64,000 nucleotides of DNA. Source: Erysipelotrichaceae bacterium (GTDB lineage: Bacteria; Bacillota_I; Bacilli_A; Erysipelotrichales; Erysipelotrichaceae). The position numbers and the translations under genes were made by a program. Position 1 is the first letter of the stretch, and every line of letters begins with the position of its first letter. The DNA lies in NCBI GenBank assembly GCA_017445225.1, contig JAFSUN010000001.1, positions 1 through 64,000 on the forward strand. The letters are read 5' to 3'. Positions 1 to 64,000 of this stretch are shown here, piece after piece. Below the pieces are notes generated by a model. That model saw only the letters and a program-made list of their open reading frames with translations, was not told the origin of the DNA and made no database searches.

Positions 1-71
1 GTCCAGACGAGGATCGAACTCGCGATCTCCTCCGTGACAGGGAGGCATGTTAGCCACTACACCACTGGACC
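1..71 (-). tRNA. tRNA-Asp(GTC), 3' end cut by the window edge
   Basis: Read on the minus strand this folds as a tRNA whose acceptor stem begins GGTCCAG and pairs with CTGGAC at the window start. The anticodon loop is CTGTCAC on a CCTCC/GGAGG stem, giving anticodon GTC (Asp). The last acceptor base, the discriminator and any CCA lie outside the window. It is the second gene of a tRNA pair behind tRNA-Ser. Confidence 0.95.
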
Positions 72-83
72 ATCAACAGAAAT

Positions 84-174
84 TGGCGGAGAAAGAGGGA
101 TTTGAACCCTCGCGCCAGTTTCCCGACCTACACCCTTAGCAGGGGCGCCTCTTCGGCCTCTTGAGTATTTCTCC
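84..174 (-). tRNA. tRNA-Ser(GCT)
   Basis: A 91-nt class II tRNA on the minus strand with acceptor GGAGAAA/TTTCTCC, a long variable arm and anticodon loop CTGCTAA (anticodon GCT, Ser). The CCA end is encoded. It is the first gene of the Ser-Asp pair, 12 nt before tRNA-Asp. Confidence 0.95.
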
Positions 175-197
175 ATGCCAATTCGGTGTGCTTAACT

Positions 198-226
198 ATA
201 TTAGCATACCTAAAACCCATTTGCAA
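198..226 (-). promoter_or_regulatory. Promoter of the tRNA-Ser/tRNA-Asp pair
   Basis: On the minus strand, TTGCAA (221-226) and TAATAT (198-203) are separated by 17 bp and lie about 25 bp before the tRNA-Ser 5' end. This is a sigma-A type arrangement. Confidence 0.7.
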
Positions 227-304
227 GTACCAATGATCATAAATTCCCCAACTTTTTTTCTGCCCTTTTTGCCGCTATAATGTAGTAGAAAGGAGGAAGC
301 CGAC

Positions 305-1174
305 ATGAAGAAACTGCTACTCATGCTGATCATCATCTTCCTGGCGGCCGGCTGTACCCCTGCCGGCAACAACACCCCCGGCAATAATTCCAACAACGTT
401 GTTCCTCCCGAAAAGCAGGAAACCCTGACCGTTCATTTCTTCAGCCTGGGCAAGGCTGATGCCATTCTGATCAGCGATGGCGAACACCGCATCCTGGTGG
501 ATACCGGCTACCGGGAAACCGCCGAGCAGCTGACCGGCCGGCTGAAAGAACTGGGCGTCAGCGAACTGGACCTGCTGATCCTTACTCACTTTGACAAGGA
601 CCACATCGGCGGAGCAGCCGCCATCATTGACAGCTTTACCGTTAAGGAGGTCCTTCAGGGCGGTTACGTCAAGGATTCCTCCCCTTACAAATCCTACATC
701 GAAGCCCTGAGCCGCCGGGGACTGACCGCCAAACTGGTCGACAGGGACCTGGAAAGAAGTTACGGTTCCCTCAGGCTGAACATCAATCCGCCCGCCGAGA
801 AGGAATATGAGAAGGATCCCAGCAACAATTCTTCCCTCATCACCATGCTTGCTTTCCAGGACTGCAGTTTCCTGCTGATGGGCGATGCCGAGAATCTGCG
901 GCTGAAGGAATATGCCGAACTGGCCGTAAAGTCAGAAACCAATGTCATTCTGAAAGTCCCTCATCATGGCGATTATCATAAGAATCTGGCCCTGATCCTT
1001 GACCGATACCACCCCACAGCTTCCATCATCTGCTGCAGCGACAGCGATCCGGAACCGGTGGAAGTGGCAAAGACTCTGGCTCTGCTCAGCCAGTACGGCA
1101 GTACCGCCTACCGCACCAGTGATGGTGAAATAACCGTCACCGTTGATCAGGGAAAAATAATGATACATCAATAA
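305..1174 (+). CDS. Secreted metallo-beta-lactamase-fold lipoprotein (ComEC C-terminal-like)
   Basis: A predicted extracytoplasmic metal-dependent hydrolase of 289 aa. It opens with a lipoprotein signal peptide whose lipobox is LAAGC, followed by an Asn/Pro/Gly-rich linker. The metallo-beta-lactamase fold then follows: the HFDKDHIGG motif near residue 95, a later MGDAE aspartate and a PHHG histidine. This set of ligands is the one seen in stand-alone relatives of the ComEC/Rec2 C-terminal domain, which may act on nucleic acid or on a phosphodiester; the substrate cannot be told. An AAAGGAGG site stands 7 nt before the ATG and TATAAT at 276-281, so it is a single-gene unit. It is closed by the bidirectional hairpin at 1173-1194. 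Confidence 0.9.
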   Translation: MKKLLLMLIIIFLAAGCTPAGNNTPGNNSNNVVPPEKQETLTVHFFSLGKADAILISDGEHRILVDTGYRETAEQLTGRLKELGVSELDLLILTHFDKDHIGGAAAIIDSFTVKEVLQGGYVKDSSPYKSYIEALSRRGLTAKLVDRDLERSYGSLRLNINPPAEKEYEKDPSNNSSLITMLAFQDCSFLLMGDAENLRLKEYAELAVKSETNVILKVPHHGDYHKNLALILDRYHPTASIICCSDSDPEPVEVAKTLALLSQYGSTAYRTSDGEITVTVDQGKIMIHQ

Positions 1175-1194
1175 AAAAGGCGCCAGCCTTTTTT
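1173..1194. terminator. Bidirectional terminator
   Basis: AAAAAAGGC, a 4-nt loop and GCCTTTTTT form a symmetric hairpin between two convergent genes. The U-rich side serves either strand, and the hairpin overlaps both stop codons. Confidence 0.75.
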
Positions 1195-1540
1195 AATTGC
1201 TGGCGACCAGGGTCACGGCATTGCTGCAGATCCTGAATTCATCGCTGAAGTCCAGATCGCCGTCACGGTAGCTGATCTTTACCAGCAGATACCAGGAGGC
1301 TTCATGACACAGCGACTTGCACCATCTGAGGAAGCTGCAGTATTTTCTTTCACTGTAACTGATGACGAAACTGGCAGCGTGCCGGTCAACGCTGATGATG
1401 CTGGCCGGCAGTTTTTCACCGTTGGCGGCATTCTTCAGCATGATCAGACGGTGGTTGCCGCGGGCGATCTCCTGCATGGTTTCCAAAAGATAATTGGAGT
1501 ACTTCTTAGGCATCTGCCTGATGATAACGGTTGATTTCAT
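1193..1540 (-). CDS. Hypothetical protein, 115 aa
   Basis: No family recognised. The start is set at the ATG at 1540 because AAAGGG lies at the right distance before it. A longer in-frame extension upstream would run through the terminator hairpin at 1564-1620, so it is not used. The product is a soluble basic protein beginning MKSTVIIRQMPKKYSNYL. It has Arg/Lys-rich stretches, a central beta-rich part (ASIISVDRHAASFVISY) and a Trp/Cys pair near residue 70 (FLRWCKSLCHEASWYLL). There is no signal peptide or membrane segment. It is separated by a terminator from the operon upstream on the same strand. It could be a small regulatory or nucleic-acid-binding protein, but that is only a guess. Confidence 0.65.
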   Translation of the reverse strand: MKSTVIIRQMPKKYSNYLLETMQEIARGNHRLIMLKNAANGEKLPASIISVDRHAASFVISYSERKYCSFLRWCKSLCHEASWYLLVKISYRDGDLDFSDEFRICSNAVTLVASN

Positions 1541-1563
1541 TTTCTTACCCTTTCTCTGCCAAT

Positions 1564-1620
1564 AAAAAGCAGACCTTTCTTCCACATGGAAAAACTCCAT
1601 GCGTCCTGTCTGCTTTTTTT
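1564..1620 (-). terminator. Long terminator hairpin
   Basis: GCAGAC (1569-1574) pairs with GTCTGC (1608-1613), and an inner CATGGA/TCCATG arm extends the structure. T-runs flank both sides, so it can stop transcription on either strand. Its position after the 1684-2124 gene suggests that it closes that minus-strand operon. Confidence 0.65.
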
Positions 1621-1683
1621 GCCTGATCGGGTGAAATCTCACCGTAGTTAATTTAACAGAATGAGCTTCCCTTGTAAAGAGGA

Positions 1684-2124
1684 TCAGCCTTCTTTTTGCT
1701 CTTTGTCGCGCTGGGAGATGATGTAATCAGCCAGCTTGCGGAAGTTGGACTTCATCTTGCGGCTGGCATACCAGTTCCAGAAACCCTTGGCTTCATCCTT
1801 AGCTCCGTTCTTCTGGGTGAAGTGAAGCTGGCAGAGATATTCTTCAAGAGCTTCAATCTCGTAACGCATTTCATAAAGGCCCTGGGGAGAATTGTAGCTC
1901 GAAGTGAAAAGCTTATCGGCGATCGGCTTTCTGATGTTGATGGACGCCTCGTAGAATTCCTTTCCTCTCTTCTTGGTCACCTTGTATTTGTAGCCATTCT
2001 TTTCGATCTCCTCGGCAGAGACATCTTCTCCGGTTTTCTGCTTGATCTCCATTACTGACTGCTGAATAATGGCGTTGTAGAGTTCATGGGCACTGACCTT
2101 CAGTTCCGTTGTTAATTCGACCAT
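1684..2124 (-). CDS. DUF3284 (SRPBCC-like) protein
   Basis: A 146-aa cytoplasmic protein resembling DUF3284, a small SRPBCC-like family common in Bacillota. It shows the usual pattern: an N-terminal strand and helix (LKVSAHELYNAIIQQSV), a short KTGEDVSAEEIEKNGYKY segment, and a core reading YEMRYEIEALEEYLCQLHFTQ. It ends in a basic helix with FWNWYASRKMK. No catalytic residue can be named; such folds bind hydrophobic ligands or act as regulators. It starts 5 nt after the repeat protein at 2129-3451 and is likely the last gene of a three-gene operon with the 3469-4023 gene. The family call rests on remembered consensus and is moderately firm. Confidence 0.7.
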   Translation of the reverse strand: MVELTTELKVSAHELYNAIIQQSVMEIKQKTGEDVSAEEIEKNGYKYKVTKKRGKEFYEASINIRKPIADKLFTSSYNSPQGLYEMRYEIEALEEYLCQLHFTQKNGAKDEAKGFWNWYASRKMKSNFRKLADYIISQRDKEQKEG

Positions 2125-2128
2125 CTTC

Positions 2129-3451
2129 TTATTCCTTTCTTACAAACTTATCGGAAACAGCCGTCTTGGTGGCTGCATCATTTTCACAGGTTATCGCGGT
2201 TTTTAAAACCAGGTTATTGTAATCCGTAATGGTAAAGATGATCTGGGTCAGGTTGATCTGAACTTCTTCGGTATAGGTCTTCTTGCCGTCCTCAGACTTC
2301 TTTTCCATCATGCACTTGCCATTTGTTACCAGGGTCATAGAATTTTTAGTGACCTTGTAGGTTCCTTCAAAGGTGACGGTTCCTTCCGCCCAGCGGTCGG
2401 TAAAGACATAGGTGCCGTCTTCATGCAGTTCCAGTGTCGGCGCCACGTCCTTGTTCTTGAAGGTCTTCTTGCTGACACCGGTCTTGTTGTAGAAACTGCC
2501 GACATAACTCAGTACCCCTTCCCCGGCCGTGATCAGATACTTCTTGTTCTTATAGGTGATCAGACCGTTGAATTCAACATCCTGGATGCCGTGGGTCATG
2601 TAGTATACCCGGCTGTCATACATCGTTGCTCCGTCAAAGTTATAGTCAACGTAGCCGTTCTTGATCTGGTAGACCAGACCGTCAGACAGTACCGGAACGT
2701 TCCTGGTGATATCGACGATGCCCTTGCGGACATAGACCATGTCATTGCCATACTGGATGACACCGGTATAGTTCTTGTTCTTGATGCCGTTGTAGACGCT
2801 GACCTTTTCACCGTTAATGGTTACCAGGCCGCTTCTGGTTTTGTCAAACGAACCGTTTTCCAGGTATTTCTCCACCCCTTCATCCTCATAGAAACCGGTG
2901 AACGAAGTGTTTCGGATCCCCTTCTCAACCAGAATGTTGCCGAACAGTCCGGAATAGGTCCGGTCCCATTGTCCATCGGTAAAGTAGTAGACGATGTTGG
3001 CAAAGGGAGCCAGGCCGTTAAACGTTGTGTCGACCTTGCCGTTGACGATGTAGTACTTTTCTCCCTTGATGTCGACGACATCCTTGAAGTCGGGGCTGTA
3101 GACTCCATTGAGGAAATAGCACTTCTCCCCCTTATAATCCAGCAAGCCGCTGGCGCTCTTGACGGTTTTCCCGTTTAGGATCGAATAGACCTTCCCGTCA
3201 AATTCCTGCAGGCCGTTAAGCGAATCGTCAAAGCGGCCCTTGTTGAGGTAGATGGTTTCCCCGTCAAACTCGACCATGCCGGTCAGATCTTCGGCCACGC
3301 TGCCGTCAACGTAATAGTACAGTTCATCCTTTACCCACTTGAAGCCCGTGAAATGGGCATCACGGTGAAAGTAAAGGTAGCCCATGACCAAAGTCGCCAC
3401 CGTCAGCAGCGAAAAAAGAAATATTCCTATATGTTTTCTGGTTATCTTCAT
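2129..3451 (-). CDS. Membrane-anchored protein with thirteen 22-residue repeats
   Basis: A 440-aa envelope protein. One N-terminal membrane segment (about residues 6-26) is followed by about thirteen tandem units with an exact 22-residue period. The consensus per unit is G-hydrophobic-x2-Y/F-x-G-x2-Y-Y-hydrophobic-x-N/D-G-x4-S/T-aromatic-N/T. The last 110 residues form a separate beta-rich domain (ELHEDGTYVFTD, later EGTYKVTKNSMTLV) like lipocalin-type small domains. The repeats recall the YY-NG cell-wall/choline-binding type but lack the conserved Trp. Start: a GTG at 3463 is possible, but the ATG at 3451 has GGTGA at a better distance. It sits between a membrane gene and DUF3284 with very short gaps. 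The true ligand is unknown. Confidence 0.8.
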   Translation of the reverse strand: MKITRKHIGIFLFSLLTVATLVMGYLYFHRDAHFTGFKWVKDELYYYVDGSVAEDLTGMVEFDGETIYLNKGRFDDSLNGLQEFDGKVYSILNGKTVKSASGLLDYKGEKCYFLNGVYSPDFKDVVDIKGEKYYIVNGKVDTTFNGLAPFANIVYYFTDGQWDRTYSGLFGNILVEKGIRNTSFTGFYEDEGVEKYLENGSFDKTRSGLVTINGEKVSVYNGIKNKNYTGVIQYGNDMVYVRKGIVDITRNVPVLSDGLVYQIKNGYVDYNFDGATMYDSRVYYMTHGIQDVEFNGLITYKNKKYLITAGEGVLSYVGSFYNKTGVSKKTFKNKDVAPTLELHEDGTYVFTDRWAEGTVTFEGTYKVTKNSMTLVTNGKCMMEKKSEDGKKTYTEEVQINLTQIIFTITDYNNLVLKTAITCENDAATKTAVSDKFVRKE

Positions 3452-3468
3452 CTCATTCACCACTAAGA

Positions 3469-4023
3469 TTATCGGGAGGAATCAGGCACCTGCGCCTCAT
3501 CAACGAAAGCGATGCTGTGAGCGACGTGGCGCTTGCAGTACTGATTCATCAGGCTGAACACTTCCTCAGCCGTCTTCTCCGCATTGTTCAGTTTCAGATA
3601 GACCTTTCGGGCATAGACCATGTTCACAAGCGAAAGCGTTATCTGACTGAAGAAGGCGGCGTCATAGAAATGATCGTCATAATCATTGATCTCTATTTCG
3701 ATGTAACTGCCCAGCCGGCCGTGCTTCAGGGTTACGGCTTCGATCTCCGTCCAGCTGATGTCGCCGAAGGAATAATAGCAGGTATTATCCCAGATGCCCT
3801 CGGCCGCAATGACCAGTAACGGTTCGCCCGAGGTAAGCAGCGAGATCTTGCTGTAGAGCAGATAGGCAAGTATGAAGGCCATGATCATGACCAGCGTCCG
3901 GAAGAACTGAACCCCCTGAGGGATCTTGGTCAGCAGCCACAAAGAAAAAGCTGTCATAACCAGCAGACTGATTATCTGAAACTTCAACGCCGGCTTGCGG
4001 CTGGCAATTACTATTCTGTCCAT
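3469..4023 (-). CDS. STM3941-like two-TM membrane protein
   Basis: A 184-aa protein with two membrane helices near residues 20-65 and a cytoplasmic domain of about 110 residues. That domain has the order 'GI..NT...SFGDISWTEIEAVTLKHG...YIEIEI'. This matches the layout of the STM3941 family, a membrane-linked PH-like domain of unknown role. The ATG at 4023 is chosen because GGAGTAGGT stands just upstream; an upstream in-frame start at 4056 lacks a site. It is the first gene of the operon leading to the 22-residue repeat protein (17 nt gap) and DUF3284. Confidence 0.7.
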   Translation of the reverse strand: MDRIVIASRKPALKFQIISLLVMTAFSLWLLTKIPQGVQFFRTLVMIMAFILAYLLYSKISLLTSGEPLLVIAAEGIWDNTCYYSFGDISWTEIEAVTLKHGRLGSYIEIEINDYDDHFYDAAFFSQITLSLVNMVYARKVYLKLNNAEKTAEEVFSLMNQYCKRHVAHSIAFVDEAQVPDSSR

Positions 4024-4103
4024 CGCACCTACTCCACGATATGTTAATTGTAACACTTAAGAGACCAAAAAGAAAACCATATTCATCATGCCGCCTGATG
4101 CCC

Positions 4104-4135
4104 AAAAAAAAGATTACAGCATCAATCCGTAATCT
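4104..4135 (-). terminator. Terminator of the 4151-4474 gene
   Basis: AGATTAC/GTAATCT stem with an 11-nt loop, followed on the minus strand by a run of T (4104-4110). Confidence 0.8.
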
Positions 4136-4150
4136 CCGCCAGAACAGACT

Positions 4151-4474
4151 TTATAACTTAATATATGTCCTAGATTTTCTTTTCCCCATCAGTTTTTCAT
4201 TCAGCCGGTTTCTTTCCTCGATCTCATTCCTCTTTACGGCGTTCATCGCCTCGATCCTGTTGGAAACCTCCTGAACGTGATTGTCAAGATCCTTGTTCAA
4301 TTCCCGGCCCAGTTCCTCGTCTTCCAGTTTAAGGAAGCTCTCAAAACTCTTCGGGTACAGGAACCTCATCTTCTCTCCGCCGGAGAACTCTGCAACAAAC
4401 TTGTTTCCGCTTTGCTCAATGATCTTTCCTCTGCCTTTTTCGTTGTGTAAAACAACGGCACCTAACAAGTCCAT
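4151..4474 (-). CDS. Small protein with a PcrA C-terminal Tudor-like domain
   Basis: A 107-aa protein with two parts. Residues 1-45 read LLGAVVLHNEKGRGKIIEQ then FVAEFSGGEKMRFLYP. This is the 'V-H-x-FG-x-G-x-I ... V-x-F-GE' pattern of the Tudor/KOW-like domain found at the C-terminus of UvrD/PcrA helicases and in many small Bacillota proteins. Residues 50-107 are a charged, probably coiled-coil helix ending in a basic tail. Such domains bind RNA polymerase or nucleic acid in PcrA; the role of this stand-alone form is unknown. The ATG at 4474 follows AAGGAAGGTGG. It has its own terminator. Confidence 0.7.
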   Translation of the reverse strand: MDLLGAVVLHNEKGRGKIIEQSGNKFVAEFSGGEKMRFLYPKSFESFLKLEDEELGRELNKDLDNHVQEVSNRIEAMNAVKRNEIEERNRLNEKLMGKRKSRTYIKL

Positions 4475-4549
4475 GTCCACCTTCCTTCTATTATATGCAA
4501 TTTAAAAAGAATATTATAATTATGCAGAATTATTATAACATGCATTGAT

Positions 4550-4578
4550 AAAAAAGGCCAGCATTTCACAAGCTGGCC
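4550..4578 (-). terminator. Terminator of the zinc-ribbon/NADAR operon
   Basis: GGCCAGC (4556-4562) pairs with GCTGGCC (4572-4578). A T-run follows on the minus strand. Confidence 0.85.
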
Positions 4579-4590
4579 GAACGATTTTTC

Positions 4591-5073
4591 TTATTTTTTC
4601 AGGTCTTCCCGGACTTTCATGAGCGTGAAACCCAGCAGATTTCTGCCGTCCTGCCAGTTCTTCATGCTGAAGATCCGGGAATCATTCATTCTCAAGCCGA
4701 TTCCCCAGATCCGGTCGGAAAGACTGGCTTCCGCCAGAACCTCATTGCCGGTATCCAGCAGTTTCTTCTTCAGTTCGGGATTCTGCGTGAACTTGGCCCA
4801 GAGAGCCTCGTACATTATCAGCTGACGGTAACCGTTCCAGACCTTGTCATTGTAGTTGCTGATGCGCCGGCCGATCTGCTGGATCTGCTGGCAGTCATCA
4901 GCCGCCAGGATTCTCTTAGCCGCTCCCTCGTCCTTGAACAGCAGAGCCTTGCGGTACATGAAATACTGTTCACTGCTGGTGAAATTCTTGCCGTCTACGG
5001 TGAACTCACAGGGATACCAATTGGAAAGGTAGCCGTTTTCCCCCTGGGGATCGTGAAAGCAGATTACTCTCAT
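4591..5073 (-). CDS. NADAR family protein (YbiA-like)
   Basis: A 160-aa NADAR-fold protein. Features visible are the N-terminal 'LSNWYPCEFTVDGKNFTSSEQYFMYRKALLF' region (a Ser/Trp/Tyr pocket followed by SEQYFMY), the ISNYNDKVWNGYR segment, and the C-terminal DRIWGIGLRMND motif. All are typical of the family at its usual length. Family members are N-glycosidases acting on riboflavin intermediates (YbiA) or removing ADP-ribose from modified nucleobases, so a role in nucleotide or ADP-ribose clean-up is likely; the exact substrate cannot be read. Its start codon overlaps the stop of the upstream zinc-ribbon gene (ATGA), so the two are probably translated together. Confidence 0.88.
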   Translation of the reverse strand: MRVICFHDPQGENGYLSNWYPCEFTVDGKNFTSSEQYFMYRKALLFKDEGAAKRILAADDCQQIQQIGRRISNYNDKVWNGYRQLIMYEALWAKFTQNPELKKKLLDTGNEVLAEASLSDRIWGIGLRMNDSRIFSMKNWQDGRNLLGFTLMKVREDLKK

Positions 5074-6146
5074 TTATTGATGTTCAGCAGGCTCATCAGG
5101 ATATCGGTTACGTTCAGAGACTGGTTGTTGTTTGTGGTAGTCTGCTGACGGTTGACACCCTGAGTATTCTTTACGGTCGTGGTATTCCTGGTCTGCTTGG
5201 TCGTAAAGGCGGTGCCGTTGGCCTTGCGGTTCTCAATGTCCTTATCGACCCGGTAGGTCTTGACGAAGTTGATGAAGGCCTGGACATCGTCGTTGAAATG
5301 CTCCTCATCCGTGATCAGGCCAAAGACATTGCGGCTTCCCCAGTTGATGTAGATTCCGGTCTCCATACCGGCGGTGCTCTGACCCATCAGGTTGCTCAGC
5401 AGGCCCATCATGTTCATGGTCTGCTGTCTGGCGACTGACAGATGGAATTCATAGGCGCCCATGTCAGCTCCCAGCAGCATGATCCCCTTCTTGCGGTTCC
5501 GGGTAAAGGTATACTGAACCAGCGGGAATTCCGTTACGGCAGCGATGGTCTCGTACTTGACCTGAGAGGAAGCAAACTGCTTGGACAGTTCGGTGCTTTC
5601 AGCCGTGAGTTTTTTCTTCAGGACATCGCTGTTCTGACCGTAGTAGCTTGGGAGAGTCGTGGAGTCCATCACCTTCAGACCGCTGACATTGCCCAACAGG
5701 GACGGTGCAATGGAATTAACATAGTCGGCACCGCTTTTCATCGTCATCATCGGAGTGGAGAAATACTGGTCCATCTGCCCTTCTCTGAAGACCTCATCCT
5801 GAATGATGCTGTTTCTGATGTCGAGGAAATTCTCACCGCTCTTGGCAAAGATCGTACTGCCGTCTCTGGTAGCCTGAACAAAGGTCAGAAACGGTTCAGC
5901 CTTGCTCTGAGCGTAATTCTGGATCTGGGCTGAATAATTCCAGCTGGCCGGCAAAGTGGCACTGGCGATGGTATAGCCATAGGTTCCGTCCACAAAGGAG
6001 ACGTTCTTGTTGCCGCTGACGGAAACGGTCTTTCTGGGAGCCGTGGTCATCCGGGCAGTCGAACCGCATAACGGGCAGAAAAGCGCCTCCCGGTCGCTGT
6101 CAAATTCAAACTGCGTATTGCATCTCGTACATTTATAGTATGCCAT
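5070..6146 (-). CDS. Zinc-ribbon protein of unknown function
   Basis: A 358-aa protein. Residues 1-30 form a rubredoxin-like zinc ribbon with two CxxC pairs (CTRC and CPLC). The rest is not a family I recognise: an alpha/beta region from about 50 to 300 with many Gln, Ser and Tyr residues. It is followed by a Thr/Asn/Gln-rich linker (about 315-345) and a short hydrophobic C-terminal helix, ILMSLLNIN. No signal peptide is seen, though the composition resembles exported proteins. It is translationally coupled to the NADAR gene downstream and divergent from the DUF937 gene, whose tail has a similar linker-plus-LLxxLL design. AGAAAGAGGG precedes the ATG. Confidence 0.75.
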   Translation of the reverse strand: MAYYKCTRCNTQFEFDSDREALFCPLCGSTARMTTAPRKTVSVSGNKNVSFVDGTYGYTIASATLPASWNYSAQIQNYAQSKAEPFLTFVQATRDGSTIFAKSGENFLDIRNSIIQDEVFREGQMDQYFSTPMMTMKSGADYVNSIAPSLLGNVSGLKVMDSTTLPSYYGQNSDVLKKKLTAESTELSKQFASSQVKYETIAAVTEFPLVQYTFTRNRKKGIMLLGADMGAYEFHLSVARQQTMNMMGLLSNLMGQSTAGMETGIYINWGSRNVFGLITDEEHFNDDVQAFINFVKTYRVDKDIENRKANGTAFTTKQTRNTTTVKNTQGVNRQQTTTNNNQSLNVTDILMSLLNINK

Positions 6147-6263
6147 AATTATAGGTACCCTCTTTCTAAATAAAATCTACCATTTTTTCCCGGCTTTTAA
6201 CAGTATTTTCTGCAGAAAACCAGCATATATCATGCTTAAAACGAATCATCATAAAACAGATTG

Positions 6264-6292
6264 TTTAAAAATTTCCGTACAAAGAATATAAT
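6264..6292 (+). promoter_or_regulatory. Promoter of the DUF937 gene
   Basis: TTTAAA (6264-6269), a 17-bp spacer and TATAAT (6287-6292). The leader is about 50 nt. Confidence 0.7.
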
Positions 6293-6348
6293 AAAAAGTG
6301 AAGAAAAATGACAGTGATCACACTGCCGGAAACAAGGAGGAAATAATT

Positions 6349-7077
6349 TTGAACTTATTACAGATGTTATTAGGGTCCATGACCAATACCAGTACGGTTA
6401 ACACCGTTTCCAAGAAGACCGGAGTCTCCAGCGATCTCACCAGCAAACTGCTCATCGCTGCCATTCCGATCCTCATTACCTACATGACCAAGAATGCCAA
6501 GTCATCCAAGTCCGGTGCCCAGTCACTGTTAGGCGCCCTGGGCCAGCATACCAACAAGAACACCATGGAATCCCAGATTTCCGATGCCGATGAAAATGAC
6601 GGCAACAAGATCATCAGCCACATCCTCGGCACCGACAAGAAAGCCGTTGTCAACAATCTGGCTACCGAGACCGGCCTGACCAACAAGCAGGTCAACCAGA
6701 CTCTGAGCAACATTGCTCCGGCTCTGTTATCAGGTCTTTCCGCTGCCACCACGCAGAGTGCTCAGAACAATACTTCCGGCGGCTTTGACATGGGATCTCT
6801 GTTCTCCATGTTCACAGGTGCTGCCGCTCAGCCACAGCAACAGACCGTCACCAACAATTCCGGCAATCTCGCCACCAGCCTGTTAGGTTCGCTGTTAGGC
6901 GGCGGTCAGAGTGCTCAGGTCCAGCAGACCGTTCAGCCCAAGGCGGCCACCGGCAACAATGCCCTGAACCTGCTCGGCTCTCTGCTGTCAACCGACACCT
7001 CAGCCTCCAGAGCCAATAACAACAGCGCTTCCAACGGTACCGAACTGCTGGGACTGCTGTCAGCCCTGATGAAATAG
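6349..7077 (+). CDS. DUF937 (YidB-like) protein with Gln/Asn-rich tail
   Basis: A 242-aa protein starting with TTG at 6349, chosen because a perfect AAGGAGG lies 8 nt before it; a GTG at 6298 has no site and no DUF937 similarity. Residues 1-130 are the all-helical DUF937 domain (NLLQMLLGSMTN, GLTNKQVNQTLSNIAPALLSGL), a family without a proven function. The C-terminal 110 residues are low-complexity Gln/Asn/Thr/Ser linkers carrying repeated short hydrophobic motifs: SLLGSLLGG, NLLGSLLST and ELLGLLSAL. These look like interaction motifs that fold on binding. It has its own promoter and terminator and diverges from the zinc-ribbon gene. Confidence 0.8.
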   Translation: MNLLQMLLGSMTNTSTVNTVSKKTGVSSDLTSKLLIAAIPILITYMTKNAKSSKSGAQSLLGALGQHTNKNTMESQISDADENDGNKIISHILGTDKKAVVNNLATETGLTNKQVNQTLSNIAPALLSGLSAATTQSAQNNTSGGFDMGSLFSMFTGAAAQPQQQTVTNNSGNLATSLLGSLLGGGQSAQVQQTVQPKAATGNNALNLLGSLLSTDTSASRANNNSASNGTELLGLLSALMK

Positions 7078-7096
7078 TTCAGTCATAAACGATCAA

Positions 7097-7120
7097 AGCA
7101 CGCCTGAGGCGTGCTTTTTT
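7097..7120 (+). terminator. Terminator of the DUF937 gene
   Basis: AGCACGCC, loop TGA, GGCGTGCT, then a T-run. Confidence 0.9.
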
Positions 7121-7139
7121 CATTGTTTTATTACGATAA

Positions 7140-8078
7140 TCAGTATTTGAACTTAACGTCACCGATCAGGTATTCCGTTTTCAGTTTCTCTGCGGGATAC
7201 TTCTTTCTCACTTCGATGAGATTAAGGACATCATAACCGTTCTTCCCCAACAGATTGATCACTGCGGCATTGTTGGGATGAATGTTGATGTAGAGGGTCT
7301 CCTCCCCGTTTTCCTGAGCGATCTTTTCGGCTTCCTTCAAAAGCATCGTGGCAATGTGCCTTCTCCGGAACTCCTTCCTGACATAGATCGACTCCAGCCA
7401 GTAGATGCCGTCTTCTTCCTTGATGACGGCATAGCCGACATAGTTGCCGGAAATGCTGGCGGCCAGGATCGGATAATGCTTGGAAAGATAGTACTTGATC
7501 TCCTCCTGAGCCCCTTCCAGATCGGTCTCACTCTGCCAGTCTCTCAAGGCCGCCAGTTCCTTGCGGAATTCGATGACCATGTAGCCCAGAACATAGGCAT
7601 TCTTCTCATCGATCTTGACGATCCTGACGTTTTCCTTCTTCTCGGTCACCTCGCGGATGTCTTCCTCGTAGAGCCCGCGGGCCTTTCTTTCAAAGTAGTA
7701 TTCATAGCCGTTTTCCTCACACCAGTTGACGGCGATGTCCTCGTACCGGGTATCCTCAAAGTCATACCAGTCCTTCAGCAGTCCGAATCTTTCACAGGTG
7801 ATCCTGAAGCGGTGGAAGGCCCCCTTTCCCCGGATGGCATTGCGCAGCCAGTCCTGAGGATCACCGGTCACCCGTTCCTCAATGAAGTCTTCCATCATGC
7901 GGTAGCCGTTGATCTGCTGACGGCTGGGCAGCGGCACGATCCTGCCGCTGTAGTCGTCCAGATCGATGTCATCATCGCTGCTGAAGACGAAACGGTCGAT
8001 CGCCGGCAGATAATAGGCATCGTTATCCTGGGTTATCTCATAAATCACGTCTTTTACTCTTTCAATCGCTAATTCCAT
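7140..8078 (-). CDS. UPF0158 domain fused to a GNAT acetyltransferase
   Basis: A 312-aa two-domain protein. Residues 1-135 match UPF0158, including the stretch GKGAFHRFRITCERFGL and then DWYDFEDTRYEDIA with WCEENG. Residues 150-300 are a GNAT N-acetyltransferase: a beta4-like IYWLESIYVRKEFRRR, where RKEFRRRHIA is the acetyl-CoA pyrophosphate loop, then LYINIHPNNAAVINLLGKNGY. The cytoplasmic GNAT half should acetylate a small molecule or protein amine. UPF0158 has no known activity and usually stands alone. AGGTGAAAGAGA precedes the ATG. It may be cotranscribed behind udp, but a terminator hairpin lies between them. Confidence 0.85.
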   Translation of the reverse strand: MELAIERVKDVIYEITQDNDAYYLPAIDRFVFSSDDDIDLDDYSGRIVPLPSRQQINGYRMMEDFIEERVTGDPQDWLRNAIRGKGAFHRFRITCERFGLLKDWYDFEDTRYEDIAVNWCEENGYEYYFERKARGLYEEDIREVTEKKENVRIVKIDEKNAYVLGYMVIEFRKELAALRDWQSETDLEGAQEEIKYYLSKHYPILAASISGNYVGYAVIKEEDGIYWLESIYVRKEFRRRHIATMLLKEAEKIAQENGEETLYINIHPNNAAVINLLGKNGYDVLNLIEVRKKYPAEKLKTEYLIGDVKFKY

Positions 8079-8095
8079 TCTCTTTCACCTCTCAA

Positions 8096-8118
8096 CGCAA
8101 AACAGGGCACCGCCCTGT
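8096..8118 (-). terminator. Terminator after udp
   Basis: ACAGGGC, loop of 3, GCCCTGT, followed on the minus strand by TTTTGC. The T-run is short. Confidence 0.65.
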
Positions 8119-8126
8119 CTTGGTTT

Positions 8127-8909
8127 CTACTTCCTGTTCTTATCGTTTTCAATAAGGATCCTCAGGGCTTCAACGGCACATCTGATGGCCAGATCGGTAT
8201 CATGAACCTGGGGATTATCCAGCCCGGCCTTGGCTCTCTCCTGATTGGCGACCACCAGGAAGCAGCTTCCTACTCTGACCTTCAGATAGGCAGCCACAAT
8301 GAACAGAGCTGCTGATTCCATTTCACTGGCAATCGCACCCAGGCGTACCCAGGCATCCCATTTTCTCAACAGTTCCTGACCGTTGGGCAGAGTCTCCGGG
8401 CGATGCTGTCCATAGAAGGCATCCTTGCACTGGACGACGCCTTCATGGTGGGAAACGCCGAGCTTATCACAGGCGCTGACCAGGGCATTGACGACCTCCA
8501 GAGTCGGAACGGCCGGGAACTCGATCGGGGCATATTCCTTGGTGGTTCCTTCAAAGCGGATGGCGCCGGTGGCGACCGCAATGTCGCCGCTCTTGACATC
8601 CAGCTGCATGCCACCGCAGGTACCGATCCTGACGAAGGTATGGGCACCGCAGGCTACCAGTTCCTCCATGGCGATGGAAGCACTGGGGCCGCCGATTCCG
8701 GTCGAGGTCACTGAGACCTTGACGCCGTTGAGATAACCCGTATAGGTCGTATATTCACGGTTGTCACCGACCAGAACGGCATCATCAAAATAGGCGGCGA
8801 TCTTGGCACATCTCTTGGGATCGCCTGGCATGATGACATACTGACCGACATCTTCCCTGCCAACACCGATATGGTACTGCTTTCCTGTACCTTCTGCATA
8901 ATCTATCAT
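8127..8909 (-). CDS. udp: Uridine phosphorylase
   Basis: A 260-aa nucleoside phosphorylase (PNP/UDP family) that splits uridine with phosphate into uracil and ribose-1-phosphate for pyrimidine salvage. Diagnostic parts are the N-terminal [14 protein letters not shown] phosphate-binding motif, [26 protein letters not shown], and [12 protein letters not shown]. The last holds the Glu-Met-Glu ribose clamp. Length and motif spacing fit the uridine-specific group better than DeoD, which occurs separately at 42109-42822. GGAGG precedes the ATG. Confidence 0.92.
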
Positions 8910-9006
8910 GTTATTATTCCTCCGTAATGACAGATATATTCTAGCACACTTGCTGACATATTCCCATAGCGGTTAACCGCACTTTGTTTTCTTTAATGTT
9001 CAGCCG

Positions 9007-9015
9007 TGCTATAAT
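9007..9015 (+). promoter_or_regulatory. Extended -10 promoter of glnA
   Basis: TGC followed by TATAAT (9010-9015). The -35 region is poor (TTTCTT-like at 16 bp), so the extended -10 probably carries recognition. No GlnR inverted repeat is obvious upstream. Confidence 0.6.
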
Positions 9016-9041
9016 CATAGTACTTAAGGAGAAATGATAAC

Positions 9042-10454
9042 ATGGATCAGAAATTCAGCGAAGTAAAAGCCTTCATTGAAAAAAACGACATTAAATACAT
9101 CGACTTCAAGATGACCGATATCCGGGGCAGATGGAAGCACCTGACGATACCGGCTCACCGCTTTACCGAAAACATCATGACCGACGGGGTCGGCTTTGAC
9201 GGTTCCAACTACGGCTATGCTTCCGTCAAGAAGAGCGACATGGTCTTCATTCCGGACCTGTCCAGCGCCCACCTCGATCCCTTCCTCACCGAGAAGACCC
9301 TTTCGATGATCGGCGACGTTATGGTCATCGACAAGATTAATTATCCCTTTGCCCAGTATCCCCGCAACGTGGCCAGAAGAGCTCTGGCCTTCATGAAGGA
9401 AAGCGGCATCGCCGATGAGATGATCATCGGACCGGAATACGAATTTCACATCTTTGACCGGATTGAAAACGAGGTCTCCCCTCTGCAGATGAAGTACGCG
9501 ATCAATGCGTCTGAGAACAGCTTCAGCCAGTCAAACGGCTTCAATAATGCTCCGCATGACGGCTATCACAGTGCCCTGCCGAATGACCCAACCTTTGATC
9601 TGCGCAATGAGATCTGCTCTAACCTGGCCGATTTCGGCGTTGACGTCAAGTATCATCACCACGAAGTCGGCGGTTCCGGCCAGCTGGAGATCGAAACTTC
9701 CCTGGGCGAAATGCTGAAACTGGCTGATGACACCATGGCAGTCAAGTACATCGTCCGCAACACGGCCCGCAGCCACGGCAAGACCGCCTGTTTCCTGCCC
9801 AAGCCGATCTACGGTGAAGCCGGCAACGGCATGCACGTGCACATGATTCTGAAGAAGGACGGCCAGCCGGTCTTCTACGATGAAAACGGCTATTGCCAGC
9901 TGTCCCAGACCGCCATGTACTTCATTGGCGGCTTACTGAAGCATGTCAAGGCCATCTGTGCCTTTGCCAACCCTTCGACCAACTCCTACCGCCGGCTGGT
10001 TCCGGGTTTTGAAGCACCGGTCACCATCGGCTACGCCTCTGCCAACCGCTCATCCGTCATCAGGATCCCCAGCTATGCCAAGAATCCCGGAGTCAAGCGC
10101 TTTGAGCTAAGAAGCCCCGATGCCACCTGCAACCCCTACTATACCTATGCCGCCATTCTGATGGCCGGCCTGGACGGCATCATCAACCGGATCGATCCGG
10201 TTGATCACAACTGGGGACCGTTCGACATCAACCTCTTCGAACTCTCCGACGCGGAAAAGAAGAAGCTCGACCATCTGCCGACTTCCCTGTCCCAGGCAAT
10301 CGAAGAGCTGGAAAAGGATCATGATTTCCTCACCCGCGGCGAGGTCTTCACCGATGAGTTGCTGAAGAACTGGACCAACATGCTGAAGAAGGATGTTGCC
10401 GCCCTGGAGAGAATTCCCAATCCGGCGGAAATCAATCTTTATTACAATATCTAA
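9042..10454 (+). CDS. glnA: Glutamine synthetase, type I
   Basis: A 470-aa cytoplasmic dodecameric-type enzyme that makes glutamine from glutamate, ammonia and ATP. Motifs visible are DGVGFDGSNYGY near residue 50, GPEYEFHIF (metal glutamates), HHEVGGSGQLEIE, KPIYGEAGNGMHVHM (ATP/glutamate site) and NRSSVIRIP with RFELRSPD. At the place of the adenylylated tyrosine of GSI-beta enzymes (NLYDLP-type) this protein has INLFEL, a Phe, so control by adenylylation is not possible at that site. AAGGAG lies upstream of the ATG. Single-gene unit with an extended -10 promoter and a terminator. Confidence 0.95.
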   Translation: MDQKFSEVKAFIEKNDIKYIDFKMTDIRGRWKHLTIPAHRFTENIMTDGVGFDGSNYGYASVKKSDMVFIPDLSSAHLDPFLTEKTLSMIGDVMVIDKINYPFAQYPRNVARRALAFMKESGIADEMIIGPEYEFHIFDRIENEVSPLQMKYAINASENSFSQSNGFNNAPHDGYHSALPNDPTFDLRNEICSNLADFGVDVKYHHHEVGGSGQLEIETSLGEMLKLADDTMAVKYIVRNTARSHGKTACFLPKPIYGEAGNGMHVHMILKKDGQPVFYDENGYCQLSQTAMYFIGGLLKHVKAICAFANPSTNSYRRLVPGFEAPVTIGYASANRSSVIRIPSYAKNPGVKRFELRSPDATCNPYYTYAAILMAGLDGIINRIDPVDHNWGPFDINLFELSDAEKKKLDHLPTSLSQAIEELEKDHDFLTRGEVFTDELLKNWTNMLKKDVAALERIPNPAEINLYYNI

Positions 10455-10461
10455 GTACTTT

Positions 10462-10486
10462 AAAACCGCCTTTGACAGGCGGTTCA
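10462..10486. terminator. Terminator between convergent genes
   Basis: AACCGCC pairs with GGCGGTT. T-rich sequence follows mainly on the minus strand (TTTTAAAG). Confidence 0.6.
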
Positions 10487-11173
10487 TTCATCTTCTTCCT
10501 CTTCTTTCTCCAGCGGCAGCGGCGGCAGGACAAAGCGGTCAACGAAATCCGAAAGATGCAGCCGGCCCACGGACTGGGAAAGAACCGTTGAACAGACATT
10601 GCGGGTGCTCTTGAGCTTCCGGTTCATGGCTACCAGGAAGTCATCATAGGGATCATCACCCCACTTGATTAGTTCTCTTCCATAGGTATTGGCAGCTCTT
10701 ATCAGCATCTTTTCCAGATCGAACAGGTTATCGGACTGCTTCAGCAGGGAATAATCCCTTCTTTCCGGGATGTTCCAGCTGCCCCGGCCGGCAATGGTCG
10801 GGATGTCGCCGTATTTTTCCTTCAGAGCGATGAACTTCTCCTCGGGGAAACGGGAACCGGAATGATTGAAATATTCGTAGAAGACCTTCACCTTGGTTCC
10901 GGCATGAGCCACCGTGATCATCAGCATCGGGGCTCCCCGGCGCTGGTTGGGGGCAAAGACCATGATCAAAGACTGCTGTTGATCCCGACCGTAGTTGATG
11001 AGCGAGAAGATGTTGCCGAAGTCAAAGACCTGGTAAATGCTCAATACATGCTGCTTGTTGGGAAACAGCCGGGAATACTTCTGCTTGTAGCGGCCGGTCA
11101 CCGGAGTGAGACGAAAATAGAAGACCTCTCCGAAAGCCGCCAGGATCTTGTCTCTGGTTCTGATAAAATCCAT
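10484..11173 (-). CDS. Hypothetical protein, 229 aa
   Basis: No family recognised. It is a cytoplasmic protein beginning MDFIRTRDKILAAFGEVFYF. The middle is beta-rich (VLSIYQVFDFGNIFSLI, SLIMVFAPNQRRGAPMLMI) and a helical C-terminal half ends in the acidic tail EKEEEEDE. No signal peptide, membrane span or nucleotide-binding motif is visible. It stands alone, convergent with glnA and divergent from the hydrolase/ATP-grasp operon. Confidence 0.7.
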   Translation of the reverse strand: MDFIRTRDKILAAFGEVFYFRLTPVTGRYKQKYSRLFPNKQHVLSIYQVFDFGNIFSLINYGRDQQQSLIMVFAPNQRRGAPMLMITVAHAGTKVKVFYEYFNHSGSRFPEEKFIALKEKYGDIPTIAGRGSWNIPERRDYSLLKQSDNLFDLEKMLIRAANTYGRELIKWGDDPYDDFLVAMNRKLKSTRNVCSTVLSQSVGRLHLSDFVDRFVLPPLPLEKEEEEDE

Positions 11174-11350
11174 GTTTTCCCCTTCTGATCATGATCTGCT
11201 GACCATCTGTTTCTGTTGTTCTATTATAGCATTAAACCATCATTAGTTTTCCACTGAAGTGAATTTTTACCGTTTATGAAAATATCTAATCATTTTCTGA
11301 AAAAATACTGTAAAATAATCATATATCTTTAGATAGAAAGAAGGATCACC

Positions 11351-12127
11351 ATGGTAATTAAATGGGAACTTGAAATACCGCAACTTACCGGTGACACCGT
11401 CAGAACCGCCTATCTGTATCTCCCCGACGAGTATGAAGAAGGCTCTGAACAGCGTTATCCGGTACTCTACATGTTTGACGGTCAGAATCTGTTCTATGAC
11501 GAGGACGCTTCCTATGGAAAGTCCTGGGGATTATTAAACTACCTGGAGGAAAACAACGTACCGCTGATCGTGACCGGCGTCTCCTGCAACAGTTTCCCCG
11601 AAGACAGTGAATACGGCGGACGGCTTTCCGAGTATTCGCCCTTCTCCTTCATTGACCGCCACTTCGGCAACATCAAGGGACGGGGCCAGATCACGATGGA
11701 GTGGCTGATCAACGAATACAAGCCCTACATCGATGAAAACTTTCCGACCCTGCCGGACCGGAAGCATACCTTCATCGCCGGCAGTTCAATGGGTGGCCTG
11801 ATGACTCTGTATGCCATCAGCCAGTACAATGACGTCTTCTCCCGCGGGGCGGCCCTGTCGCCTTCCCTGTACTTCTCCCCCAAGGAAGTCAGTGAGATGA
11901 TCATGAAAGGTCATTACGGCAAGAATACCGTCCTGTACATGGATAACGGCCAGCGGGAGTTCTACCTGCGGTCACAGTTGAAACTCTACAGCGGCATTGC
12001 TGCCATCCTGTGCCGCAAGAAGGTCCTGCTCACCAGCCGCATCGTGCCCCGGGGCGTCCATAACGAGGCCTCCTGGGAAAAGCAGCTGCCCTTCTTCATT
12101 CCGACCCTGTTATATGATCTGGACTAG
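11351..12127 (+). CDS. Alpha/beta hydrolase, Fes/esterase-D type
   Basis: A 258-aa alpha/beta hydrolase without a signal peptide. It shows the esterase-D/Fes order: VLYMFDGQNLFYDE, the nucleophile elbow GSSMGGL near residue 145, and a late histidine in RGVHNEASW. Relatives hydrolyse acyl esters, including siderophore and acylated-sugar esters. It is the first gene of a three-gene operon with another esterase-like hydrolase (12 nt gap) and an ATP-grasp ligase. The grouping suggests that the hydrolases process or proofread an acyl or peptide ligation product. AAGGATCACC precedes the ATG. The substrate is unknown. Confidence 0.85.
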   Translation: MVIKWELEIPQLTGDTVRTAYLYLPDEYEEGSEQRYPVLYMFDGQNLFYDEDASYGKSWGLLNYLEENNVPLIVTGVSCNSFPEDSEYGGRLSEYSPFSFIDRHFGNIKGRGQITMEWLINEYKPYIDENFPTLPDRKHTFIAGSSMGGLMTLYAISQYNDVFSRGAALSPSLYFSPKEVSEMIMKGHYGKNTVLYMDNGQREFYLRSQLKLYSGIAAILCRKKVLLTSRIVPRGVHNEASWEKQLPFFIPTLLYDLD

Positions 12128-12139
12128 AGGTAAAAGACC

Positions 12140-12895
12140 ATGGAAATGAATTACTTTGAATTTTACAGCAACGAGCTGGAGAGAACGATGCCGATCAAGG
12201 TCTATGGCCATCAGGGCCGGCCGATCATGTTCATCCCCTGTCAGGACGGACGCTTCTTCGATTTTGAAAGCTTCCATCTGACGGATTCCTTCGCTCCCTG
12301 GATCGAAAGCGGCCAGTGCATGGTCTTCGCCGTCGATTCCGTGGATAAGGAGTCCTGGAGCGATACCAACGGAGATGGCTACTGGCGGATCCGGCAGCAT
12401 GAAAAATGGATCAATTACATCACCAGGGAAGCCGTTCCCTTCATCAGAGACTATGTCAATTACCGAAACGGCTGGGACGGCTATCCGGGCATCATGACCT
12501 TCGGCTGTTCCATGGGTGCTACCCATGCCCTGAATCTCTACCTGCGCTTCCCGGATCTGTTTGACCGCTGTCTGGCCTTAAGCGGTGTCTACCATGCCTC
12601 CTATTTCATGGGTAACTACATGGATGAAGTTGTCTACCGCAACTCCATCACCGACTACCTGGCCAACATGCCGGCCGACCACCCGTTCATCCCGCTGTAC
12701 AATGCTCACAAGGCCGTGGTTTGCGTCGGCCAGGGTGCCTGGGAGATTCCGGAAGATACCCGCTTCGTTGACCGCCGCTGCCGGGAACTGGGCATCAACA
12801 TCTGGGTCGATTTCTGGGGATATGACGTCAACCATGACTGGCCCTGGTGGTATAAGCAGATTCCTTACTTTATGCCGTATTTAATGGAGGATTAA
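12140..12895 (+). CDS. Esterase-family alpha/beta hydrolase
   Basis: A 251-aa hydrolase of the esterase-D superfamily, of a different subfamily from its upstream neighbour. The nucleophile elbow is FGCSMGATHAL near residue 120, with Cys before the Ser, and the late catalytic histidine is in VNHDW near residue 232. Aromatic-rich stretches (WPWWYKQIPYFMPYL) close the protein. There is no export signal. AGAGG lies before the ATG. The ATP-grasp gene starts 5 nt after its stop, so the three genes are almost certainly one message. Confidence 0.85.
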   Translation: MEMNYFEFYSNELERTMPIKVYGHQGRPIMFIPCQDGRFFDFESFHLTDSFAPWIESGQCMVFAVDSVDKESWSDTNGDGYWRIRQHEKWINYITREAVPFIRDYVNYRNGWDGYPGIMTFGCSMGATHALNLYLRFPDLFDRCLALSGVYHASYFMGNYMDEVVYRNSITDYLANMPADHPFIPLYNAHKAVVCVGQGAWEIPEDTRFVDRRCRELGINIWVDFWGYDVNHDWPWWYKQIPYFMPYLMED

Positions 12896-12900
12896 TCAAC

Positions 12901-14088
12901 ATGAAGAACTTCGTATACATCTCACCTAACTTTCCGGACAACCACTGGAACTTCTGTGCCCGCCTCAAGGAAAACGGTCTGAACGTCTTAGGCATCGGCG
13001 ACTGTCCGTATGACGATCTGACCCCGCAGCTCAAGAACTCCCTGAATGAGTACTACAAGGTCTCATCCCTGGAGAACTACGATGAAGTATACCGGGCCTG
13101 TGCCTTCTTCATCCACAAGTACGGCCGCCTCGACTGGCTTGAAAGCAACAACGAGTACTGGCTGGAAAGAGATGCCCGACTGCGGGATGACTTCAACATC
13201 AACAGCGGCTTCCACAGCAAGGACATGGACAACGTCAAGTACAAGAGCGCCATGAAGGCTTTCTACAAGATCGCCGGCGTTCCAGTAGCCCGCTACCACA
13301 TCATCGACAACTTTGAAAACAGCGCTGCCTTCTGCAGGGAAGTCGGCTACCCGGTCATCGTCAAGCCCGACAACGGCGTCGGTGCCAGCGATACCCACAA
13401 GATAAAGAACGATGAAGAACTGAAGAACTTCATCGACCACAAGGACGATACCCGCTACATCATGGAGGAATTCATCGATGCTGAAGTCAATTCCTACGAC
13501 TGCATCGTCAACTCCAAGGGTGAACCGCTGTTTGAAACCGGCAATGTCACCCCCAATTCCCTGATGGACATCGTCAACAACAACGACAACTGCCTGCTGT
13601 ACATCCGCAATGAACTGCCGGATGAACTGCGGGAAAAAGGACGCCGGGTCCTGAAGGCCTTCGGTGTCAAGAGCCGTTTCGTCCACTTCGAATTCTTCAA
13701 GCTCAACCGCGATCAGCACATCGGCAAGAAGGATGAGATCGTCGCTCTGGAAGTCAACATGCGCCCCAGCGGCGGCATCTCCCCGACCATGATGAACTAT
13801 GCCAACGGCACCGACGTCTACAAGATCTGGGCCGACATGATCGCTTTTGACAGCACCACCAAGGGCAAGGCCAATTCCCAGTACTGCGTCTTCGCCTCCC
13901 GCCGTGACGGCAAGAACTTTGACAAGACACCGGAAGAGATCCGGGCTCTGTACCGCAACAATCTCAAGGAAGAAGGACGCGTAGCCGAAGCCCTCTCCGG
14001 TGCGATGGCTGACTACATGTTCATGGCCAACTTCGACACCATGGAAGAAGTCAACAAGTTCTTCGTTGACGTACTGAGCAATCATTAG
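12901..14088 (+). CDS. ATP-grasp carboxylate-amine ligase
   Basis: A 395-aa ATP-grasp enzyme of the carbamoyl-phosphate-synthetase/biotin-carboxylase-like branch. The N-terminal Rossmann-like domain begins FVYISPNFPDNHW. ATP-binding strands include YPVIVKPDNGVGAS near residue 155 and YIMEEFIDAEV near 190. Metal ligands are in FVHFEFFKL and VALEVNMRPSGG near 285, the E-x-N pattern. Such ligases activate a carboxylate as an acyl phosphate and join it to an amine, thiol or other nucleophile. It is translated with two alpha/beta hydrolases just upstream; an MFS permease follows after a terminator. It probably makes a small amide or peptide, but the substrate is not deducible. Confidence 0.87.
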   Translation: MKNFVYISPNFPDNHWNFCARLKENGLNVLGIGDCPYDDLTPQLKNSLNEYYKVSSLENYDEVYRACAFFIHKYGRLDWLESNNEYWLERDARLRDDFNINSGFHSKDMDNVKYKSAMKAFYKIAGVPVARYHIIDNFENSAAFCREVGYPVIVKPDNGVGASDTHKIKNDEELKNFIDHKDDTRYIMEEFIDAEVNSYDCIVNSKGEPLFETGNVTPNSLMDIVNNNDNCLLYIRNELPDELREKGRRVLKAFGVKSRFVHFEFFKLNRDQHIGKKDEIVALEVNMRPSGGISPTMMNYANGTDVYKIWADMIAFDSTTKGKANSQYCVFASRRDGKNFDKTPEEIRALYRNNLKEEGRVAEALSGAMADYMFMANFDTMEEVNKFFVDVLSNH

Positions 14089-14093
14089 AACGC

Positions 14094-14117
14094 AACCCCG
14101 CAGGTCGGGGTTTTCTT
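14094..14117 (+). terminator. Terminator of the hydrolase/ATP-grasp operon
   Basis: AACCCCG, loop, CGGGGTT, then TTC-rich sequence. Confidence 0.85.
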
Positions 14118-14222
14118 TATCCCGTTCATACATTTATATGGAATGAAAACCGCAAAACAGTTATAATAAATTTGATATCATCAATCAACACATAATAGAG
14201 ATTGATTTGCAAGGAGAATTTT

Positions 14223-15491
14223 ATGTTTAAGAATCTGACAAAAACTGAAAGAGCCTGGGTGCTGTACGATGTCGGCAACAGCGCCTATACCATGCTGGCC
14301 TGTTCACTGATTCCGATCTTTTTCAAGAATCTGGCCATCGGTCCCAACCCCGGGCAGCTTGACGGTGACACCGCTACGGCCTATTATTCCATAGCCATTT
14401 CCGTTGTAACCGTCATCGTCGCCATCCTGGGCCCGATCTGCGGTGCCATCGCTGACCATAAGGACATGAAGAAGATCTTCTTCACCACTTCCGTGGCCCT
14501 GGGTGTCATCGGCTGCATCATCACGGGTTTCACCACCAGCTGGGTCGCTTTCATCATCGTATATGTTCTGACCAAGATCTTCTATTCCACATCTCTGACC
14601 TTCTATGATTCGATGCTCAATGACGTCACGGTCGAAGAGCGGATGGACGAGGTCTCATCCTATGGCTATGCCTGGGGCTACATCGGCTCCTGCATCCCCT
14701 TCACCCTCGCCATGATCGCCTATGTTCTTTCCGGCGGTCTGAAGGAAAGCCTGATGCTGTTCTCCCCGCAGGTCGGCAAGATCATCGGTTTCGCCGTCAC
14801 CGGCATCTGGTGGCTGCTGGTAACCCTGCCTCTGATCAAGGAGTATAAGCAGATCAACTATGTAGAAGCGGAAAAGCATGCCATCGCCAAGGTCTTTTCC
14901 AAGATCGGCGGCACCGTCAAGAAGATCGCTACCAAGGATAAGAAGGTTCTCTTCTTCCTGATTGCCTTCTTCCTGTACATCGACGGTGTCGGCACCATCA
15001 TTGATAACTGCATTAACATCGGTACCGACCTCGGCTTGCCGACTGTCGGTCAGGTAATCTTCTTACTGGCGACTCAGGTCGTTGCCTTTGCCGGCTCCCT
15101 GGTCTTCGCCAAGCTGTCCCAGACCAAGGATACGGTCTTCCTGATCAAGATCTGCATCGTCGGCTACTTCGCCGTCTGTCTGTATGCTCTGACTCTGAAG
15201 AGCCTGCTGGACTTCGGCATCCTGGCCTTCGGTGTCGGCTGCTTCCAGGGTTCCATCCAGTCCCTGTCCAGAAGCTACTTCTCCAAGATCATTCCGGCTG
15301 AGAACTCCGGTGAATACTTCGGCATCTACGACATCTTCTCCAAGGGTGCTTCCTTCCTGGGTTCAGCCGTAATCGCGGCCGTCAAGCTGGCCGGCGGGTC
15401 CATCAACATCGCCGTTGCTTCCCTGGCCATCTTCTTCGCCCTCGGCTTCGTCTTCATTGCGATCGCCGACAAGCAGCAGGTAATGCGTTAA
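14223..15491 (+). CDS. MFS permease, UMF1/Atg22-like family
   Basis: A 422-aa integral membrane protein with about 11-12 hydrophobic helices. The N-terminus RAWVLYDVGNSAYTMLACSLIPIFF is typical of the UMF1 (Atg22-like) branch of the major facilitator superfamily. The loop GAIADHKDMKKIFF is the MFS inter-helix 2/3 motif. The central loop EYKQINYVEAEKHAIAKVF is cytoplasmic. Yeast Atg22 exports amino acids from the vacuole, but bacterial substrates are unknown. The ATG at 14223 follows AAGGAG; an upstream in-frame ATT start is not needed. A TATAAT lies near 14162, so it has its own promoter despite following the ATP-grasp operon. It could still export that operon's product. Confidence 0.85.
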   Translation: MFKNLTKTERAWVLYDVGNSAYTMLACSLIPIFFKNLAIGPNPGQLDGDTATAYYSIAISVVTVIVAILGPICGAIADHKDMKKIFFTTSVALGVIGCIITGFTTSWVAFIIVYVLTKIFYSTSLTFYDSMLNDVTVEERMDEVSSYGYAWGYIGSCIPFTLAMIAYVLSGGLKESLMLFSPQVGKIIGFAVTGIWWLLVTLPLIKEYKQINYVEAEKHAIAKVFSKIGGTVKKIATKDKKVLFFLIAFFLYIDGVGTIIDNCINIGTDLGLPTVGQVIFLLATQVVAFAGSLVFAKLSQTKDTVFLIKICIVGYFAVCLYALTLKSLLDFGILAFGVGCFQGSIQSLSRSYFSKIIPAENSGEYFGIYDIFSKGASFLGSAVIAAVKLAGGSINIAVASLAIFFALGFVFIAIADKQQVMR

Positions 15492-15497
15492 TCATCC

Positions 15498-15520
15498 AGA
15501 GGCCTCAGGGCCTCTTTTTT
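15498..15520 (+). terminator. Terminator of the MFS gene
   Basis: AGAGGCC, loop TCAG, GGCCTCT, then TTTTTT. Confidence 0.9.
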
Positions 15521-15567
15521 AATGCCTTAGGTTAGCCAAGGAGCCCTCTTCGTTGTAAAATAGGAAC

Positions 15568-16110
15568 ATGAAGAAGAAAAAGCGCCTGATCCTCATCGTT
15601 ATCCTGACCGTCATGACGGTGCATCTGGTACGTCACCGCTCTTTCTATCGGCGCCTCGTCAGATCCCTGCTGGGCATTCAGAATCCGGTAACGGAGGTAA
15701 CGGTAGTCCGGGTGGTTGACGGGGATACCGTGACCGTCAGTAAGAACGGTGAAAGCGTCAATGTCAGACTGCTGGGCATCGATACCCCCGAGAGCACCAA
15801 CTGCCTTTACAATGACTGCACGGATGAGGGCGAAGCTGCCAGCAGATACCTCCAGGCTCTCCTGAAGAAAGGTCAGAAGCTCTATCTGGAGTATGACGAG
15901 GATCAGAAAGACAAATATGACCGGGAACTGGGCTATCTCTGGCTTAAGGAAGATGCCGATCAGAATTCCTACCGGGACTTTGAGGCTTACTGTCTCAATG
16001 CCGTCATTCTGAAGAACACCTATTGCGATACCCTGTTCATCTGGCCCAACTACCGCTACCGCAGCTGGCTGACAAAAATACAGCGCCAAAAGCAGTACTA
16101 TTCCTGTTAA
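15568..16110 (+). CDS. Secreted or membrane-tethered thermonuclease-like protein
   Basis: A 180-aa staphylococcal-nuclease-fold (OB) protein. An N-terminal membrane segment (residues 5-21) after KKKK acts as signal or anchor. The fold starts at VTEVTVVRVVDGDTVTV, then RLLGIDTPES with catalytic Arg and Asp, and later EYDEDQKDKYDRELGYLWL, where the Asp/Glu/Arg set of the active site is present. It should cleave DNA or RNA outside the membrane with calcium. Three or four cysteines (NCLYNDC, YC) may form disulfides. AGGAAC is a weak ribosome site. The Pnkp-like gene starts 34 nt later behind a possible TATAAT. Confidence 0.88.
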   Translation: MKKKKRLILIVILTVMTVHLVRHRSFYRRLVRSLLGIQNPVTEVTVVRVVDGDTVTVSKNGESVNVRLLGIDTPESTNCLYNDCTDEGEAASRYLQALLKKGQKLYLEYDEDQKDKYDRELGYLWLKEDADQNSYRDFEAYCLNAVILKNTYCDTLFIWPNYRYRSWLTKIQRQKQYYSC

Positions 16111-16144
16111 AAAGCAGATATAATGACTGGGGAGATTGACTTCA

Positions 16145-17314
16145 ATGGAGATCAGAATACCGGAAAAGGCCGTCATCGTCATGGTGGGCGCTTCCCAGAG
16201 CGGGAAGACAACCTTCATAAACAGACACTTCGCTGATGCCGAAGTTCTTTCTGCTTCCGGGGAACCGGTCTATGTCTGTAACAGCGACTTTGTCGTCTCT
16301 GACAGTGAAAACATCTCCAAGGCCGAAAGAAAAAAGCTGATTGCCATGGCCAAGAACTGCAATCTGCAGTCCATCGCCATCGTCCTCAATCTGCCAGAAG
16401 AAGTACTGTTGAGAAGAAACCGCGACAAATCCTGGCCCAAGGTGACCAACCGCGAGATCGTCAGTAAATCCAGCAGCGTCGCCTCCGTCCGAAACTATCT
16501 GAAATCCGAAGGCTTTGACCTGGTATTTGAATTCTTCAGTGAAGAAGAGATCGAAAACCTGACGGTGATCAGGGAAAAGCTCCCCTGCAACAAGGCCCAC
16601 CTGTCCGGCCCCTTTGACATCATCGGCGATGTGCACGGCTGTCATAATGAGCTGGAAAAGCTGCTGAAGAAACTCGGCTATCAGCCGGATGAAAACGGCG
16701 TCTACCGTCATCCGGAAGGACGCCTGGCGGTCTTTGTCGGTGACATGTGTGACAAGGGCACCCACAATGGCGAAGTATTGCTGACGATCGCTGACATGGT
16801 GGCTAACGGCAGTGCTCTGGCCGTCAAGGGCAATCACGATGACAAGCTCGCCCGCTATCTCAACGGCAGTGAGATCGAATTGAATGCCGGCATCAACCGG
16901 ACCATCGGTGAGATCAACCGCCTGAGCGAAGAAGAAAGAAACCGGATCCGGGACTTCCTGCTGACGCTGCCCTGCCATCTCATTCTGGATGAAGGCCGGC
17001 TGCTGGTCGTTCACGCCGCCATTAAGCCGGCGATGATCGGCAAGGATTCCCGGGCCGTCCGGGAGTTCTGCATGTACGGTGAGATCGACCGCGAATTCAA
17101 TGAATTCAACGTACCGACCCGGCTGTTCAGCTGGGCGGAAGAATACGATGGTGATACGCTGATCGTCTACGGTCATACTCCCAACTATACGCCCCGCTGG
17201 ATCAACCGGACTCTGTGCCTGGATACCGGTTGCGTGCTGGGAAACCGGCTGACCGCCCTGCGCTATCCGGAAATGAAGTTCAGTTACGTCAAGAGCCGCA
17301 AAAATTATCTGTAA
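16145..17314 (+). CDS. Polynucleotide kinase-phosphatase (Pnkp) relative lacking the ligase domain
   Basis: A 389-aa protein with the first two domains of bacterial Pnkp. Residues 1-155: a P-loop kinase with GASQSGKT at 15-22 and the Arg-rich lid LLRRNRDK near 90. It is about 26 residues shorter than usual between P-loop and lid, so the conserved SSDxxR and VDATN blocks are missing or eroded. Residues 160-389: a metallophosphoesterase with all signatures (DIIGDVHGC, VGDMCDKG, KGNHDDKL, VVHAA, VYGHTP, CLDTGC), closely following Pnkp. The ligase half (about 480 residues) is absent. The phosphatase should remove 2',3'-cyclic or 3' phosphates from RNA or DNA ends; kinase activity is doubtful. The ATG at 16145 follows GGGGAGA. 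Confidence 0.88.
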   Translation: MEIRIPEKAVIVMVGASQSGKTTFINRHFADAEVLSASGEPVYVCNSDFVVSDSENISKAERKKLIAMAKNCNLQSIAIVLNLPEEVLLRRNRDKSWPKVTNREIVSKSSSVASVRNYLKSEGFDLVFEFFSEEEIENLTVIREKLPCNKAHLSGPFDIIGDVHGCHNELEKLLKKLGYQPDENGVYRHPEGRLAVFVGDMCDKGTHNGEVLLTIADMVANGSALAVKGNHDDKLARYLNGSEIELNAGINRTIGEINRLSEEERNRIRDFLLTLPCHLILDEGRLLVVHAAIKPAMIGKDSRAVREFCMYGEIDREFNEFNVPTRLFSWAEEYDGDTLIVYGHTPNYTPRWINRTLCLDTGCVLGNRLTALRYPEMKFSYVKSRKNYL

Positions 17315-17326
17315 GACAACAATACC

Positions 17327-17350
17327 GTCCGGAAAGCATCCGGACTTTTT
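17327..17350 (+). terminator. Terminator of the Pnkp-like gene
   Basis: GTCCGG, loop of 7, CCGGAC, then TTTTT. Confidence 0.88.
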
Positions 17351-17437
17351 CATGCTCTGACCGACCATGGCATCGAGGGCTCAGTGCGAAGTCCTAATGA
17401 TTCCAGTCCTGGCAGCCCATCCCCGGGTAAGCCACAG

Positions 17438-17461
17438 GAAAACCCGGATACTTCCGGGTTT
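17438..17461 (-). terminator. Terminator of the PIN-like pair
   Basis: AACCCGGA pairs with TCCGGGTT. TTTT follows on the minus strand. Confidence 0.75.
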
Positions 17462-17768
17462 ATCTGGTTTCAGTTCTCTTAAATGAGGAGACGTGCATCT
17501 CATTGATGCCATCCAGGCTTACGGAGCGGACTCCGGCTTCCTGCCTGAGGTTCTCTGCCAGTTCTCTTAACTGTCTGAAAGAAAGCGTTCTGGCGGGAGA
17601 AAGCGAATAGATGGGACCGCTGTGATACTGGTATCTGACGGTCAGATCGTAGCGTTCCAGCAACTCTGAAATGTCGAATCCTTCTTCCGTGGCCATGTTG
17701 ATGCGATTGCTGGTGCGCAGCATCTTACTGCCGGGAACGGCATGCTTTCCGATCAACGGTCTGCTCAT
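17460..17768 (-). CDS. Small basic protein coupled to a PIN-like gene
   Basis: No family recognised. The protein has 102 aa. The basic N-terminus is MSRPLIGKHAVPGSKMLRTSNR, the middle is SELLERYDLTVRYQYHSGPIYSL, and a helix reads LSFRQLRELAENLRQEAGV. There is no signal peptide. Its ATG overlaps the stop of the PIN-like gene (ATGA), so the two proteins are made together and may interact. An antitoxin or substrate adaptor is possible, but toxin-antitoxin pairs usually have the antitoxin first and shorter, so I do not claim this. Confidence 0.65.
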   Translation of the reverse strand: MSRPLIGKHAVPGSKMLRTSNRINMATEEGFDISELLERYDLTVRYQYHSGPIYSLSPARTLSFRQLRELAENLRQEAGVRSVSLDGINEMHVSSFKRTETR

Positions 17769-18313
17769 CGGCCCTTCTTGTCCTTGATCATCGGCTTGAT
17801 CGACTTGTAGATCTCGCCGCCTCTGGTCGTTCCGTATTTCTTTACCAGGGCGTTGTTGATGCCCTGCTTGGTTTTATAATTGGCGATGATCTTCCTTACT
17901 TCTTCTTCCACGCTGTCACTGTTGATGAGAGCGGGATCAGCCGGAGCGGTATTGATCGGATGGACATTGGGTACGATGGAAACGGAGACGTTCTCCTTGT
18001 TCCAGAAGGATACCAGGCAGTTATAGCCCATGTCCTTGGTGACGATGCAGTACTGCTTGTCCATGCCCTTTTCGCCGATCATGTAGCCCAGATAGCTGAC
18101 CAGCTGGAAGTCCAGAGCGTTCTTGTGTCCGGTCTCTACCTTCTGATAGAGGATCGTTGCACTGGACTTGTTGATCTTTTCCATCATCTCAAAGGTGATG
18201 GTCTTGGAATTGTCGCTGTAGAAAACGTATACTTCATCGTTCTCCGTCAGCAGATCGATTCCCTTAAAACCGTCGCTTTTGACGTTTTCATAATCTACTA
18301 AATAATAACTCAT
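17765..18313 (-). CDS. PIN/NYN-like nuclease-fold protein
   Basis: A 182-aa protein. The N-terminal 120 residues have the NYN/PIN layout: YYLVDYENVKSDG (first metal Asp plus Asn), VFYSDNSKTI, ALDFQLVSYLGYMI (second acidic site) and CIVTKDMGYNCLVSFW (third). The C-terminal 55 residues form a basic helical tail with a repeated KKYGT-type turn (INNALVKKYGTTRGGEIYKSI), as in many Bacillota PIN_7-type proteins. The four-acid set suggests a metal-dependent RNase, though the substrate is unknown. AGGAAAA precedes the ATG. It forms a translationally coupled pair with the 102-aa protein. Confidence 0.8.
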   Translation of the reverse strand: MSYYLVDYENVKSDGFKGIDLLTENDEVYVFYSDNSKTITFEMMEKINKSSATILYQKVETGHKNALDFQLVSYLGYMIGEKGMDKQYCIVTKDMGYNCLVSFWNKENVSVSIVPNVHPINTAPADPALINSDSVEEEVRKIIANYKTKQGINNALVKKYGTTRGGEIYKSIKPMIKDKKGR

Positions 18314-18353
18314 TTTTCCTGTTGCCCCTTGCGGGCCCTTTCATGCGGTCAGT

Positions 18354-19178
18354 TCATTTGTCGTAGTCTTCCAGGAAGGAATGATATTGACCTTCGCTTT
18401 TCCAGCCGGGAAAGGTTTCCAGGCAGACCTTATGCAGGCTGTTAAAGATACTCTTCTCAATATCCGGGTTATCTTCCCGCAAACGGCGCAGAAGTTCCTT
18501 GATTTCCTTGCGTTTAGAGTAACTTCTACCCTCGTAGTCCAGCTCTGAAAGCTGCGAAAAACGGCAGCTGCAGGGTATGAATTCCAGTCCGTTGAATTCA
18601 GCCCAGCTGATGATGTCTTCTTCGTGAATGAGGTACATGGGCCTGACCAGTTCCATTCCCTCATAGTTATCACTGTGCCGCTTGGGAATCATCGCTTCCA
18701 GCTTGGAAGCGTAGAACATGCCTAACAGCGTCGTTTCAATGACGTCGTTATAGTGATGTCCCAGGGCGATCTTATTGCACCCAAGATCCCTGGCCTTCCT
18801 GTAAAGGCAGCCGCGACGCATCTTGGCGCAGAGATAACACATCTTTCCGGAGTAACTGTCGGTGATCTCAAAGATGTCGCTGGAGAAGATCTCGGCATCA
18901 AGATCCAGCAATGACAGATTACTCTCGATCCTTTCTCTGGTTTTGGGACCGTAACCGGGGTCCATGACCAGATTCCTTACTTCAATTTTCTTTTCCCCGT
19001 ATTCAGCATAGAGCTGAAACAGCAGCGCCATCAGCATTGAATCCTTGCCGCCGGAGATGCAGACAGCTACCCGGTCACCGTCACTTAACAGCTGGTAGCG
19101 GTCAATGGCCTTCACAAAGTTACCCCACAGTGTGTGCCTGTACTCACCGGTCAGCGTCTTTCTGATCGCGTTCTCCAT
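18354..19178 (-). CDS. TtcA/TilS-like ATP-pyrophosphatase, tRNA thiolation type
   Basis: A 274-aa N-type ATP-pyrophosphatase of the TtcA group. The PP-loop is VAVCISGGKDSMLMALLF near residue 40. The CYLCAKMRRGCLY motif and the later CSCRF pair supply cysteines for an iron-sulfur cluster or thiol transfer, and GHHYNDVIETTLL is the family signature. TtcA makes 2-thiocytidine at position 32 of tRNAs; this branch is close but could thiolate another base. The start ATG lies one base after the stop of mtnN (TAAGATG), so expression is by coupling. No strong ribosome site of its own. Confidence 0.85.
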   Translation of the reverse strand: MENAIRKTLTGEYRHTLWGNFVKAIDRYQLLSDGDRVAVCISGGKDSMLMALLFQLYAEYGEKKIEVRNLVMDPGYGPKTRERIESNLSLLDLDAEIFSSDIFEITDSYSGKMCYLCAKMRRGCLYRKARDLGCNKIALGHHYNDVIETTLLGMFYASKLEAMIPKRHSDNYEGMELVRPMYLIHEEDIISWAEFNGLEFIPCSCRFSQLSELDYEGRSYSKRKEIKELLRRLREDNPDIEKSIFNSLHKVCLETFPGWKSEGQYHSFLEDYDK

Positions 19179-19179
19179 C

Positions 19180-19878
19180 TTATGATTCCATCTGCTTCAG
19201 CATGTCCAGAACAATGGCCGTGCTGTTGGCGGCCGCGAGCTTTACGAACTGTTCAAAGCTCATGCTTCCTTCCTCGTCAGCCTTGTCGGAAATGGCTCTG
19301 ATGATCACAAAGGGAACATGATTAAGCCAGCAGCACTGACCGATCGCAGCCCCTTCCATCTCAGCACAGTCACCGGAAAACTCCCTGATGATGGCCTGTT
19401 TTACGGCCTGTGAGGAGACAAACTGATCACCGCTGCAGATCCTTCCGCACCGGTAATTGATGCCGCTGGCGGCATTTACAACCGCGTGGCAGGCTTTTTC
19501 GATCAGCTGCGGATCAGCTTCAAAACCGATACGCCCGGCAAAGATCTCGCCCTTTCTATCTCCCAGGGCACTGGTATCGAAATCGTGATGGACGACGTCG
19601 CGGGAAATGACGACATCGCCGATGTTCAGTTCATCATTAAGAGAACCGGCTGCTCCGGTATTGATGACCTGCGTTACCGCAAATTCATCGATCAGGATCT
19701 GGGCACACAGGGCGGCATTTACCTTGCCGACCCCGCACTTGACGACGACCACCTGCCGGCCGTGAATGTTTCCCTGGTGAAAGACCATGGTAGCCTTCTC
19801 CACGGTTCTCTCTTCATTTAACTGCGCCAGAAGTCCCTGAACTTCCGATTCCATGGCTCCGATGATACCAGTTTTCAT
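19180..19878 (-). CDS. mtnN: 5'-methylthioadenosine/S-adenosylhomocysteine nucleosidase
   Basis: A 232-aa nucleosidase that removes adenine from MTA and SAH in methionine recycling and autoinducer-2 precursor formation. Family marks: TGIIGAMESEVQGLL at the N-terminus with the catalytic Glu, INTGAAGSLN, EMEGAAIGQCC with the ribose-binding Glu-Met-Glu, and IRAISDKADEE with the catalytic Asp. Length is normal. GAGGGAGAAG stands before the ATG. It is the first gene of a pair with the TtcA-like gene. Both deal with sulfur or SAM products, a loose functional link. Confidence 0.93.
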   Translation of the reverse strand: MKTGIIGAMESEVQGLLAQLNEERTVEKATMVFHQGNIHGRQVVVVKCGVGKVNAALCAQILIDEFAVTQVINTGAAGSLNDELNIGDVVISRDVVHHDFDTSALGDRKGEIFAGRIGFEADPQLIEKACHAVVNAASGINYRCGRICSGDQFVSSQAVKQAIIREFSGDCAEMEGAAIGQCCWLNHVPFVIIRAISDKADEEGSMSFEQFVKLAAANSTAIVLDMLKQMES

Positions 19879-19902
19879 ACTCTTCTCCCTCGCAATATGC
19901 GC

Positions 19903-21123
19903 CTATGATTTCTTCCCCTTGTCAACGGCGCGGTCAACTCTTCTGATGATGAAATAGATGATTATGCAGGCGCAGAACAGCAGCATGACCATCGGGAAAC
20001 CGAACAGGATCAGACGGTCAAACTTCCACCTTTCCGTCTGGACCAGCAGCAGAACGAACCACAGGACGCTCATGACCAGCGCGACGGCCATGACGATCAG
20101 GTTCTCGGTCCGGTAATCACGCAGGTTGATGCCCCGGTTCAGATAGACGACCTTCTCCACCGGTTTTGTTACCGTAACGGTACTGACCGGTTCTTCTTCG
20201 GCCTCTTCAACCATGATCGGCAGATCGAGCGTCTGGGTATCAACGGTCACATCGGTTACGAAATGATCGTACTGATCAGCTGGCATGACATCCTCTTCGA
20301 CCTCATCGAGAGCTTCCAGCGCCATGTAGCTGCCGGCTGAACTTTCATCCTCTGTTTCCGGCTGCGGCGGATACTCATCAAACATGCTGCTGAGACGGAA
20401 CTCCTCTTCCTTCTCTTCAGGCAGCTGAGCGATCTCATTGACGGCATAGTAATCGGATTCAGGCTCGGGCTGTTCTTCGCGGAAGATGCTGGTGAGCTGG
20501 AATTCTTCTTCCGTTTCCGGTGGTTGCTGATCAAGGGTTTCCAGGGCAGCGAAAGCGACTGTTTCTTCCTCGTTCAGATCCCCTTCCGGCTCAAAAGCGA
20601 AAAGATCCTCGCTTTCCGGCTGCGGCTGTTCATCTGAAAGGATGGGTTCCTGCGGTTCAGCGGTATCCGGAAGAGTTTCTTCCTCCGGTTCCCCCTGCCA
20701 GCCCAGCAGATAAGCCGGGTTTACCTTCAGGGCAGCGGCGATCCTTTCAACCTTTTCCAGGGAGGGTTTTGAGCCCTTCTTCAGGTAATTGACCAGCGTC
20801 TTGCGGGGTACACCGCATTCATCAGCCAGTTCCGTCAGATCCCAGTTCTGTTCTCTGACAGTTTCGGAAAGGATCCGGTCAAAGGATCTTTCGGAAGCCT
20901 TCAGCGGCCGGCTGTCATCACCATAGCCCATCAGATAGGCCGGATTGGTCTTCAGGCAGCGGCTGATGGCCAACAGACGGTCGGCGGAGGGCCGGCGCTC
21001 AGAGGCTGAATACAGGTTTAAAGCACCGGGCTTTAGCCCGGCCTGCTGTTCCAGTTGCTGAGATGTCAGGTTGCGGTCAGCCAGCAGCTGACCTACCCTG
21101 GTAATGAACACGTCGTCCTTCAA
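19903..21123 (-). CDS. Membrane-bound protein with two XRE-type HTH domains and acidic repeats
   Basis: A 406-aa protein of unusual layout. Residues 1-65 and 75-140 are two Cro/C1-type helix-turn-helix domains; each ends in a similar NPAYLMGYGD or NPAYLLGWQG stretch, so they arose by duplication. Residues 145-325 are a very acidic Glu/Pro/Gln-rich linker. It carries repeated motifs: EEEFQLTSIF and EEEFRLSSMF, FAALETLD and YMALEALD, and QPEPES-like runs. Two membrane helices follow at about 340-365 and 372-395, then a short basic tail. It is probably a membrane-attached DNA-binding sensor or nucleoid/division-linked regulator. Its targets are unknown. I know no family with exactly this layout. 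Confidence 0.82.
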   Translation of the reverse strand: MKDDVFITRVGQLLADRNLTSQQLEQQAGLKPGALNLYSASERRPSADRLLAISRCLKTNPAYLMGYGDDSRPLKASERSFDRILSETVREQNWDLTELADECGVPRKTLVNYLKKGSKPSLEKVERIAAALKVNPAYLLGWQGEPEEETLPDTAEPQEPILSDEQPQPESEDLFAFEPEGDLNEEETVAFAALETLDQQPPETEEEFQLTSIFREEQPEPESDYYAVNEIAQLPEEKEEEFRLSSMFDEYPPQPETEDESSAGSYMALEALDEVEEDVMPADQYDHFVTDVTVDTQTLDLPIMVEEAEEEPVSTVTVTKPVEKVVYLNRGINLRDYRTENLIVMAVALVMSVLWFVLLLVQTERWKFDRLILFGFPMVMLLFCACIIIYFIIRRVDRAVDKGKKS

Positions 21124-21181
21124 AACAGATTACCTCACGATTACGTTATAGATTATAACAGAATAATGCTCAAATAGTAAT

Positions 21182-21209
21182 GAAAGCCAAGTTTTTACGC
21201 CTGGCTTTC
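21182..21209 (-). terminator. Terminator overlapping the ytvI-like stop codon
   Basis: GAAAGCCA pairs with TGGCTTTC. One arm overlaps the last codons of the gene. The following sequence is only moderately T-rich. Confidence 0.5.
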
Positions 21210-22226
21210 TTCAGTTAGTTTTTGTCTGCCGTCATCTTCGGCTGAATTAAGCTCCTGCTGATACATGATGAAGGCTGCGATCAGCGGGAATCCCATCATG
21301 CCCGGCAAGCCGAACAGATCGAGACCGACGACCATGGAGATCAGTGAGACGATCGGCGAAATGCCGAGTTCCTTGCCGACGATCATCGGTTCCACATACT
21401 GTCTGACCACCGTGATCACGATGTAGAGTACCAGCAGTCCGATACCGATGACAAAGTGGGAAGTGACCAGGCTGATGATCGCCCAGGGGATCAGGACCGT
21501 ACCGGTTCCCAAAATCGGCATGATGTCCACGATGGAAGTCAGAATTGACAGTAACAGCGCATTGGGTATCCTCAGAATGATCAGGCCGATGAAGACCTCG
21601 GCGGCCGTCAGGGCCATGATCTTGGCGTAGGCCACGATCACGATGCTCAGCTTGCCGGTGCAGAACGAAGTCAGGGTTGAGAAGTGTCTTTCGAAGAAAC
21701 TCCAGACCCGCTCATAGTCGGCGGTAAAGTAGAATGACGATACGATGAAGATCGTGATCCACATTACCACATTAGGAAGTGAGAACACCGCACTGCTGAT
21801 CATGCTTACCAGATAGGATCCCAGCGAGCTGACAGCGGTCTTGGCAAAGTCCAAGGCCGTTTCCAGGGAGGTTCTGACGATCTCGACGTCGAGAGTCTCG
21901 GCGAAATGGGCCAGCTGGTTATAGATGTCATTGATAAGCGGCTCAATGCTGTTGCGGTAGAACGCCGGAACGGTCGCAATCAGATTCTGTATGGAACTGA
22001 TCAGCGTAATGATGATGATGGTCAGCAGGATCCCCAGCGTAATGTAGATGATCACCAGCATCCAGGTCGACTGGTTCTTGGTGATCTTGTGGGAAAGCGT
22101 TGACACCAGAAAGCCCAGCAGGAACGGAACGAAGATGGGAAGCATGTACTTGAATCCCACATAGGTTATCACGAGCCAGCAGGCAGTATATAGACAGTTA
22201 ATGACGAACTCTTTCTTTTTTTCCAT
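21195..22226 (-). CDS. AI-2E family transporter (YtvI-like)
   Basis: A 343-aa integral membrane protein with about seven hydrophobic segments and the family order: N-terminal pair (LVITYVGFKYMLPIFVPFLLG), long soluble loop, then FFERHFSTLTSF, IVDIMPILGTG and the C-terminal EPMIVGKELGISPIVSLISM. AI-2E family members export diverse small molecules or act as Na/H antiporters. Start: ATG at 22226 or 22232. TATAAT sits directly before the 22232 ATG, so a message from this box would begin near the start codon with no ribosome site. Confidence 0.88.
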   Translation of the reverse strand: MEKKKEFVINCLYTACWLVITYVGFKYMLPIFVPFLLGFLVSTLSHKITKNQSTWMLVIIYITLGILLTIIIITLISSIQNLIATVPAFYRNSIEPLINDIYNQLAHFAETLDVEIVRTSLETALDFAKTAVSSLGSYLVSMISSAVFSLPNVVMWITIFIVSSFYFTADYERVWSFFERHFSTLTSFCTGKLSIVIVAYAKIMALTAAEVFIGLIILRIPNALLLSILTSIVDIMPILGTGTVLIPWAIISLVTSHFVIGIGLLVLYIVITVVRQYVEPMIVGKELGISPIVSLISMVVGLDLFGLPGMMGFPLIAAFIMYQQELNSAEDDGRQKLTEESQA

Positions 22227-22275
22227 GCTCATATTATAACACTTTGTCGGAAAAAACTTTTTAAGATTAACTTAA

Positions 22276-22926
22276 TTACAGACCTAATTCCTTCTTAACT
22301 CTTTCGATGGCCAGACGCGGAGAAGTCAGAACCGGCTTCTGCGGATTCTTTAATAACGGAAGAATGGCGGTCATGGAGCCCTGAGCGAGAACGACGACGT
22401 CATTTTCACTTTCAGCCTTCTCGATGGCCTTGATGACCAGTTCGTTGTGTCTGTTGACATCACCCTTCATCAGGATGTCGAGAGCACCGTCGACCAGATA
22501 GCGGTTGACCGTCACCTGCTTGCCGGCCGCCTGCGCCTTGCGGGCAACGAGATTGCAGCTGGGAGAAACGGTGGATGCAACCGTAGCGACAACACCGATC
22601 CTCTCTCCGAGTTCCACGGCCTTCTCGGCCATGGCTTCGTCGATCTTCAGAGTCTTGCAGCAGGCCTGCTGCTTGGCGATGTCGAAGGCTTCGCCGACGG
22701 ATGAACACTGATTGAAGATCAGATCGGGTTTCAGGGTATTGGCCACCTGAACGTAACTGCACATTCTGCTGATGATCTGCGGGTTAATGTGACCGACAGT
22801 CTTGACTTCTTCCAGCAGTGAATCATCGATGATGTTGACAAGTTCAACGGACGGAATGATCTCCTTGCACAGAGCTTTCAGATCATTAAGGGATACCGGG
22901 CTGGTATGGATCATTACAACTTTCAT
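22276..22926 (-). CDS. Aspartate/glutamate racemase superfamily protein
   Basis: A 216-aa cytoplasmic protein of the Asp/Glu/hydantoin racemase fold. The two halves carry the expected Cys sites: NQCSSVGEAFD near residue 70 and, in place of the second Cys, VVLAQGSMTAILPLL near 180, which has Ser/Met. IGVVATVASTVSP marks the middle. Lack of the second cysteine suggests a lyase/decarboxylase-like or non-racemising member rather than a two-base racemase. The ATG at 22926 follows GGAGGAG; the upstream in-frame start at 22980 is not supported. It is a single gene divergent from hsp20. Confidence 0.8.
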   Translation of the reverse strand: MKVVMIHTSPVSLNDLKALCKEIIPSVELVNIIDDSLLEEVKTVGHINPQIISRMCSYVQVANTLKPDLIFNQCSSVGEAFDIAKQQACCKTLKIDEAMAEKAVELGERIGVVATVASTVSPSCNLVARKAQAAGKQVTVNRYLVDGALDILMKGDVNRHNELVIKAIEKAESENDVVVLAQGSMTAILPLLKNPQKPVLTSPRLAIERVKKELGL

Positions 22927-23072
22927 ATACAAATCTCCTCCAACTAATTTTACTATAAAGATGCTCTTTTTCACACACATTTCACATTCAGATGTTTAAA
23001 TAAAATCGAAGAAAAGAGATACAATAATCGGCCAAACAATTATTATAATATTCTTCATAAGTTAACTCTCTT

Positions 23073-23113
23073 TATGTACAAAAGGTCCTCATCATCAGGG
23101 ACCTTTTGTATTA
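23073..23113. terminator. Unassigned strong hairpin between divergent promoters
   Basis: ACAAAAGGTCC pairs perfectly with GGACCTTTTGT around a loop containing CATCATCAG, followed on the plus strand by an AT-rich tail. No gene ends here, since both neighbours point away. It may end a short plus-strand transcript starting near 23040-23060. Confidence 0.4.
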
Positions 23114-23126
23114 TTATCATACAATT

Positions 23127-23153
23127 TTAGCACTTAGGTGTTGACAGTGCTAA
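23127..23153 (+). promoter_or_regulatory. CIRCE operator 1 (HrcA site) over the -35 box
   Basis: TTAGCACTT, 9 nt, CAGTGCTAA. It matches the CIRCE inverted repeat with one changed arm base and overlaps the -35 box TTGACA (23141-23146) of the hsp20 promoter. Confidence 0.88.
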
Positions 23154-23168
23154 AAACTGTGATATAGT
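23141..23168 (+). promoter_or_regulatory. hsp20 promoter
   Basis: TTGACA, 16-bp spacer, TATAGT (23163-23168). It lies between the two CIRCE copies, with the -35 inside the first. Confidence 0.8.
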
Positions 23169-23172
23169 ATTA

Positions 23173-23199
23173 TTAGCACTTAGATAACATGAGTGCTAA
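23173..23199 (+). promoter_or_regulatory. CIRCE operator 2 (HrcA site) at the transcript start
   Basis: TTAGCACTT, 9 nt, GAGTGCTAA, close to the classical CIRCE consensus. It lies just downstream of the -10 box and 7 nt before the GGAGG of hsp20. Confidence 0.92.
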
Positions 23200-23219
23200 A
23201 CAAATGGAGGTGTGATACT

Positions 23220-23648
23220 ATGTTAAACTATTACTTAAGACCTAGAAATGAACGCAACAGCGAAAGAAACTTCTGGAATGAATTCCTTGCCCCTGTTTTC
23301 TTCAATGATGGTATCACCGGCATGAAAACCGACATTACTGAAAATGAAGATGAATACATCCTTGACATTGAATTACCTGGCCTGAACAAGGAAGATGTCA
23401 AGATCGCTCTCGATGACGGCAATCTGACCGTCACCGCTACCCGCAACAGCAACAGGGAAGAAAAGGATGACAATCGCAACTACATCCGCAGAGAACGTTA
23501 TTACGGATCAACTTCCAGAAGCTGGTATGTCGGCAACATCGACCGCAACCTCATCAAGGCTTCCTTCAACAATGGAATCCTGACTGTTAAGGTCCCGAAG
23601 GAAGAGATGAAGACGGCTGAGGAAGAAAAGTTCATTACCATCGAATAA
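23220..23648 (+). CDS. hsp20: Hsp20 small heat-shock protein
   Basis: A 142-aa ATP-independent chaperone that holds unfolding proteins. The N-terminal arm reads YYLRPRNERNSERNFWNEF. The alpha-crystallin domain starts near residue 40 with MKTDITENEDEYILDIELPG and closes with FNNGILTVKVPKEE, the family's A-x-x-x-GVL-type motif. The C-terminus is short and lacks a clear I-x-I tail. The ATG at 23220 follows GGAGG. Two CIRCE operators flank its promoter, so heat control by HrcA is very likely; hrcA is not in this window. The terminator at 23664 closes the unit. Confidence 0.95.
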   Translation: MLNYYLRPRNERNSERNFWNEFLAPVFFNDGITGMKTDITENEDEYILDIELPGLNKEDVKIALDDGNLTVTATRNSNREEKDDNRNYIRRERYYGSTSRSWYVGNIDRNLIKASFNNGILTVKVPKEEMKTAEEEKFITIE

Positions 23649-23663
23649 CGGAATGATCTCCCG

Positions 23664-23695
23664 AAAAAAAGGTGTCTGATTGACACCTTTTCTTG
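23664..23695. terminator. Bidirectional terminator hsp20/lipoprotein
   Basis: AAAGGTGTC, loop, GACACCTTT, with A-run before and T-rich sequence after. Confidence 0.85.
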
Positions 23696-24391
23696 TTATT
23701 CGGGCTTGAATGTCAGCTTGATGGTATCCCCTTTCGGATCATATTCATTGGCGATCCTGAACATATTATCAGTCATCTTCTCCTTGATCCGGTAGGAGCT
23801 CTCCACGAATTCGGAAGCCGTCGACTGTTTGCGGCGGTAAGCGGTATAGGTGCCTTCGTCCGCCACGGCAATGTAGAACATCAGTTCACCCAGCTTCTTG
23901 TCCCCCAGATCCGGCAGCAGTACTCTCAGCAGTTTCTTTTCCAGATCATAGAGAACGGCCGCTTCCTCTTCGGTCGTTTCCTCGATGGCGGAAGTCGGGA
24001 AATAAGCCGTCAGTTCATAGATCCGGCCATCCTTATAGGTGATGGTCCAGTCTGTCAGCGGTACTTCACCGTTATCCAGATACTGATTGACGTTACCGGC
24101 ATAGACCTTATCGCTTTCCCAGACGGTATACCAGTTGTCATCGCCCTTCTTATCGGCCCGGAAAGCCGTCCAGCCCTTGCCGTTGTTCTCGTTGAAATCC
24201 TTCATCAGTTTTTCAATGGACCTTTCATCACTAAGGAAAGTCTCATAGTAGTCGACCTTTACCGGCTGAGCATTGTTGTTATTGTTGTTATTGGGCTTGG
24301 GTTTGGGAGTTGTGTTATTGCTCTTTCTGGTACAACCGAAGGCGGGAACCGTCAGCAGCAGTGCCATGAGCAGGGTAATCAGCTTCTTCAT
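23696..24391 (-). CDS. Lipoprotein of unknown function
   Basis: A 231-aa predicted lipoprotein. It has a signal peptide with lipobox VPAFGC, then a Lys/Pro/Asn linker containing seven consecutive Asn. A globular domain of about 190 residues begins YYETFLSDERSIEKLMKDF. It is rich in Trp, Tyr and charged residues (GWTAFRADKKGDDNWYTVW) and shows no catalytic motif I know. It lies 38 nt downstream of an ECF S component and may be its cotranscribed partner, but the two need not be linked. Confidence 0.75.
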   Translation of the reverse strand: MKKLITLLMALLLTVPAFGCTRKSNNTTPKPKPNNNNNNNAQPVKVDYYETFLSDERSIEKLMKDFNENNGKGWTAFRADKKGDDNWYTVWESDKVYAGNVNQYLDNGEVPLTDWTITYKDGRIYELTAYFPTSAIEETTEEEAAVLYDLEKKLLRVLLPDLGDKKLGELMFYIAVADEGTYTAYRRKQSTASEFVESSYRIKEKMTDNMFRIANEYDPKGDTIKLTFKPE

Positions 24392-24429
24392 TCTGTTTTC
24401 CTCTCTTTCTGTTGATTGACTTACCGGAA

Positions 24430-25005
24430 TTACTTCCAGTTGTTTTTCAGAACTCTGAATTCCCGGTAGAAACCGAGATATACAAGCACGGCCGCCAGGG
24501 TACAGATGGCCGCATTCAGGGCGGTGATGCCGGCTGACCAGGTAGCCAGAATAGCCGCCATTTCCGCCGGGATCTTCAGCAGCCAGATCTTGTAGAAATA
24601 GCCGATGATCGGGTCAAATATCACGTTGAACAGCAACGACAGTCCGGCAGCGATGACACAGCATCTGATGATCTCGCCCCGGTTCTCCTTCTCATCCAGT
24701 TTCATCCGTTCGGCCAGTTTGCCGGCGATGAAGCCGATGAGGAATTTCATCAGAAAGGTCTTGGGAGCGGAAGTGATGTAGCGGGGATTCAGCACATCAG
24801 CGATCGACAGACCGATGCCGCCGGCCAGTCCGCCGGAGATCGGGCCCAGCAGCCATCCGGCCACGACGACGACCGCATTAGCCAGATGAATGGCGGTTGA
24901 CTTACCTCCGGCCAGCGGGATGTCAATGCGTCCATAGGAAAACACAACATAACAGACTACTGCCATCATGGCGGTATAGGTTAGCTTTTTGACGCTGTTA
25001 TTCAT
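24430..25005 (-). CDS. ECF transporter S component (PF07155-like)
   Basis: A 191-aa membrane protein with about six helices. The key segment AIHLANAVVVVAGWLLGPISGGLAGGIGLSIADVL is the signature of the riboflavin-type/DUF1393 branch of energy-coupling-factor substrate-binding subunits, followed by APKTFLMKFLIGFIAGKLAERM. It should capture a vitamin-like substrate and share the EcfAAT module encoded elsewhere. There is no riboswitch upstream to reveal the substrate. A 24-nt inverted repeat (25051-25074) lies in the divergent promoter region. Confidence 0.85.
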   Translation of the reverse strand: MNNSVKKLTYTAMMAVVCYVVFSYGRIDIPLAGGKSTAIHLANAVVVVAGWLLGPISGGLAGGIGLSIADVLNPRYITSAPKTFLMKFLIGFIAGKLAERMKLDEKENRGEIIRCCVIAAGLSLLFNVIFDPIIGYFYKIWLLKIPAEMAAILATWSAGITALNAAICTLAAVLVYLGFYREFRVLKNNWK

Positions 25006-25050
25006 GCTTTCATCATCTTCTTTCTTTTTTTATAATAGTATTATAGCTCA

Positions 25051-25074
25051 ATTGTCTGCTTTATCACAGACAAT
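25051..25074. repeat. Inverted repeat in a divergent promoter region
   Basis: ATTGTCTG, 8 nt, CAGACAAT. It lies between the ECF S component and the pseudouridine synthase gene and could be an operator or a 5' UTR hairpin for either. No known regulator consensus. Confidence 0.4.
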
Positions 25075-25091
25075 AGCTTCGGGTGGCCAAA

Positions 25092-26018
25092 ATGAAGACC
25101 GTAAGAAAGTATACTGTCAGTGACCAGCAGAATGGAATGACACTGGGATCATTTCTTCTTTCTCATGGCCTCAGCAAGAACGTGATCACCAAACTGAAGA
25201 AAAATCCGGAGGGACTGACGGTCAACGGAGAGCGGAAGCACACCAACTTCCTTCTCAGCCCTGCCGATCAGGTCGTGATCTCGCTGGAGGAATCATCCGA
25301 CAGCTGGTGGCTGAAGCCGACCGAGATGCCCCTGGAGGTCATCTATGAGGACCGCGATCTGCTGATCGTCAACAAGCAGCCCTATCTGCAGGTCCATCCT
25401 TCCCGCAACAATACCGATCTCTCTCTGGCCAACGGGATCGCCTGGTATCTGGCCCAGAGCGGGGAAAATACCGTCTTCCACTGTGTCAACCGCCTGGACA
25501 AGAACACCAGCGGCCTGACGATGATCGTCAAGAATCAGATCGCCGCCGGACCGTACAGCGAGATGGTCGGTCAGCGAAAGATTCAGAGGGAATATCTGGC
25601 CATGGTCACGGGCAAGGCCCCGGAAAGCGGCATCATCGACGCCCCCATCGGCCGCCTTGGCGAAGACATGCACCGCATCATCACCCCCGACGGCAAGCCC
25701 TCCGTCAGCCATTACCGCCTGGTCGCCTGGTTTCCCGCTAGGGACGCCTCCCTGGTCAGGCTGAAACTGGATACCGGCCGGACCCATCAGATCAGGGTTC
25801 ACATGGCCCACATCGGCCATCCCCTGATCGGAGACTCTCTTTATAACGGGACTCCTTCGGCCTTTCCCCGCCAGGGATTACAGGCCTATCACCTGACCTT
25901 CCGGCATCCGGATACCGGCACCTCGATGAACTTTACCCTGCCGCTGGACCGGGAGATCGCTGAATATCTGGAAGCCGATCCCCTGATAACCTATTCTCTT
26001 AAGAAGGTCGAATGGTAA
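25092..26018 (+). CDS. RluA/RluD-family pseudouridine synthase
   Basis: A 308-aa RNA pseudouridine synthase. An S4-like N-terminal part (GSFLLSHGLSKNVITKLKKNPEGLTVNG) is followed by the catalytic domain with HCVNRLDKNTSGLTMIVKN, holding the catalytic Asp, and GRTHQIRVHMAHIGHPLIGD. Likely targets are uridines in 23S rRNA or tRNA; the exact position cannot be assigned. The ATG at 25092 follows GGGTGG; a GTG nine bases upstream is less likely. A second family member lies at 61567-62190. Confidence 0.92.
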   Translation: MKTVRKYTVSDQQNGMTLGSFLLSHGLSKNVITKLKKNPEGLTVNGERKHTNFLLSPADQVVISLEESSDSWWLKPTEMPLEVIYEDRDLLIVNKQPYLQVHPSRNNTDLSLANGIAWYLAQSGENTVFHCVNRLDKNTSGLTMIVKNQIAAGPYSEMVGQRKIQREYLAMVTGKAPESGIIDAPIGRLGEDMHRIITPDGKPSVSHYRLVAWFPARDASLVRLKLDTGRTHQIRVHMAHIGHPLIGDSLYNGTPSAFPRQGLQAYHLTFRHPDTGTSMNFTLPLDREIAEYLEADPLITYSLKKVEW

Positions 26019-26042
26019 AAAAAGCCCCTTTCGGGGTTTTTT
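26019..26042 (+). terminator. Terminator of the pseudouridine synthase gene
   Basis: A-run plus GCCCC, loop TTTC, GGGG and a T-run directly after the stop codon. Confidence 0.85.
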
Positions 26043-26044
26043 CA

Positions 26045-26120
26045 TGGTGCTCTGGTAGGGACTCGAACCCTAGACCCACTGATTAAGAGTCAGTTGCTCT
26101 ACCAACTGAGCTACCAAAGC
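26045..26120 (-). tRNA. tRNA-Lys(CTT)
   Basis: Minus-strand cloverleaf with acceptor GCTTTGG/CCAGAGC and anticodon loop CTCTTAA (anticodon CTT, Lys). CCA is encoded. A TATAAT lies just upstream. Confidence 0.95.
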
Positions 26121-26185
26121 AGGCTCAATTATAATAGCACTTTAATTCGGGTAATGCAACAGAAAATTTAAAGAAAAATACGAGG

Positions 26186-26217
26186 CAAAAAAGAAAGACG
26201 CGTTTCCGCGTCTTTCT
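26186..26217 (-). terminator. Terminator after tRNA-Glu
   Basis: AGAAAGACGCG, loop of 4, CGCGTCTTTCT, then TTTTTT on the minus strand. It shows that tRNA-Glu and tRNA-Lys are separate units. Confidence 0.88.
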
Positions 26218-26219
26218 GA

Positions 26220-26296
26220 TGGTAGCCCGTACGGGATTCGAACCCGTGAGTGCATGCGTGAAAGGCATGTGAGTTAAGCCCCTTCTCCAACGGACC
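26220..26296 (-). tRNA. tRNA-Glu(TTC)
   Basis: Minus-strand cloverleaf with anticodon stem CATGC/GCATG and loop CTTTCAC (anticodon TTC, Glu). CCA is encoded. Confidence 0.94.
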
Positions 26297-26311
26297 ATCT
26301 TCAGCCCGATT

Positions 26312-26341
26312 ATTATAACAATAGTCCTTATTGTTCGTCAA
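26312..26341 (-). promoter_or_regulatory. Promoter of tRNA-Glu
   Basis: On the minus strand TTGACG (26336-26341), 18-bp spacer, TATAAT (26312-26317). Confidence 0.75.
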
Positions 26342-26374
26342 GAACTTTTTGTCAACAAATAACGGGCTTTCCGT

Positions 26375-27247
26375 CTAACGGTTCTGGTTGTCTTCCGCCT
26401 GATGAATGACCAGCTGATTGAAGGGAATGCTGAAGCCGTTGGCTTCCATCGCTTCCTTGATCAGCAGTCGCAGATCATTCTGAATGGTATAGTGATTCCG
26501 GCCGACCGCCTTCATCTGGACGGTGATGTTGACACTGGAATCGCCATAGGAACTGATGACCTTGACGGTCGGCTTATCAAAACAGATCTCAGGGTGATTC
26601 TCATAATATTCAGTCGCTGTTTTCATTATCAGGCCGGCTACGGCTCTGGTGTCGTCATCATAGGAAGTAGGTACTTCGACGATCGCCATGTTGAATTCGC
26701 CGGAATAGTTGACAACGGTCTTGATCTGGCCGTTGGGGATCACGATGGTCTCACCCTTCCAGGTCTTCAGATAGGTACATCTCATGGCCATGGCCGTGAC
26801 CGTTCCAAGATAATCATTGATCTGAACATAGTCCCCGACTCCATACTGCTTTTCAAACATCAGGAAGAAGCCGGTCACCACGTCCTGAACGATGCTCTGA
26901 GCGCCGAAGGAAATGGCCAGAGTGCCGATTCCGGCGGCGGCCAGAATGTTGCTGAAGGCGGAACCCCAGCCCATCCAGTAGCCGATCGCTACCACGGCGA
27001 TGATGTAAACGACGTAACGCCCGATGCTTCTGGTTACCGTCATGTAGGTCATGATGTCCTTGCCCCGCTGCCGGTCTTCCAGTTTCCGGGCATCTTCCAT
27101 GCCTTTGGTCGTGAACCTGGTCAGCTGCTTGAGAACGAAGCGGGCAATCATGATGATGACGGCGACACCGGCAGCCAACACCAGGGCATGTACAATGTAA
27201 GCCTTGCATTTATCTAAAAACTCGTTCCAGTTGAAATTATCCAGCAT
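26375..27247 (-). CDS. mscS: Small-conductance mechanosensitive channel (MscS family)
   Basis: A 290-aa membrane channel opened by membrane tension to release solutes on osmotic downshock. Three N-terminal helices lead to the pore helix AFSNILAAAGIGTLAISFGAQSIVQDVVTGFFLMFE, with the Gly/Ala packing and AQ-VQD pattern typical of TM3. The beta domain follows (YVQINDYLGTVTAMAMRCTYLKTW, ETIVIPNGQI), then the alpha/beta C-terminal cage. The ATG at 27247 follows GGAGGATGG. Single-gene unit. Confidence 0.93.
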   Translation of the reverse strand: MLDNFNWNEFLDKCKAYIVHALVLAAGVAVIIMIARFVLKQLTRFTTKGMEDARKLEDRQRGKDIMTYMTVTRSIGRYVVYIIAVVAIGYWMGWGSAFSNILAAAGIGTLAISFGAQSIVQDVVTGFFLMFEKQYGVGDYVQINDYLGTVTAMAMRCTYLKTWKGETIVIPNGQIKTVVNYSGEFNMAIVEVPTSYDDDTRAVAGLIMKTATEYYENHPEICFDKPTVKVISSYGDSSVNITVQMKAVGRNHYTIQNDLRLLIKEAMEANGFSIPFNQLVIHQAEDNQNR

Positions 27248-27322
27248 ATTTCCATCCTCCAATGTTTCTAATGGTTCCTGCCGCCTGAAAACTGTTCAGG
27301 AGGAACAATATTATATTAACAG

Positions 27323-27350
27323 AAAAACCGCTCCTGACGACAGGAAACGG
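27323..27350 (-). terminator. Terminator of the phosphocholine/polymer operon
   Basis: CCG...CCTG with CAGG...CGG arms containing an internal loop, then TTTTT on the minus strand. Confidence 0.65.
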
Positions 27351-27378
27351 CTTTAAACATGCTCTTATTGTCAGATTA

Positions 27379-28278
27379 TCAGCGGATGCGGCGGAATTCC
27401 TCAATATTGCCCTTCATGCGGGCATACCGCTCGCAGGCCCAGTCCTCCATCGGCTGGCCGTCATAGGGAACCCGGGTCTTGGCCCACAGCGTCCACAGAT
27501 AGTCGACGTAGATCTTGGCGGCCAGGAAATGCTGCCACTGGATCTTATCAGCTTCCTGCCCAAGATATTCCCTTAACAGGATCTCATCATGATCATGACG
27601 GTATTCTGCCTCGATGGAGATGGCAGCCAGATCCCAATAGCCGTCATTCATGCCGGCATATTCCCAGTCGATCAGATAAAGCTTACCGTCCCCTTCCACC
27701 CAGTTGGCGCATAAGGGGTCATTGTGACAGGGCACCTTTACCGGAGCAAGAGTCCGGTCAATGTAATCCTTGATCTCCATGACGGTCTTCTTGTTCTCCT
27801 GATAGTCTGCAAACATCGGAACGGCCATCTTATTGATGATGCCTTCATAGGTTGCGGCCATGTCAAAGACCTCAAAGGGAACCCCGGTATCCACCCCGCA
27901 GTCATGAATGATGCGGCAGATGGCAGCGGCCTTGGCGATCCGTTCCTTATTCTGCATGGTTTCCGGCGTCATGGTAACGGCATTGTGAATGTATTCGGTG
28001 ACCTTGCAGCCATCAGGATAAAACGCCAGCAGCCGGGCATCAATGCCCAGCCGGCAGGCCAGTTCCGTACTGATCTTCTCATCAGCCCGATTGATCATGT
28101 CCTCAGTCCCCTCACCGGGAATGCGTACCGTATACTCACGGCCGTCAGTCAGGGTCACATGATAGGTATGATTGGTCAGGCCTCCCATTCTTTCAATCTT
28201 CTCATAGCCATTTACATTCAGAACTTCCCTGAGAAGCTCCGCAATTCTTTTCAGATCTTCCCTTATGATTTCACCCAT
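27379..28278 (-). CDS. licA: Choline kinase-like phosphotransferase (LicA)
   Basis: A 299-aa cytoplasmic kinase of the choline/ethanolamine kinase family. Substrate lobe: GGLTNHTYHVTL, where the family has GGLTN. Catalytic motifs: VPCHNDPLCANWV (H-N-D) near residue 190 and LYLIDWEYAGMNDGYWDLA (IDWEYAG) near 210. It should phosphorylate choline with ATP, the first step toward CDP-choline. It lies 12 nt after the LicC gene, last in a four-gene operon with the YidC-sulfatase and CDP-glycerol transferase fusions. A strong GGAGG precedes the ATG. LicB-type uptake and LicD transferase genes are not in the window. Confidence 0.9.
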   Translation of the reverse strand: MGEIIREDLKRIAELLREVLNVNGYEKIERMGGLTNHTYHVTLTDGREYTVRIPGEGTEDMINRADEKISTELACRLGIDARLLAFYPDGCKVTEYIHNAVTMTPETMQNKERIAKAAAICRIIHDCGVDTGVPFEVFDMAATYEGIINKMAVPMFADYQENKKTVMEIKDYIDRTLAPVKVPCHNDPLCANWVEGDGKLYLIDWEYAGMNDGYWDLAAISIEAEYRHDHDEILLREYLGQEADKIQWQHFLAAKIYVDYLWTLWAKTRVPYDGQPMEDWACERYARMKGNIEEFRRIR

Positions 28279-28290
28279 TGAAATCCCTCC

Positions 28291-29172
28291 TCATATCTCT
28301 GCGGAAAACCTCTGCAGTTTTCCCGTTTCATAATCGTATTCATAGCGGCTGCCGCCAACCAGAAAACTGAAACCCTCAGCTTCAATGCCATGGCGCAGAA
28401 CGGTGACTTCCGTGATCTGCGACTGTCTGAAGCCTAATTCATCAGCCAGTTTCTTCAGAATGACCGATCTGGTATCCTCAACATAACTGACATCAAACTG
28501 CCGTAATTCATCCAGGGTATCGAATTCATATATGATCCCCGGAGCATACTTCCGGATATGCATCTTCAGAGTATCAAGATGCTGCATGAAAATGCTTTCC
28601 CACAGCAGATTCACCGTTTCCGGCTGATCATAGATCGCTTCCAGGATCCTGATGAATTCCCGGCTGAAATCCCGGCTCCAGAAGGCGTGGCCCAGCATGT
28701 ACCAGCTGTCCCGGCCGCCAACGGTAACTGAATTGATGAATCCGTCATCATCTTCCGTCATGCACCATTCGGCGGTTTCCCCTTCCGAGTACTCGGCAGC
28801 GTAATAACACTCGGACACTTCCTTCTCAAAGGGGTTTTCGGTGAAATAGTTGTCAGCCGAGCAGATGTAGCTGTTGCCCAGAAGCTCCCTTACGGCATGA
28901 ATGCTGCCGTTATTGTTGCGCACCAGATAATCGGGGTTGTGAATCAGCTGAACGCCAAATCGATCCTTCAGGTATTCCAGCTGTTCACTCTTATAGCCGG
29001 TGACGATGATGATGTTCTCAATTCCGGCCTCTCTTAACTGCCGGATCTGCCTTTCGATCAGGATCTCGCCCCGGACTTCCGTCAGGGCCTTGCTTCTCTC
29101 ATAGGAGAGCGGTGCGAAACGGCTGGAAGTCCCGGCGGCCATGATGATCGCATTGTCTACGGTATAGCTCAT
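28291..29172 (-). CDS. licC: CTP:phosphocholine cytidylyltransferase (LicC-like)
   Basis: A 293-aa nucleotidyltransferase. The N-terminal NAIIMAAGTSSRFAPLSYERSKALTEV is the GT-A type pyrophosphorylase signature, with the conserved Lys in SKAL. RNNNGSIHAVRELL and the CSADNYFTENPF metal site match LicC. The last 70 residues (ELGFRQSQITEVTVLRHG) are an extra domain beyond the usual 230-residue LicC, present in some fused or longer relatives. It should make CDP-choline from phosphocholine. It is 8 nt from the upstream gene with AGGAGG before the ATG. Confidence 0.88.
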   Translation of the reverse strand: MSYTVDNAIIMAAGTSSRFAPLSYERSKALTEVRGEILIERQIRQLREAGIENIIIVTGYKSEQLEYLKDRFGVQLIHNPDYLVRNNNGSIHAVRELLGNSYICSADNYFTENPFEKEVSECYYAAEYSEGETAEWCMTEDDDGFINSVTVGGRDSWYMLGHAFWSRDFSREFIRILEAIYDQPETVNLLWESIFMQHLDTLKMHIRKYAPGIIYEFDTLDELRQFDVSYVEDTRSVILKKLADELGFRQSQITEVTVLRHGIEAEGFSFLVGGSRYEYDYETGKLQRFSAEI

Positions 29173-29180
29173 ATGTCCTC

Positions 29181-31799
29181 CTATGGCATTACATGCTCTT
29201 TAAGAACCGTCTTCTCATCGATGAACTGCCAGTCGGAACGGTCCCAGATGTTGCCGGAAATCGCCGCCCAGGTAGCGGGAGCGAAGGTGTTGCCATGGTT
29301 AGTGGCCACGTCCCAATCCCGGGAGGTAATGATGAACTGATCATGGGCCGTCTTCTCCTCCATGGTGATCCTCTTGCCGGTAAATGGATTGACGGGATCG
29401 GCGATCAGTCCCTCAACCGCCAGTGACGGTACGTCAGCATTGGTCATGAACTCATCCGATACCGTAAAGCCCCGGCTGTCAAAATCCTTCACCATCAGCA
29501 GCGGGAAGAAACTGTCCATGTCCAGCGTCCGGCCTCCCCGCCGGAACTGCAGTTCATCAGACTGATACAGGTAGTAGCCGTGGTCAGCGACGATGATGAT
29601 TCGGGTGTTATCGTAGACACCCTTTTCACGCAGATAATTCAGCCATTCGCCGATCTGCAGCAGAACGGCCATGTTGGTCTGATAATGGCTCATCTGTTCC
29701 CCGTTGTAGATGCTCAGGGATCTGCCGTCCAGTTTGAAGCGGTCAGCGTGCTGTTTGTCAAATTCCGTATTGTCAACATGAACGGACGGCTGATAGTCCG
29801 GCTCACTGAACAGCATCGTCTCATGCGGTGCGTCATTGTACAAAAACAGATAGTTGTTGTCACTGCCTTCAGAAACCGTGGTCATCCGGTCCAGATTGCG
29901 CAGGACATCAAAGGCTTCCATGAAAGCCTGCGAGATGCCGGTAGCCCGGCTGGTTCCGATTGAGATCTGATAGGCACCGTTGCTGGCGGCACCGGCTCGC
30001 AGGTAACTGCCGCCGTCATACAGAAACGGCTGCAGCAGTACCGGCCAGGTCTTCATCAGCGAGAAGCAGAAGAAGTTGCGCAGGTTGTTTTCCTTTACCT
30101 GCTCAAAGCTGCCGGTATCACCGAAATAGCCCTTGGTCAGATAGGTATTTATCCGCGGAAAGTCATCATAGATGGACAGATCCGGGATCCATTGATAGTT
30201 GGCATAGGGTGCATCGCAGACGGTAACGTTGAAGCCGTTGCGGTCAAAGAGCACCGGCATGACCTTCAGGGCCTCATTGTGCTTGTCCTTAAGGAGTTCT
30301 TCACTGCGGCGGTTCATCTCTACGGGAGTGTATTCATAGCCGCCCATCAGGCCCGGAGCGCCCATGTTGGTATGGCCGCCATGGGAAATGACATTGGAAT
30401 AATAGGTAAAGCCGTCGTATAGCGTCTTGAGTTCCGGTTTTTCATTGATCAGATAAGGTACATATTCACCCATGGCCCGGTCCAGAAACAGCACGACGAC
30501 ATTCTTGCCCTTCTGACTCAGCGTAAAGTGCGGTCCGGAAGAAGTCTGCTGCTGGGGTGTTACCCTGGCCAGGGAACTGGCCGAGGTGGCAAAATTGATC
30601 CCTGACATTACCGTCAGGGCACAGGCCGCCACTAACAGCGCTTTTCTTCCCAGGTTTCTGATCTTTCCATGGAAGACGATGAGGGCAATGGACAGCAGAA
30701 CGCAGACGGTCGTATTGATGATCTTCTCCATCCGGCCAAACTGCAGGCCGCCGCCATAGCGCAGCACCGAGGAAACGATTCCCAGCGAAGTCCCGAAGAA
30801 CAGATAGTTGATGGCTGAGGTAACGCAGACCGCCAGCATGATCTTTTCAAAGATCACCTTGCCGTGGTTGCCGGCCAGCCGGTAGAAGACTCCGAACCAG
30901 AAGACAAAGAAACCCAGAGCCAGGCAGAAACTGCTGAAGAGATACCACAGCGGATTGAAGTAGTTGCTGATGTCAACATATTCCTGCGGTGAAGCGGCGA
31001 TGTAGGTTGAAGGTATCAACAAACCCACCAGCAGAGCCATGAAAACGGTCTCCAGCAGGAACAGTTTACTGTCAGGATCTCCTGTCGAAGGCTGTTCCTT
31101 CGTTTTAGAGGAGCTCTCACGTGCTCCAAACAGACGTCTGATCAGGTTCTTCAGCAGTGAAAAAACATTGTTAAGGGTCCAGTAGAAGACCAGACCGCTG
31201 GGAGAACCGTACAGTAATACCAGGAAGACGGCAGCGATGCCGTAGGTCTGGATCTTGGTCTTCAGTGGGAAGCCCTTAAGATACAGAGCAGCTGAGAGAT
31301 AGTTGATGGCAGTCATCAGGACCGGCAGCACATTGACATTGGTCCCGCCGATGGTTATTAAGCCATCCGGCAGGCTCAGATCGCTGATCGGGCCGAAAGC
31401 CGTTCCCTTCAGGATCTCCAGGTTGGAAAGGAACTGATAGGCTGCCATGAAGAACGGTATTTCCAGCAGCAGGGAAACAGATCCCTTGACGGCATTGAAC
31501 GGTGAATAGTTGTTCTGGCGGTAATAGGTCTGCAGCATCATCATCCGTTCATTGCCCGTAAAGGTCTTCTTAATGTGTTCAGTACCTTCTCTTAAGGCTT
31601 CCTCGGCATCCCGGGCGCTTTCCTGCATGGCATCGGCCCGCTTGTAAAGCGGCAGCACCAGCAGATTCATGGCCAGGGAGAGAAAGATGATCGACACGCC
31701 CGGATTGCGGGTCAGTTCATAGGCGATCTGAAAGATCGCTTCAAACAGCAGTTTCAGCGGTGATATCAGAATGGTGGAAAGAGCAGAGAAAAATGTCAT
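29181..31799 (-). CDS. YidC/Oxa1-like domain fused to a sulfatase/LTA-synthase-like phosphotransferase
   Basis: An 872-aa membrane protein with two modules. Residues 1-225 are a YidC/Oxa1 insertase domain: NPGVSIIFLSLAMNLLVLPLY, the cytoplasmic hairpin with ADAMQESARDAEEAL, and the closing PSGLVFYWTLNNVFSLLKNL. Residues 240-420 hold about five more helices. Residues 430-872 form an extracytoplasmic alkaline-phosphatase-superfamily domain: NVVVLFLDRAMGEYVPY (metal Asp), GGHTNMGAPGLMGG (nucleophile Thr) and RIIIVADHGYYLY. This domain resembles LTA synthase or phosphoethanolamine transferase and could add phosphoglycerol or phosphocholine to an envelope polymer. Its start follows the stop of the CDP-glycerol transferase fusion at once. 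Confidence 0.88.
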   Translation of the reverse strand: MTFFSALSTILISPLKLLFEAIFQIAYELTRNPGVSIIFLSLAMNLLVLPLYKRADAMQESARDAEEALREGTEHIKKTFTGNERMMMLQTYYRQNNYSPFNAVKGSVSLLLEIPFFMAAYQFLSNLEILKGTAFGPISDLSLPDGLITIGGTNVNVLPVLMTAINYLSAALYLKGFPLKTKIQTYGIAAVFLVLLYGSPSGLVFYWTLNNVFSLLKNLIRRLFGARESSSKTKEQPSTGDPDSKLFLLETVFMALLVGLLIPSTYIAASPQEYVDISNYFNPLWYLFSSFCLALGFFVFWFGVFYRLAGNHGKVIFEKIMLAVCVTSAINYLFFGTSLGIVSSVLRYGGGLQFGRMEKIINTTVCVLLSIALIVFHGKIRNLGRKALLVAACALTVMSGINFATSASSLARVTPQQQTSSGPHFTLSQKGKNVVVLFLDRAMGEYVPYLINEKPELKTLYDGFTYYSNVISHGGHTNMGAPGLMGGYEYTPVEMNRRSEELLKDKHNEALKVMPVLFDRNGFNVTVCDAPYANYQWIPDLSIYDDFPRINTYLTKGYFGDTGSFEQVKENNLRNFFCFSLMKTWPVLLQPFLYDGGSYLRAGAASNGAYQISIGTSRATGISQAFMEAFDVLRNLDRMTTVSEGSDNNYLFLYNDAPHETMLFSEPDYQPSVHVDNTEFDKQHADRFKLDGRSLSIYNGEQMSHYQTNMAVLLQIGEWLNYLREKGVYDNTRIIIVADHGYYLYQSDELQFRRGGRTLDMDSFFPLLMVKDFDSRGFTVSDEFMTNADVPSLAVEGLIADPVNPFTGKRITMEEKTAHDQFIITSRDWDVATNHGNTFAPATWAAISGNIWDRSDWQFIDEKTVLKEHVMP

Positions 31800-33335
31800 T
31801 TACTTCCCTTCCTCCTTTCCTGTTAATTCAGTGTATTTATTAATCAGATAATCAACCGTCAATTCAGCACCATGGCTGACATGAGCCCAGGTTTCGGCCT
31901 TGACCTGACGGCGGCCTTCCTTATACCGGGGATCATTGAGGCATTCCTCAATGACCGAACCGATGTTCTCCATGCCTTCCCCGGTCAGCTGGACGCCCAT
32001 CCTCTTAAGTGCGGAAACCGTCCATAACTCCCGGTTGAGCCACCAGGCATCATAGGGAGCCAGGTCAAAGTCCGGATCGGTGTAGATCACCGGCCGGTCA
32101 AAGATCAGAGTATAGTCAAAGATGACACCGGAAAAATCGGAGATCATGATGTCGGAGCGCCTCAGCACTTCAAAGTTATCGACATCGCGGTTCCATTCCA
32201 GCTGTTCGCTTTCGGGATATCTGGCCATCAGCCCCTCGATCATCTCCTTTTCGGATTGGAAGGATTGGGGATGCGGACGGATGATCACGTGGTAGCCGGT
32301 CGCCAGCAGAGATTCGATGATCTTACCGCCATAGACCGCAAAGATGGCACTCTTGCCCCAGGAGGGAGCCAGAAGCACGGTAAAGGGATGTTCTTCTGCC
32401 GGCCCTTCCCTTTCCAGCCGGGCCGCCATCTCATCCATGTAGGGAATTCCCACCAGTTTCAGTTCCTTGGGGGGCAGATGGCGCAGAGCTTCCAAAGCTC
32501 TGATGTCATCAGCCTGATACTGGCCGGAAAGCAGTACGGCATCATAGTAATCGATGCCGAACATCCGGTACAGCACGATCTCACTGGCAGCGTGCGGGAT
32601 GTGCACATACCAACTGACCCGCGGTGACCGCTTCCACTGGTAGACTTCCAGTCCAGGCGTCGTGGAGAGCAGGATCTCCGCATTCAGATTATTCAGACGG
32701 GCAAACATCCGGTTGCCCTGACCGATATATTCAGCCTTAACGTTGGCCAGGTCACTCTTGAAGACCGGATCATCTTCGGATGCGGTCAGATATCTGACCT
32801 CCCGGCCTCTTTTCTGCAACTGCCGGCAGATCGGCTCAAAGACATTGAAGTAGCGCTTGTTGTCGGAGAAGATCACAAAAGGCGTCTTTTCCTTTTCAAC
32901 CCGGCCCTTGCCGCCCAGCTTAACGGAGATTTTCGAAGCAAAACTGATGACGGAATAGTAACCGGCTGAGATGATGCCAACCAGGACCGTAAACAGCATC
33001 GCTCCGGTTCCCGGGTCGATGTACAGCTGCAGTTGGGGTTCTTCCAACCGAGCTGCCAGAACATTGTTCAGAATGTGCAGGCCGATGGCATAAAGCAGTG
33101 ATCCGCTGTTCACGGTTATCACAGACAGGACCATTCCCCATCCAAAGGCCCAGAGCACTTTCTTCAAATCACGGTTTTTACCGTGCAGCAGCGCAAAGAT
33201 CAGGGAAGAAATCACGCAAAGAGAAAATGACGGTCCTTCGCCCGCCATCAGTAATAGTATTCCTCGGAAACATAACTCCTCTCTGACAGCTGCACTGATC
33301 AGCTGATAAGGAGTGTATTCTTCACTGTTTTTCAA
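31800..33335 (-). CDS. CPBP protease domain fused to CDP-glycerol glycerophosphotransferase
   Basis: A 511-aa fusion. Residues 15-100 are a shortened CPBP (CAAX-type) intramembrane protease: AAVREELCFRGILL (EExxxR), SLIFALLHGKN (FxxxH) and IGLHILNNVLAA (HxxxN) are all kept, but fewer helices than usual. After two more helices, residues 145-511 form a TagB/TagF-type transferase: FVIFSDNKRYFNVFEPI, RVSWYVHIPHAASEI, VLLAPSWGKSAIF, VIIRPHPQS and DIMISDFSGVIFDYTLIFDRPVIY. It should transfer glycerol-phosphate from CDP-glycerol to a lipid-linked or growing polymer. The start is TTG at 33335; an in-frame stop lies just upstream. First gene of the operon, with an extended -10 promoter. Confidence 0.87.
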   Translation of the reverse strand: MKNSEEYTPYQLISAAVREELCFRGILLLMAGEGPSFSLCVISSLIFALLHGKNRDLKKVLWAFGWGMVLSVITVNSGSLLYAIGLHILNNVLAARLEEPQLQLYIDPGTGAMLFTVLVGIISAGYYSVISFASKISVKLGGKGRVEKEKTPFVIFSDNKRYFNVFEPICRQLQKRGREVRYLTASEDDPVFKSDLANVKAEYIGQGNRMFARLNNLNAEILLSTTPGLEVYQWKRSPRVSWYVHIPHAASEIVLYRMFGIDYYDAVLLSGQYQADDIRALEALRHLPPKELKLVGIPYMDEMAARLEREGPAEEHPFTVLLAPSWGKSAIFAVYGGKIIESLLATGYHVIIRPHPQSFQSEKEMIEGLMARYPESEQLEWNRDVDNFEVLRRSDIMISDFSGVIFDYTLIFDRPVIYTDPDFDLAPYDAWWLNRELWTVSALKRMGVQLTGEGMENIGSVIEECLNDPRYKEGRRQVKAETWAHVSHGAELTVDYLINKYTELTGKEEGK

Positions 33336-33364
33336 GCCTACCTACCCCTCCAGGTCCGTTTAGC

Positions 33365-33373
33365 ATTATACCA
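33365..33373 (-). promoter_or_regulatory. Extended -10 promoter of the polymer operon
   Basis: On the minus strand TGG followed by TATAAT (33365-33370), about 30 nt before the TTG start. No clear -35. It lies between the methyltransferase stop and the operon. Confidence 0.6.
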
Positions 33374-33394
33374 CATATGTGCTGTCTGCACACT

Positions 33395-34246
33395 CTATTT
33401 CTTTTCGCCCCTTGCAACCATGATGATGCTGACATCGCAGTCCCACAGTTTCTCCCCGGCCTCATACAGAGCGAGACGGCGGTCGTATTTCGCATTGACG
33501 GCCCTGATCACTTCAGCATCGTTTTCATCTTTAACCGACCTGATGGCTTCCAGATCACTGCAGCGGTCAGCCTCGATCATCGCCCGGGCTTTCTCAGGCG
33601 GATATCTGGGATCATCAGGTGTCAGATCGATGACGGCATAACCGGAGGTTACATTGACAAACCCGTAATTCTCCATGGCCTTTGGCAGCTGAGCTTCGGT
33701 CAGCTGGTAGCAGCCGACCTGATATCTCGCCAGTTCCTCTTCTCCCGAAGGCTGGCGATCCCAGAAGACCTTCTCTTCCGGCGTCATTTTCAGACATTCA
33801 GCTTTCTGCCGGATTCCCCGGCGGCTGGACAGACAGAGGCAGATGCCACCCGGTTTCAAAACTCGTAACTGTTCATTCCAGAAGAATTCCGGGTCAACAT
33901 GTTCCACTACCGTATTGGAAATGACGACGTCAAAGTTCTCATTCTCAAAGGGCAGTGCACAAATGTCCCCTTCCAGAAATTCCAGGTCCGGAAACTGCCG
34001 GCGGGCAAAGGCAATGAAATTGGAATCCCGGTCAAGGCCGATGACCTGAGCCTTCGGATATCGGTCAGCCAGGGTACGGGTCAGAGCACCGGGACCGCAG
34101 CCGATCTCCAGGATCCGCAGACCGCTGTTTTCAGCAATTCTGAACAGTTTTTCATACTGCGGCCAGAACATCTCATCAAAGCGCAGTTTCCGGCTCAGAT
34201 AAAGCGTCATGATGCCCTGGATATTATCAGACCAGACCGTATTCAT
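33395..34246 (-). CDS. SAM-dependent methyltransferase, class I
   Basis: A 283-aa methyltransferase with a complete class I fold: LRILEIGCGPGALTRTLADRYP (motif I), VIGLDRDSNFI, LEFLEGDICALPFENENFDVVISN and VLKPGGICLCLSSRRG. The C-terminal half is long and helical and probably binds the acceptor. It belongs to the Methyltransf_11/UbiE-like group whose substrates range widely. It ends just before the polymer operon on the same strand but has its own start with GGTGGAATCC. A functional link to that operon is possible, not shown. Confidence 0.88.
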   Translation of the reverse strand: MNTVWSDNIQGIMTLYLSRKLRFDEMFWPQYEKLFRIAENSGLRILEIGCGPGALTRTLADRYPKAQVIGLDRDSNFIAFARRQFPDLEFLEGDICALPFENENFDVVISNTVVEHVDPEFFWNEQLRVLKPGGICLCLSSRRGIRQKAECLKMTPEEKVFWDRQPSGEEELARYQVGCYQLTEAQLPKAMENYGFVNVTSGYAVIDLTPDDPRYPPEKARAMIEADRCSDLEAIRSVKDENDAEVIRAVNAKYDRRLALYEAGEKLWDCDVSIIMVARGEKK

Positions 34247-34322
34247 AGGATTCCACCATTCCTTTCCGTTTCAGTATACTACAAACCTCGTTCAAAAGGA
34301 AAACGGCCACAACAGGCCGCAA

Positions 34323-34350
34323 GAAAAACCGGAAAACCCTGTTTCCGGTT
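34323..34350 (-). terminator. Terminator or attenuator upstream of the methyltransferase gene
   Basis: AACCGGAAA pairs with TTTCCGGTT and a T-rich stretch follows on the minus strand. It lies about 75 nt before the methyltransferase ATG and downstream of the rpsI terminator. The 34247-34522 gap holds only this hairpin, the rpsI terminator and unremarkable AT-rich sequence. Confidence 0.6.
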
Positions 34351-34480
34351 AAATCTTTTGTTTCAGTTTTTCTGCTGAGTATGATGTATGAAATAACTGA
34401 CTAAAAAGATCGGATTCTGTCAGATTTGGTTAAAAACCCGTGATCAGCCGTGAAAAGCCATTAAGGATTTCCGAGCATGA

Positions 34481-34505
34481 AAAAAACCCGGAAATGATTC
34501 CGGGT
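34481..34505 (-). terminator. Terminator of rplM-rpsI
   Basis: ACCCGGAA pairs with TTCCGGGT, then a long T-run on the minus strand. Confidence 0.9.
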
Positions 34506-34522
34506 CTTCCTTGAAGCCTTGA

Positions 34523-34930
34523 TTAACGCTTGCTGAACTGAGGAGCCCTTCTGGCAGCCTTCAATCCATACTTCTTACGTTCTTTAGCTCTGGAGTCTCT
34601 GGTCAGGAATCCGGCAGCCTTTAACTTCGGACGATAGTCGTCGGAAGCCTGTAATAAGGCTCTGGAAATGCCATGTCTCATGGCACCAGCCTGACCGGCA
34701 TGTCCGCCACCGTAGATGTTGACTTCAGTATCGAACTGGCCAACAGTTTCGGTGACTTCGAATGGAGCTCTAACAACCATCCTTAAGGTTTCTAACGGGA
34801 GATATTCATCAAGAGGCTTGCCGTTAACGATGATGTTGCCGGTACCTGGAGTAATGTATACTCTGGCTACGGAACTCTTACGGCGGCCGGTACCCTGGTA
34901 TCTAACAGTTTCTTTCTTCTTAGTTGCCAT
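34523..34930 (-). CDS. rpsI: 30S ribosomal protein S9
   Basis: A 135-aa universal small-subunit protein whose C-terminal tail reaches the P site. Marks are [16 protein letters not shown] at the N-terminus, [19 protein letters not shown] in the middle, and the terminal [17 protein letters not shown] with the final SKR. It follows rplM by 13 nt, the standard bacterial pair. Confidence 0.98.
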
Positions 34931-34943
34931 TTACCTGATCCTC

Positions 34944-35378
34944 CTAGTCAACCTTCAGCTCAACTGGTTTCTGAGCTGCGTGCGGATGTTCACTGCCCTT
35001 ATAAACGAAAAGGTGCTTGCGCTGTACATCGCCTAACTTGGTATGCGGTAACATACCCTGGATTGACTTCTCAACCCACTCTACGGTGTACTTATCCTTC
35101 ATGGTACGCATGCTTCTCTTGCGTAATCCACCTGGATACTGTGAATGATGATAATAGAAGGTGTTATCCAGCTTGTTGCCGGTAACGACGATCTTGTCAG
35201 CGTTGACGACGATTACATAGTCTCCGCAATCAACATTCGGGGTGTACGTAGGCTTGTGCTTGCCCTTCAGCACGGTTGCCACTGCGGTTGATAAGCGTCC
35301 GAGTGTCTTGCCAGCTGCGTCAACAACATACCATGTACGTTCTACTTCTGATGGTTTAGCCATCGTTGTCTGTCTCAT
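34944..35378 (-). CDS. rplM: 50S ribosomal protein L13
   Basis: A 144-aa large-subunit protein, an early assembly protein of 23S rRNA domains. The N-terminus MRQTTMAKPSEVERTWYVVD is the common full start for this family. The sequence continues with ATVLKGKHKPTYTPNVDCGDYVIVVNA, then HHSQYPGGLRKRS and MLPHTKLGDVQRKHL. It is first in the rplM-rpsI operon, with a promoter at 35448-35476 and a leader hairpin that may give autogenous control. Confidence 0.98.
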   Translation of the reverse strand: MRQTTMAKPSEVERTWYVVDAAGKTLGRLSTAVATVLKGKHKPTYTPNVDCGDYVIVVNADKIVVTGNKLDNTFYYHHSQYPGGLRKRSMRTMKDKYTVEWVEKSIQGMLPHTKLGDVQRKHLFVYKGSEHPHAAQKPVELKVD

Positions 35379-35404
35379 TTTTTAAATCCTCCTAAATTAA
35401 AAAT

Positions 35405-35440
35405 AGTTTCCGGGGCTACCTTTAACAGAAAGGTTAAGAC
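35405..35440 (-). ncRNA. Candidate L13-type ribosomal protein leader
   Basis: The message leader of rplM contains ACCTTT, loop CTGTT, AAAGGT followed by AGCCCCGGAAACT, just before the ribosome binding site. Bacillota rplM leaders carry a conserved autoregulatory structure; the hairpin fits in place and size. I could not check it against the Rfam model. Confidence 0.5.
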
Positions 35441-35447
35441 AAGTAAT

Positions 35448-35476
35448 ATTGTATTTATTTGACCGGTGAAAGTCAA
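35448..35476 (-). promoter_or_regulatory. Promoter of rplM-rpsI
   Basis: On the minus strand TTGACT (35471-35476), 17-bp spacer, TACAAT (35448-35453). Confidence 0.8.
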
Positions 35477-35477
35477 C

Positions 35478-35507
35478 TTAAAAATCACCTTTTTTCAGGT
35501 GATTTTT
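35478..35507 (-). terminator. Terminator of pepF
   Basis: AAAAATCACCT, loop, AGGTGATTTTT on the minus strand. Confidence 0.88.
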
Positions 35508-35529
35508 CAGGTTTTTTAAAACGTTTTCT

Positions 35530-37224
35530 CTAGAGTCGCCGGTCATCTACGGACATCAGATATTCTTCGATGTTTTCAGCTACGCTTTTGAGGCAGCCAT
35601 CATCAAATGGCACTTTAAGGTTGGCATCTCTGACCAGTTCCGTGAAGGATTCGGTACCGCCCAACCGGCACAGTTTCAGGTAATCAGCCCAGGCATTTTC
35701 ATCTTTATTATATTGTCTGACCCAGAACTGCAAGGCGCAGACCTGTGCCAGCGTATAGTCGATGTAATAGAATGGACTGGAGAAGATGTGGCCCTGACGG
35801 TACCAGTAGCCGCCCCTTTCGAGCAATGGTGCTTCCTCATAATGCTTGTGCGGCAGGTACTGTTTTTCCAACTGACGGTAGCACTGCTTTCTCTGTTCCG
35901 GGGTCATTTCCGGATGATCGTAAACCTCATGCTGGAAATGATCGACCAGTGCCCCGTACGGCAAAAACTTGACGGCCCCGCCGAGATGCAGGTACTTGTA
36001 CTTGGCGGTATCTTCCTTAAAGAATTTGTCGATCCACTTCCAGGCATTGAACTCCATGGTCATCGAATGGATCTCGGCCGATTCCATGGTCGGCCACTGG
36101 CATTCGGTTACCGGAATATCCCTGGAGCAGTAATACTGGAAGGCATGTCCGGCTTCATGGGTCAGAACATCAACGTCGCCGCTGGTGCCGTTGAGATTGG
36201 CAAAGATGAAGGGCGTCCGGTAATTGACGATGCCGGTACAGTAACCGCCGGTCTCCTTGCCGTCGCGGCTCTTAAGATCCCAGTTTTCCCCTTCGATCAT
36301 CATGTCGATGAATTCGGCCGTTTCCGGGCTCATCGCATGGTACATTTCCTTCGCGGCCTGGATCAGTTCCTCATAGGTCCCCTTCGGAGTCGGATTGCCG
36401 CTGGCAAATTCCATTTTCTCATCATAGAAAGGCAGATAGGGCTTGCCCAGGCGGGCAGTCTGACGCTGATAAAGCTTTTCAGCAACCGGTACGATCTCCT
36501 CGATGATCTGGCGGCGGTAGTTGGCTACCATGGCCTGATCATAATCTACCCGGCACATCCTCTGATAGGCCATCTTCGTATAATTTTCATAACCGAGCTG
36601 ATGAGCCATCTGGGTTCTGACCTTTACCAGTTCATCATAGATCCGGTCAAAGTCCCCTTCATGCTCCTCAAAGAATCTGAGCTGGGCCAGGGAGGCTCTC
36701 CTTCTCACATCGCCATCACTGCTTTCCATTAAGGGGCCGATGGAATTGAGGTTATAGGTCTTGCCCTCAAATTCGATGGCGGCATTGGCCTTCAGCTTCC
36801 CGTATTCACTGGCCAGCCGGTTTTCCTTCTGCATGAGACCGACGATCTTTTCATCAAATGATCTGCGGCGGCATTCAGCCAGGGCAAACAGGACCTTTGG
36901 GATGTGAACATACAGTTTTTCTCGTTCCGGAAAGTCCAGGAGGATGGTTGCGAGGCGGTTGTCATAGACGCTGTAGAGAGGCAGCGTTTCATTCCAGTAG
37001 TCATTTTCGGCATCATAGAAAGGATCGCGGGTATCAATGGAATGGCGGATCATGGCGATGTTGCTCATGGTGTTGATGCAATCATTGATCTTCTGGATCT
37101 CCTGGTATTTCTGCCAGAATTCCTCACCATCCCTGATCTCCCCGAGCTGTTTCAACAGTTCATCCAGCTGTTTACTGCAGGCTTCATAATCCGGTCTTTC
37201 ATATTTATATTCACTGAATTTCAT
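35530..37224 (-). CDS. pepF: M3 family oligoendopeptidase
   Basis: A 564-aa cytoplasmic zinc peptidase that cuts short peptides. The zinc site is VDVLTHEAGHAFQYY (HExxH) near residue 350, with the downstream Glu in WPTMESAEIHSMTME. Substrate-pocket tyrosines occur in the RQGHIFSSPFYYIDYTLAQVCALQFW segment, as in PepF/M3 enzymes. The length is typical. It follows yegP by 52 nt with a terminator between, so it is probably its own unit. Confidence 0.94.
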   Translation of the reverse strand: MKFSEYKYERPDYEACSKQLDELLKQLGEIRDGEEFWQKYQEIQKINDCINTMSNIAMIRHSIDTRDPFYDAENDYWNETLPLYSVYDNRLATILLDFPEREKLYVHIPKVLFALAECRRRSFDEKIVGLMQKENRLASEYGKLKANAAIEFEGKTYNLNSIGPLMESSDGDVRRRASLAQLRFFEEHEGDFDRIYDELVKVRTQMAHQLGYENYTKMAYQRMCRVDYDQAMVANYRRQIIEEIVPVAEKLYQRQTARLGKPYLPFYDEKMEFASGNPTPKGTYEELIQAAKEMYHAMSPETAEFIDMMIEGENWDLKSRDGKETGGYCTGIVNYRTPFIFANLNGTSGDVDVLTHEAGHAFQYYCSRDIPVTECQWPTMESAEIHSMTMEFNAWKWIDKFFKEDTAKYKYLHLGGAVKFLPYGALVDHFQHEVYDHPEMTPEQRKQCYRQLEKQYLPHKHYEEAPLLERGGYWYRQGHIFSSPFYYIDYTLAQVCALQFWVRQYNKDENAWADYLKLCRLGGTESFTELVRDANLKVPFDDGCLKSVAENIEEYLMSVDDRRL

Positions 37225-37243
37225 TTATATCTCCCCTTTCAGT

Positions 37244-37271
37244 AAAATCGCTGAATTTCTTCAGCGATTTT
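37244..37271 (-). terminator. Terminator of the YegP-like gene
   Basis: AAAATCGCTGAA, loop of 4, TTCAGCGATTTT. T-rich sequence follows on the minus strand. Confidence 0.85.
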
Positions 37272-37276
37272 TCTGA

Positions 37277-37654
37277 CTATTCGTCTTTTACTACTACTGG
37301 TGCATCCGGTACGTTTCTCTTGATGCTGTCGATGCCGTTCTTGCATCCGGCCTTGGAAACATAGCCTTCGCCAACAAGAATGATTTCGCCGTTTCTGGCT
37401 TTCAGTCTGAATCTGAATTCACCCTTCTTGTCCTTGTAGATCTCCCACTTCGGATTCTTCTGAACTTCGTATCCTTCCTTGGTCTGGTCTTCAATGTTGG
37501 CCTCGATTGCGTTCTTTCTTACGCTTTCGATTCCGTTTTCACAGGCTTTGTCTGATGAATAGGTTTCTGATACACCAACGATTTCACCGTTACCAGCAAC
37601 TACTCTGAAACTAACGCCGCCATTATCATTGTGCTTAACAACGATCTTTCCCAT
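37277..37654 (-). CDS. YegP/DUF1508 protein with two repeats
   Basis: A 125-aa small cytoplasmic protein made of two DUF1508 units. Repeat 1 (residues 10-50) reads VSFRVVAGNGEIVGVSETYSS, then ACENGIESVRKNA. Repeat 2 (70-118) reads FRFRLKARNGEIILVGEGYVS, then GCKNGIDSIKRN. These are the UPF0339 marks. Function is unknown; the proteins are common and highly expressed in some bacteria. GGAGGATAAT precedes the ATG. Confidence 0.92.
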   Translation of the reverse strand: MGKIVVKHNDNGGVSFRVVAGNGEIVGVSETYSSDKACENGIESVRKNAIEANIEDQTKEGYEVQKNPKWEIYKDKKGEFRFRLKARNGEIILVGEGYVSKAGCKNGIDSIKRNVPDAPVVVKDE

Positions 37655-37753
37655 ATTATCCTCCTAACCTTTCGGTTTAACTACTTAATGTCATTTTACT
37701 CCATTTAATTCCGTTTGTCTCCTGTTTTTACCGAATTTTTATCCCGTTTTCGC

Positions 37754-37779
37754 AAAAAAAAGGCTGAAATCATTCAGCC
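37754..37779 (-). terminator. Terminator of the tRNA-Arg/tRNA-Pro unit
   Basis: GGCTGAA pairs with TTCAGCC, then TTTTTTTT on the minus strand. Confidence 0.88.
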
Positions 37780-37785
37780 ATGCGG

Positions 37786-37859
37786 TCGGAGTGACAAGAT
37801 TTGAACTTGCGACCCCTTGGTCCCTAACCAAGTGCACTACCAAGCTGTGCTACACCCCG
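37786..37859 (-). tRNA. tRNA-Pro(AGG)
   Basis: Minus-strand cloverleaf with acceptor CGGGGTG/CACTCCG and anticodon stem CTTGG/CCAAG. The loop TTAGGGA gives anticodon AGG, an A34 tRNA-Pro instead of the usual TGG. The genome encodes CCG, not CCA, after the discriminator, unlike the other complete tRNAs here, so the CCA-adding enzyme must finish it. Confidence 0.9.
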
Positions 37860-37867
37860 GGTTCTGA

Positions 37868-37944
37868 TGGCGCCCTCGGCGAGACTCGAACTCACTACCT
37901 TACGCTTAGGAGGCGTACGCTCTATCCGGGTGAGCTACGAGGGC
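37868..37944 (-). tRNA. tRNA-Arg(CCT)
   Basis: Minus-strand cloverleaf with acceptor GCCCTCG/CGAGGGC, anticodon stem TACGC/GCGTA and loop CTCCTAA (anticodon CCT, Arg). CCA is encoded. It is first in the Arg-Pro pair. Confidence 0.95.
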
Positions 37945-37954
37945 GGGCACTAAT

Positions 37955-37983
37955 ATTATAATCACATTTGCGAAAAATGCCAA
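37955..37983 (-). promoter_or_regulatory. Promoter of the tRNA-Arg/tRNA-Pro pair
   Basis: On the minus strand TTGGCA (37978-37983), 17-bp spacer, TATAAT (37955-37960). Confidence 0.78.
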
Positions 37984-38018
37984 ACATTTATGATAGAATT
38001 ATGTCGGTGATTTAAAAA

Positions 38019-38621
38019 ATGAAGGAATACTACGTAAATAACATCGTCGACATCAGCGATCCCGACTGCCTGTTCATCAAGGAATTTAACCGTGAGATCC
38101 GCAAGTACGGCGCCATCGTCTATAACCACGAATTCAACTCCTATCAGTTCATCAAGAAATTTTCCGACATCGACTATAAGAAGGAACTGCTGCCGGACTT
38201 TCTGAAAATCGAGCACTCCAATCCCCTGCTCAAGACCCTGGATTTTACCATTCATTACGAGTTTGATCCGGAGACCGAAGAGGATGAGGAAAATCTGGAG
38301 ATCTGGAAGGAACTGTCCGAAGTGGAACTGCCGGTCTTCAGCTATGATGATGACGGCGAATTCCGGGTTTCCTCAACCATCAGGCTGGCCCCGACCGTCA
38401 GCCGCCATACCGTCTGGTTTCTGAAGAAGGAAAGCCATGACTACATTCTGGATACCGATCTGCTGTTACTGACCCCGATCATCAAGAACCTGCAGATCGC
38501 TCAGAAGTTGATCAGGGAATATTCTGTCAACCCTCTGGAAGCCGATTACGATCCCGACGATCTCAACAGCTGGCAGGAACCGGACTTCAACAGCGTCAGA
38601 AGAAAGAAAAGCGATCAGTGA
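38019..38621 (+). CDS. Hypothetical protein, 200 aa
   Basis: No family recognised. An acidic cytoplasmic protein beginning MKEYYVNNIVDISDPDCLFIK. It has helical charged stretches (DYKKELLPDFLKIEHSNPLL), an acidic loop (DPETEEDEENLEIW), a beta-rich part (ELPVFSYDDDGEFRVSSTIRL) and a basic C-terminus (RRKKSDQ). There is no membrane span or signal. It diverges from the tRNA-Arg/Pro pair and is closed by its own terminator shared with the convergent Sir2 gene. A weak GGTGAT site precedes the ATG. Confidence 0.7.
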   Translation: MKEYYVNNIVDISDPDCLFIKEFNREIRKYGAIVYNHEFNSYQFIKKFSDIDYKKELLPDFLKIEHSNPLLKTLDFTIHYEFDPETEEDEENLEIWKELSEVELPVFSYDDDGEFRVSSTIRLAPTVSRHTVWFLKKESHDYILDTDLLLLTPIIKNLQIAQKLIREYSVNPLEADYDPDDLNSWQEPDFNSVRRKKSDQ

Positions 38622-38632
38622 TCGCTTTTTTC
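38607..38632. terminator. Terminator between convergent genes
   Basis: AAAAGCGAT, short loop, ATCGCTTTT with a T-run on the plus strand. Confidence 0.8.
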
Positions 38633-39353
38633 AGTTCACCTTGATCTGGCTCATTACCTCGCCTACCGGCGCATTGATGCACAGGTCGGCACCGGCATCC
38701 TGCGAAGTCGGGCTCTTGTTGATGACCACCAGATACTTGCCGCGGAAGTAGTTGACCAGCCCGGCAGCCGGATAGACGACCAGGGAAGTTCCCGTGATCA
38801 CCAGGCAGTCAGCCTGGCGGATGGCATTGATGGCTCCGTACATGACATCGGAATCCAGCCCCTCTTCATAGAGGACGACATCGGGCTTGATGATGCCTCC
38901 GCAGCTGCATCTCGGTACGCCCGTGCTGTCAGAGACGGCTGAAAGCGGATAGTACTTGTGGCAGCGGTCGCAGTAATTGCGGTGGATGGTCCCATGCAGC
39001 TCATAGACATTTTTACTGCCGGCCAAAGTGTGTAACCCGTCGATGTTCTGCGTTACCACGCCCAATGACTTGCCGGCCTTCTCAAACTCTGCCATCTTCA
39101 GATGGGCCGGGTTGGGCTTGGCCGTCGTAATGATCATCTTTTCGCGGTAGAAGCGGTAGAATTCCTCGGGATTGCGATAGAAGAAACTGTGGGAAATGAT
39201 CGTTTCCGGCGGATACTTGTACTTCAGGTTGTACAGTCCGTCCTGACTGCGGAAATCCGGAATGCCGCTTTCCGTGGAAACGCCGGCACCGGTAAAGAAC
39301 ACTATCTTCTGCGAATTGTCGAAGATCTCCTGTAATCTTTCAATTTTATCCAT
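38631..39353 (-). CDS. cobB: Sir2-family NAD-dependent deacylase
   Basis: A 240-aa sirtuin that removes acyl groups from lysines using NAD. Marks: VFFTGAGVSTESGIPDFRS (NAD site), VVTQNIDGLHTLAG with the catalytic His in YELHGTI, and two CxxC-type zinc knuckles (CDRCHKYY and CSCGG). The start at 39353 gives AGGTGA good spacing; three more residues upstream are possible. It acts in the cytoplasm. Some sirtuins have ADP-ribosyl activity, which could relate loosely to the NADAR gene at 4591-5073, but they are far apart. Confidence 0.92.
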   Translation of the reverse strand: MDKIERLQEIFDNSQKIVFFTGAGVSTESGIPDFRSQDGLYNLKYKYPPETIISHSFFYRNPEEFYRFYREKMIITTAKPNPAHLKMAEFEKAGKSLGVVTQNIDGLHTLAGSKNVYELHGTIHRNYCDRCHKYYPLSAVSDSTGVPRCSCGGIIKPDVVLYEEGLDSDVMYGAINAIRQADCLVITGTSLVVYPAAGLVNYFRGKYLVVINKSPTSQDAGADLCINAPVGEVMSQIKVN

Positions 39354-39379
39354 TTTCATCACCTGACTATATTATATAA

Positions 39380-39402
39380 CAAAATGCCCGTAATGGGCAT
39401 TT
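39380..39402 (-). terminator. Terminator of the phosphodiester glycosidase gene
   Basis: AAATGCCC pairs with GGGCATTT, just after the stop codon at 39405. Confidence 0.75.
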
Positions 39403-39404
39403 GT

Positions 39405-40598
39405 CTATTTATAGATGATGGCGTTATAGACGTTTCTTTCGCCGGTATAATAGGTTCCGCGCGGGTTATTATAGAGCTTGCCGTTGATGGCCAGCATCGT
39501 TGAGCCACCGCCATCCAGATTAGCCGCATTGACACAGCCGTAACGGGCCATTAAAGCCGTCAGGTCGGGAATGCTGATGCCACTGGAGCCGCCGGCGCCT
39601 CGTCCGTCGATGGTAACCAGGATCACAATGCCGTCAGCTCGCTGACCGATGGCGGTCCGGGGCTGAATGCCGTAGCCGCCGTTGCCGACGAACTCCGTCT
39701 GAACACCGTTGACGATCAGGAAGGGCTTGAACATGACCGCCCAGTCAACGCCCTGAGCCACCGCATCCTTGGCGGTCGACTTGATCAGCATCAGGATGCC
39801 GTCCGTGGACATGGCGATCAGATTACTGGCCTTTCCGCTGTCCTTGATGATCTTGCCGTTCTGAATGACCGTTCCCTTGGAATAGATGATGTCTTCGGAA
39901 TTACGCTTGTAGCCGCCGCCATTGATGGCAACGATGGCCTTGTTGTTCTTCGCAAAGGTGGTTATGGTGTCACCGTACTTGCTCTTGGCCATGGCCAGTT
40001 TCAGCCGGGCCGGTTCATAGATGACCGTCAGATAACCCTTGTAGTTATCTTCATCAACTTCAATGACCTTGTAGAGCTGGCCTTCATCATGCTTGACGAC
40101 CTGCTCTTCGTAGATGTTTTCGTAAGTTCCGGTATCAGGATTGTCGACGATGTGGATCAGCGACTTGTTGGTCTGCGCATCGGTCTCGATGGTGGCGTTC
40201 TTCTCCAGAACGGAATTGACCATGTCTTCATCATATAATACATATGCCAGGTACTTGTGCCTTCCGGTGGTAATGGCCGTCGTGACCAGCCAGTCACGGG
40301 CTACGGAAACCGGTCCGTAGGCAAAGTAGAAGCAGATAATGGCGCAGAGATCGACGAAGATCAGGAACTTGCTATACCAGTGAACCCTTCTGACCTTCTT
40401 CTTTTTTCTTTTTCCGGCCGGTTTCTCTTCAGCGGGAACAGTTTCCGGCTGGGAGGCGATGACATCGGTCTTCGGAGCATCAGCCAGCCGGTAGATGCCG
40501 TCATCGGAAACCGTTACGACCTTGTCGTTGTTCTGGCGGGAAGTTTCCTGAATGTCATCAATGAGCTTCTGAAGCTCGGTAGGATCAAACTTGCTCAT
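39405..40598 (-). CDS. Membrane-anchored phosphodiester glycosidase (NAGPA-like)
   Basis: A 397-aa protein. A cytoplasmic tail of about 70 residues ends in KKKKVRRVHW, and one membrane helix follows (residues 76-97, FLIFVDLCAIICFYFA). The extracytoplasmic domain is of the NAGPA/phosphodiester glycosidase family (PF09992): AIVAINGGGYKRN, PRTAIGQRADGIVILVTIDG and NAANLDGGGSTMLAINGKL. Such enzymes remove GlcNAc-like caps from phosphodiester-linked sugars, and bacterial forms are thought to act on envelope polymers. It lies 1 nt after its partner at 40600-41988, so they form an operon. Confidence 0.88.
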   Translation of the reverse strand: MSKFDPTELQKLIDDIQETSRQNNDKVVTVSDDGIYRLADAPKTDVIASQPETVPAEEKPAGKRKKKKVRRVHWYSKFLIFVDLCAIICFYFAYGPVSVARDWLVTTAITTGRHKYLAYVLYDEDMVNSVLEKNATIETDAQTNKSLIHIVDNPDTGTYENIYEEQVVKHDEGQLYKVIEVDEDNYKGYLTVIYEPARLKLAMAKSKYGDTITTFAKNNKAIVAINGGGYKRNSEDIIYSKGTVIQNGKIIKDSGKASNLIAMSTDGILMLIKSTAKDAVAQGVDWAVMFKPFLIVNGVQTEFVGNGGYGIQPRTAIGQRADGIVILVTIDGRGAGGSSGISIPDLTALMARYGCVNAANLDGGGSTMLAINGKLYNNPRGTYYTGERNVYNAIIYK

Positions 40599-40599
40599 C

Positions 40600-41988
40600 T
40601 TAATTCACCTCCAGAACATAGGGGTCTTCCAGAGTACCGGTTCCGGAAGCGACCTTCAGGCTGCCCTGGAAACAGACAACCGGGCGGACCTTCATCGGGG
40701 TTTCCAGCAGATCGGCATACAGGATGCCGTCAGCCGTAAATGAATAGATCAGTCGGTGGGTATCGGCATCCATGCTTGACAGGAAGATGTCGGGGTAGTC
40801 ATTCAGATACATGCTGCCGGAATTGGGGATCATGACATAGCATTCCACGCTTTCGGTATAGTTGTCGCGGAAATCGTAGTTTTTACTGTCGGAAATGGCT
40901 CCGTATGACCAGGTCTTGCTGACCAGGTAGTCCTTATAATCCGGAAGCGTCTTGAGATAGGTATTGTTCAGATATTTACCCACTCCATCCTTGACGTTAT
41001 AGTCATGGGTCTTACCGTACTGGCAGGTGTAAGGTTCTTCACCGTTCATTACATAGCCTTCCAGCATGCCTTCCAGATTGCCTTCAGCGTCACGGTTGCT
41101 GATGTGCCAGGTCCGCTCGCCATAGCTGACATAGCTGCCGACCCGGATGTCCTCAGCGTTTTCCACGGCCGGTTCTTCGACGGTAAACGGATGTTCAAGA
41201 CTTCCGTCACCGTCCTGGACGATCATTTCATAGCCAATGGTGATGACCGGGCGGATCCAGCCGAACTGAGAAGAACGGTTGGCAGCGGTAATGTTGCCGT
41301 CTTCCAGCACATACCAGTAAAAACCCTCTTCATTCTGATTCATCAGCCAGTAGGACTGACCGTTATTCAGATAACTGTCGGCCCCGCCGATGCGGTTATA
41401 ATCATCCAGCGACAGCAGACCGATGCGGTAGCCTTCCTTCTTCAGTGAGCAGCCGATGTTATTGGTATCGCTGATCTTATCAGCGCACAGATCGCTTTCC
41501 GTCAGCCACATGTCAACGGAGTCCAGCATCTTCTCATAGATGCCGCTGTACTCATGTTCGCCATCCGAGTTCAGCCAGATCATCATGGTTGAAGAGAAGA
41601 AATCCTCCCCGTTGTTGAGCAGACCGATGGTCACGACATCCTGCGAGACGGCTTTGACGGAACCGTTCTCATCGATGTTCATGGCCCGGTACAGTTTGCC
41701 GGAATACCGGAAGTAGTTATTCTTGGCTTTCCCGATGAACTCCCGGGAGCCATCCTCGTTCATGATGAAGGTGGAAATATCCAATATGCCTCTTTTTTCC
41801 AAAGCGGCATACAGCGATGTCGGTTCCGTTAAGCTGATGCTGTTGCGCAGATCTTCAAAATACTGCTTGTAGTACAGGCCGCGGTACAGATAGAATCCCA
41901 GGATACCTACGACAAGCAGGGTATTGACAACCTGGAAAATGATCTGTCCTACGCCTCTTTTCACTCTATTTCTTCTGGTTTTTGCCAT
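40600..41988 (-). CDS. Single-pass extracytoplasmic protein, partner of the phosphodiester glycosidase
   Basis: A 462-aa protein with a basic cytoplasmic start (KTRRNRVKRG), one membrane helix (about 15-38) and a large extracytoplasmic part. That part has two related C-terminal units, each ending in RPV[IV]-x-F/I then D/GTL-E-D/H-P-[FY]-x-[VL] (GSLEHPFTVEE and GTLEDPYVLEV). It resembles domains of the DUF6273 type seen in exported proteins. No catalytic site is clear. It is cotranscribed with the NAGPA-like gene, and both have a similar tail-helix-exodomain plan, so they probably work together at the cell surface. Confidence 0.75.
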   Translation of the reverse strand: MAKTRRNRVKRGVGQIIFQVVNTLLVVGILGFYLYRGLYYKQYFEDLRNSISLTEPTSLYAALEKRGILDISTFIMNEDGSREFIGKAKNNYFRYSGKLYRAMNIDENGSVKAVSQDVVTIGLLNNGEDFFSSTMMIWLNSDGEHEYSGIYEKMLDSVDMWLTESDLCADKISDTNNIGCSLKKEGYRIGLLSLDDYNRIGGADSYLNNGQSYWLMNQNEEGFYWYVLEDGNITAANRSSQFGWIRPVITIGYEMIVQDGDGSLEHPFTVEEPAVENAEDIRVGSYVSYGERTWHISNRDAEGNLEGMLEGYVMNGEEPYTCQYGKTHDYNVKDGVGKYLNNTYLKTLPDYKDYLVSKTWSYGAISDSKNYDFRDNYTESVECYVMIPNSGSMYLNDYPDIFLSSMDADTHRLIYSFTADGILYADLLETPMKVRPVVCFQGSLKVASGTGTLEDPYVLEVN

Positions 41989-42060
41989 TCATTCGTACCT
42001 CAAAAACAACTGTATCCACAGTCCCCTTGATTATATGCTATTTAGGGGGTCATTGCAAAC

Positions 42061-42087
42061 AAAAATCCTCTCATCGCTGAGAGGATC
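42061..42087 (-). terminator. Terminator of deoD
   Basis: ATCCTCTCA, loop, TGAGAGGAT, then TTTTTG on the minus strand. Confidence 0.88.
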
Positions 42088-42108
42088 AGGTTATTCAGAT
42101 CAGCTGTT

Positions 42109-42822
42109 TTAATAATTCAGAGCGGCTTCCAGAGCGATCTCCATCATTCTGGTGAAGGAGTTCTGTCTTTCTTCAGCCGTGGTCTCCTGATGGTTGACGA
42201 TGGAGTCGGATACCGTCAGCAGACAGGCGGCCTTCTTGCCCAGGACCTTGGCGTTGTGGAACAGCGCGAAGGATTCCATCTCAGCGCAGACACAGTTATG
42301 CTCGGCAACCAGCTTGGCATTGGCGGTAGGATCTTCGCCATAGAAGACATCGGATGAATGGACGACCCCGTGTTTCAGTTCATAGCCCAGCTTGTCAGCC
42401 GCAGCCTGGATCTTCTCGTTGAGGTCCGGATCCGGATACTTGACATGGCTCTTATCGCCGTTCTGAGTCTCACCGAAGGTGGATTCGCTGTAGGCGGAAT
42501 CAGCCAGAATTACGTCATAGAGGTCGATCTCCTTGACCATGGCACCGGTGGAGCCGATTCTGATGATGGCTTCTACATCGTAGAATTTGTACAGTTCATA
42601 TGAATAGATGCCGATGCTTGGCATGCCCATTCCTGAACCCATTACGGATACTCTGTGTCCCTTGTAGGTTCCGGTAAAGCCGAGCATTCCTCTGACGTTG
42701 TTGAACTTAACCGGGTTTTCCAGATAGGTCTCGGCAACGACCTTGGCTCTTAAGGGGTCTCCGGGCATCAGAACGATCTTGGCGATATCGCCTAATTTGG
42801 CACTATTATGGGGTGTACTCAT
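42109..42822 (-). CDS. deoD: Purine nucleoside phosphorylase, DeoD type
   Basis: A 237-aa hexameric purine nucleoside phosphorylase for purine salvage. The N-terminus MSTPHNSAKLGDIAKIVLMPGDPLRAKVVAE is the DeoD signature in sequence and length; later come GSGMGMPSIGIYSYEL, IIRIGSTGAM, CAEMESFALF and the catalytic Asp in LLTVSDSIV. AGGAGGACAT precedes the ATG. Single gene. Confidence 0.96.
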   Translation of the reverse strand: MSTPHNSAKLGDIAKIVLMPGDPLRAKVVAETYLENPVKFNNVRGMLGFTGTYKGHRVSVMGSGMGMPSIGIYSYELYKFYDVEAIIRIGSTGAMVKEIDLYDVILADSAYSESTFGETQNGDKSHVKYPDPDLNEKIQAAADKLGYELKHGVVHSSDVFYGEDPTANAKLVAEHNCVCAEMESFALFHNAKVLGKKAACLLTVSDSIVNHQETTAEERQNSFTRMMEIALEAALNY

Positions 42823-42922
42823 TATATGTCCTCCTTTACACTCATAACATTATTACTCTCAAGTTCTTCACTTGTTTTCTCAACTACATTTAACAACAAA
42901 ACCCTGCTTTTTTCAATCACTG

Positions 42923-44281
42923 TCAGTGCTTATTCTTCTTGCGGTCCTTCTTGTCCCGGTTCTTGTCTTCAATCACGAAGATGACGCCGTCCTTACGGTT
43001 TTCCCCATAGATGTCGTAGTCATAGGCATGGCAGACCTTGTAGCAGATGCTCAAGCCCAACCCGAAGCGGCCGTTGGTGCCCTTTTCAAAGGGACGGAAC
43101 AGTTTCTTCATTCGCTCTTCGGACAGCGGTTCACCGTCGTTGAACACCGACAGCTCCCCTTCCTTCAGATTGATCTCCACGATGTTGGTGGCATAGCGCA
43201 GAGCGTTGTCGAGGAGATTCTCCACGACGACCCGCCAGCTTTCCTCGTCACCGCGGAAGATGACCGTTTCCAGCTTGGGAATGATCAGGATCTCCGGCTT
43301 GATCATCTTCAGTGACAGTAATACCGTTTCAATGACCGCCTCCATGTTGGTTGCCTTCTCGGTATTCTTGGCCTGATCCATCATGTAGTCCAGACGGTTG
43401 AGGAACAGCAGTGAATGGACCTTGTTCTCCAGGCGGCCGGCATTGTCGATGATGACATCAACGCTCTTCTCCAGCGTATCATAGGGATAAATGCCGTCCT
43501 TGATGCTTTCAGCATAGGACTTGATGGTAGCGATCGGCGTCTTGAGGTCGTGGGAAATGTTGTGGATCATTTCCTCCTTGGTCTCCTCCTGATGCTTGAT
43601 CTCCTCCCTCATCGTGATCAGTTCACGGCCCAGTTCCCCGATCTCATCGCCTCTTTCCACCTTCAGTTCGGCATCTTCTCCCTTTCTGACCTTGTTGATG
43701 TAGTCACGCATCTGCTGTAACGGCGTAATCAGGGAAAGACACCAGAACATTAAGACGATGAAGATCAGGCTGAAAGTCAGGGCGCTGGTATAGGAGATGT
43801 CCCTGATCATCCTATCTTCAATGGTCTTGGCATAGTTTTCAGCGATGAAGGAGATCACCTCGCGGTTCTTGTCGATCACATAATAGCGGTAGTAATACCG
43901 GTCATTGCCGAATTCCAGACTGCCTTCATTCAGGGACTCCGTCTGCTCACCCAGCAGTTCATTGACACTGGTCAGAAAGCCTTCCTCATAGATGTTCACA
44001 CCGACATACATCTGCAGCTTGCCCTTGTTATAGACGAAGTGCATGACGTCGCGGTCATAATCCAGAGAGGGATTGACGGCATCCCCGGAACGGATCCGGG
44101 TAACCAGATTTTCCTGGGACCGCTGGACCATCGAAAGGGTCTGGGAAGTGACCAGATCACCGATGTTGCCCCGCAGATAGATGCCGAAGAACGTCAGCAT
44201 GACCAGCACGAAAGTGACGACGATGACCGCCATCTGCTGTACCAGGCTGAGATCGGTAAGTGATTTGAAAAATTTCTTCAT
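42923..44281 (-). CDS. Sensor histidine kinase
   Basis: A 452-aa membrane kinase. TM1 is at 14-36 and TM2 at about 165-187, flanking a 125-residue outer domain. A HAMP-like segment follows, then the phosphoacceptor motif EEMIHNISHDLKTPIATIKS (His). The ATPase domain has VVENLLDNALRYA, VFNDGEPLS and GRFGLGLSICYKV. It ends in a basic tail (KNRDKKDRKKNKH). It resembles CssS/CovS-like kinases that sense envelope stress. Its ATG overlaps the stop of the response regulator (TGATG), so both are made together. Confidence 0.93.
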   Translation of the reverse strand: MKKFFKSLTDLSLVQQMAVIVVTFVLVMLTFFGIYLRGNIGDLVTSQTLSMVQRSQENLVTRIRSGDAVNPSLDYDRDVMHFVYNKGKLQMYVGVNIYEEGFLTSVNELLGEQTESLNEGSLEFGNDRYYYRYYVIDKNREVISFIAENYAKTIEDRMIRDISYTSALTFSLIFIVLMFWCLSLITPLQQMRDYINKVRKGEDAELKVERGDEIGELGRELITMREEIKHQEETKEEMIHNISHDLKTPIATIKSYAESIKDGIYPYDTLEKSVDVIIDNAGRLENKVHSLLFLNRLDYMMDQAKNTEKATNMEAVIETVLLSLKMIKPEILIIPKLETVIFRGDEESWRVVVENLLDNALRYATNIVEINLKEGELSVFNDGEPLSEERMKKLFRPFEKGTNGRFGLGLSICYKVCHAYDYDIYGENRKDGVIFVIEDKNRDKKDRKKNKH

Positions 44282-44943
44282 CAGTCTAAACGGTAGCCGA
44301 AACCGTAGAGCGTATGAATGCTCAGATCCGGCATTTTCTTTCTTAATCTTCTCAATGTATCGTCAACGACCCGGTCAGATCCGAAGTAATCCTCTCCCCA
44401 GATCTTGGCCAGGATATCCTCCCGGGAGAAAGCCATGCCCCGGTTATGGATGAACAGCATCAGCATCTCAAATTCCTTGGTGGTCAGGATGACCTCTTCC
44501 TTGACCCCCGGCGAAGAGATCTTGCGCTGGGTTTCATCGATGGTATAGCCATCGACCATCACCTTGGTATTCTCCTCGCGGTAGAAACGGCGGATGATGT
44601 TGTTGATCCGCAGGACAACTTCCTTCATGTTGAAGGGCTTGGTGATGTAGTCATCACTGCCCTTTTCCAGGCCGATGATGCGGTCAAATTCCTTGTCACG
44701 GGCACTGATGAACACCACCGGCACATCCCGGTTGCGCATCTTGATGGCCTCGAACAGATCAAAGCCGCTTCTCTCATCGAGCATGATGTCCAGAAGCCAG
44801 AGGTCGACTTTATCATCGATGTGACGGTAAGCCTCTTCAAAGGTGAAGTAGGAATGAACTTCATATCCCTCCTTCTCCAGATAGCTTCTCATCAGTTCGT
44901 TCAGGTCTTTTTCATCATCAACTATTACGATTATCTTCTTCAT
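44281..44943 (-). CDS. OmpR/PhoB-type response regulator
   Basis: A 220-aa regulator. The receiver domain (1-120) has acidic VDDEKD at the start, the phosphorylated Asp in LWLLDIMLDERSG near residue 54, and the Lys in DDYITKPFNM near 103. The winged helix DNA-binding domain (130-220) has LTTKEFEMLMLFIHNRGMAFSREDIL and VDDTLRRLRKKM. It pairs with the kinase encoded by the overlapping next gene. Targets are unknown. Confidence 0.93.
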   Translation of the reverse strand: MKKIIVIVDDEKDLNELMRSYLEKEGYEVHSYFTFEEAYRHIDDKVDLWLLDIMLDERSGFDLFEAIKMRNRDVPVVFISARDKEFDRIIGLEKGSDDYITKPFNMKEVVLRINNIIRRFYREENTKVMVDGYTIDETQRKISSPGVKEEVILTTKEFEMLMLFIHNRGMAFSREDILAKIWGEDYFGSDRVVDDTLRRLRKKMPDLSIHTLYGFGYRLD

Positions 44944-45066
44944 CGGTCACTCTCATCAAATAAGGCGTTATTTGAAATTATCCTTTCCAGCCCTTCGGAT
45001 CACGATGCCTTCCAGGGCCCGGAAAGCATCCCACATCTTCTTTAATTTTATCACATAATTCGTAAA

Positions 45067-45098
45067 ACCAAAACAGCAGTCTACTGAAGAACTGCTGT
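45067..45098 (-). terminator. Terminator overlapping the ntdP stop codon
   Basis: ACAGCAGT pairs with ACTGCTGT; the end of the gene lies inside the hairpin. TTTTGGTTTTA follows on the minus strand. Confidence 0.75.
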
Positions 45099-45620
45099 CA
45101 TTAAATCAAGATACTGATGAAACTGCTTTTCGTTGATCTCCCGGTTGAAGGGTTCCAGATGCGCCTTCTCCCTCTCCAGGATCTCCTGCATGTATTTCTT
45201 CAGAATGCGGTCGATCTCGGGCGGATAGCTCATCTGTTCACTGTGGCTGGCATACTCATCTTCATCCAGAAGCAGTACCGAGTCATCCGGGAAGAACTTG
45301 TAGTCCAGATCGTAATCGATGTATTTTACGGCCTCCCCGTCATATAGCGCCGGCGATGCCAGATTACAGTAGTAGTAGATCCCCGTTTCCCTGAGCATGG
45401 CTATGACGTTATACCACTTGTCGGTATAGAAATAGCACAGTGCCGGCTCCCGGGTATACCACTTATGTCCGTCATCGTCCTGGACCCAGGTCTTGTTGGT
45501 GATGATGACATAGTGCTTGTCATCGCTCTCCAGAACAAAGCCCTGATCCCAGCTTCTTCTGACATGACCATCGTGCTTATAGGCGACGATGGTGACGTAT
45601 GTACCCTGCTGCGGAATCAT
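45081..45620 (-). CDS. ntdP: DUF402 nucleoside tri/diphosphatase (NtdP-like)
   Basis: A 179-aa DUF402 protein of the YgaC/SA1684 type: the FVLESDDKHYVIITNKTWVQ start, TREPALCYFYTDKWYNVIAM, then YYCNLASPALYDGEAVKYIDYDLDYKFFPD, where the metal-binding Asp/Tyr set lies, and a helical C-terminus. The studied relatives hydrolyse nucleoside tri- and diphosphates. The start ATG overlaps the thiT stop (TAATG), so its expression is tied to thiT and thus to thiamin. The thiamin link is unusual for this family. Confidence 0.85.
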   Translation of the reverse strand: MIPQQGTYVTIVAYKHDGHVRRSWDQGFVLESDDKHYVIITNKTWVQDDDGHKWYTREPALCYFYTDKWYNVIAMLRETGIYYYCNLASPALYDGEAVKYIDYDLDYKFFPDDSVLLLDEDEYASHSEQMSYPPEIDRILKKYMQEILEREKAHLEPFNREINEKQFHQYLDLMTAVLQ

Positions 45621-46129
45621 TACTTACCCATTACCGGCTTCAGAGCCTTGTGAAGCAGCGGTACCAGGATGAGGTCAACGAGCATGGTCGGGATCATGTA
45701 GCTGGCGTTATAGCTCAGGGAAGCCATCAGTTCGGATTCCCAGACGATGCAGCCGGCCAGGGTTGAACAGCCCAGACGGAACAGTGAAGTGATCAGAACG
45801 CCGGTATAGAAAACCCCAAAATTCGGGAACAGATCGGCGAAACCATAGCCGATGTAGCCCAGCACATAGTCCAGTAACAGACTCAGAATTCCATAATAGG
45901 TGATTGAGCCGGTAGCGAACATCAGCACGCAGGCAACGACGCCGACGATCGCACCCTTCTTCCAGCCCAGATGATAGCTGGACAGCAGCAACGCGACAGT
46001 CGCAAAGTTGAGCTTGCCGCCCTGAGGCATCTTGAACAGTGAAACCATGTCGGTCAGACGGTCAAGAGCCACAAACAGCGCTGCATACATGGCAATGTAA
46101 ACGATATCTCTTGTTGAAAGCTTCTTCAT
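45620..46129 (-). CDS. thiT: Thiamin ECF transporter S component (ThiT)
   Basis: A 169-aa membrane protein with six helices. FKMPQGGKLNFATVALLLSSYHLGWKKGAIVG, GYIGYGFADLFPNFGVFYTGV and the closing YMIPTMLVDLILVPLLH mark ThiT. It binds thiamin outside and works with the shared EcfAAT module. A TPP riboswitch (46157-46235) ends 27 nt before the start and supports the assignment. SD is GGGAGG. Confidence 0.95.
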   Translation of the reverse strand: MKKLSTRDIVYIAMYAALFVALDRLTDMVSLFKMPQGGKLNFATVALLLSSYHLGWKKGAIVGVVACVLMFATGSITYYGILSLLLDYVLGYIGYGFADLFPNFGVFYTGVLITSLFRLGCSTLAGCIVWESELMASLSYNASYMIPTMLVDLILVPLLHKALKPVMGK

Positions 46130-46156
46130 AATAAAACACCTCCCTGGGCGTTCAAA

Positions 46157-46235
46157 ACAGAACTCCCTACGCTAGCTTTAACTAGATCAGGTACTAAGGG
46201 TCTCTCTCAGCAGTTACGCACCCCTGTCCATCTGT
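46157..46235 (-). promoter_or_regulatory. TPP riboswitch (THI box) controlling thiT-ntdP
   Basis: On the minus strand it begins ACAGATGGACAGGGGTGC and contains CTGAGAGAGACCCTTAG, ACCTGATCTAGTTAAAGCTAG and the closing GCGTAGGGAGTTCTGT. All are the conserved TPP aptamer blocks in order. The short gap to the ribosome site (with GGGAGG) and no clear terminator suggest translational control. Confidence 0.96.
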
Positions 46236-46309
46236 TATTATATACTCATGGGGCTAACCAGTCCATAAAAAAACAAATCTCTGCTATAATGAAACCGGAG
46301 GAAATGAAG

Positions 46310-48001
46310 ATGATCGAACGTCTGTACCGCGATTCCCGGATAATCATCGACTACTGTCTTGAGCAGGTCAGACCTGACAGCGCCGTCAAGCGGGCCCTGG
46401 CAGAAATGCCCAACCACTGCGGCAAGACCGTTCTGATCGCCGTCGGCAAGGCCGCCTGGCAGATGGCCAGGGCAGCCTGCGACCTCATCACTCCCGATGA
46501 AGGAATCGTCATCACCAAGTACGGACACTGTCAGGGGCCGATAAACGGGCTCATCTTACGGGAAGCCTCCCATCCCCTGCTCGATGAAAACAGCCTGATC
46601 TGGGGCCGGGAAGCCATCGGGATGGTCTCCGGACTCTCGGGGGACGATCTGGTGATCTTCCTGTTATCCGGCGGGGCCAGTGCTCTGTTTGAGGCCAGTG
46701 ACCTGCCGCTGGCCGAACTTCAGGACATCTCCAGTCAGCTGCTGAAATGCGGGGCGGACATCACCGAGATCAATACCATCAGAAAGCGGCTCTCCCTCAT
46801 CAAGGGCGGAAGGTTCGGTCAGCGGTGCCGGCCGGCCCGGGTCTTCTCCATCATCCTCAGCGACATCATCGGCGATCCCCTGGACATGATCGGCTCCGGC
46901 CCCTGTGCTCCCGATCAGTCAACCAGCGAACAGGCCTTTGAAGTCGTCAGAAAATATGATCTGAAGCTGTCTGAGCAGGCCTTGAACCTGTTAAGAAGCG
47001 AAACTGTCCGACAGCTTGACAACGTTACCAGCCTGATTACCGGCAGCGTTTCCCAGCTGTGCCTGGCGGCGGAAAAAATCAGTAAGGAACTCGGCTATCA
47101 GCCGGTCATCATCTCCGATACCATCGCCGGAGAAGCCCGGGATGAAGGTGCCATCCTGGCCCGTAAAGCCCTCGAAATTACCGAAAAAACCGCCCTTATC
47201 CAGGGTGGTGAGACCGTTGTCCATGTCACCGGCAACGGGTTAGGCGGCCGCAATCAGGAACTGGTTCTGGCCGGGGCTCCCCTCATTGCCGGCCGGAAAA
47301 TCGCTCTGTTCTCCATCGGCAGCGATGGGACCGACGGGCCGACCGATGCAGCCGGCGGCTATCTGGACGGTGACAGTGCTGCTGAACTCATTAAGAATGA
47401 AAACTGGATCCGTTATCTGGAAAACAACGATTCCTACAACGGATTAAAGACCGTTGACGGCCTGATCTTTACCGGGCCGACCGGTACCAACGTCAACGAT
47501 CTGACCGTGGCTCTGATCGGGCCGGAGGAAACCATGCCAAAAGACTATTATGACTTATTTATTCCCCAGTTCCGGGTATTTGCCGAAGGAGCCGGATATC
47601 TCTGTACCCTGTTAGCCAATACCTCGGCACTGATCTATGAGATCCTCCCGGATCTTAACTGGGCCGGCTATTATCTCTATAGGGATGATCAGCTGATCTT
47701 AGGCCCCTTCCAGGGCAAGACCGCCTGTGAGATCATCCAGATGGACAGGGGCGTCTGCGGCTACAGCGCTTCCCGGCAGGAAGCCGTCGTCGTAAAGGAT
47801 GTTCATCAGTTCCCGGGTCACATCGCCTGCGACAGCGCCTCCAATTCCGAGATCGTCATTCCGATCATCGTCAGAGGAGCCCTTTTCGGCGTCCTGGACA
47901 TCGATTCTCCCCTGCTCAACCGCTTTGACGAGACCGACCGGAAATACCTGCAGGAAGCCGTGAACATTCTGCAGGAAGCCATCGAAAGACTGACAGACTA
48001 A
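46310..48001 (+). CDS. Glycerate 2-kinase (MOFRL type) fused to free methionine-(R)-sulfoxide reductase
   Basis: A 563-aa two-enzyme fusion. Residues 1-405: type-2 glycerate kinase with TVLIAVGKAAWQMA, LLSGGASALFEA, IRKRLSLIKGGR, SIILSDIIGDPLDMIGSGP and the MOFRL end FSIGSDGTDGPTDAAGG, TGPTGTNVNDLTVAL. It makes 2-phosphoglycerate. Residues 409-563: a GAF-fold fRMsr with YLCTLLANTSALIYEIL, NWAGYYLYR, GPFQGKTAC, GVCGYSAS, DVHQFPGHIACDSASNSEIV. All three catalytic-region cysteines are kept; it reduces free Met-R-O. At the junction, GGAGGA and an in-frame ATG (47534) could start the second enzyme alone. The main start is ATG 46310, after GGAGGA. Confidence 0.9.
   Translation: MIERLYRDSRIIIDYCLEQVRPDSAVKRALAEMPNHCGKTVLIAVGKAAWQMARAACDLITPDEGIVITKYGHCQGPINGLILREASHPLLDENSLIWGREAIGMVSGLSGDDLVIFLLSGGASALFEASDLPLAELQDISSQLLKCGADITEINTIRKRLSLIKGGRFGQRCRPARVFSIILSDIIGDPLDMIGSGPCAPDQSTSEQAFEVVRKYDLKLSEQALNLLRSETVRQLDNVTSLITGSVSQLCLAAEKISKELGYQPVIISDTIAGEARDEGAILARKALEITEKTALIQGGETVVHVTGNGLGGRNQELVLAGAPLIAGRKIALFSIGSDGTDGPTDAAGGYLDGDSAAELIKNENWIRYLENNDSYNGLKTVDGLIFTGPTGTNVNDLTVALIGPEETMPKDYYDLFIPQFRVFAEGAGYLCTLLANTSALIYEILPDLNWAGYYLYRDDQLILGPFQGKTACEIIQMDRGVCGYSASRQEAVVVKDVHQFPGHIACDSASNSEIVIPIIVRGALFGVLDIDSPLLNRFDETDRKYLQEAVNILQEAIERLTD
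47524..47536 (+). promoter_or_regulatory. Internal ribosome binding site and start at the fusion junction
   Basis: GGAGGA at 47524-47529, then 4 nt, then ATG at 47534 in frame with the long ORF. It sits exactly at the boundary between the glycerate kinase and fRMsr domains. It would give a stand-alone 155-aa fRMsr. Confidence 0.65.
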
Positions 48002-48030
48002 AGACCGCCGCAGCGGTCTTGTTTTTTTTT
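48001..48030 (+). terminator. Terminator of the fusion gene
   Basis: AAGACCGC, loop of 4, GCGGTCTT, then G and nine T. Confidence 0.9.
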
Positions 48031-49927
48031 ACCAGATGATGATCCTCTTGTCTTCAGGGATGAACATCTCATCGGTTTCCCTGACATCAAAGGCTTCATA
48101 CCATTCCCGGAAGTTTCTTACCTGGATGTTGGCTCTTAACTTGGCCGGGGAATGAACATCGTTCTGCAGGCGCAGCTGGATGTACTGATCGGTGGCCTTC
48201 AGGCACCAGACTTTGGCCCAGTTGATGAAGTAGAGCTGGAAGTCCGCGCCTTCGGTATCGTGCATGATCTCCAGCGTAACGGCCATGCCGCCGTTATCAG
48301 CGATGTTTTCACTGACGACCAGTTCGCCGTTTACGCGGCCGCCACAGTACTCAATGCCGTCCCACTGCTCGATCATGTCCTGAGTCAGAGCCTTGAAGGC
48401 CTCGAAGTCCTTCTCGCTCCACCAGTTGTTCAGATTGCCGTTTTCGTCGAAATGCGCACCGTTGTTGTCGAAGGCATGGGAGATCTCATGAGAGATGACG
48501 GCCCCAATGCCGCCCAGGTTCTCACTGACGGTCTGATGCAGGGAATAGAACGGCTTCTGCAGGATGGCAGCCGGGAAGGTAATGTCATTGCGGCTGGAAT
48601 CGTAGCAGGCATTGACCATGTGACCGGGCATCAGCCATTCGCTTCGGTCGACCGGTTTGTTCAGCTTGCCGAGTTCATCGAGCATCATCTGGCGGCCGAT
48701 GTTCTCCATGGCCTGGTAATAGGAATCCGCCTCCCGGACGGTCAGGTCCTTATAGAGGTCCCTTACCTCATCGGGATAGCCCATCTTGATGGCGATGGTC
48801 GACAGCTTGCGGATGGCCTTTTCCTTGGTAGCTTCTTCCAGGAAGCCGTTTCTTCTCATCCGGCCCTTGTAGGCTTCGATGATGCGCTTTACCATCTTTA
48901 CCACGTCCTTCTTGGCCTCTTCACCGAAATAGGTGCGGCCATAGTAGACGCCGATCGGTTCACTGTAACAGCGGGAAATCCGCTGGTAAGCCTGCTTCTT
49001 CAGTTCCGGATCCTTTTCCACGCCCATCAAGGTCCGCCGATAGAGCGTAGCGTTACCGGCCAGCTCTTCCGAAAGCGTTGAACTCTTGTTGATGAGGGTC
49101 TTTACATAGGCCCAGTGAACGTAGAGAGCCAGATTATCCTCATTGAAGTATTCCTTCATCTCCCGGATGGCCTTGGGATCATAGGCGATCACCGTCTCCG
49201 GAAGGTCCTTTCCGTACAGTTTTGTCAATAAGCCCCTTAAGTCAAAAGGTGCAACGTAATCACAGACCTCAGCCAGGGACATCGGATTGTAATTGGCAAC
49301 ATAGTCAGCCCACTCCAGCTGGCTCTTCACCTGTTTGCTGATGAGGGCGTCATAAGTCATGGTATCTTCCAGATAGGCTTTCTGCTCATCTTCGGAAAGA
49401 TCGGTATGGCTTAAGGCTCTGGCCGCCATCGTCCGGTAGGCATTGAGAAGCTTCTCACCGACCGGCTGACCATAGTAAGGGGTATCCGGCAGGATGATCG
49501 AAGGTCCCATCAAAAACAGACAGTTGGCCGTTGCATTCTTCATGTCGGCTTCCACGCCCAATCTGATCGGCAGATCAACGCCCTTGAGCATCAGATCATA
49601 GGCTTTTTCATTAAGGTCAGCAGCCGAATCAATGCTTCTGATCTCAGCAAGCAGACCCATGGCCGGTTTGATGCCATCAGCGTTTCTTCTGGCGGTATCC
49701 AATACCTTGCAATAAAGTCTTACGGCATCTTCAAGGCCGGTTACATCGCTCTTCTTCCTGCCGGCAGCGAAATCCTCAATATCCTGCATCAGGATCTTCT
49801 CAACGTTCTCATCGAGCAGGGAAAAACCGCCGGTGGTCGGCTTGTCATCGGGAATGACGGCCTGAGCCAGCCATTCGCCGTTTACGGCTTCGTATAAGTC
49901 GTCCTGAATTCTAACCTTGTTATTCAT
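48029..49927 (-). CDS. pepO: M13-family (PepO-like) zinc endopeptidase
   Basis: A 632-aa zinc peptidase of the neprilysin family. No signal peptide is seen, so it is probably cytoplasmic as PepO often is. Catalytic site: GAVISHEISHAFDNNGA (HExxH) near residue 475 and the later Glu in ENIADNGGMAV. The N-terminal helical domain begins VRIQDDLYEAVNGEWLAQAVIP, as in bacterial M13 enzymes. A partner substrate motif near VHSPAKLRANIQVRNFREWYEAF closes the protein, like the NPxxFRVNG-type end of family members. Single gene. Confidence 0.93.
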   Translation of the reverse strand: MNNKVRIQDDLYEAVNGEWLAQAVIPDDKPTTGGFSLLDENVEKILMQDIEDFAAGRKKSDVTGLEDAVRLYCKVLDTARRNADGIKPAMGLLAEIRSIDSAADLNEKAYDLMLKGVDLPIRLGVEADMKNATANCLFLMGPSIILPDTPYYGQPVGEKLLNAYRTMAARALSHTDLSEDEQKAYLEDTMTYDALISKQVKSQLEWADYVANYNPMSLAEVCDYVAPFDLRGLLTKLYGKDLPETVIAYDPKAIREMKEYFNEDNLALYVHWAYVKTLINKSSTLSEELAGNATLYRRTLMGVEKDPELKKQAYQRISRCYSEPIGVYYGRTYFGEEAKKDVVKMVKRIIEAYKGRMRRNGFLEEATKEKAIRKLSTIAIKMGYPDEVRDLYKDLTVREADSYYQAMENIGRQMMLDELGKLNKPVDRSEWLMPGHMVNACYDSSRNDITFPAAILQKPFYSLHQTVSENLGGIGAVISHEISHAFDNNGAHFDENGNLNNWWSEKDFEAFKALTQDMIEQWDGIEYCGGRVNGELVVSENIADNGGMAVTLEIMHDTEGADFQLYFINWAKVWCLKATDQYIQLRLQNDVHSPAKLRANIQVRNFREWYEAFDVRETDEMFIPEDKRIIIW

Positions 49928-49979
49928 ATCTGAACCTCACTTTTTAACAATATATTCCTTTTTAGCCCGGGTGTCCACT

Positions 49980-50729
49980 TCATTGATCACCGTTAAGGAT
50001 CCCTCTGATCTTATCAGCATATTGATCAGGATGATTGAGCGAAAACTCTCCGTGACAAAGACCGGGCATGATCTCCAGCTGACTGCCGGGGATCGTTTCC
50101 CTGATCAGCTGAGCTGATCTCCTGATTTCTCCGGTTTCCCTTTCACCGGTAATTATCCATACCCTGGCAGCCGTCAGAGCGACTTCTTTTCTGAGCTGAT
50201 AGCTCGTCGAAGCCTTCATGAAGGCGATCAGATCTTCCTTCTGGATCAGGCAGCTGTCCCGGTAATAATCCTCGAAGAGGTCTTTTTTCATGTGCAGGGA
50301 AGCAAACTGCAGTTTCGCAAAGCTGCGGTTTCTGATCAGCGGATAACTGGCGGCGAAACTGGGGCCGATCAGGGCGTTGGTCACTCTTGCCGGGATGACG
50401 GCTGCACTTTCCACCAGGGCATACCGGCAGATGTCACTTCTCTGGGCCAGCATCTCCAGCAGGACCTGACCGCCCAGGGACAGGCCGCCGATGAAGCCGA
50501 TGTGTCCTCCGAAATGCTCATCGATGAAGGAAATGAGTTCAGCCGCATTATCTTCAATCGTCGTAAAGGGACGGTCACTGCCCCCGTGACCATCCAGAAC
50601 CGGCACGATCACCAGATAATCGTCCATCAGCAGCCGGGCCGCTTCCCGGTAATTCCACCAGGACAGACCGCCGCCATGCAGCAGCATGATGACTTCCGCC
50701 TGTTTATTTCCAAACTCCACATACTTCAT
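49980..50729 (-). CDS. Alpha/beta hydrolase
   Basis: A 249-aa alpha/beta-hydrolase fold enzyme. LLHGGGLSWWNYREAARLL has the oxyanion HG motif, VPVLDGHGGSDRP the loop after strand 4, GFIGGLSLGGQVLLEML the nucleophile elbow (GLSLGG), and MPGLCHGEFSLNHP the catalytic His. The substrate is unknown. AGGTCAGGAAC precedes the ATG. The AAC(3)-containing operon upstream on the same strand ends at a terminator, so this is probably a separate unit. Confidence 0.85.
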   Translation of the reverse strand: MKYVEFGNKQAEVIMLLHGGGLSWWNYREAARLLMDDYLVIVPVLDGHGGSDRPFTTIEDNAAELISFIDEHFGGHIGFIGGLSLGGQVLLEMLAQRSDICRYALVESAAVIPARVTNALIGPSFAASYPLIRNRSFAKLQFASLHMKKDLFEDYYRDSCLIQKEDLIAFMKASTSYQLRKEVALTAARVWIITGERETGEIRRSAQLIRETIPGSQLEIMPGLCHGEFSLNHPDQYADKIRGILNGDQ

Positions 50730-50802
50730 GTTCCTGACCTCTTAAACTACAGAGATAATTTACCACAGTTACCCCGGCGATTCCATCATCATGTCTTCCC
50801 AC

Positions 50803-50825
50803 GAAAAAAGCATGGAATCCATGCT
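50803..50825 (-). terminator. Terminator of the lipoprotein/PfkB/AAC(3) operon
   Basis: AGCATGGA pairs with TCCATGCT, then TTTTTTC on the minus strand. Confidence 0.88.
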
Positions 50826-50831
50826 CGCTTT

Positions 50832-51635
50832 CTAAAGATGTTTTCTTTTCAGATATTCCTGGCCCAGATCAACGGCTTCTGACAGGGAAAAGAGCTTGCA
50901 GTCGGCTTCACCAACCTGGCCGGTGGTTACCAGCCCGGCGGCCTCCAGCTTTTCGCCGATTTCCGGAAACTCATCGCTGTCATAATTGATGTCAAGATAC
51001 TTCTTCCAGACTCTTTCACCGTCTTCTTCGAGCGCGGCGCCCTGAACCATCACGGTGCGTACCCCGCTGCGGCTTTCCGCCAGATGGAGAGACGTACAGC
51101 TGTCATAGCCGACACCGATCAGAAGCACCATGGCCCCTTCCGCATACATTCTTCCCAGCGGTGAATCTTCGCCAAGGGCAAAATCCAGCGACTGGTTTTC
51201 CATCAGGTATTGAGCCTTGGCTCCCAGCCCGTAAAAGGCACAGTTGGGATGGCCGGACCAGACCGCCTCATCCCTCATTGCCAGATTGCGGGCGATCTCC
51301 CCCATCCAGAACAGATCCGAGCCATGGCCGATGGTGGCCGGCATGTGATCGCGGACCTTCTGAAACAGGCTCCGTTCGATCGGCGGATTTTCCCAGAAGA
51401 CCGGTTCCGTGTTGTTGGAGTTCTGACCGCTCATCACCAGCGTACCCTCCGGGCCAACGCATTCCCGAAGGGCATCAACGACGCTCTGGGCACCGCCGAT
51501 GACGTAACCCAGCGACTTCAGGGAACTGTGCACTTCCAGCACCGTGCCCTCCTTGACGCCCAGGGCCTTGAACTGGCTGACCAGTTCATCCCGGCTGAAA
51601 GCTGCGGTGATCGTTTCGTTACTTTGGAAGGACAT
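50832..51635 (-). CDS. AAC(3)-family N-acetyltransferase (YokD-like)
   Basis: A 267-aa protein of the aminoglycoside 3-N-acetyltransferase fold. LEVHSSLKSLGYVIGGAQSVVDALRE is the N-terminal signature, TLVMSGQNSNNTEPVFWE and SGHPNCAFYGLGAKAQYL follow, and the late region has VLLIGVGYDSCTSLHLAE. Chromosomal members such as YokD often do not give resistance, and this one lies in a housekeeping-looking operon, so I do not call it a resistance gene. Its start overlaps the end of the upstream lipoprotein by 17 nt; GGAGG is present. Confidence 0.87.
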   Translation of the reverse strand: MSFQSNETITAAFSRDELVSQFKALGVKEGTVLEVHSSLKSLGYVIGGAQSVVDALRECVGPEGTLVMSGQNSNNTEPVFWENPPIERSLFQKVRDHMPATIGHGSDLFWMGEIARNLAMRDEAVWSGHPNCAFYGLGAKAQYLMENQSLDFALGEDSPLGRMYAEGAMVLLIGVGYDSCTSLHLAESRSGVRTVMVQGAALEEDGERVWKKYLDINYDSDEFPEIGEKLEAAGLVTTGQVGEADCKLFSLSEAVDLGQEYLKRKHL

Positions 51636-52047
51636 CGTAATCCTCCAACATTTTCTTCAGGTAATCGTATTCCACCAGGGATTTGCCCTGTTCATCATAA
51701 TGGACGACCTTGCCGTCCCTGACGATGTAGAAAGTCGGCGTATATTCCAGGCGGATGAGGTAATTGTAGATGACGGCATTGATGCTGTCGGTCTGCGATT
51801 CATCATCGCCGAGCATCGAATAGATCGTCAGATCATATTCACTGATCAGATCCTGCAGGGTGATCTTGAAGCGGGCACAGGTCTCGCAGTCCTTCTGCCG
51901 GGCATACATCAGAAAGCTCTCGCCGTTCTTGAACATCTCGATGATCTCACCGGCGTTCTTTTCGACAATCTTTCCCTTGAATTTATTCCCGCATCCATAC
52001 AGCATCATCAGCGATAATACCAGAATGACTTTTACGATTTTCTTCAT
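51619..52047 (-). CDS. Thioredoxin-like lipoprotein A
   Basis: A 142-aa lipoprotein. The signal peptide ends in MLYGC. It then has a thioredoxin-like fold: IIEMFKNGESFLMYARQKDCETCARF, with a CETC redox motif near residue 55, IYSMLGDDE and the cis-proline-like YTPTFYIV. It likely handles disulfides outside the membrane. The ATG at 52047 follows GGAGGTGTGAC. It lies directly after the PfkB kinase gene and overlaps AAC(3). A second thioredoxin-like lipoprotein lies two genes upstream in the same operon. Confidence 0.85.
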   Translation of the reverse strand: MKKIVKVILVLSLMMLYGCGNKFKGKIVEKNAGEIIEMFKNGESFLMYARQKDCETCARFKITLQDLISEYDLTIYSMLGDDESQTDSINAVIYNYLIRLEYTPTFYIVRDGKVVHYDEQGKSLVEYDYLKKMLEDYDVLPK

Positions 52048-52048
52048 G

Positions 52049-53002
52049 TCACACCTCCTGAGCCAGTACTTCGACGGCTGATTCATCTCTGACTCTAATA
52101 TAATACTTTTCCAGCTTGTCCCCGTCCAGTTCCATATTCACCGTCTGATGGCTTTCCAGGGCAATGGCCGCCGCTGCCAGAGAATACCTCAGGCAGTCAA
52201 CAAAGCCGTGGCCATGATACTGACCGTACATGTAGCCGGCCATGAAGGCATCACCGGCTCCGGTCGTATTGACGATCTTATTGGCGATGTTGCCAATATG
52301 GTAATAACCCTCCTCATTGGCGGCGATCAGGCCTTTTTCCGCCATCGAAATGACAATGTGGCGGACGCCACGGTCCCGGAACCATTTCAGCAACGGCTGA
52401 TAGTCACTCTCACCCCGGCATTTCAGGCCTGAGATGGCTTCCGCTTCCAGCAGATTGGGCTTGAAATACTCCAGGCGGGACAGAAACGGCACGATCTTAT
52501 GGGCCTTGGTCGTGGAGATAGGATCGGCATAGATGCGGCAGTGCAGCACCCCTATCAGACCGGCGATCTGCTCCTCGGTAAAGTTGGTATCGATGACGGC
52601 CAGGTCATCCTTCTTCAGAGAGGCGAAGACTTCCGTCAGCTTTGCCACCTCAAAATGGCTCAGCAGCTCCATGTCAGCCACCGCGATGTTCATTTCCCCC
52701 CGGGGATCGACAACGGCCGCATAGACGGAACTCGGCACTCCCTCGATCAGCTGACTGAGCGAAAGGTCCATGCCCAGAGCCTGACAACTTTCCCGGATCT
52801 GCCGGCCGAAGGCATCATCGGAAAAGGCGGTGATGAAACTCACCGGACAGCCGGCCAGGGCCAGATTGGCCGCAATGTTGTGGCCGACCCCGCCAAAGGA
52901 ATAGCGGACGCGGCCGGGATTGGAATCACCGGGGATCAGTTCACCATAGGACTGGGCGGAAATGTCAACGGTCGCTCCGCCGAGGATGTATATCTTTCTC
53001 AT
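52049..53002 (-). CDS. PfkB-family kinase, probably pseudouridine kinase-like
   Basis: A 317-aa ribokinase-superfamily sugar/nucleoside kinase. IYILGGATVDI is the start; the substrate site RVRYSFGGVGHNIAANLALAG resembles pseudouridine kinases; VNTTGAGDAFMAGYMYG is the C-terminal PfkB signature with the catalytic Asp. Pseudouridine fits also because the window holds two pseudouridine synthases, but the substrate is not certain. Start is 53002 because its spacing from GGAAAGG is better than 53008. It overlaps the stop of the upstream lipoprotein gene. Confidence 0.83.
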   Translation of the reverse strand: MRKIYILGGATVDISAQSYGELIPGDSNPGRVRYSFGGVGHNIAANLALAGCPVSFITAFSDDAFGRQIRESCQALGMDLSLSQLIEGVPSSVYAAVVDPRGEMNIAVADMELLSHFEVAKLTEVFASLKKDDLAVIDTNFTEEQIAGLIGVLHCRIYADPISTTKAHKIVPFLSRLEYFKPNLLEAEAISGLKCRGESDYQPLLKWFRDRGVRHIVISMAEKGLIAANEEGYYHIGNIANKIVNTTGAGDAFMAGYMYGQYHGHGFVDCLRYSLAAAAIALESHQTVNMELDGDKLEKYYIRVRDESAVEVLAQEV

Positions 53003-53004
53003 CT

Positions 53005-53562
53005 TCATTTCCTTTCCAGCATGGCATCAAACTGCTTGGCCAGCATGTATTCCAGACGGGCCTGTTCCTTCTCCGTCATCGCTCTTTCATTGGCATCATG
53101 GGTATTGACGGTGCCTTCATGAACGCCGATCACCTGGCCCAGCTGAACATAGATGATGCTGGGAGCCCACAGGGTGGGATTGCCGTCGGGATCGGGTGAA
53201 TTGATGCCCTTGAGATATTCCACCAGCTTATCGCGGTTTTCGGTGTCGATCTCTCCTTCTTCAGGATAGGCATTGATGTAGTAGATGTCCATCTTCTTTT
53301 CTTCACAGATCTTGTCGATGAAGGGTACCAGGGCCTTGCAGAAGTTACAGTCGGGATAGCCGATGTAGACGATGTAAGTCCCCTTCCTTTCCAGCAGTTC
53401 GACGGCCTGCTGATAGGAAAACTCATGGAAATGCTCGCTGAAAAGGCCGTAGGCGGTCATGTCAGCACGCTTTCCTTCCGGCTGGGGATAATCAACGGTA
53501 TGGATCCGGCTGCAGCCGCCGATCAGCAGCAGCACCAGCAGGCCTGACAACAGTTTCTTCAT
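53005..53562 (-). CDS. Thioredoxin-like lipoprotein B
   Basis: A 185-aa lipoprotein with a lipobox LIGGC near residue 16. After a short linker a thioredoxin-like domain runs from FSYQQAVELLERKGTYIVYIG into YPDCNFCKALVPFID (CxxC). It is followed by MDIYYINAYPEE and the cis-Pro region WAPSIIYVQ. Likely a membrane-bound disulfide reductase or isomerase. The ATG at 53562 follows GAGGG; longer in-frame sequence upstream is noise. It is the first gene in the PfkB/lipoprotein A/AAC(3) operon. Confidence 0.85.
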   Translation of the reverse strand: MKKLLSGLLVLLLIGGCSRIHTVDYPQPEGKRADMTAYGLFSEHFHEFSYQQAVELLERKGTYIVYIGYPDCNFCKALVPFIDKICEEKKMDIYYINAYPEEGEIDTENRDKLVEYLKGINSPDPDGNPTLWAPSIIYVQLGQVIGVHEGTVNTHDANERAMTEKEQARLEYMLAKQFDAMLERK

Positions 53563-53611
53563 CTTTCTTCCCTCGGGCAAGTGTATTGTAGCACTTTTTC
53601 CCTCCGCCTGT

Positions 53612-53638
53612 AAAAAAAGAGGATCATGACGATCCTCT
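53612..53638 (-). terminator. Terminator of the ABC transporter gene
   Basis: AGAGGATC, loop of 5, GATCCTCT, then a T-run on the minus strand. Confidence 0.9.
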
Positions 53639-53641
53639 GCG

Positions 53642-55480
53642 TTACTTATTATTATGTCCGGCAGCCAGCAGTTCCTTCTTGAACTGGGTCTCGTACAGTT
53701 CGGTATAGACGCCGCCCTGTTTGACCAGGTCTTCGTGAACACCGCGTTCCACGATCTCGCCATCCCTGACGACCAGGATCTCATCAGCCGCCATGATGGT
53801 GCTCAGGCGGTGGGCGATCAGGATGGAGGTCCGCGATTCGATCAGCGGATCGATGGCTTCCTGGATCTTGCTTTCGGAGATGGAGTCCAGAGCGCTGGTG
53901 GCTTCATCAAAGATCAGCAGAGCCGGATCCTTCAGCAGGACACGGGCAATGGAGATGCGCTGCTTTTCACCGCCGGAGAGCTTCAGGCCGCGGTTGCCGA
54001 CCATGGAGTCAAAGCCCTTTTCCTGCGACATGATGAAGTCATAGATGTTGGCCTTCCTGGCGGCCTCGATCAGTTCCTCCTCCGTGGCATCGGGCTTGGC
54101 ATAGAGCAGATTATCCCGGATGGTGCCGTTGAACAGATAGGTCTCCTGGGTAACGACTCCCACGTTTCCCCTTAGGAAGTTGAGATCCAGGTCGCGGACA
54201 TCGTTGCCGTCAAACTTCACGGAACCTTCCGTCACGTCATACAGACGCGGTATCAGGTTGATGATGGTGCTCTTGCCGGAGCCGGATGGACCGACGATGG
54301 CGATGCTGTTGCCGCTCTTTAAGGAGAAGGTCACGTTCTTCAGGATCATGCGGCTGTCATCATAGCGGAAGAAGACCTTTTCAAAGTCAATGTTGCCGTG
54401 CGCTTCGGTGGGAACCAGGGCATTTTCCCTGTTCTTGATCTCGACCGGCATGTCGAAGTATTCAAAGATCCGGGTGAACATGGCCATGGAGCGGATCCAT
54501 TCAACCTGCATGTTAAGCAGGGAGTTCACCGGGCCGTACATCTTGGACAGCAGTGAGACCAGGACAGTGATGTCACCGACGGTCAGCTCCATGCCCTTGA
54601 CGATCATCAGATAGCCGCCGACCAGATAAAGGATCATCGGTCCGATGTTGACCACGGTGGAAAGAACGACCCGGAACCATCTTCCGGCCATCGATTCCCT
54701 GATGCTCAGGTCGACCATCTTCTGGTTGACACTGCGGTATTTCTCGTATTCATCATCCTGCCGGCAGAACAGCTTTACCAGCAGCTGGCCGCTGACGGAC
54801 AGCGTCTCATTGAGGATTCCGTTCATTTCATCACTGGCATTCTGGGCTTCTCTGGTAAGCTCCCAGCGGGTCTTGCCGGCTGCCCGGGTCGGTAAGGTAA
54901 ACAGCGGAACGATGACCATGCCGATGACGGCCAGCACCCAGTTCTTCTGGAACATGGCAACGACGGCACAGATAAGGGTAATGACGTTGGAGAGAATGGA
55001 AGTAAAGGTGTTGGTGATCACGGAACGGACACCGGAGATGTCGGAGGTCATTCTGGTGATGATGTCACCCTGATTGTTGGTCGTAAAGAAGCTCTGAGAC
55101 ATCTGCTGCAGATGACGGTACATCTGATTGCGCATGTCATAGGTGATGTGCTGAGCCATCCAGGACTGGATGTAGTTCTCTGCTACGCCGATCATTTCCG
55201 AGCCGACCGTGACCGCAAACAGGATCATGATCAGCTTGATCAGGATGTTCATGTTCCGGCCGATCAGGCCTTCATCGATGATCCTACCGGTCAGGATCGA
55301 GGGGAATAGCCTCATTACTGATGACAGGAAAATGCACAGCAAAGCCAGGATCAGCTGCTTCCAGTATGGTGTCAGATAGCTGAACACCCTCTTCAGCAGT
55401 GCCCAGGTAACCTTCGGCTTATTCTGTTTTTCTTCTTCGGTGAGATAGCCGCCTCTCATCCTTCCGGGACCCATTGACAT
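53642..55480 (-). CDS. ABC transporter, fused permease and ATPase (multidrug type)
   Basis: A 612-aa type IV ABC exporter half-transporter. N-terminal MGPGRMRGG is seen in the LmrA/YfiB-C group. Six helices (residues 35-320) lead to the ATPase: IAIVGPSGSGKSTIINLI (Walker A), LKLSGGEKQRISIARVLL (signature), ALLIFDEATSALDS (Walker B) and ILIAHRLSTI (switch). It exports lipids or drugs, probably as a homodimer, since no partner half lies next to it. The ATG at 55480 is chosen for AAGGAAGTG spacing. Confidence 0.93.
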   Translation of the reverse strand: MSMGPGRMRGGYLTEEEKQNKPKVTWALLKRVFSYLTPYWKQLILALLCIFLSSVMRLFPSILTGRIIDEGLIGRNMNILIKLIMILFAVTVGSEMIGVAENYIQSWMAQHITYDMRNQMYRHLQQMSQSFFTTNNQGDIITRMTSDISGVRSVITNTFTSILSNVITLICAVVAMFQKNWVLAVIGMVIVPLFTLPTRAAGKTRWELTREAQNASDEMNGILNETLSVSGQLLVKLFCRQDDEYEKYRSVNQKMVDLSIRESMAGRWFRVVLSTVVNIGPMILYLVGGYLMIVKGMELTVGDITVLVSLLSKMYGPVNSLLNMQVEWIRSMAMFTRIFEYFDMPVEIKNRENALVPTEAHGNIDFEKVFFRYDDSRMILKNVTFSLKSGNSIAIVGPSGSGKSTIINLIPRLYDVTEGSVKFDGNDVRDLDLNFLRGNVGVVTQETYLFNGTIRDNLLYAKPDATEEELIEAARKANIYDFIMSQEKGFDSMVGNRGLKLSGGEKQRISIARVLLKDPALLIFDEATSALDSISESKIQEAIDPLIESRTSILIAHRLSTIMAADEILVVRDGEIVERGVHEDLVKQGGVYTELYETQFKKELLAAGHNNK

Positions 55481-55531
55481 TATGATCACTTCCTTATCGA
55501 GATAATTCTATCATAAAGTTCTTGATGCCGT

Positions 55532-55558
55532 AAAAAAAGCTGCTCTCTGCGAGCAGCC
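55532..55558 (-). terminator. Terminator of the Na/Pi cotransporter gene
   Basis: GCTGCTC pairs with GAGCAGC, then TTTTTTT on the minus strand. Confidence 0.9.
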
Positions 55559-55568
55559 TGATGATTAA

Positions 55569-57314
55569 CTAAATGGAATTTACTTCGTACTTGTCCTTGT
55601 AGTAATGGTACAGGGTCTTGAAGGCTTCGGAGTCATGTTTCAGATCGGTGAGGTACTGATGAACGTAGAACTCCTCATCGTTGACCTCGATGATGCAGAC
55701 GGCCACATTGGAGCAGTGATCGGAGATCCTTTCAAAGTCCGTTAACAGGTCCGATAACATGATACCGAGTTCGATGGTGCATTCCCCATTGACCAGCCGG
55801 CGGATGTGCGCATCCTTGATGACCACGGTGAGGTCGTCGATGACCTCTTCCAGCGGTTCGACCTGGGCTGCTGAGGCCAGATCGTTGTTATTGAAGGAAT
55901 CGAGAGCAAACTGCACGATTTCGCTGACGGCGTTGATGATGATGGTAAGCTCCTTTTTGGCTTCCGGAGAGAAAGCCATTTTCTTGCGGTGAATGACTTC
56001 GGCATTCTGAGCGATGTTAAGGGCATGGTCACCGATCCTTTCAAAGTCGGTCAGGACATGCAGCATCTTGTTGACGGATTCACTGGCCTCTTCTGACAGA
56101 CCGACCTTGGACAGCTTGACCAGGTAGGTTTCCAGTTCGTCATCGTACCAGTCGATTTTGTCCTCGCCATCCTTGACTTCCTGACAGACTTTTTCATCAT
56201 ACTGATCCAGCAGGCTCATGGCCTTCTTCAGATTTTCCTGAACCATCAAGCCCATGACTATCGTATCGCTCATACACTCATTGACGGCGACGGACGGTCT
56301 GGCCAGCAGTCGTTCGTCGATGAGGATCTTTGGCAGATCGCTGGGATCATCCCTGACGATCGTCTTGACCGCCTTGATGACCAGCGGTTCCGCCGTAAAG
56401 GCGACGATGGTGACGAGGATGTTGAAGATCGTATGAACCAGGGCAACCTGGACGTGATTGGTGGGATTCTGCAGGACCGGCAGTTTGCCGACGATCAGCA
56501 GAACGACCAGAACCAGGATGGCACCGGAACAGTTGACGACAACCTGCAGGACGCTGACACGCTTGGCGTTCTTGGCAACACCGATGGCGCTGATCAGGCC
56601 GGTAACGCAGGTACCGATGTTGGCGCCGAGAACCAGCGGAATGGCCATGCCAAGAGTGATCTGACCGGACAGAGCAAAGGCTTCAATGATACCGATGGCT
56701 GCCGCCGAGGACTGAATGACGGCGGTAAAGACCGTGGCAACCAGAACGGCCAGGATCGGATTCTTAAACATTACCAGGATGTTGGCGAACCAGGGTTCGC
56801 TGGCCATCTGCTTCATGGAATCGGACATGAAGGTCATGCCGTACATCAGTACGGCGAAGCCGACGAAGATGGTTCCCAGGTCCTTCTGCTTGTCCTTCTT
56901 GGCGACCATCCGCATGATGACGCCGGCAAGGGCCAGAAGCGGCGTAAAGAACTTTGGATTGAGCACTGACATGATCGAGAAACTGCTGCTCTCAATGCCG
57001 GTCAGCGTCAGGATCCAGCCGGTGATGGTGGTCCCGACGTTGGAGCCCAGAATGATGGCCAGAGTATCCTTGAATTCAATGATGTTGGAGTTTACCAGAC
57101 CGACCAGCATGACCATTACTCCTGATGATGACTGGATGGCGATGGTTATGATGGCACCGAGCAGGAAACTGAGCAGTTTGTTGCTGGTGACCTTCTTAAG
57201 CGTGAGTTCCAGGGAGCCGCCCGCCATCTTCTCCAGGGAAGATGACATGACACTCATTCCGTAAAGGAAGAATGCCAGGCCGGCCAGTAATTGCAGCACT
57301 GAATAAATATCCAT
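55569..57314 (-). CDS. Na/phosphate cotransporter with PhoU-like tail
   Basis: A 581-aa protein. Residues 1-320 are the Na/Pi cotransporter II fold with inverted repeats: TIAIQSSSGVMVMLVGLVNS, ILGSNVGTTITGWILTLTG, and the second copy TAVIQSSAAAIGIIEAFAL, VLGANIGTCVTGLISAIG. The two QSS motifs and GxNxGT are the substrate sites. Residues 345-560 are a PhoU-like helical domain (ERIGDHALNIAQNAEVI, FERISDHCSNVAVC) that may control uptake. It sits in the membrane with PhoU on the inner side. AGAGGGGAT precedes the ATG. Confidence 0.94.
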   Translation of the reverse strand: MDIYSVLQLLAGLAFFLYGMSVMSSSLEKMAGGSLELTLKKVTSNKLLSFLLGAIITIAIQSSSGVMVMLVGLVNSNIIEFKDTLAIILGSNVGTTITGWILTLTGIESSSFSIMSVLNPKFFTPLLALAGVIMRMVAKKDKQKDLGTIFVGFAVLMYGMTFMSDSMKQMASEPWFANILVMFKNPILAVLVATVFTAVIQSSAAAIGIIEAFALSGQITLGMAIPLVLGANIGTCVTGLISAIGVAKNAKRVSVLQVVVNCSGAILVLVVLLIVGKLPVLQNPTNHVQVALVHTIFNILVTIVAFTAEPLVIKAVKTIVRDDPSDLPKILIDERLLARPSVAVNECMSDTIVMGLMVQENLKKAMSLLDQYDEKVCQEVKDGEDKIDWYDDELETYLVKLSKVGLSEEASESVNKMLHVLTDFERIGDHALNIAQNAEVIHRKKMAFSPEAKKELTIIINAVSEIVQFALDSFNNNDLASAAQVEPLEEVIDDLTVVIKDAHIRRLVNGECTIELGIMLSDLLTDFERISDHCSNVAVCIIEVNDEEFYVHQYLTDLKHDSEAFKTLYHYYKDKYEVNSI

Positions 57315-57383
57315 ATAAAAATCCCCTCTACCCTTCTATTTTACAACATATTTACAATCGAAATAAATATATATGAATAAAGT

Positions 57384-57411
57384 AAAAAAAGAGGCTGTTT
57401 CCAGCCTCTTT
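57384..57411 (-). terminator. Terminator of the ankyrin/EF-G-like operon
   Basis: AAAGAGGCTG, short loop, CAGCCTCTTT, then T-rich on the minus strand. Confidence 0.9.
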
Positions 57412-57430
57412 GTAAAATCGGTATTACAGA

Positions 57431-59485
57431 TTAGTCTTCGTCGTCTTCGATCTTGGCTTCGGCAACAACCTTGTCGGTTACCATCTGCGGAGCGAATTCG
57501 TATCTGACAAACTCCTGAACATATGAGCCGTTACCGCCGGTCATGGAACGCAGTTCGGTTGCGTAGTTGACCATTTCAGCCATTGGTACTTCGGCAACGA
57601 TGACGGTGGTCTCATCATCGATGGCTCTGTTATCCATGATCATGCCTCTTCTCTTGGAGAAGTCGCCGTAGATGGTTCCTACGTATTCAGCAGGGATGGT
57701 AACTTCGGCCTTGATGATCGGCTCCAGCAGAGCTGGCTTGGCCTTCGGCATGCCGGCCTTGTAAGCCAGACGGGCAGCGCTCTTGAAGGCGATTTCCTTG
57801 GAGTCAACCGGGTGGAAGGATCCGTCAAACAGGGTAGCCTTGACATGGACGACCTTGTAGCCGGCTAATACGCCCTTGTTCATGCATTCTCTTAAGCCTG
57901 CTTCAACAGCCGGGAAGTACTGCTTCGGAACGGCACCGCCGACGACGGCTTCTTCGAAGACCATCTCTTCCTGCTCTTCACATGGCTGGAATCTGACCCA
58001 GACGTCACCGTACTGTCCGGCACCGCCGGTCTGCTTCTTATGCTTGCCTTCAACCTCAACGGTACCTCTGATGGTCTCACGGTACTGGACCTTCGGTTCG
58101 GTCAGATTGACTTCGACCTTGTATCTGTTTCTCAGCTTGTTGATGATGACATCGATGTGCTGGTCGCCGATACCGTATAATACCAGTTCTCTGGTTTCGG
58201 TATTGTTGACAACTTCGCATGAAGGGTCTTCTTCACGAATCTTGTTCAGACCGGAGCTCATCTTGTCTTCATCGTTCTTGCTCTTCGGCCAGATGGCCTT
58301 GCCCAGCATGCCGTGCGGGAATTCGATGCCCGGATAGGTGATTGGATTGGCCTTGGTAGCCAGGGTGTCACCGGTCTTGGTGTACTGGAGCTTTAAGACA
58401 GCGCCGATGTCACCGGCATTCAGCTTGGTGACCTTTTCCTGGTTCTTGCCTCTCATGACGACGATGGTGCCAATCTTTTCGTTTTCTTCGGCTCTGGTAT
58501 TGTAGGCCGGGGTCTCACCGGAGAGAACACCGGAGATGACCTTGACATAGGAGATCTGAGCGAAGGCATCGTTGACGGTCTTGAAGACGAAGGCGGAGAA
58601 GCTGCCGTTTGGATCAACGGCTACGTCGACCTTTTCGCCCTTGCCGTTGACGCCGCTCTTGACGACCTTGTCAGCCTTGGTGGCGTAGTCAGCGACGGCA
58701 TTTAACAGCACATCAACACCGACGTTCTTGGTGGCACTGCCGCACAGGATCGGTCTGATGGTGTCATTGCGTAAGCCATTGCCTAAGCCCTGGATGATCT
58801 CTTCATCGGTGAAAGGCTCGCCTTCGAAGTACTTCATGGTCAGCTCGTCGTCAGTCATGGCGATGGCTTCAACCAGGATATCATAGGCAGCATCGACCTG
58901 GCTGGCCAGGTGAGCAGGAACAGCGGCTTCGGCGCCGTTGATGTAAGCTTTCTTGGTGATGACGTTGACGATGCCCTTGGCCTTATTGCCTTCCATGACC
59001 GGCAGGGTCAGCGGTACGGCCTTGCAGCGTCTTTCCAGATCGGCAACGACCTTTTCATAGCTGGCGTTATCCTCATCAACTCTGGTGATGAAGAAGAACA
59101 GCGGCAGATCCTTATTGACGGCTTCATGATAGGCCTTCATGGTTCCGGACTGAACACCGTCCTTGGCGCTGACAACGACAACGACGTTATCGGCTACTGA
59201 TAAGGCAGCCTGCTTCTCACCGGCGAAATCCAGATACCCGGGGGTATCGAGGAAGTTGATCTTCTGGCCCTTCCACTCAACCGGTACCAGGTGAGTGTAG
59301 ATGGACATGCCACGTCTTACTTCTTCGGAATCGCTGTCGATGATTGAGTTGCCGTCAACGGCCTTGCCAAAACGGTCAGTGATCTTGTTGTAGTAGAGAA
59401 CTGATTCCAGTAACTCTGACTTGCCGGCTCCTGAATGGCCGCACACTGCTACGTTGATGATATTCTGTGATTCGTATTCTTTCAT
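57431..59485 (-). CDS. EF-G paralogue (EF-G2-like GTPase)
   Basis: A 684-aa translational GTPase of the second EF-G type. G1 is VAVCGHSGAGKSELLESVL, G2 RRGMSIYT, G3 FLDTPGYLDFAG. The G4 motif reads FFITRVDEDN, where NKxD is expected, so Asn-Lys are Thr-Arg. The C-terminal domains include RYKVEVNLTEPKVQYRETI and GDFSKRRGMIMDN, the family's ribosome-contacting regions, and an acidic tail. Such paralogues act in ribosome release, recycling or protection; the main fusA is not in this window. It follows the ankyrin gene by 10 nt. A leader ORF with a terminator lies upstream of the pair. Confidence 0.9.
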   Translation of the reverse strand: MKEYESQNIINVAVCGHSGAGKSELLESVLYYNKITDRFGKAVDGNSIIDSDSEEVRRGMSIYTHLVPVEWKGQKINFLDTPGYLDFAGEKQAALSVADNVVVVVSAKDGVQSGTMKAYHEAVNKDLPLFFFITRVDEDNASYEKVVADLERRCKAVPLTLPVMEGNKAKGIVNVITKKAYINGAEAAVPAHLASQVDAAYDILVEAIAMTDDELTMKYFEGEPFTDEEIIQGLGNGLRNDTIRPILCGSATKNVGVDVLLNAVADYATKADKVVKSGVNGKGEKVDVAVDPNGSFSAFVFKTVNDAFAQISYVKVISGVLSGETPAYNTRAEENEKIGTIVVMRGKNQEKVTKLNAGDIGAVLKLQYTKTGDTLATKANPITYPGIEFPHGMLGKAIWPKSKNDEDKMSSGLNKIREEDPSCEVVNNTETRELVLYGIGDQHIDVIINKLRNRYKVEVNLTEPKVQYRETIRGTVEVEGKHKKQTGGAGQYGDVWVRFQPCEEQEEMVFEEAVVGGAVPKQYFPAVEAGLRECMNKGVLAGYKVVHVKATLFDGSFHPVDSKEIAFKSAARLAYKAGMPKAKPALLEPIIKAEVTIPAEYVGTIYGDFSKRRGMIMDNRAIDDETTVIVAEVPMAEMVNYATELRSMTGGNGSYVQEFVRYEFAPQMVTDKVVAEAKIEDDED

Positions 59486-59495
59486 AAAACTCTCC

Positions 59496-60167
59496 TTATA
59501 CTAATTTCTCTTCTATTTCAGCATTATGATGACGTGTGACATAGTAATCATAAGCTTTCTTTCCATCACTGTCTCTGATGTCCTTGTCAGCACCCTGCAT
59601 CAGCAGCTGTCTGATCAGTTCATCATACCCCGCATAGCTGACCCTCATCAGAGCGGTACAGCCCATCCGGTCCTGGACGTTGACATCAGCGCCCCGGGCC
59701 AGCAGAACATCTATGACATTAACTGCTCCGGCACTGCAGGCCTCCATCAGAGCAGTACGTCCCTTCTCATCCTGGGCATTGACATCAGCCCCCGCCTTGA
59801 TCAGCGTTCTGGCGATTCCGTCATGCCCCTGGAATGCCGCTCTCATCAGGGCGGTATTGCCTCTGATGTCACTGGCATTTACGTCAGCACCGGCATCAAC
59901 GAGCATCTCCACGACCTCGCTGTAGCCCTTTTTGCAGGCGCCCATCAAAGCTGTCTTGTTGTTATCATCGACAGCGTCAATATCAACACCGGCATCAAGA
60001 AGAATCCGGGTAACCTGTTTCCTTCCTCTTCTTGTAGCACGCATCAGAGCCGTTCTGTGTTCTTCATTGACGGCATCAATGTCGACGCCGGCAGCGATCG
60101 CTTCTCTGATGAGATTGACATCACCGGATGCAGCAGCTTCTAAGTACTTCTGTTCCAACTGATTCAT
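59496..60167 (-). CDS. Ankyrin-repeat protein
   Basis: A 223-aa cytoplasmic protein of six ankyrin repeats of 33 residues, each with the TALM-A--G---V---L--AGADV pattern (for example NKTALMGACKKGYSEVVEMLVDAG and RTALMEACSAGAVNVIDVLL). The N-terminal cap begins MNQLEQKYLEAAASGDVNLI. No other domain. It is a protein-binding scaffold. It is cotranscribed with the EF-G paralogue, which could be its partner. GGAGGT precedes the ATG, but no good promoter is visible between it and the terminator at 60193-60217. Confidence 0.93.
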   Translation of the reverse strand: MNQLEQKYLEAAASGDVNLIREAIAAGVDIDAVNEEHRTALMRATRRGRKQVTRILLDAGVDIDAVDDNNKTALMGACKKGYSEVVEMLVDAGADVNASDIRGNTALMRAAFQGHDGIARTLIKAGADVNAQDEKGRTALMEACSAGAVNVIDVLLARGADVNVQDRMGCTALMRVSYAGYDELIRQLLMQGADKDIRDSDGKKAYDYYVTRHHNAEIEEKLV

Positions 60168-60192
60168 GTTCTACCTCCTAATAGTTCACTAT

Positions 60193-60217
60193 AATAAAAG
60201 GCGCTCAAAAAAGCACC
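60193..60217 (-). terminator. Terminator between the leader ORF and the ankyrin gene
   Basis: On the minus strand AGGTGC...GAGCGCC arms (60200-60205 with 60212-60217, one G-U pair) close a T loop; TTTTATT follows. It lies just after the leader ORF and 25 nt before the ankyrin start, the position of an attenuator. Confidence 0.75.
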
Positions 60218-60220
60218 TGA

Positions 60221-60319
60221 TTAATTGATCAACTTTAAACGAACCACCTCTAAGGTGGCCACCTCCCCGCCAGCGGTTTTACCTGTATTAAGCTTATCTA
60301 TGATACTACTAACTTTCAT
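60221..60319 (-). CDS. 32-codon leader ORF or small peptide gene
   Basis: A short ORF with full gene signals on the minus strand: promoter TTGAAT/TAAAAT with 17-bp spacing (60371-60399), a leader of about 45 nt, AAAGGAG 8 nt before the ATG at 60319, and a terminator just after the TAA. The peptide starts MKVSSIIDKLNTGK, has a Gly-Gly at 17-18 and ends LEVVRLKLIN; there are no Cys, Trp or membrane segment. Codons are more AT-rich than in the neighbours. The coding part holds GAGGTGG twice around CCACCT. As the ankyrin/EF-G genes downstream show no promoter of their own, it may be an attenuator leader peptide; a free small peptide is the alternative. Confidence 0.72.
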   Translation of the reverse strand: MKVSSIIDKLNTGKTAGGEVATLEVVRLKLIN

Positions 60320-60370
60320 TAGTGAAGCTCCTTTATCGATTAGAACCGTTATTGCACTTTCGGTATATAT

Positions 60371-60399
60371 ATTTTACTTATTTGCCTGTGATAATTCAA
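60371..60399 (-). promoter_or_regulatory. Promoter of the leader ORF (and perhaps the ankyrin/EF-G operon)
   Basis: On the minus strand TTGAAT (60394-60399), 17-bp spacer, TAAAAT (60371-60376). Confidence 0.72.
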
Positions 60400-60517
60400 G
60401 CAAAACCCGCCAACTTGTCTTTTCTTTTCACTTATATATCTATATAACCACTCATTTTCCAAACTGGAATGAGCCGGTGCGCCTGTGAATGATTTCACTG
60501 ATTTGGGCCAAAGTCTG

Positions 60518-60547
60518 TTGATTATTCGATCTGAAAACTGTTACAAT
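60518..60547 (+). promoter_or_regulatory. Promoter of the nucleotidyltransferase gene
   Basis: TTGATT (60518-60523), 18-bp spacer, TACAAT (60542-60547) with a TG one base before the box. The stretch 60400-60517 is AT-rich and holds nothing I can name. Confidence 0.65.
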
Positions 60548-60580
60548 ATCTCTGTATGGGTCAAGAAAGAGGTGTATATA

Positions 60581-61489
60581 ATGAAAGAACCTACTTTAGT
60601 AATTTTAGCTGCCGGTTTGGGAAGCAGATACGGCGGATTGAAGCAGATCGACGTTGTCGGCAACAACGGCGAAAGCATCATCGACTTCTCAATCTACGAC
60701 GCTTACCGTGCCGGTTTCCGGAAAGTTGTTTTGATCATCCGCAAGGAACATGTACGGCTTTTTGATGAACACATCGCTGACAAGATCAGACCTTTCATGG
60801 ATGTTGAATACGCCTATCAGGATGTCAACGATCTGCCGGAACCGTTCAAGTGCCCGGCCGGAAGAACCAAGCCCTGGGGAACCACTCAGGCCCTGCTGGT
60901 AACCGAACCCTACGTTGACGGACCTTTCATGATCATTAACGCTGACGATTTCTACGGCCGTGAAGCCTATGAAATCATGTACCGTTTCCTTACCACCGAA
61001 GTTGCCGACGACAATTTCTCCATGGTCGGCTATCAGTTATCCAATACCCTGACCGAAAACGGCACCGTTACCAGAGGTGTCTGCGACATCAAGGACGGCT
61101 ATCTGTCAAAGATCGTCGAAGTTCAGAAGATCGCCCGTGATGAAAACGGCCAGATCTATGAAGTCAAGGCCGACGGCACCAGAGCTGATCTGCCGGACGG
61201 TCTGGTTTCCATGAACTACTGGGGCTTCACCCCGGCCATCTATCCGCTGTTAAAGGAAAAGTTCTATCAGTTCCTCAGTGAAAAGGTCAACGTTGAGAAA
61301 TCAGAGTATGTCATCCCGACCGCCATTGGTGAGCTCATCAAGGAAGGCAAGGTCAATGTCAAGGTTCTCCCGACCTCATCACCGTGGTTCGGCGTAACCT
61401 ATCCGCAGGATAAGGAAAAGGTCGTCCAGAAGATCATGTCCTACAAGATCCAGGGTCTCTACCCCTTCGATCTCTGGGAAGATCAGTAA
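60581..61489 (+). CDS. Nucleotidyltransferase (UTP-glucose-1-phosphate uridylyltransferase-like)
   Basis: A 302-aa GT-A-type nucleotidyltransferase. LVILAAGLGSRYGGLKQID is the nucleotide loop, PWGTTQALLV the substrate region, and MIINADDFYGREAYE the metal Asp. WGFTPAIYPLL and PWFGVTYPQDKE are typical of the NTP_transferase branch common in gut Bacillota. It probably makes an NDP-sugar for envelope glycans, with the sugar uncertain. The ATG at 60581 follows AGAGGTG; longer upstream sequence is not coding. Single gene with promoter and terminator. Confidence 0.88.
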   Translation: MKEPTLVILAAGLGSRYGGLKQIDVVGNNGESIIDFSIYDAYRAGFRKVVLIIRKEHVRLFDEHIADKIRPFMDVEYAYQDVNDLPEPFKCPAGRTKPWGTTQALLVTEPYVDGPFMIINADDFYGREAYEIMYRFLTTEVADDNFSMVGYQLSNTLTENGTVTRGVCDIKDGYLSKIVEVQKIARDENGQIYEVKADGTRADLPDGLVSMNYWGFTPAIYPLLKEKFYQFLSEKVNVEKSEYVIPTAIGELIKEGKVNVKVLPTSSPWFGVTYPQDKEKVVQKIMSYKIQGLYPFDLWEDQ

Positions 61490-61496
61490 GAATGCC

Positions 61497-61524
61497 AGCC
61501 CAGCCGTCAGGCCGGGCTTTTTCT
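61497..61524 (+). terminator. Terminator of the nucleotidyltransferase gene
   Basis: AGCCCAGCC, loop GTCA, GGCCGGGCT with one mismatch, then TTTTTC. Confidence 0.85.
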
Positions 61525-61566
61525 TTTCCGCGGTAATCTGCTACAATGAAATGGATGAGGTTAAAC

Positions 61567-62190
61567 ATGGTAGAGATCGTCTATGATAGTCCGCAGGCGG
61601 CCGTCGTCATCAAGCCCTGCGGTCTGGGCAGCGAGGAAAAAGGACTGGTCACGGTGCTGAGAGATCAGCTTGGCTGTGACATCTTTCCCGTCCACCGGCT
61701 GGATCAGCCGGTTGGCGGGCTGATGATCTACGGCAAGAGCCCGCAGGCAGCGGAAAAGCTGAAAAATGACCTGCTGGCCAAGGAATACCTGGCCATCGTT
61801 CCCGATCAGCTGACGAAGGACGAAGATACCCTGGAGGATCTGCTCTTTCATGACCGGACCAGAAACAAGACCTTCGTCGTTTCCCGCCAGCGTAACGGCG
61901 TTAAGAAAGCAGTTCTTCATTATCGGGTCCTGGAGAGAAAGCCGGGAGTTGCCCTGTTGAGGATTGCCTTACAGACGGGAAGAACGCATCAGATCCGCGT
62001 GCAGTTCGCCTCGCGCCGGATGCCCCTGCTGGGCGATGGCAAGTACGGCAGCAAACTCAACACTCCCATCGCCTTATGGAGCTGCCACCTGCGCTTCCGC
62101 GATCCCTCTGACGGCATCATCAGGGAGTTTACCAGAATGCCGCCGGCGGTACCGCCATGGAATCAGCACGATTTTGAATACCTTAAGTAA
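61567..62190 (+). CDS. RluA-family pseudouridine synthase (short, no S4 domain)
   Basis: A 207-aa stand-alone catalytic domain of an RluA-type pseudouridine synthase. FPVHRLDQPVGGLMIYGKS holds the catalytic Asp; LQTGRTHQIRVQFASRRMPLLGD is the second signature. It lacks the N-terminal S4 part found in the relative at 25092-26018, as is common for tRNA-acting members. The ATG at 61567 follows GATGAGG. The target RNA is unknown. Confidence 0.9.
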   Translation: MVEIVYDSPQAAVVIKPCGLGSEEKGLVTVLRDQLGCDIFPVHRLDQPVGGLMIYGKSPQAAEKLKNDLLAKEYLAIVPDQLTKDEDTLEDLLFHDRTRNKTFVVSRQRNGVKKAVLHYRVLERKPGVALLRIALQTGRTHQIRVQFASRRMPLLGDGKYGSKLNTPIALWSCHLRFRDPSDGIIREFTRMPPAVPPWNQHDFEYLK

Positions 62191-62192
62191 AC

Positions 62193-62217
62193 AAAAAAAG
62201 CCGGAAGGCTTTTTCTT
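62193..62217. terminator. Bidirectional terminator
   Basis: A-run, AAGCC, loop GGAA, GGCTT and T-run between two convergent genes. Confidence 0.8.
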
Positions 62218-62998
62218 ATATAATTGGTTCCTTGATCCAGTTCAGTCCCAGCGGTTCCAGTTCCCGGAAGCCGTCGATCACCGACTGGCGGTCGATGAGG
62301 TCACGGGGCGCATGGGCGTCGATTCCCATGATCGCTCGAATCGGATATTGCGCAGCGATCTGCCAGAACGGCAGATGGGGATAGTAATAGGCCTCCCCTG
62401 CCTTGAATTGGACCTTGCCCCGGGTAACGCCGCGGACATTCATCTCCATCGGCGTATTGGTTTCCGCCGCCTTGCGGGAGATCATGTGCGCCGCCCTTTC
62501 GCAGGCCGGGGTGAACTCCTGCTGCTTGAACATGAAGACATCGGGATGAGCCAGATAAGTGAACAGTCCGCTGTCCAAACCGGCGCAGACCATCTCGGCA
62601 TACTCCAGGATCTCCTCATCGGTATTGTTACGGAAGTAGCTGCACTTACTGCCGACGGGATCGGAGAAATGCTGGCCGAGGATCAGATAATCGCACATGT
62701 CCCGCAGTTCCTTGCGCTCGTCAAGTTCATAGGGAAAGTACTCGCTTTCAAAGCCGACCTTGATGTCGATGATGCCGCGGTATTTCTCCTTCAGATCTCT
62801 GATGCTGGTCAGATAGTCATCGAGATCCTCCCAGTTCATGTGAATGGTCTTCTTCGGCCACTTCCGGTACGGAGCATGGTCGGAAAACCCCAGTGTCTTA
62901 TAGCCGTATTCAATGGCAGCCAGGACGTATTCCTCGTCACTGCCGGGTTCCGCATGTCCGCAGCGGAACGTATGCGTATGGTAGTTAAAATCCTGCAC
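62216..62998 (-). CDS. PHP-domain histidinol-phosphatase-like protein
   Basis: A 260-aa PHP-fold metal phosphoesterase of the HisJ/HisK type. FNYHTHTFRCGH and LGFSDHAPYRKWP provide the first metal ligands, FESEYFP the Glu, ILGQHFSD and TYLAHPDVF later His residues, and IMGIDAHAP the final Asp-His pair. It hydrolyses a phosphate monoester, histidinol phosphate if it takes part in histidine synthesis; no his genes lie nearby. The GTG at 62998 is favoured by GGGAGG spacing; a GTG at 63004 is the alternative. Confidence 0.87.
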   Translation of the reverse strand: MQDFNYHTHTFRCGHAEPGSDEEYVLAAIEYGYKTLGFSDHAPYRKWPKKTIHMNWEDLDDYLTSIRDLKEKYRGIIDIKVGFESEYFPYELDERKELRDMCDYLILGQHFSDPVGSKCSYFRNNTDEEILEYAEMVCAGLDSGLFTYLAHPDVFMFKQQEFTPACERAAHMISRKAAETNTPMEMNVRGVTRGKVQFKAGEAYYYPHLPFWQIAAQYPIRAIMGIDAHAPRDLIDRQSVIDGFRELEPLGLNWIKEPII

Positions 62999-63108
62999 AG
63001 TCACCTCCCGGGCCTTCTGAAGCCCGTATTTCGGTCATTTTGCCGTCTTTAAGGCGGCTTTAGACACATTAGAGTTTCTCTAATGCGCTGTATTTGTAGA
63101 TAAACGGA
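62999..63108. other. Intergenic stretch with three hairpins
   Basis: Between the M18 gene and the PHP gene lie GGGC...GCCC, GCCG...CGGC and ATTAGAG...CTCTAAT inverted repeats in about 100 nt. None has a good T-run, so they are not clear terminators. Their role is unknown. Confidence 0.4.
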
Positions 63109-64000
63109 CTATTTTTCGATCCTGACATTGCCGTTATCGGCATAGATGGAGCTCTGATAGAACTCTTCAAACAGCTTGATCAGATGATCAACGTCCTTGC
63201 TGCCGGCGGTTTCAAATGATGAATGCATCGCCAGCTGCGCCAAGCCGATGTCAGCCGCCATGGATGGAATGTGCAGACCGGCGATCGCACCCTGGGTGCC
63301 GCCTCCTCTGACATCCGAACGGTTGGCGAAGTACTGATACGGGACCTTGGCTCTTTCACACAGTTCCCTGATCACCGCTTCACTGACGGCATCGGTAACA
63401 TAGCTCTGGGAAGCGCAGCGCTTGATCACGATTCCCTTGTTCATGTAGGCTTGATTGGCCTGATCGTATAATTCAGGATGGTTGGGATGAACGGCATGAC
63501 CGTTATCAGCGCTGATCATGAAGGAATTGGCCATGATGCCCATGATTCTTTCTCTCTCCAGACCAAAGCAGCTGAAGACTCTTTCAATGACGTTGGCCAG
63601 GAAATCGGAGGCCATGCCCTGACGGGTCATGCTGCCGACTTCTTCGTTGTCAAAGACGCCCATGATGTTGAGTGAATCACGGCTGGCGGCCTTCATGATG
63701 CCCTGCATTGAAGTAAAGGCACAGGCCAAATCATCGATGCGCGGAGAACTGATGAATTCCTTATCCCTTCCCCACAGGCAGGCTTCATCGCGGTTATAGA
63801 TGAAGAGGTCATAACTGAGAATGTCCTCTCTGGCGATCTTCAGTTCGGCAGCGATCTTATTGAGCAGGCTCTCTTCCCCATCATCCAGTCCCCACAGAGG
63901 GATCAGGTCGACCTGAGGATTGTATTTATAGCCGCTGTTGATCTCGCGGTTCTGATGAATGGCAACGTTGGGAATGATCGCCATGTTCTCGTCAAAGTCG
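63109..64000 (-). CDS. apeB: M18-family aminopeptidase, N-terminal part outside the window
   Basis: The C-terminal 296 residues of a zinc aminopeptidase of the M18 group. Seen are PNVAIHQNREINSG near the edge, then ISSPRIDDLACAFTSMQG (metal Asp), GVFDNEEVGSMTRQGM (Glu-Glu), FMISADNGHAVHPNHPELYDQ, and the closing GGTQGAIAGLHIPSMAADIGLAQLAMHSSFE with the last His. The reading frame runs through the edge at 64000 without a stop, so the start, with the first zinc His, is missing. It removes N-terminal residues from peptides in the cytoplasm. Confidence 0.92.
   Translation of the reverse strand, partial: DFDENMAIIPNVAIHQNREINSGYKYNPQVDLIPLWGLDDGEESLLNKIAAELKIAREDILSYDLFIYNRDEACLWGRDKEFISSPRIDDLACAFTSMQGIMKAASRDSLNIMGVFDNEEVGSMTRQGMASDFLANVIERVFSCFGLERERIMGIMANSFMISADNGHAVHPNHPELYDQANQAYMNKGIVIKRCASQSYVTDAVSEAVIRELCERAKVPYQYFANRSDVRGGGTQGAIAGLHIPSMAADIGLAQLAMHSSFETAGSKDVDHLIKLFEEFYQSSIYADNGNVRIEK

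What the first reader, a model, noticed from the sequence alone, without database searches (positions are those of the whole stretch)
60167..60399. Unannotated 32-codon leader ORF with an attenuator before the ankyrin/EF-G operon
The order is promoter, ribosome site, 32-codon ORF, terminator, then the ankyrin and EF-G-like genes with no visible promoter of their own. Within the ORF, CCACCT (60253-60258) can pair with AGGTGG just after it (6 bp, 3-nt loop) or with the AGGTG arm of the terminator, so alternative folds are possible. Ribosome state in the leader could thus decide readthrough into a ribosome-linked GTPase, as in the tet(M)-type leader. This makes sense as a self-sensing translation stress circuit.
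Basis: partly seen in the sequence, partly recalled or inferred. Interest (0 to 1): 0.75.

Follow-up and report, generated by a model that had tools for sequence, protein, structure and literature searches.

The report
Translated leader attenuator before EF-G paralog
Before a two-gene operon for an ankyrin protein and a second version of the translation factor EF-G, a gut-bacteria family (Erysipelotrichaceae) almost always has a tiny translated gene that ends exactly where a transcription stop signal begins, so that ribosomes probably decide whether the operon is transcribed.

Summary
On the minus strand lie, in order, a promoter (60399-60371), SD, 32-codon ORF (60319-60221), intrinsic terminator (60218-60199), and an ankyrin and EF-G-like operon without its own promoter. 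The genome is an Erysipelotrichaceae-family assembly. The same architecture precedes the ank-EF-G2 operon across the family. An automatic search finds an SD-led ORF ending within -20..+23 nt of the terminator stem in 95 of 103 loci (11.9 expected from shuffles), in 44 of 49 genera; reading the misses by hand gives about 102/105 loci and 47/49 genera. Peptide sequences are unrelated between genera (pN/pS 0.81). What is conserved is the geometry: translation ends at the terminator's 5' arm. The proposed alternative fold with the terminator arm is no better than shuffled sequence and not conserved. A hairpin inside the ORF is conserved only in this genus and its neighbour. Best reading: a ribosome-controlled transcription attenuator with pyrBI/pyrE-like geometry, in which a ribosome at the leader stop blocks the terminator hairpin and lets RNA polymerase reach ank-EF-G2. 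Signal and sign are not shown. The EF-G paralog has PGY in place of the catalytic PGH motif. Many relatives, not this genome, have cre-like promoter sites. New variant of a known kind.

The parts
60371..60399 (-). Leader promoter: -35 TTGAAT (60399-60394), 17 nt, -10 TAAAAT (60376-60371)
   Evidence: promoters enriched at this position in relatives, 73% vs 24% in shuffles, -10 mostly 17-51 nt before the ORF
60328..60334 (-). Shine-Dalgarno AAAGGAG of the leader ORF
   Evidence: Read from sequence; an SD match of at least 4 nt was required of, and found for, the relatives' leaders
60221..60319 (-). 32-codon leader ORF MKVSSIIDKLNTGKTAGGEVATLEVVRLKLIN, stop TAA 60223-60221
   Evidence: C-terminal part similar in the genus, unrelated elsewhere; family-wide position
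60244..60258 (-). Hairpin CCACC(T)-TAG-(A)GGTGG inside the ORF, possible RNA polymerase pause hairpin
   Evidence: Stem invariant in 6 aligned genus members and kept in the neighbouring genus g26, in one species with a shifted reading register; not family-wide
60190..60218 (-). Intrinsic terminator (attenuator): stem-loop 60218-60199 plus U-rich tract 60198-60190
   Evidence: counterpart in 103/105 relatives, usually 24-60 nt before ank
59496..60167 (-). Ankyrin-repeat protein, 223 aa
   Evidence: Pfam Ank_2 E=6e-43; orthologue in 201/225 family genomes; in a class-wide sample found only in this family
57431..59485 (-). EF-G paralog (EF-G2-like, NF009381), 684 aa, G3 motif DTPGY, G4 motif TRVD
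   Evidence: NF009381 797.8 bits, cut-off 583; next to ank in all loci where it could be seen; a separate canonical EF-G with DTPGH and NKMD lies elsewhere in the genome

Best explanation
The leader is a ribosome-controlled transcription attenuator of the ank-EF-G2 operon. RNA polymerase starts about 45 nt upstream of a short ORF. The ORF's stop codon sits at the first base pairs of an intrinsic terminator. If no ribosome is at the end of the ORF when polymerase reaches the U-tract, the hairpin forms and transcription stops. If the first ribosome has kept up and stands at or near the stop codon, its leading edge covers the 5' arm, the hairpin cannot form, and polymerase continues into ank and EF-G2. 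EF-G2 output would then follow the relative speed of the first ribosome and the polymerase, or the time a ribosome spends at the stop. SHOWN: the parts, their order, conserved geometry, no conserved peptide, no conserved antiterminator, no detectable promoter after the leader start. INFERRED: translation of the ORF, premature termination, occlusion as the switch, and the signal.
For: Stop codon within -20..+23 nt of the stem in 95/103 loci vs 11.9 expected, and within -3..+2 in 46 vs 2.6; 44/49 genera automatically, 47/49 with hand reading. Leaders are translatable (ATG in 94/95, SD mostly at 7-10 nt spacing) but not conserved as peptides (pN/pS 0.81), as expected if only the ribosome's presence matters. 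No antiterminator signal. A T-run just before the stem in 38/95 loci vs 5.6 expected could pause polymerase. In E. coli, moving a stop codon from 28 to 5 bp before a terminator dropped termination from about 90% to below 10%, and uncoupling translation abolished the repression (PMC4824070); pyrBI needs tight coupling across its leader (PMC5021804). In Holdemania massiliensis a frameshift against H. filiformis still leaves the stop inside the terminator (read from L235/L241).
Against: Bacillota are classed as 'runaway' transcribers in which polymerase outruns the ribosome (PMC13323073), so a ribosome may rarely arrive in time on a 30-codon leader; the known NusG pause motif is not enriched in the ORFs (29 loci vs 31.8 expected). 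Where ribosome attenuators have been tested in Firmicutes (bmrB, hflXr, vmlR), stalling and alternative folds turn the gene on. One species has an ORF running through the terminator and one genus has no leader. No expression data were available.
Confidence: 0.55

Rival explanations
1. Alternative-fold attenuator (the first reader's model, like hflXr, vmlR or the tet(M) idea): a ribosome stalled inside the ORF by drug or starvation lets the leader RNA form an antiterminator, giving readthrough under translation stress.
For: Ribosome-linked resistance and rescue genes in Firmicutes are regulated this way. The ORF contains a conserved hairpin in two genera. The gene product is a homologue of ribosome-protection proteins.
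Against: Complementarity of the ORF to the terminator 5' arm is at shuffle level in 94 leaders and in this one. The arm changes sequence within the genus. No shared stalling motif such as RLR in the peptides.
Confidence: 0.18
2. Fixed damping: the terminator is a constant partial terminator that keeps the operon low. The ORF stop next to it carries no signal.
For: Most terminators of ordinary genes lie within 50 bp of a stop codon (stated in PMC4824070). No regulator or signal is shown.
Against: A dedicated short ORF with its own SD and promoter, kept across 47/49 genera although its peptide is free to change, is not needed for a constant terminator. The sister family f2 has EF-G2 without any of it.
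Confidence: 0.17
3. An independent small-protein gene with its own terminator, by chance upstream of ank.
For: It has promoter, SD, ORF and terminator; valine is over-represented in the peptides (15% vs 3% off-frame).
Against: No sequence conservation between genera, pN/pS 0.81, no Pfam or NCBIfam match, and ank would be left without a promoter in most species.
Confidence: 0.05

Closest known systems
E. coli pyrBI (pyrL) and pyrE attenuators
   Same: A translated leader or upstream ORF reaches the terminator, and a close ribosome prevents hairpin formation (pyrBI: PMC5021804; pyrE from my own knowledge). The terminator is within a ribosome's reach of the end of translation.
   Different: Controls an EF-G paralog, not pyrimidine genes. 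Different phylum; no evidence for UTP sensing.
tet(M) leader of Tn916 (Su et al. 1992, listed in PMC5418344)
   Same: Attenuator before a ribosome-acting GTPase of the EF-G superfamily; short leader ORF and terminator (the latter from my own knowledge).
   Different: The downstream protein is an EF-G2, far below the Tet(M) cut-off (184 vs 1420 bits); there is an ankyrin gene in between; no drug link known. The original tet(M) paper was not read.
hflXr/rli80, vmlR, bmrB leaders
   Same: Firmicutes transcription attenuators with small ORFs; hflXr and vmlR stand before ribosome-acting proteins.
   Different: They use alternative RNA folds and drug-dependent stalling; neither is seen here.
Bacteroides EF-G2 (fusA2), induced on carbon limitation
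   Same: A second, divergent EF-G in gut bacteria under a carbon-related regulator (PMC6989115). Relatives here, in other genera and the sister family, carry cre-like sites at the promoter.
   Different: Below the Bacteroides EF-G2 cut-off (503 vs 1000 bits). Control there is by the activator BT4338; no leader attenuator is described in the passages read. The window's own promoter has no clear cre site.

Membership tests
Ribosome-mediated transcription attenuator (general) | Promoter, translatable leader ORF, intrinsic terminator, then the genes | tested here: met
Ribosome-mediated transcription attenuator (general) | Readthrough depends on leader translation | not testable with these tools
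   Needs RNA data or mutants
pyrBI/pyrE type | End of translation within reach of the terminator 5' arm | tested here: met
   95/103 loci within -20..+23 nt, 46 within -3..+2
pyrBI/pyrE type | No antiterminator needed | tested here: met
   ORF-to-arm pairing at shuffle level
pyrBI/pyrE type | Transcription pause signals in the leader | tested here: inconclusive
   T-run before the stem enriched (38 vs 5.6); NusG motif TTNTTT not enriched in ORFs
pyrBI/pyrE type | Controls pyrimidine genes, senses UTP | tested here: not met
   Genes are ankyrin and EF-G2; UTP response not testable
trp/his-type amino-acid attenuator | Run of regulatory codons and competing antiterminator | tested here: not met
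   No shared codon run, only diffuse valine enrichment; no antiterminator signal
Macrolide-type stalling leaders (erm, hflXr) | Stalling peptide motif such as RLR plus alternative fold | tested here: not met
   No shared motif in 95 peptides; no alternative fold with the terminator arm
Tet(M) ribosome-protection protein | Passes the Tet(M) or tet_protect model cut-off | tested here: not met
   184 vs 1420 and 293 vs 775 bits
EF-G2-like NF009381 (PRK12740.1-5) | Passes curated cut-off | tested here: met
   797.8 vs 583 bits
Bacteroides-type EF-G2 (NF058620) | Passes curated cut-off | tested here: not met
   503 vs 1000 bits

The most novel reading that the evidence does not exclude
A self-sensing loop: ribosomes that linger at the leader stop codon because termination, recycling or translocation is short of EF-G activity hold the terminator open and switch on a spare, possibly GTPase-poor EF-G2 together with an ankyrin partner. 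The operon would thus read out EF-G function directly, on top of carbon-catabolite control at the promoter in many species.
Probability: 0.18. Interest if true: 0.82.

Novelty: new variant of a known kind. Interest (0 to 1): 0.62.

Why it matters
If true, a whole family of gut bacteria controls a second EF-G by whether a ribosome stands at the end of a leader ORF whose sequence hardly matters. That would be a pyrBI-like coupling switch in a phylum thought to transcribe ahead of its ribosomes, and a natural, testable sensor of translation speed, termination or recycling. It also gives a regulatory handle on EF-G paralogs, whose role outside Bacteroides is little known.

Tried and rejected
Leader peptide as a conserved protein: a search of 60 genomes found only the window itself with significance, no Pfam or NCBIfam match. 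Known RNA family: none in Rfam at the leader, even at relaxed threshold. Antiterminator by complementarity: rejected. Generic stable leader fold: z -0.87. NusG-type pause motif TTNTTT in the ORF: not enriched, though enriched in the terminator loops (20 vs 9.6). Leader in the sister family: EF-G2 there has neither leader nor ankyrin. cre box in the window: 11/14, chance level. Papers joining ankyrin repeat, EF-G and Erysipelotrichaceae: none held. The EMBO J paper on the GTPase-less EF-G2 was not held.

Full report
WHAT IS THERE. All coordinates are on the minus strand. A sigma-70-like promoter (TTGAAT, 17 nt, TAAAAT; 60399-60371), an SD (60334-60328), a 32-codon ORF (60319-60221), an intrinsic terminator 2 nt after its stop (60218-60199, U-tract to 60190), then an SD and the ankyrin gene (60167-59496) and an EF-G-like gene (59485-57431). 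By itself this is not statistically striking: promoter and terminator counts in the 5-kb scan equal shuffles and the folded leader has z -0.87. Relatives decide the question.

THE OPERON AND ITS OWNERS. The ankyrin protein is made of ankyrin repeats. Its orthologue is in 201 of 225 genomes of the same family; in a sample of 296 genomes of the class, all 28 hits were from this family. Named records with the locus are Erysipelotrichaceae, including Traorella, Anaerorhabdus, Allobaculum, Faecalicoccus, Holdemania, Faecalitalea, Ileibacterium and Longicatena. The EF-G-like gene follows on the same strand in every one of the 105 loci except one cut by a contig end. It belongs to NF009381 (797.8 bits, cut-off 583) and falls short of the Tet(M), tet_protect and Bacteroides EF-G2 models. 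The genome has a separate canonical EF-G (35% identity) with DTPGH and NKMD; the operon's copy has DTPGY and TRVD, and PGY is kept in all other family copies that could be read. Tyr in place of the catalytic His suggests weak GTPase activity; that is inference.

THE LEADER IS FAMILY-WIDE, ITS PEPTIDE IS NOT. I took 105 upstream regions from 49 genera. A terminator was found before ank in 103. The best-SD ORF ends within -20..+23 nt of the first G-C pair of the stem in 95 of 103, against 11.9 expected when the sequence before the stem is dinucleotide-shuffled; 46 end within -3..+2 nt, against 2.6. The window limits were chosen after seeing the distribution, but the tight bin shows the same excess. 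By genus, 44 of 49 score automatically. Reading the misses by hand adds genera g5, g19 and g44 (wrong ORF or hairpin picked) and leaves g11 (no leader) and g64 (ORF runs through the terminator). These genera are related, so loci are not independent trials. But the peptides differ between genera, substitutions between close relatives are nearly neutral for the peptide (pN/pS 0.81), and lengths stay mostly at 20-37 codons. What is kept is a translatable ORF that ends at the terminator. Promoters are enriched before the ORF (73% vs 24%) and not after it (25% vs 26%). The sister family has EF-G2 without ankyrin, leader or terminator.

WHAT THE RNA DOES NOT SHOW. Pairing energy between ORF and arm is no better than with shuffled ORFs: mean z -0.03 over 94 leaders, p 0.60 for this one. 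Within the genus the arm is AGGTG, GGGTG or AGATG. The hairpin CCACC/GGTGG inside the ORF is real in this genus (stem invariant) and in the neighbouring genus g26, in one species with the reading frame shifted by a base relative to it. That is RNA-level conservation in two genera, perhaps a polymerase pause hairpin.

HOW IT PROBABLY WORKS. In E. coli, moving a stop codon from 28 to 5 bp before a terminator cut termination from about 90% to under 10% because the ribosome hides the stem, and uncoupling translation abolished this (PMC4824070). pyrBI uses this, with pauses keeping ribosome and polymerase together. The Erysipelotrichaceae leaders have this geometry almost without exception. Direct occlusion is therefore the simplest account: ribosome at the stop, operon on; no ribosome there in time, operon off. 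The main doubt is that Bacillota are thought to have runaway transcription (PMC13323073), so polymerase must pause for a ribosome to matter. A T-run just before the stem (38 of 95 vs 5.6 expected) and a T6 loop in this genus are candidate pauses; TTNTTT motifs are enriched in the terminator loops but not in the ORFs. The signal could be translation speed, polymerase speed (NTP supply), or slow termination or recycling; the last would make the system a sensor of EF-G function itself.

A SECOND CONTROL LAYER IN RELATIVES. cre-like boxes (>=13 of 14) lie at the promoter in 34 of 103 family loci and 13 of 20 sister-family loci, against 0.5-0.75% of shuffles, but not in the window's genus. Together with Bacteroides EF-G2, which is induced by carbon limitation (PMC6989115), this suggests that EF-G2 here serves lean times. 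That is inference.

VERDICT. New variant of a known kind.

Noticed in passing
L062, L100, L101, L126 promoters; L163-L175 (sister family) upstream of EF-G2: cre-like boxes (for example TGTAATCGTTTACA, TGTAACCGTTTTCA) at EF-G2 promoters, pointing to CcpA-type carbon control of EF-G2 in many species, though not in the window's genus.
   Followed up: partly
leader ORFs of 95 loci: Valine makes up 15% of leader residues against 3% off-frame and 7% in the ankyrin proteins, and 27 of 95 peptides end in Phe; no explanation found.
   Followed up: partly
L107, L235, L241 (Holdemania); L006-L008 in the genus: Gaps of about 105-115 nt (part of the genus) or 240-260 nt (Holdemania) between terminator and ank; a second regulatory RNA element there is possible.
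   Followed up: no
L023 and L122 (genus g11); L110 (genus g64): g11 has ank-EF-G2 but no leader or terminator; in L110 the leader ORF reads through the terminator toward ank.
   Followed up: no
window 46147-46235 (-): TPP riboswitch (Rfam RF00059, 63.7 bits).
   Followed up: no
window 57431-59485 (-): EF-G paralog with DTPGY/TRVD in place of DTPGH/NKMD; ankyrin gene as constant neighbour, likely a partner protein.
   Followed up: partly
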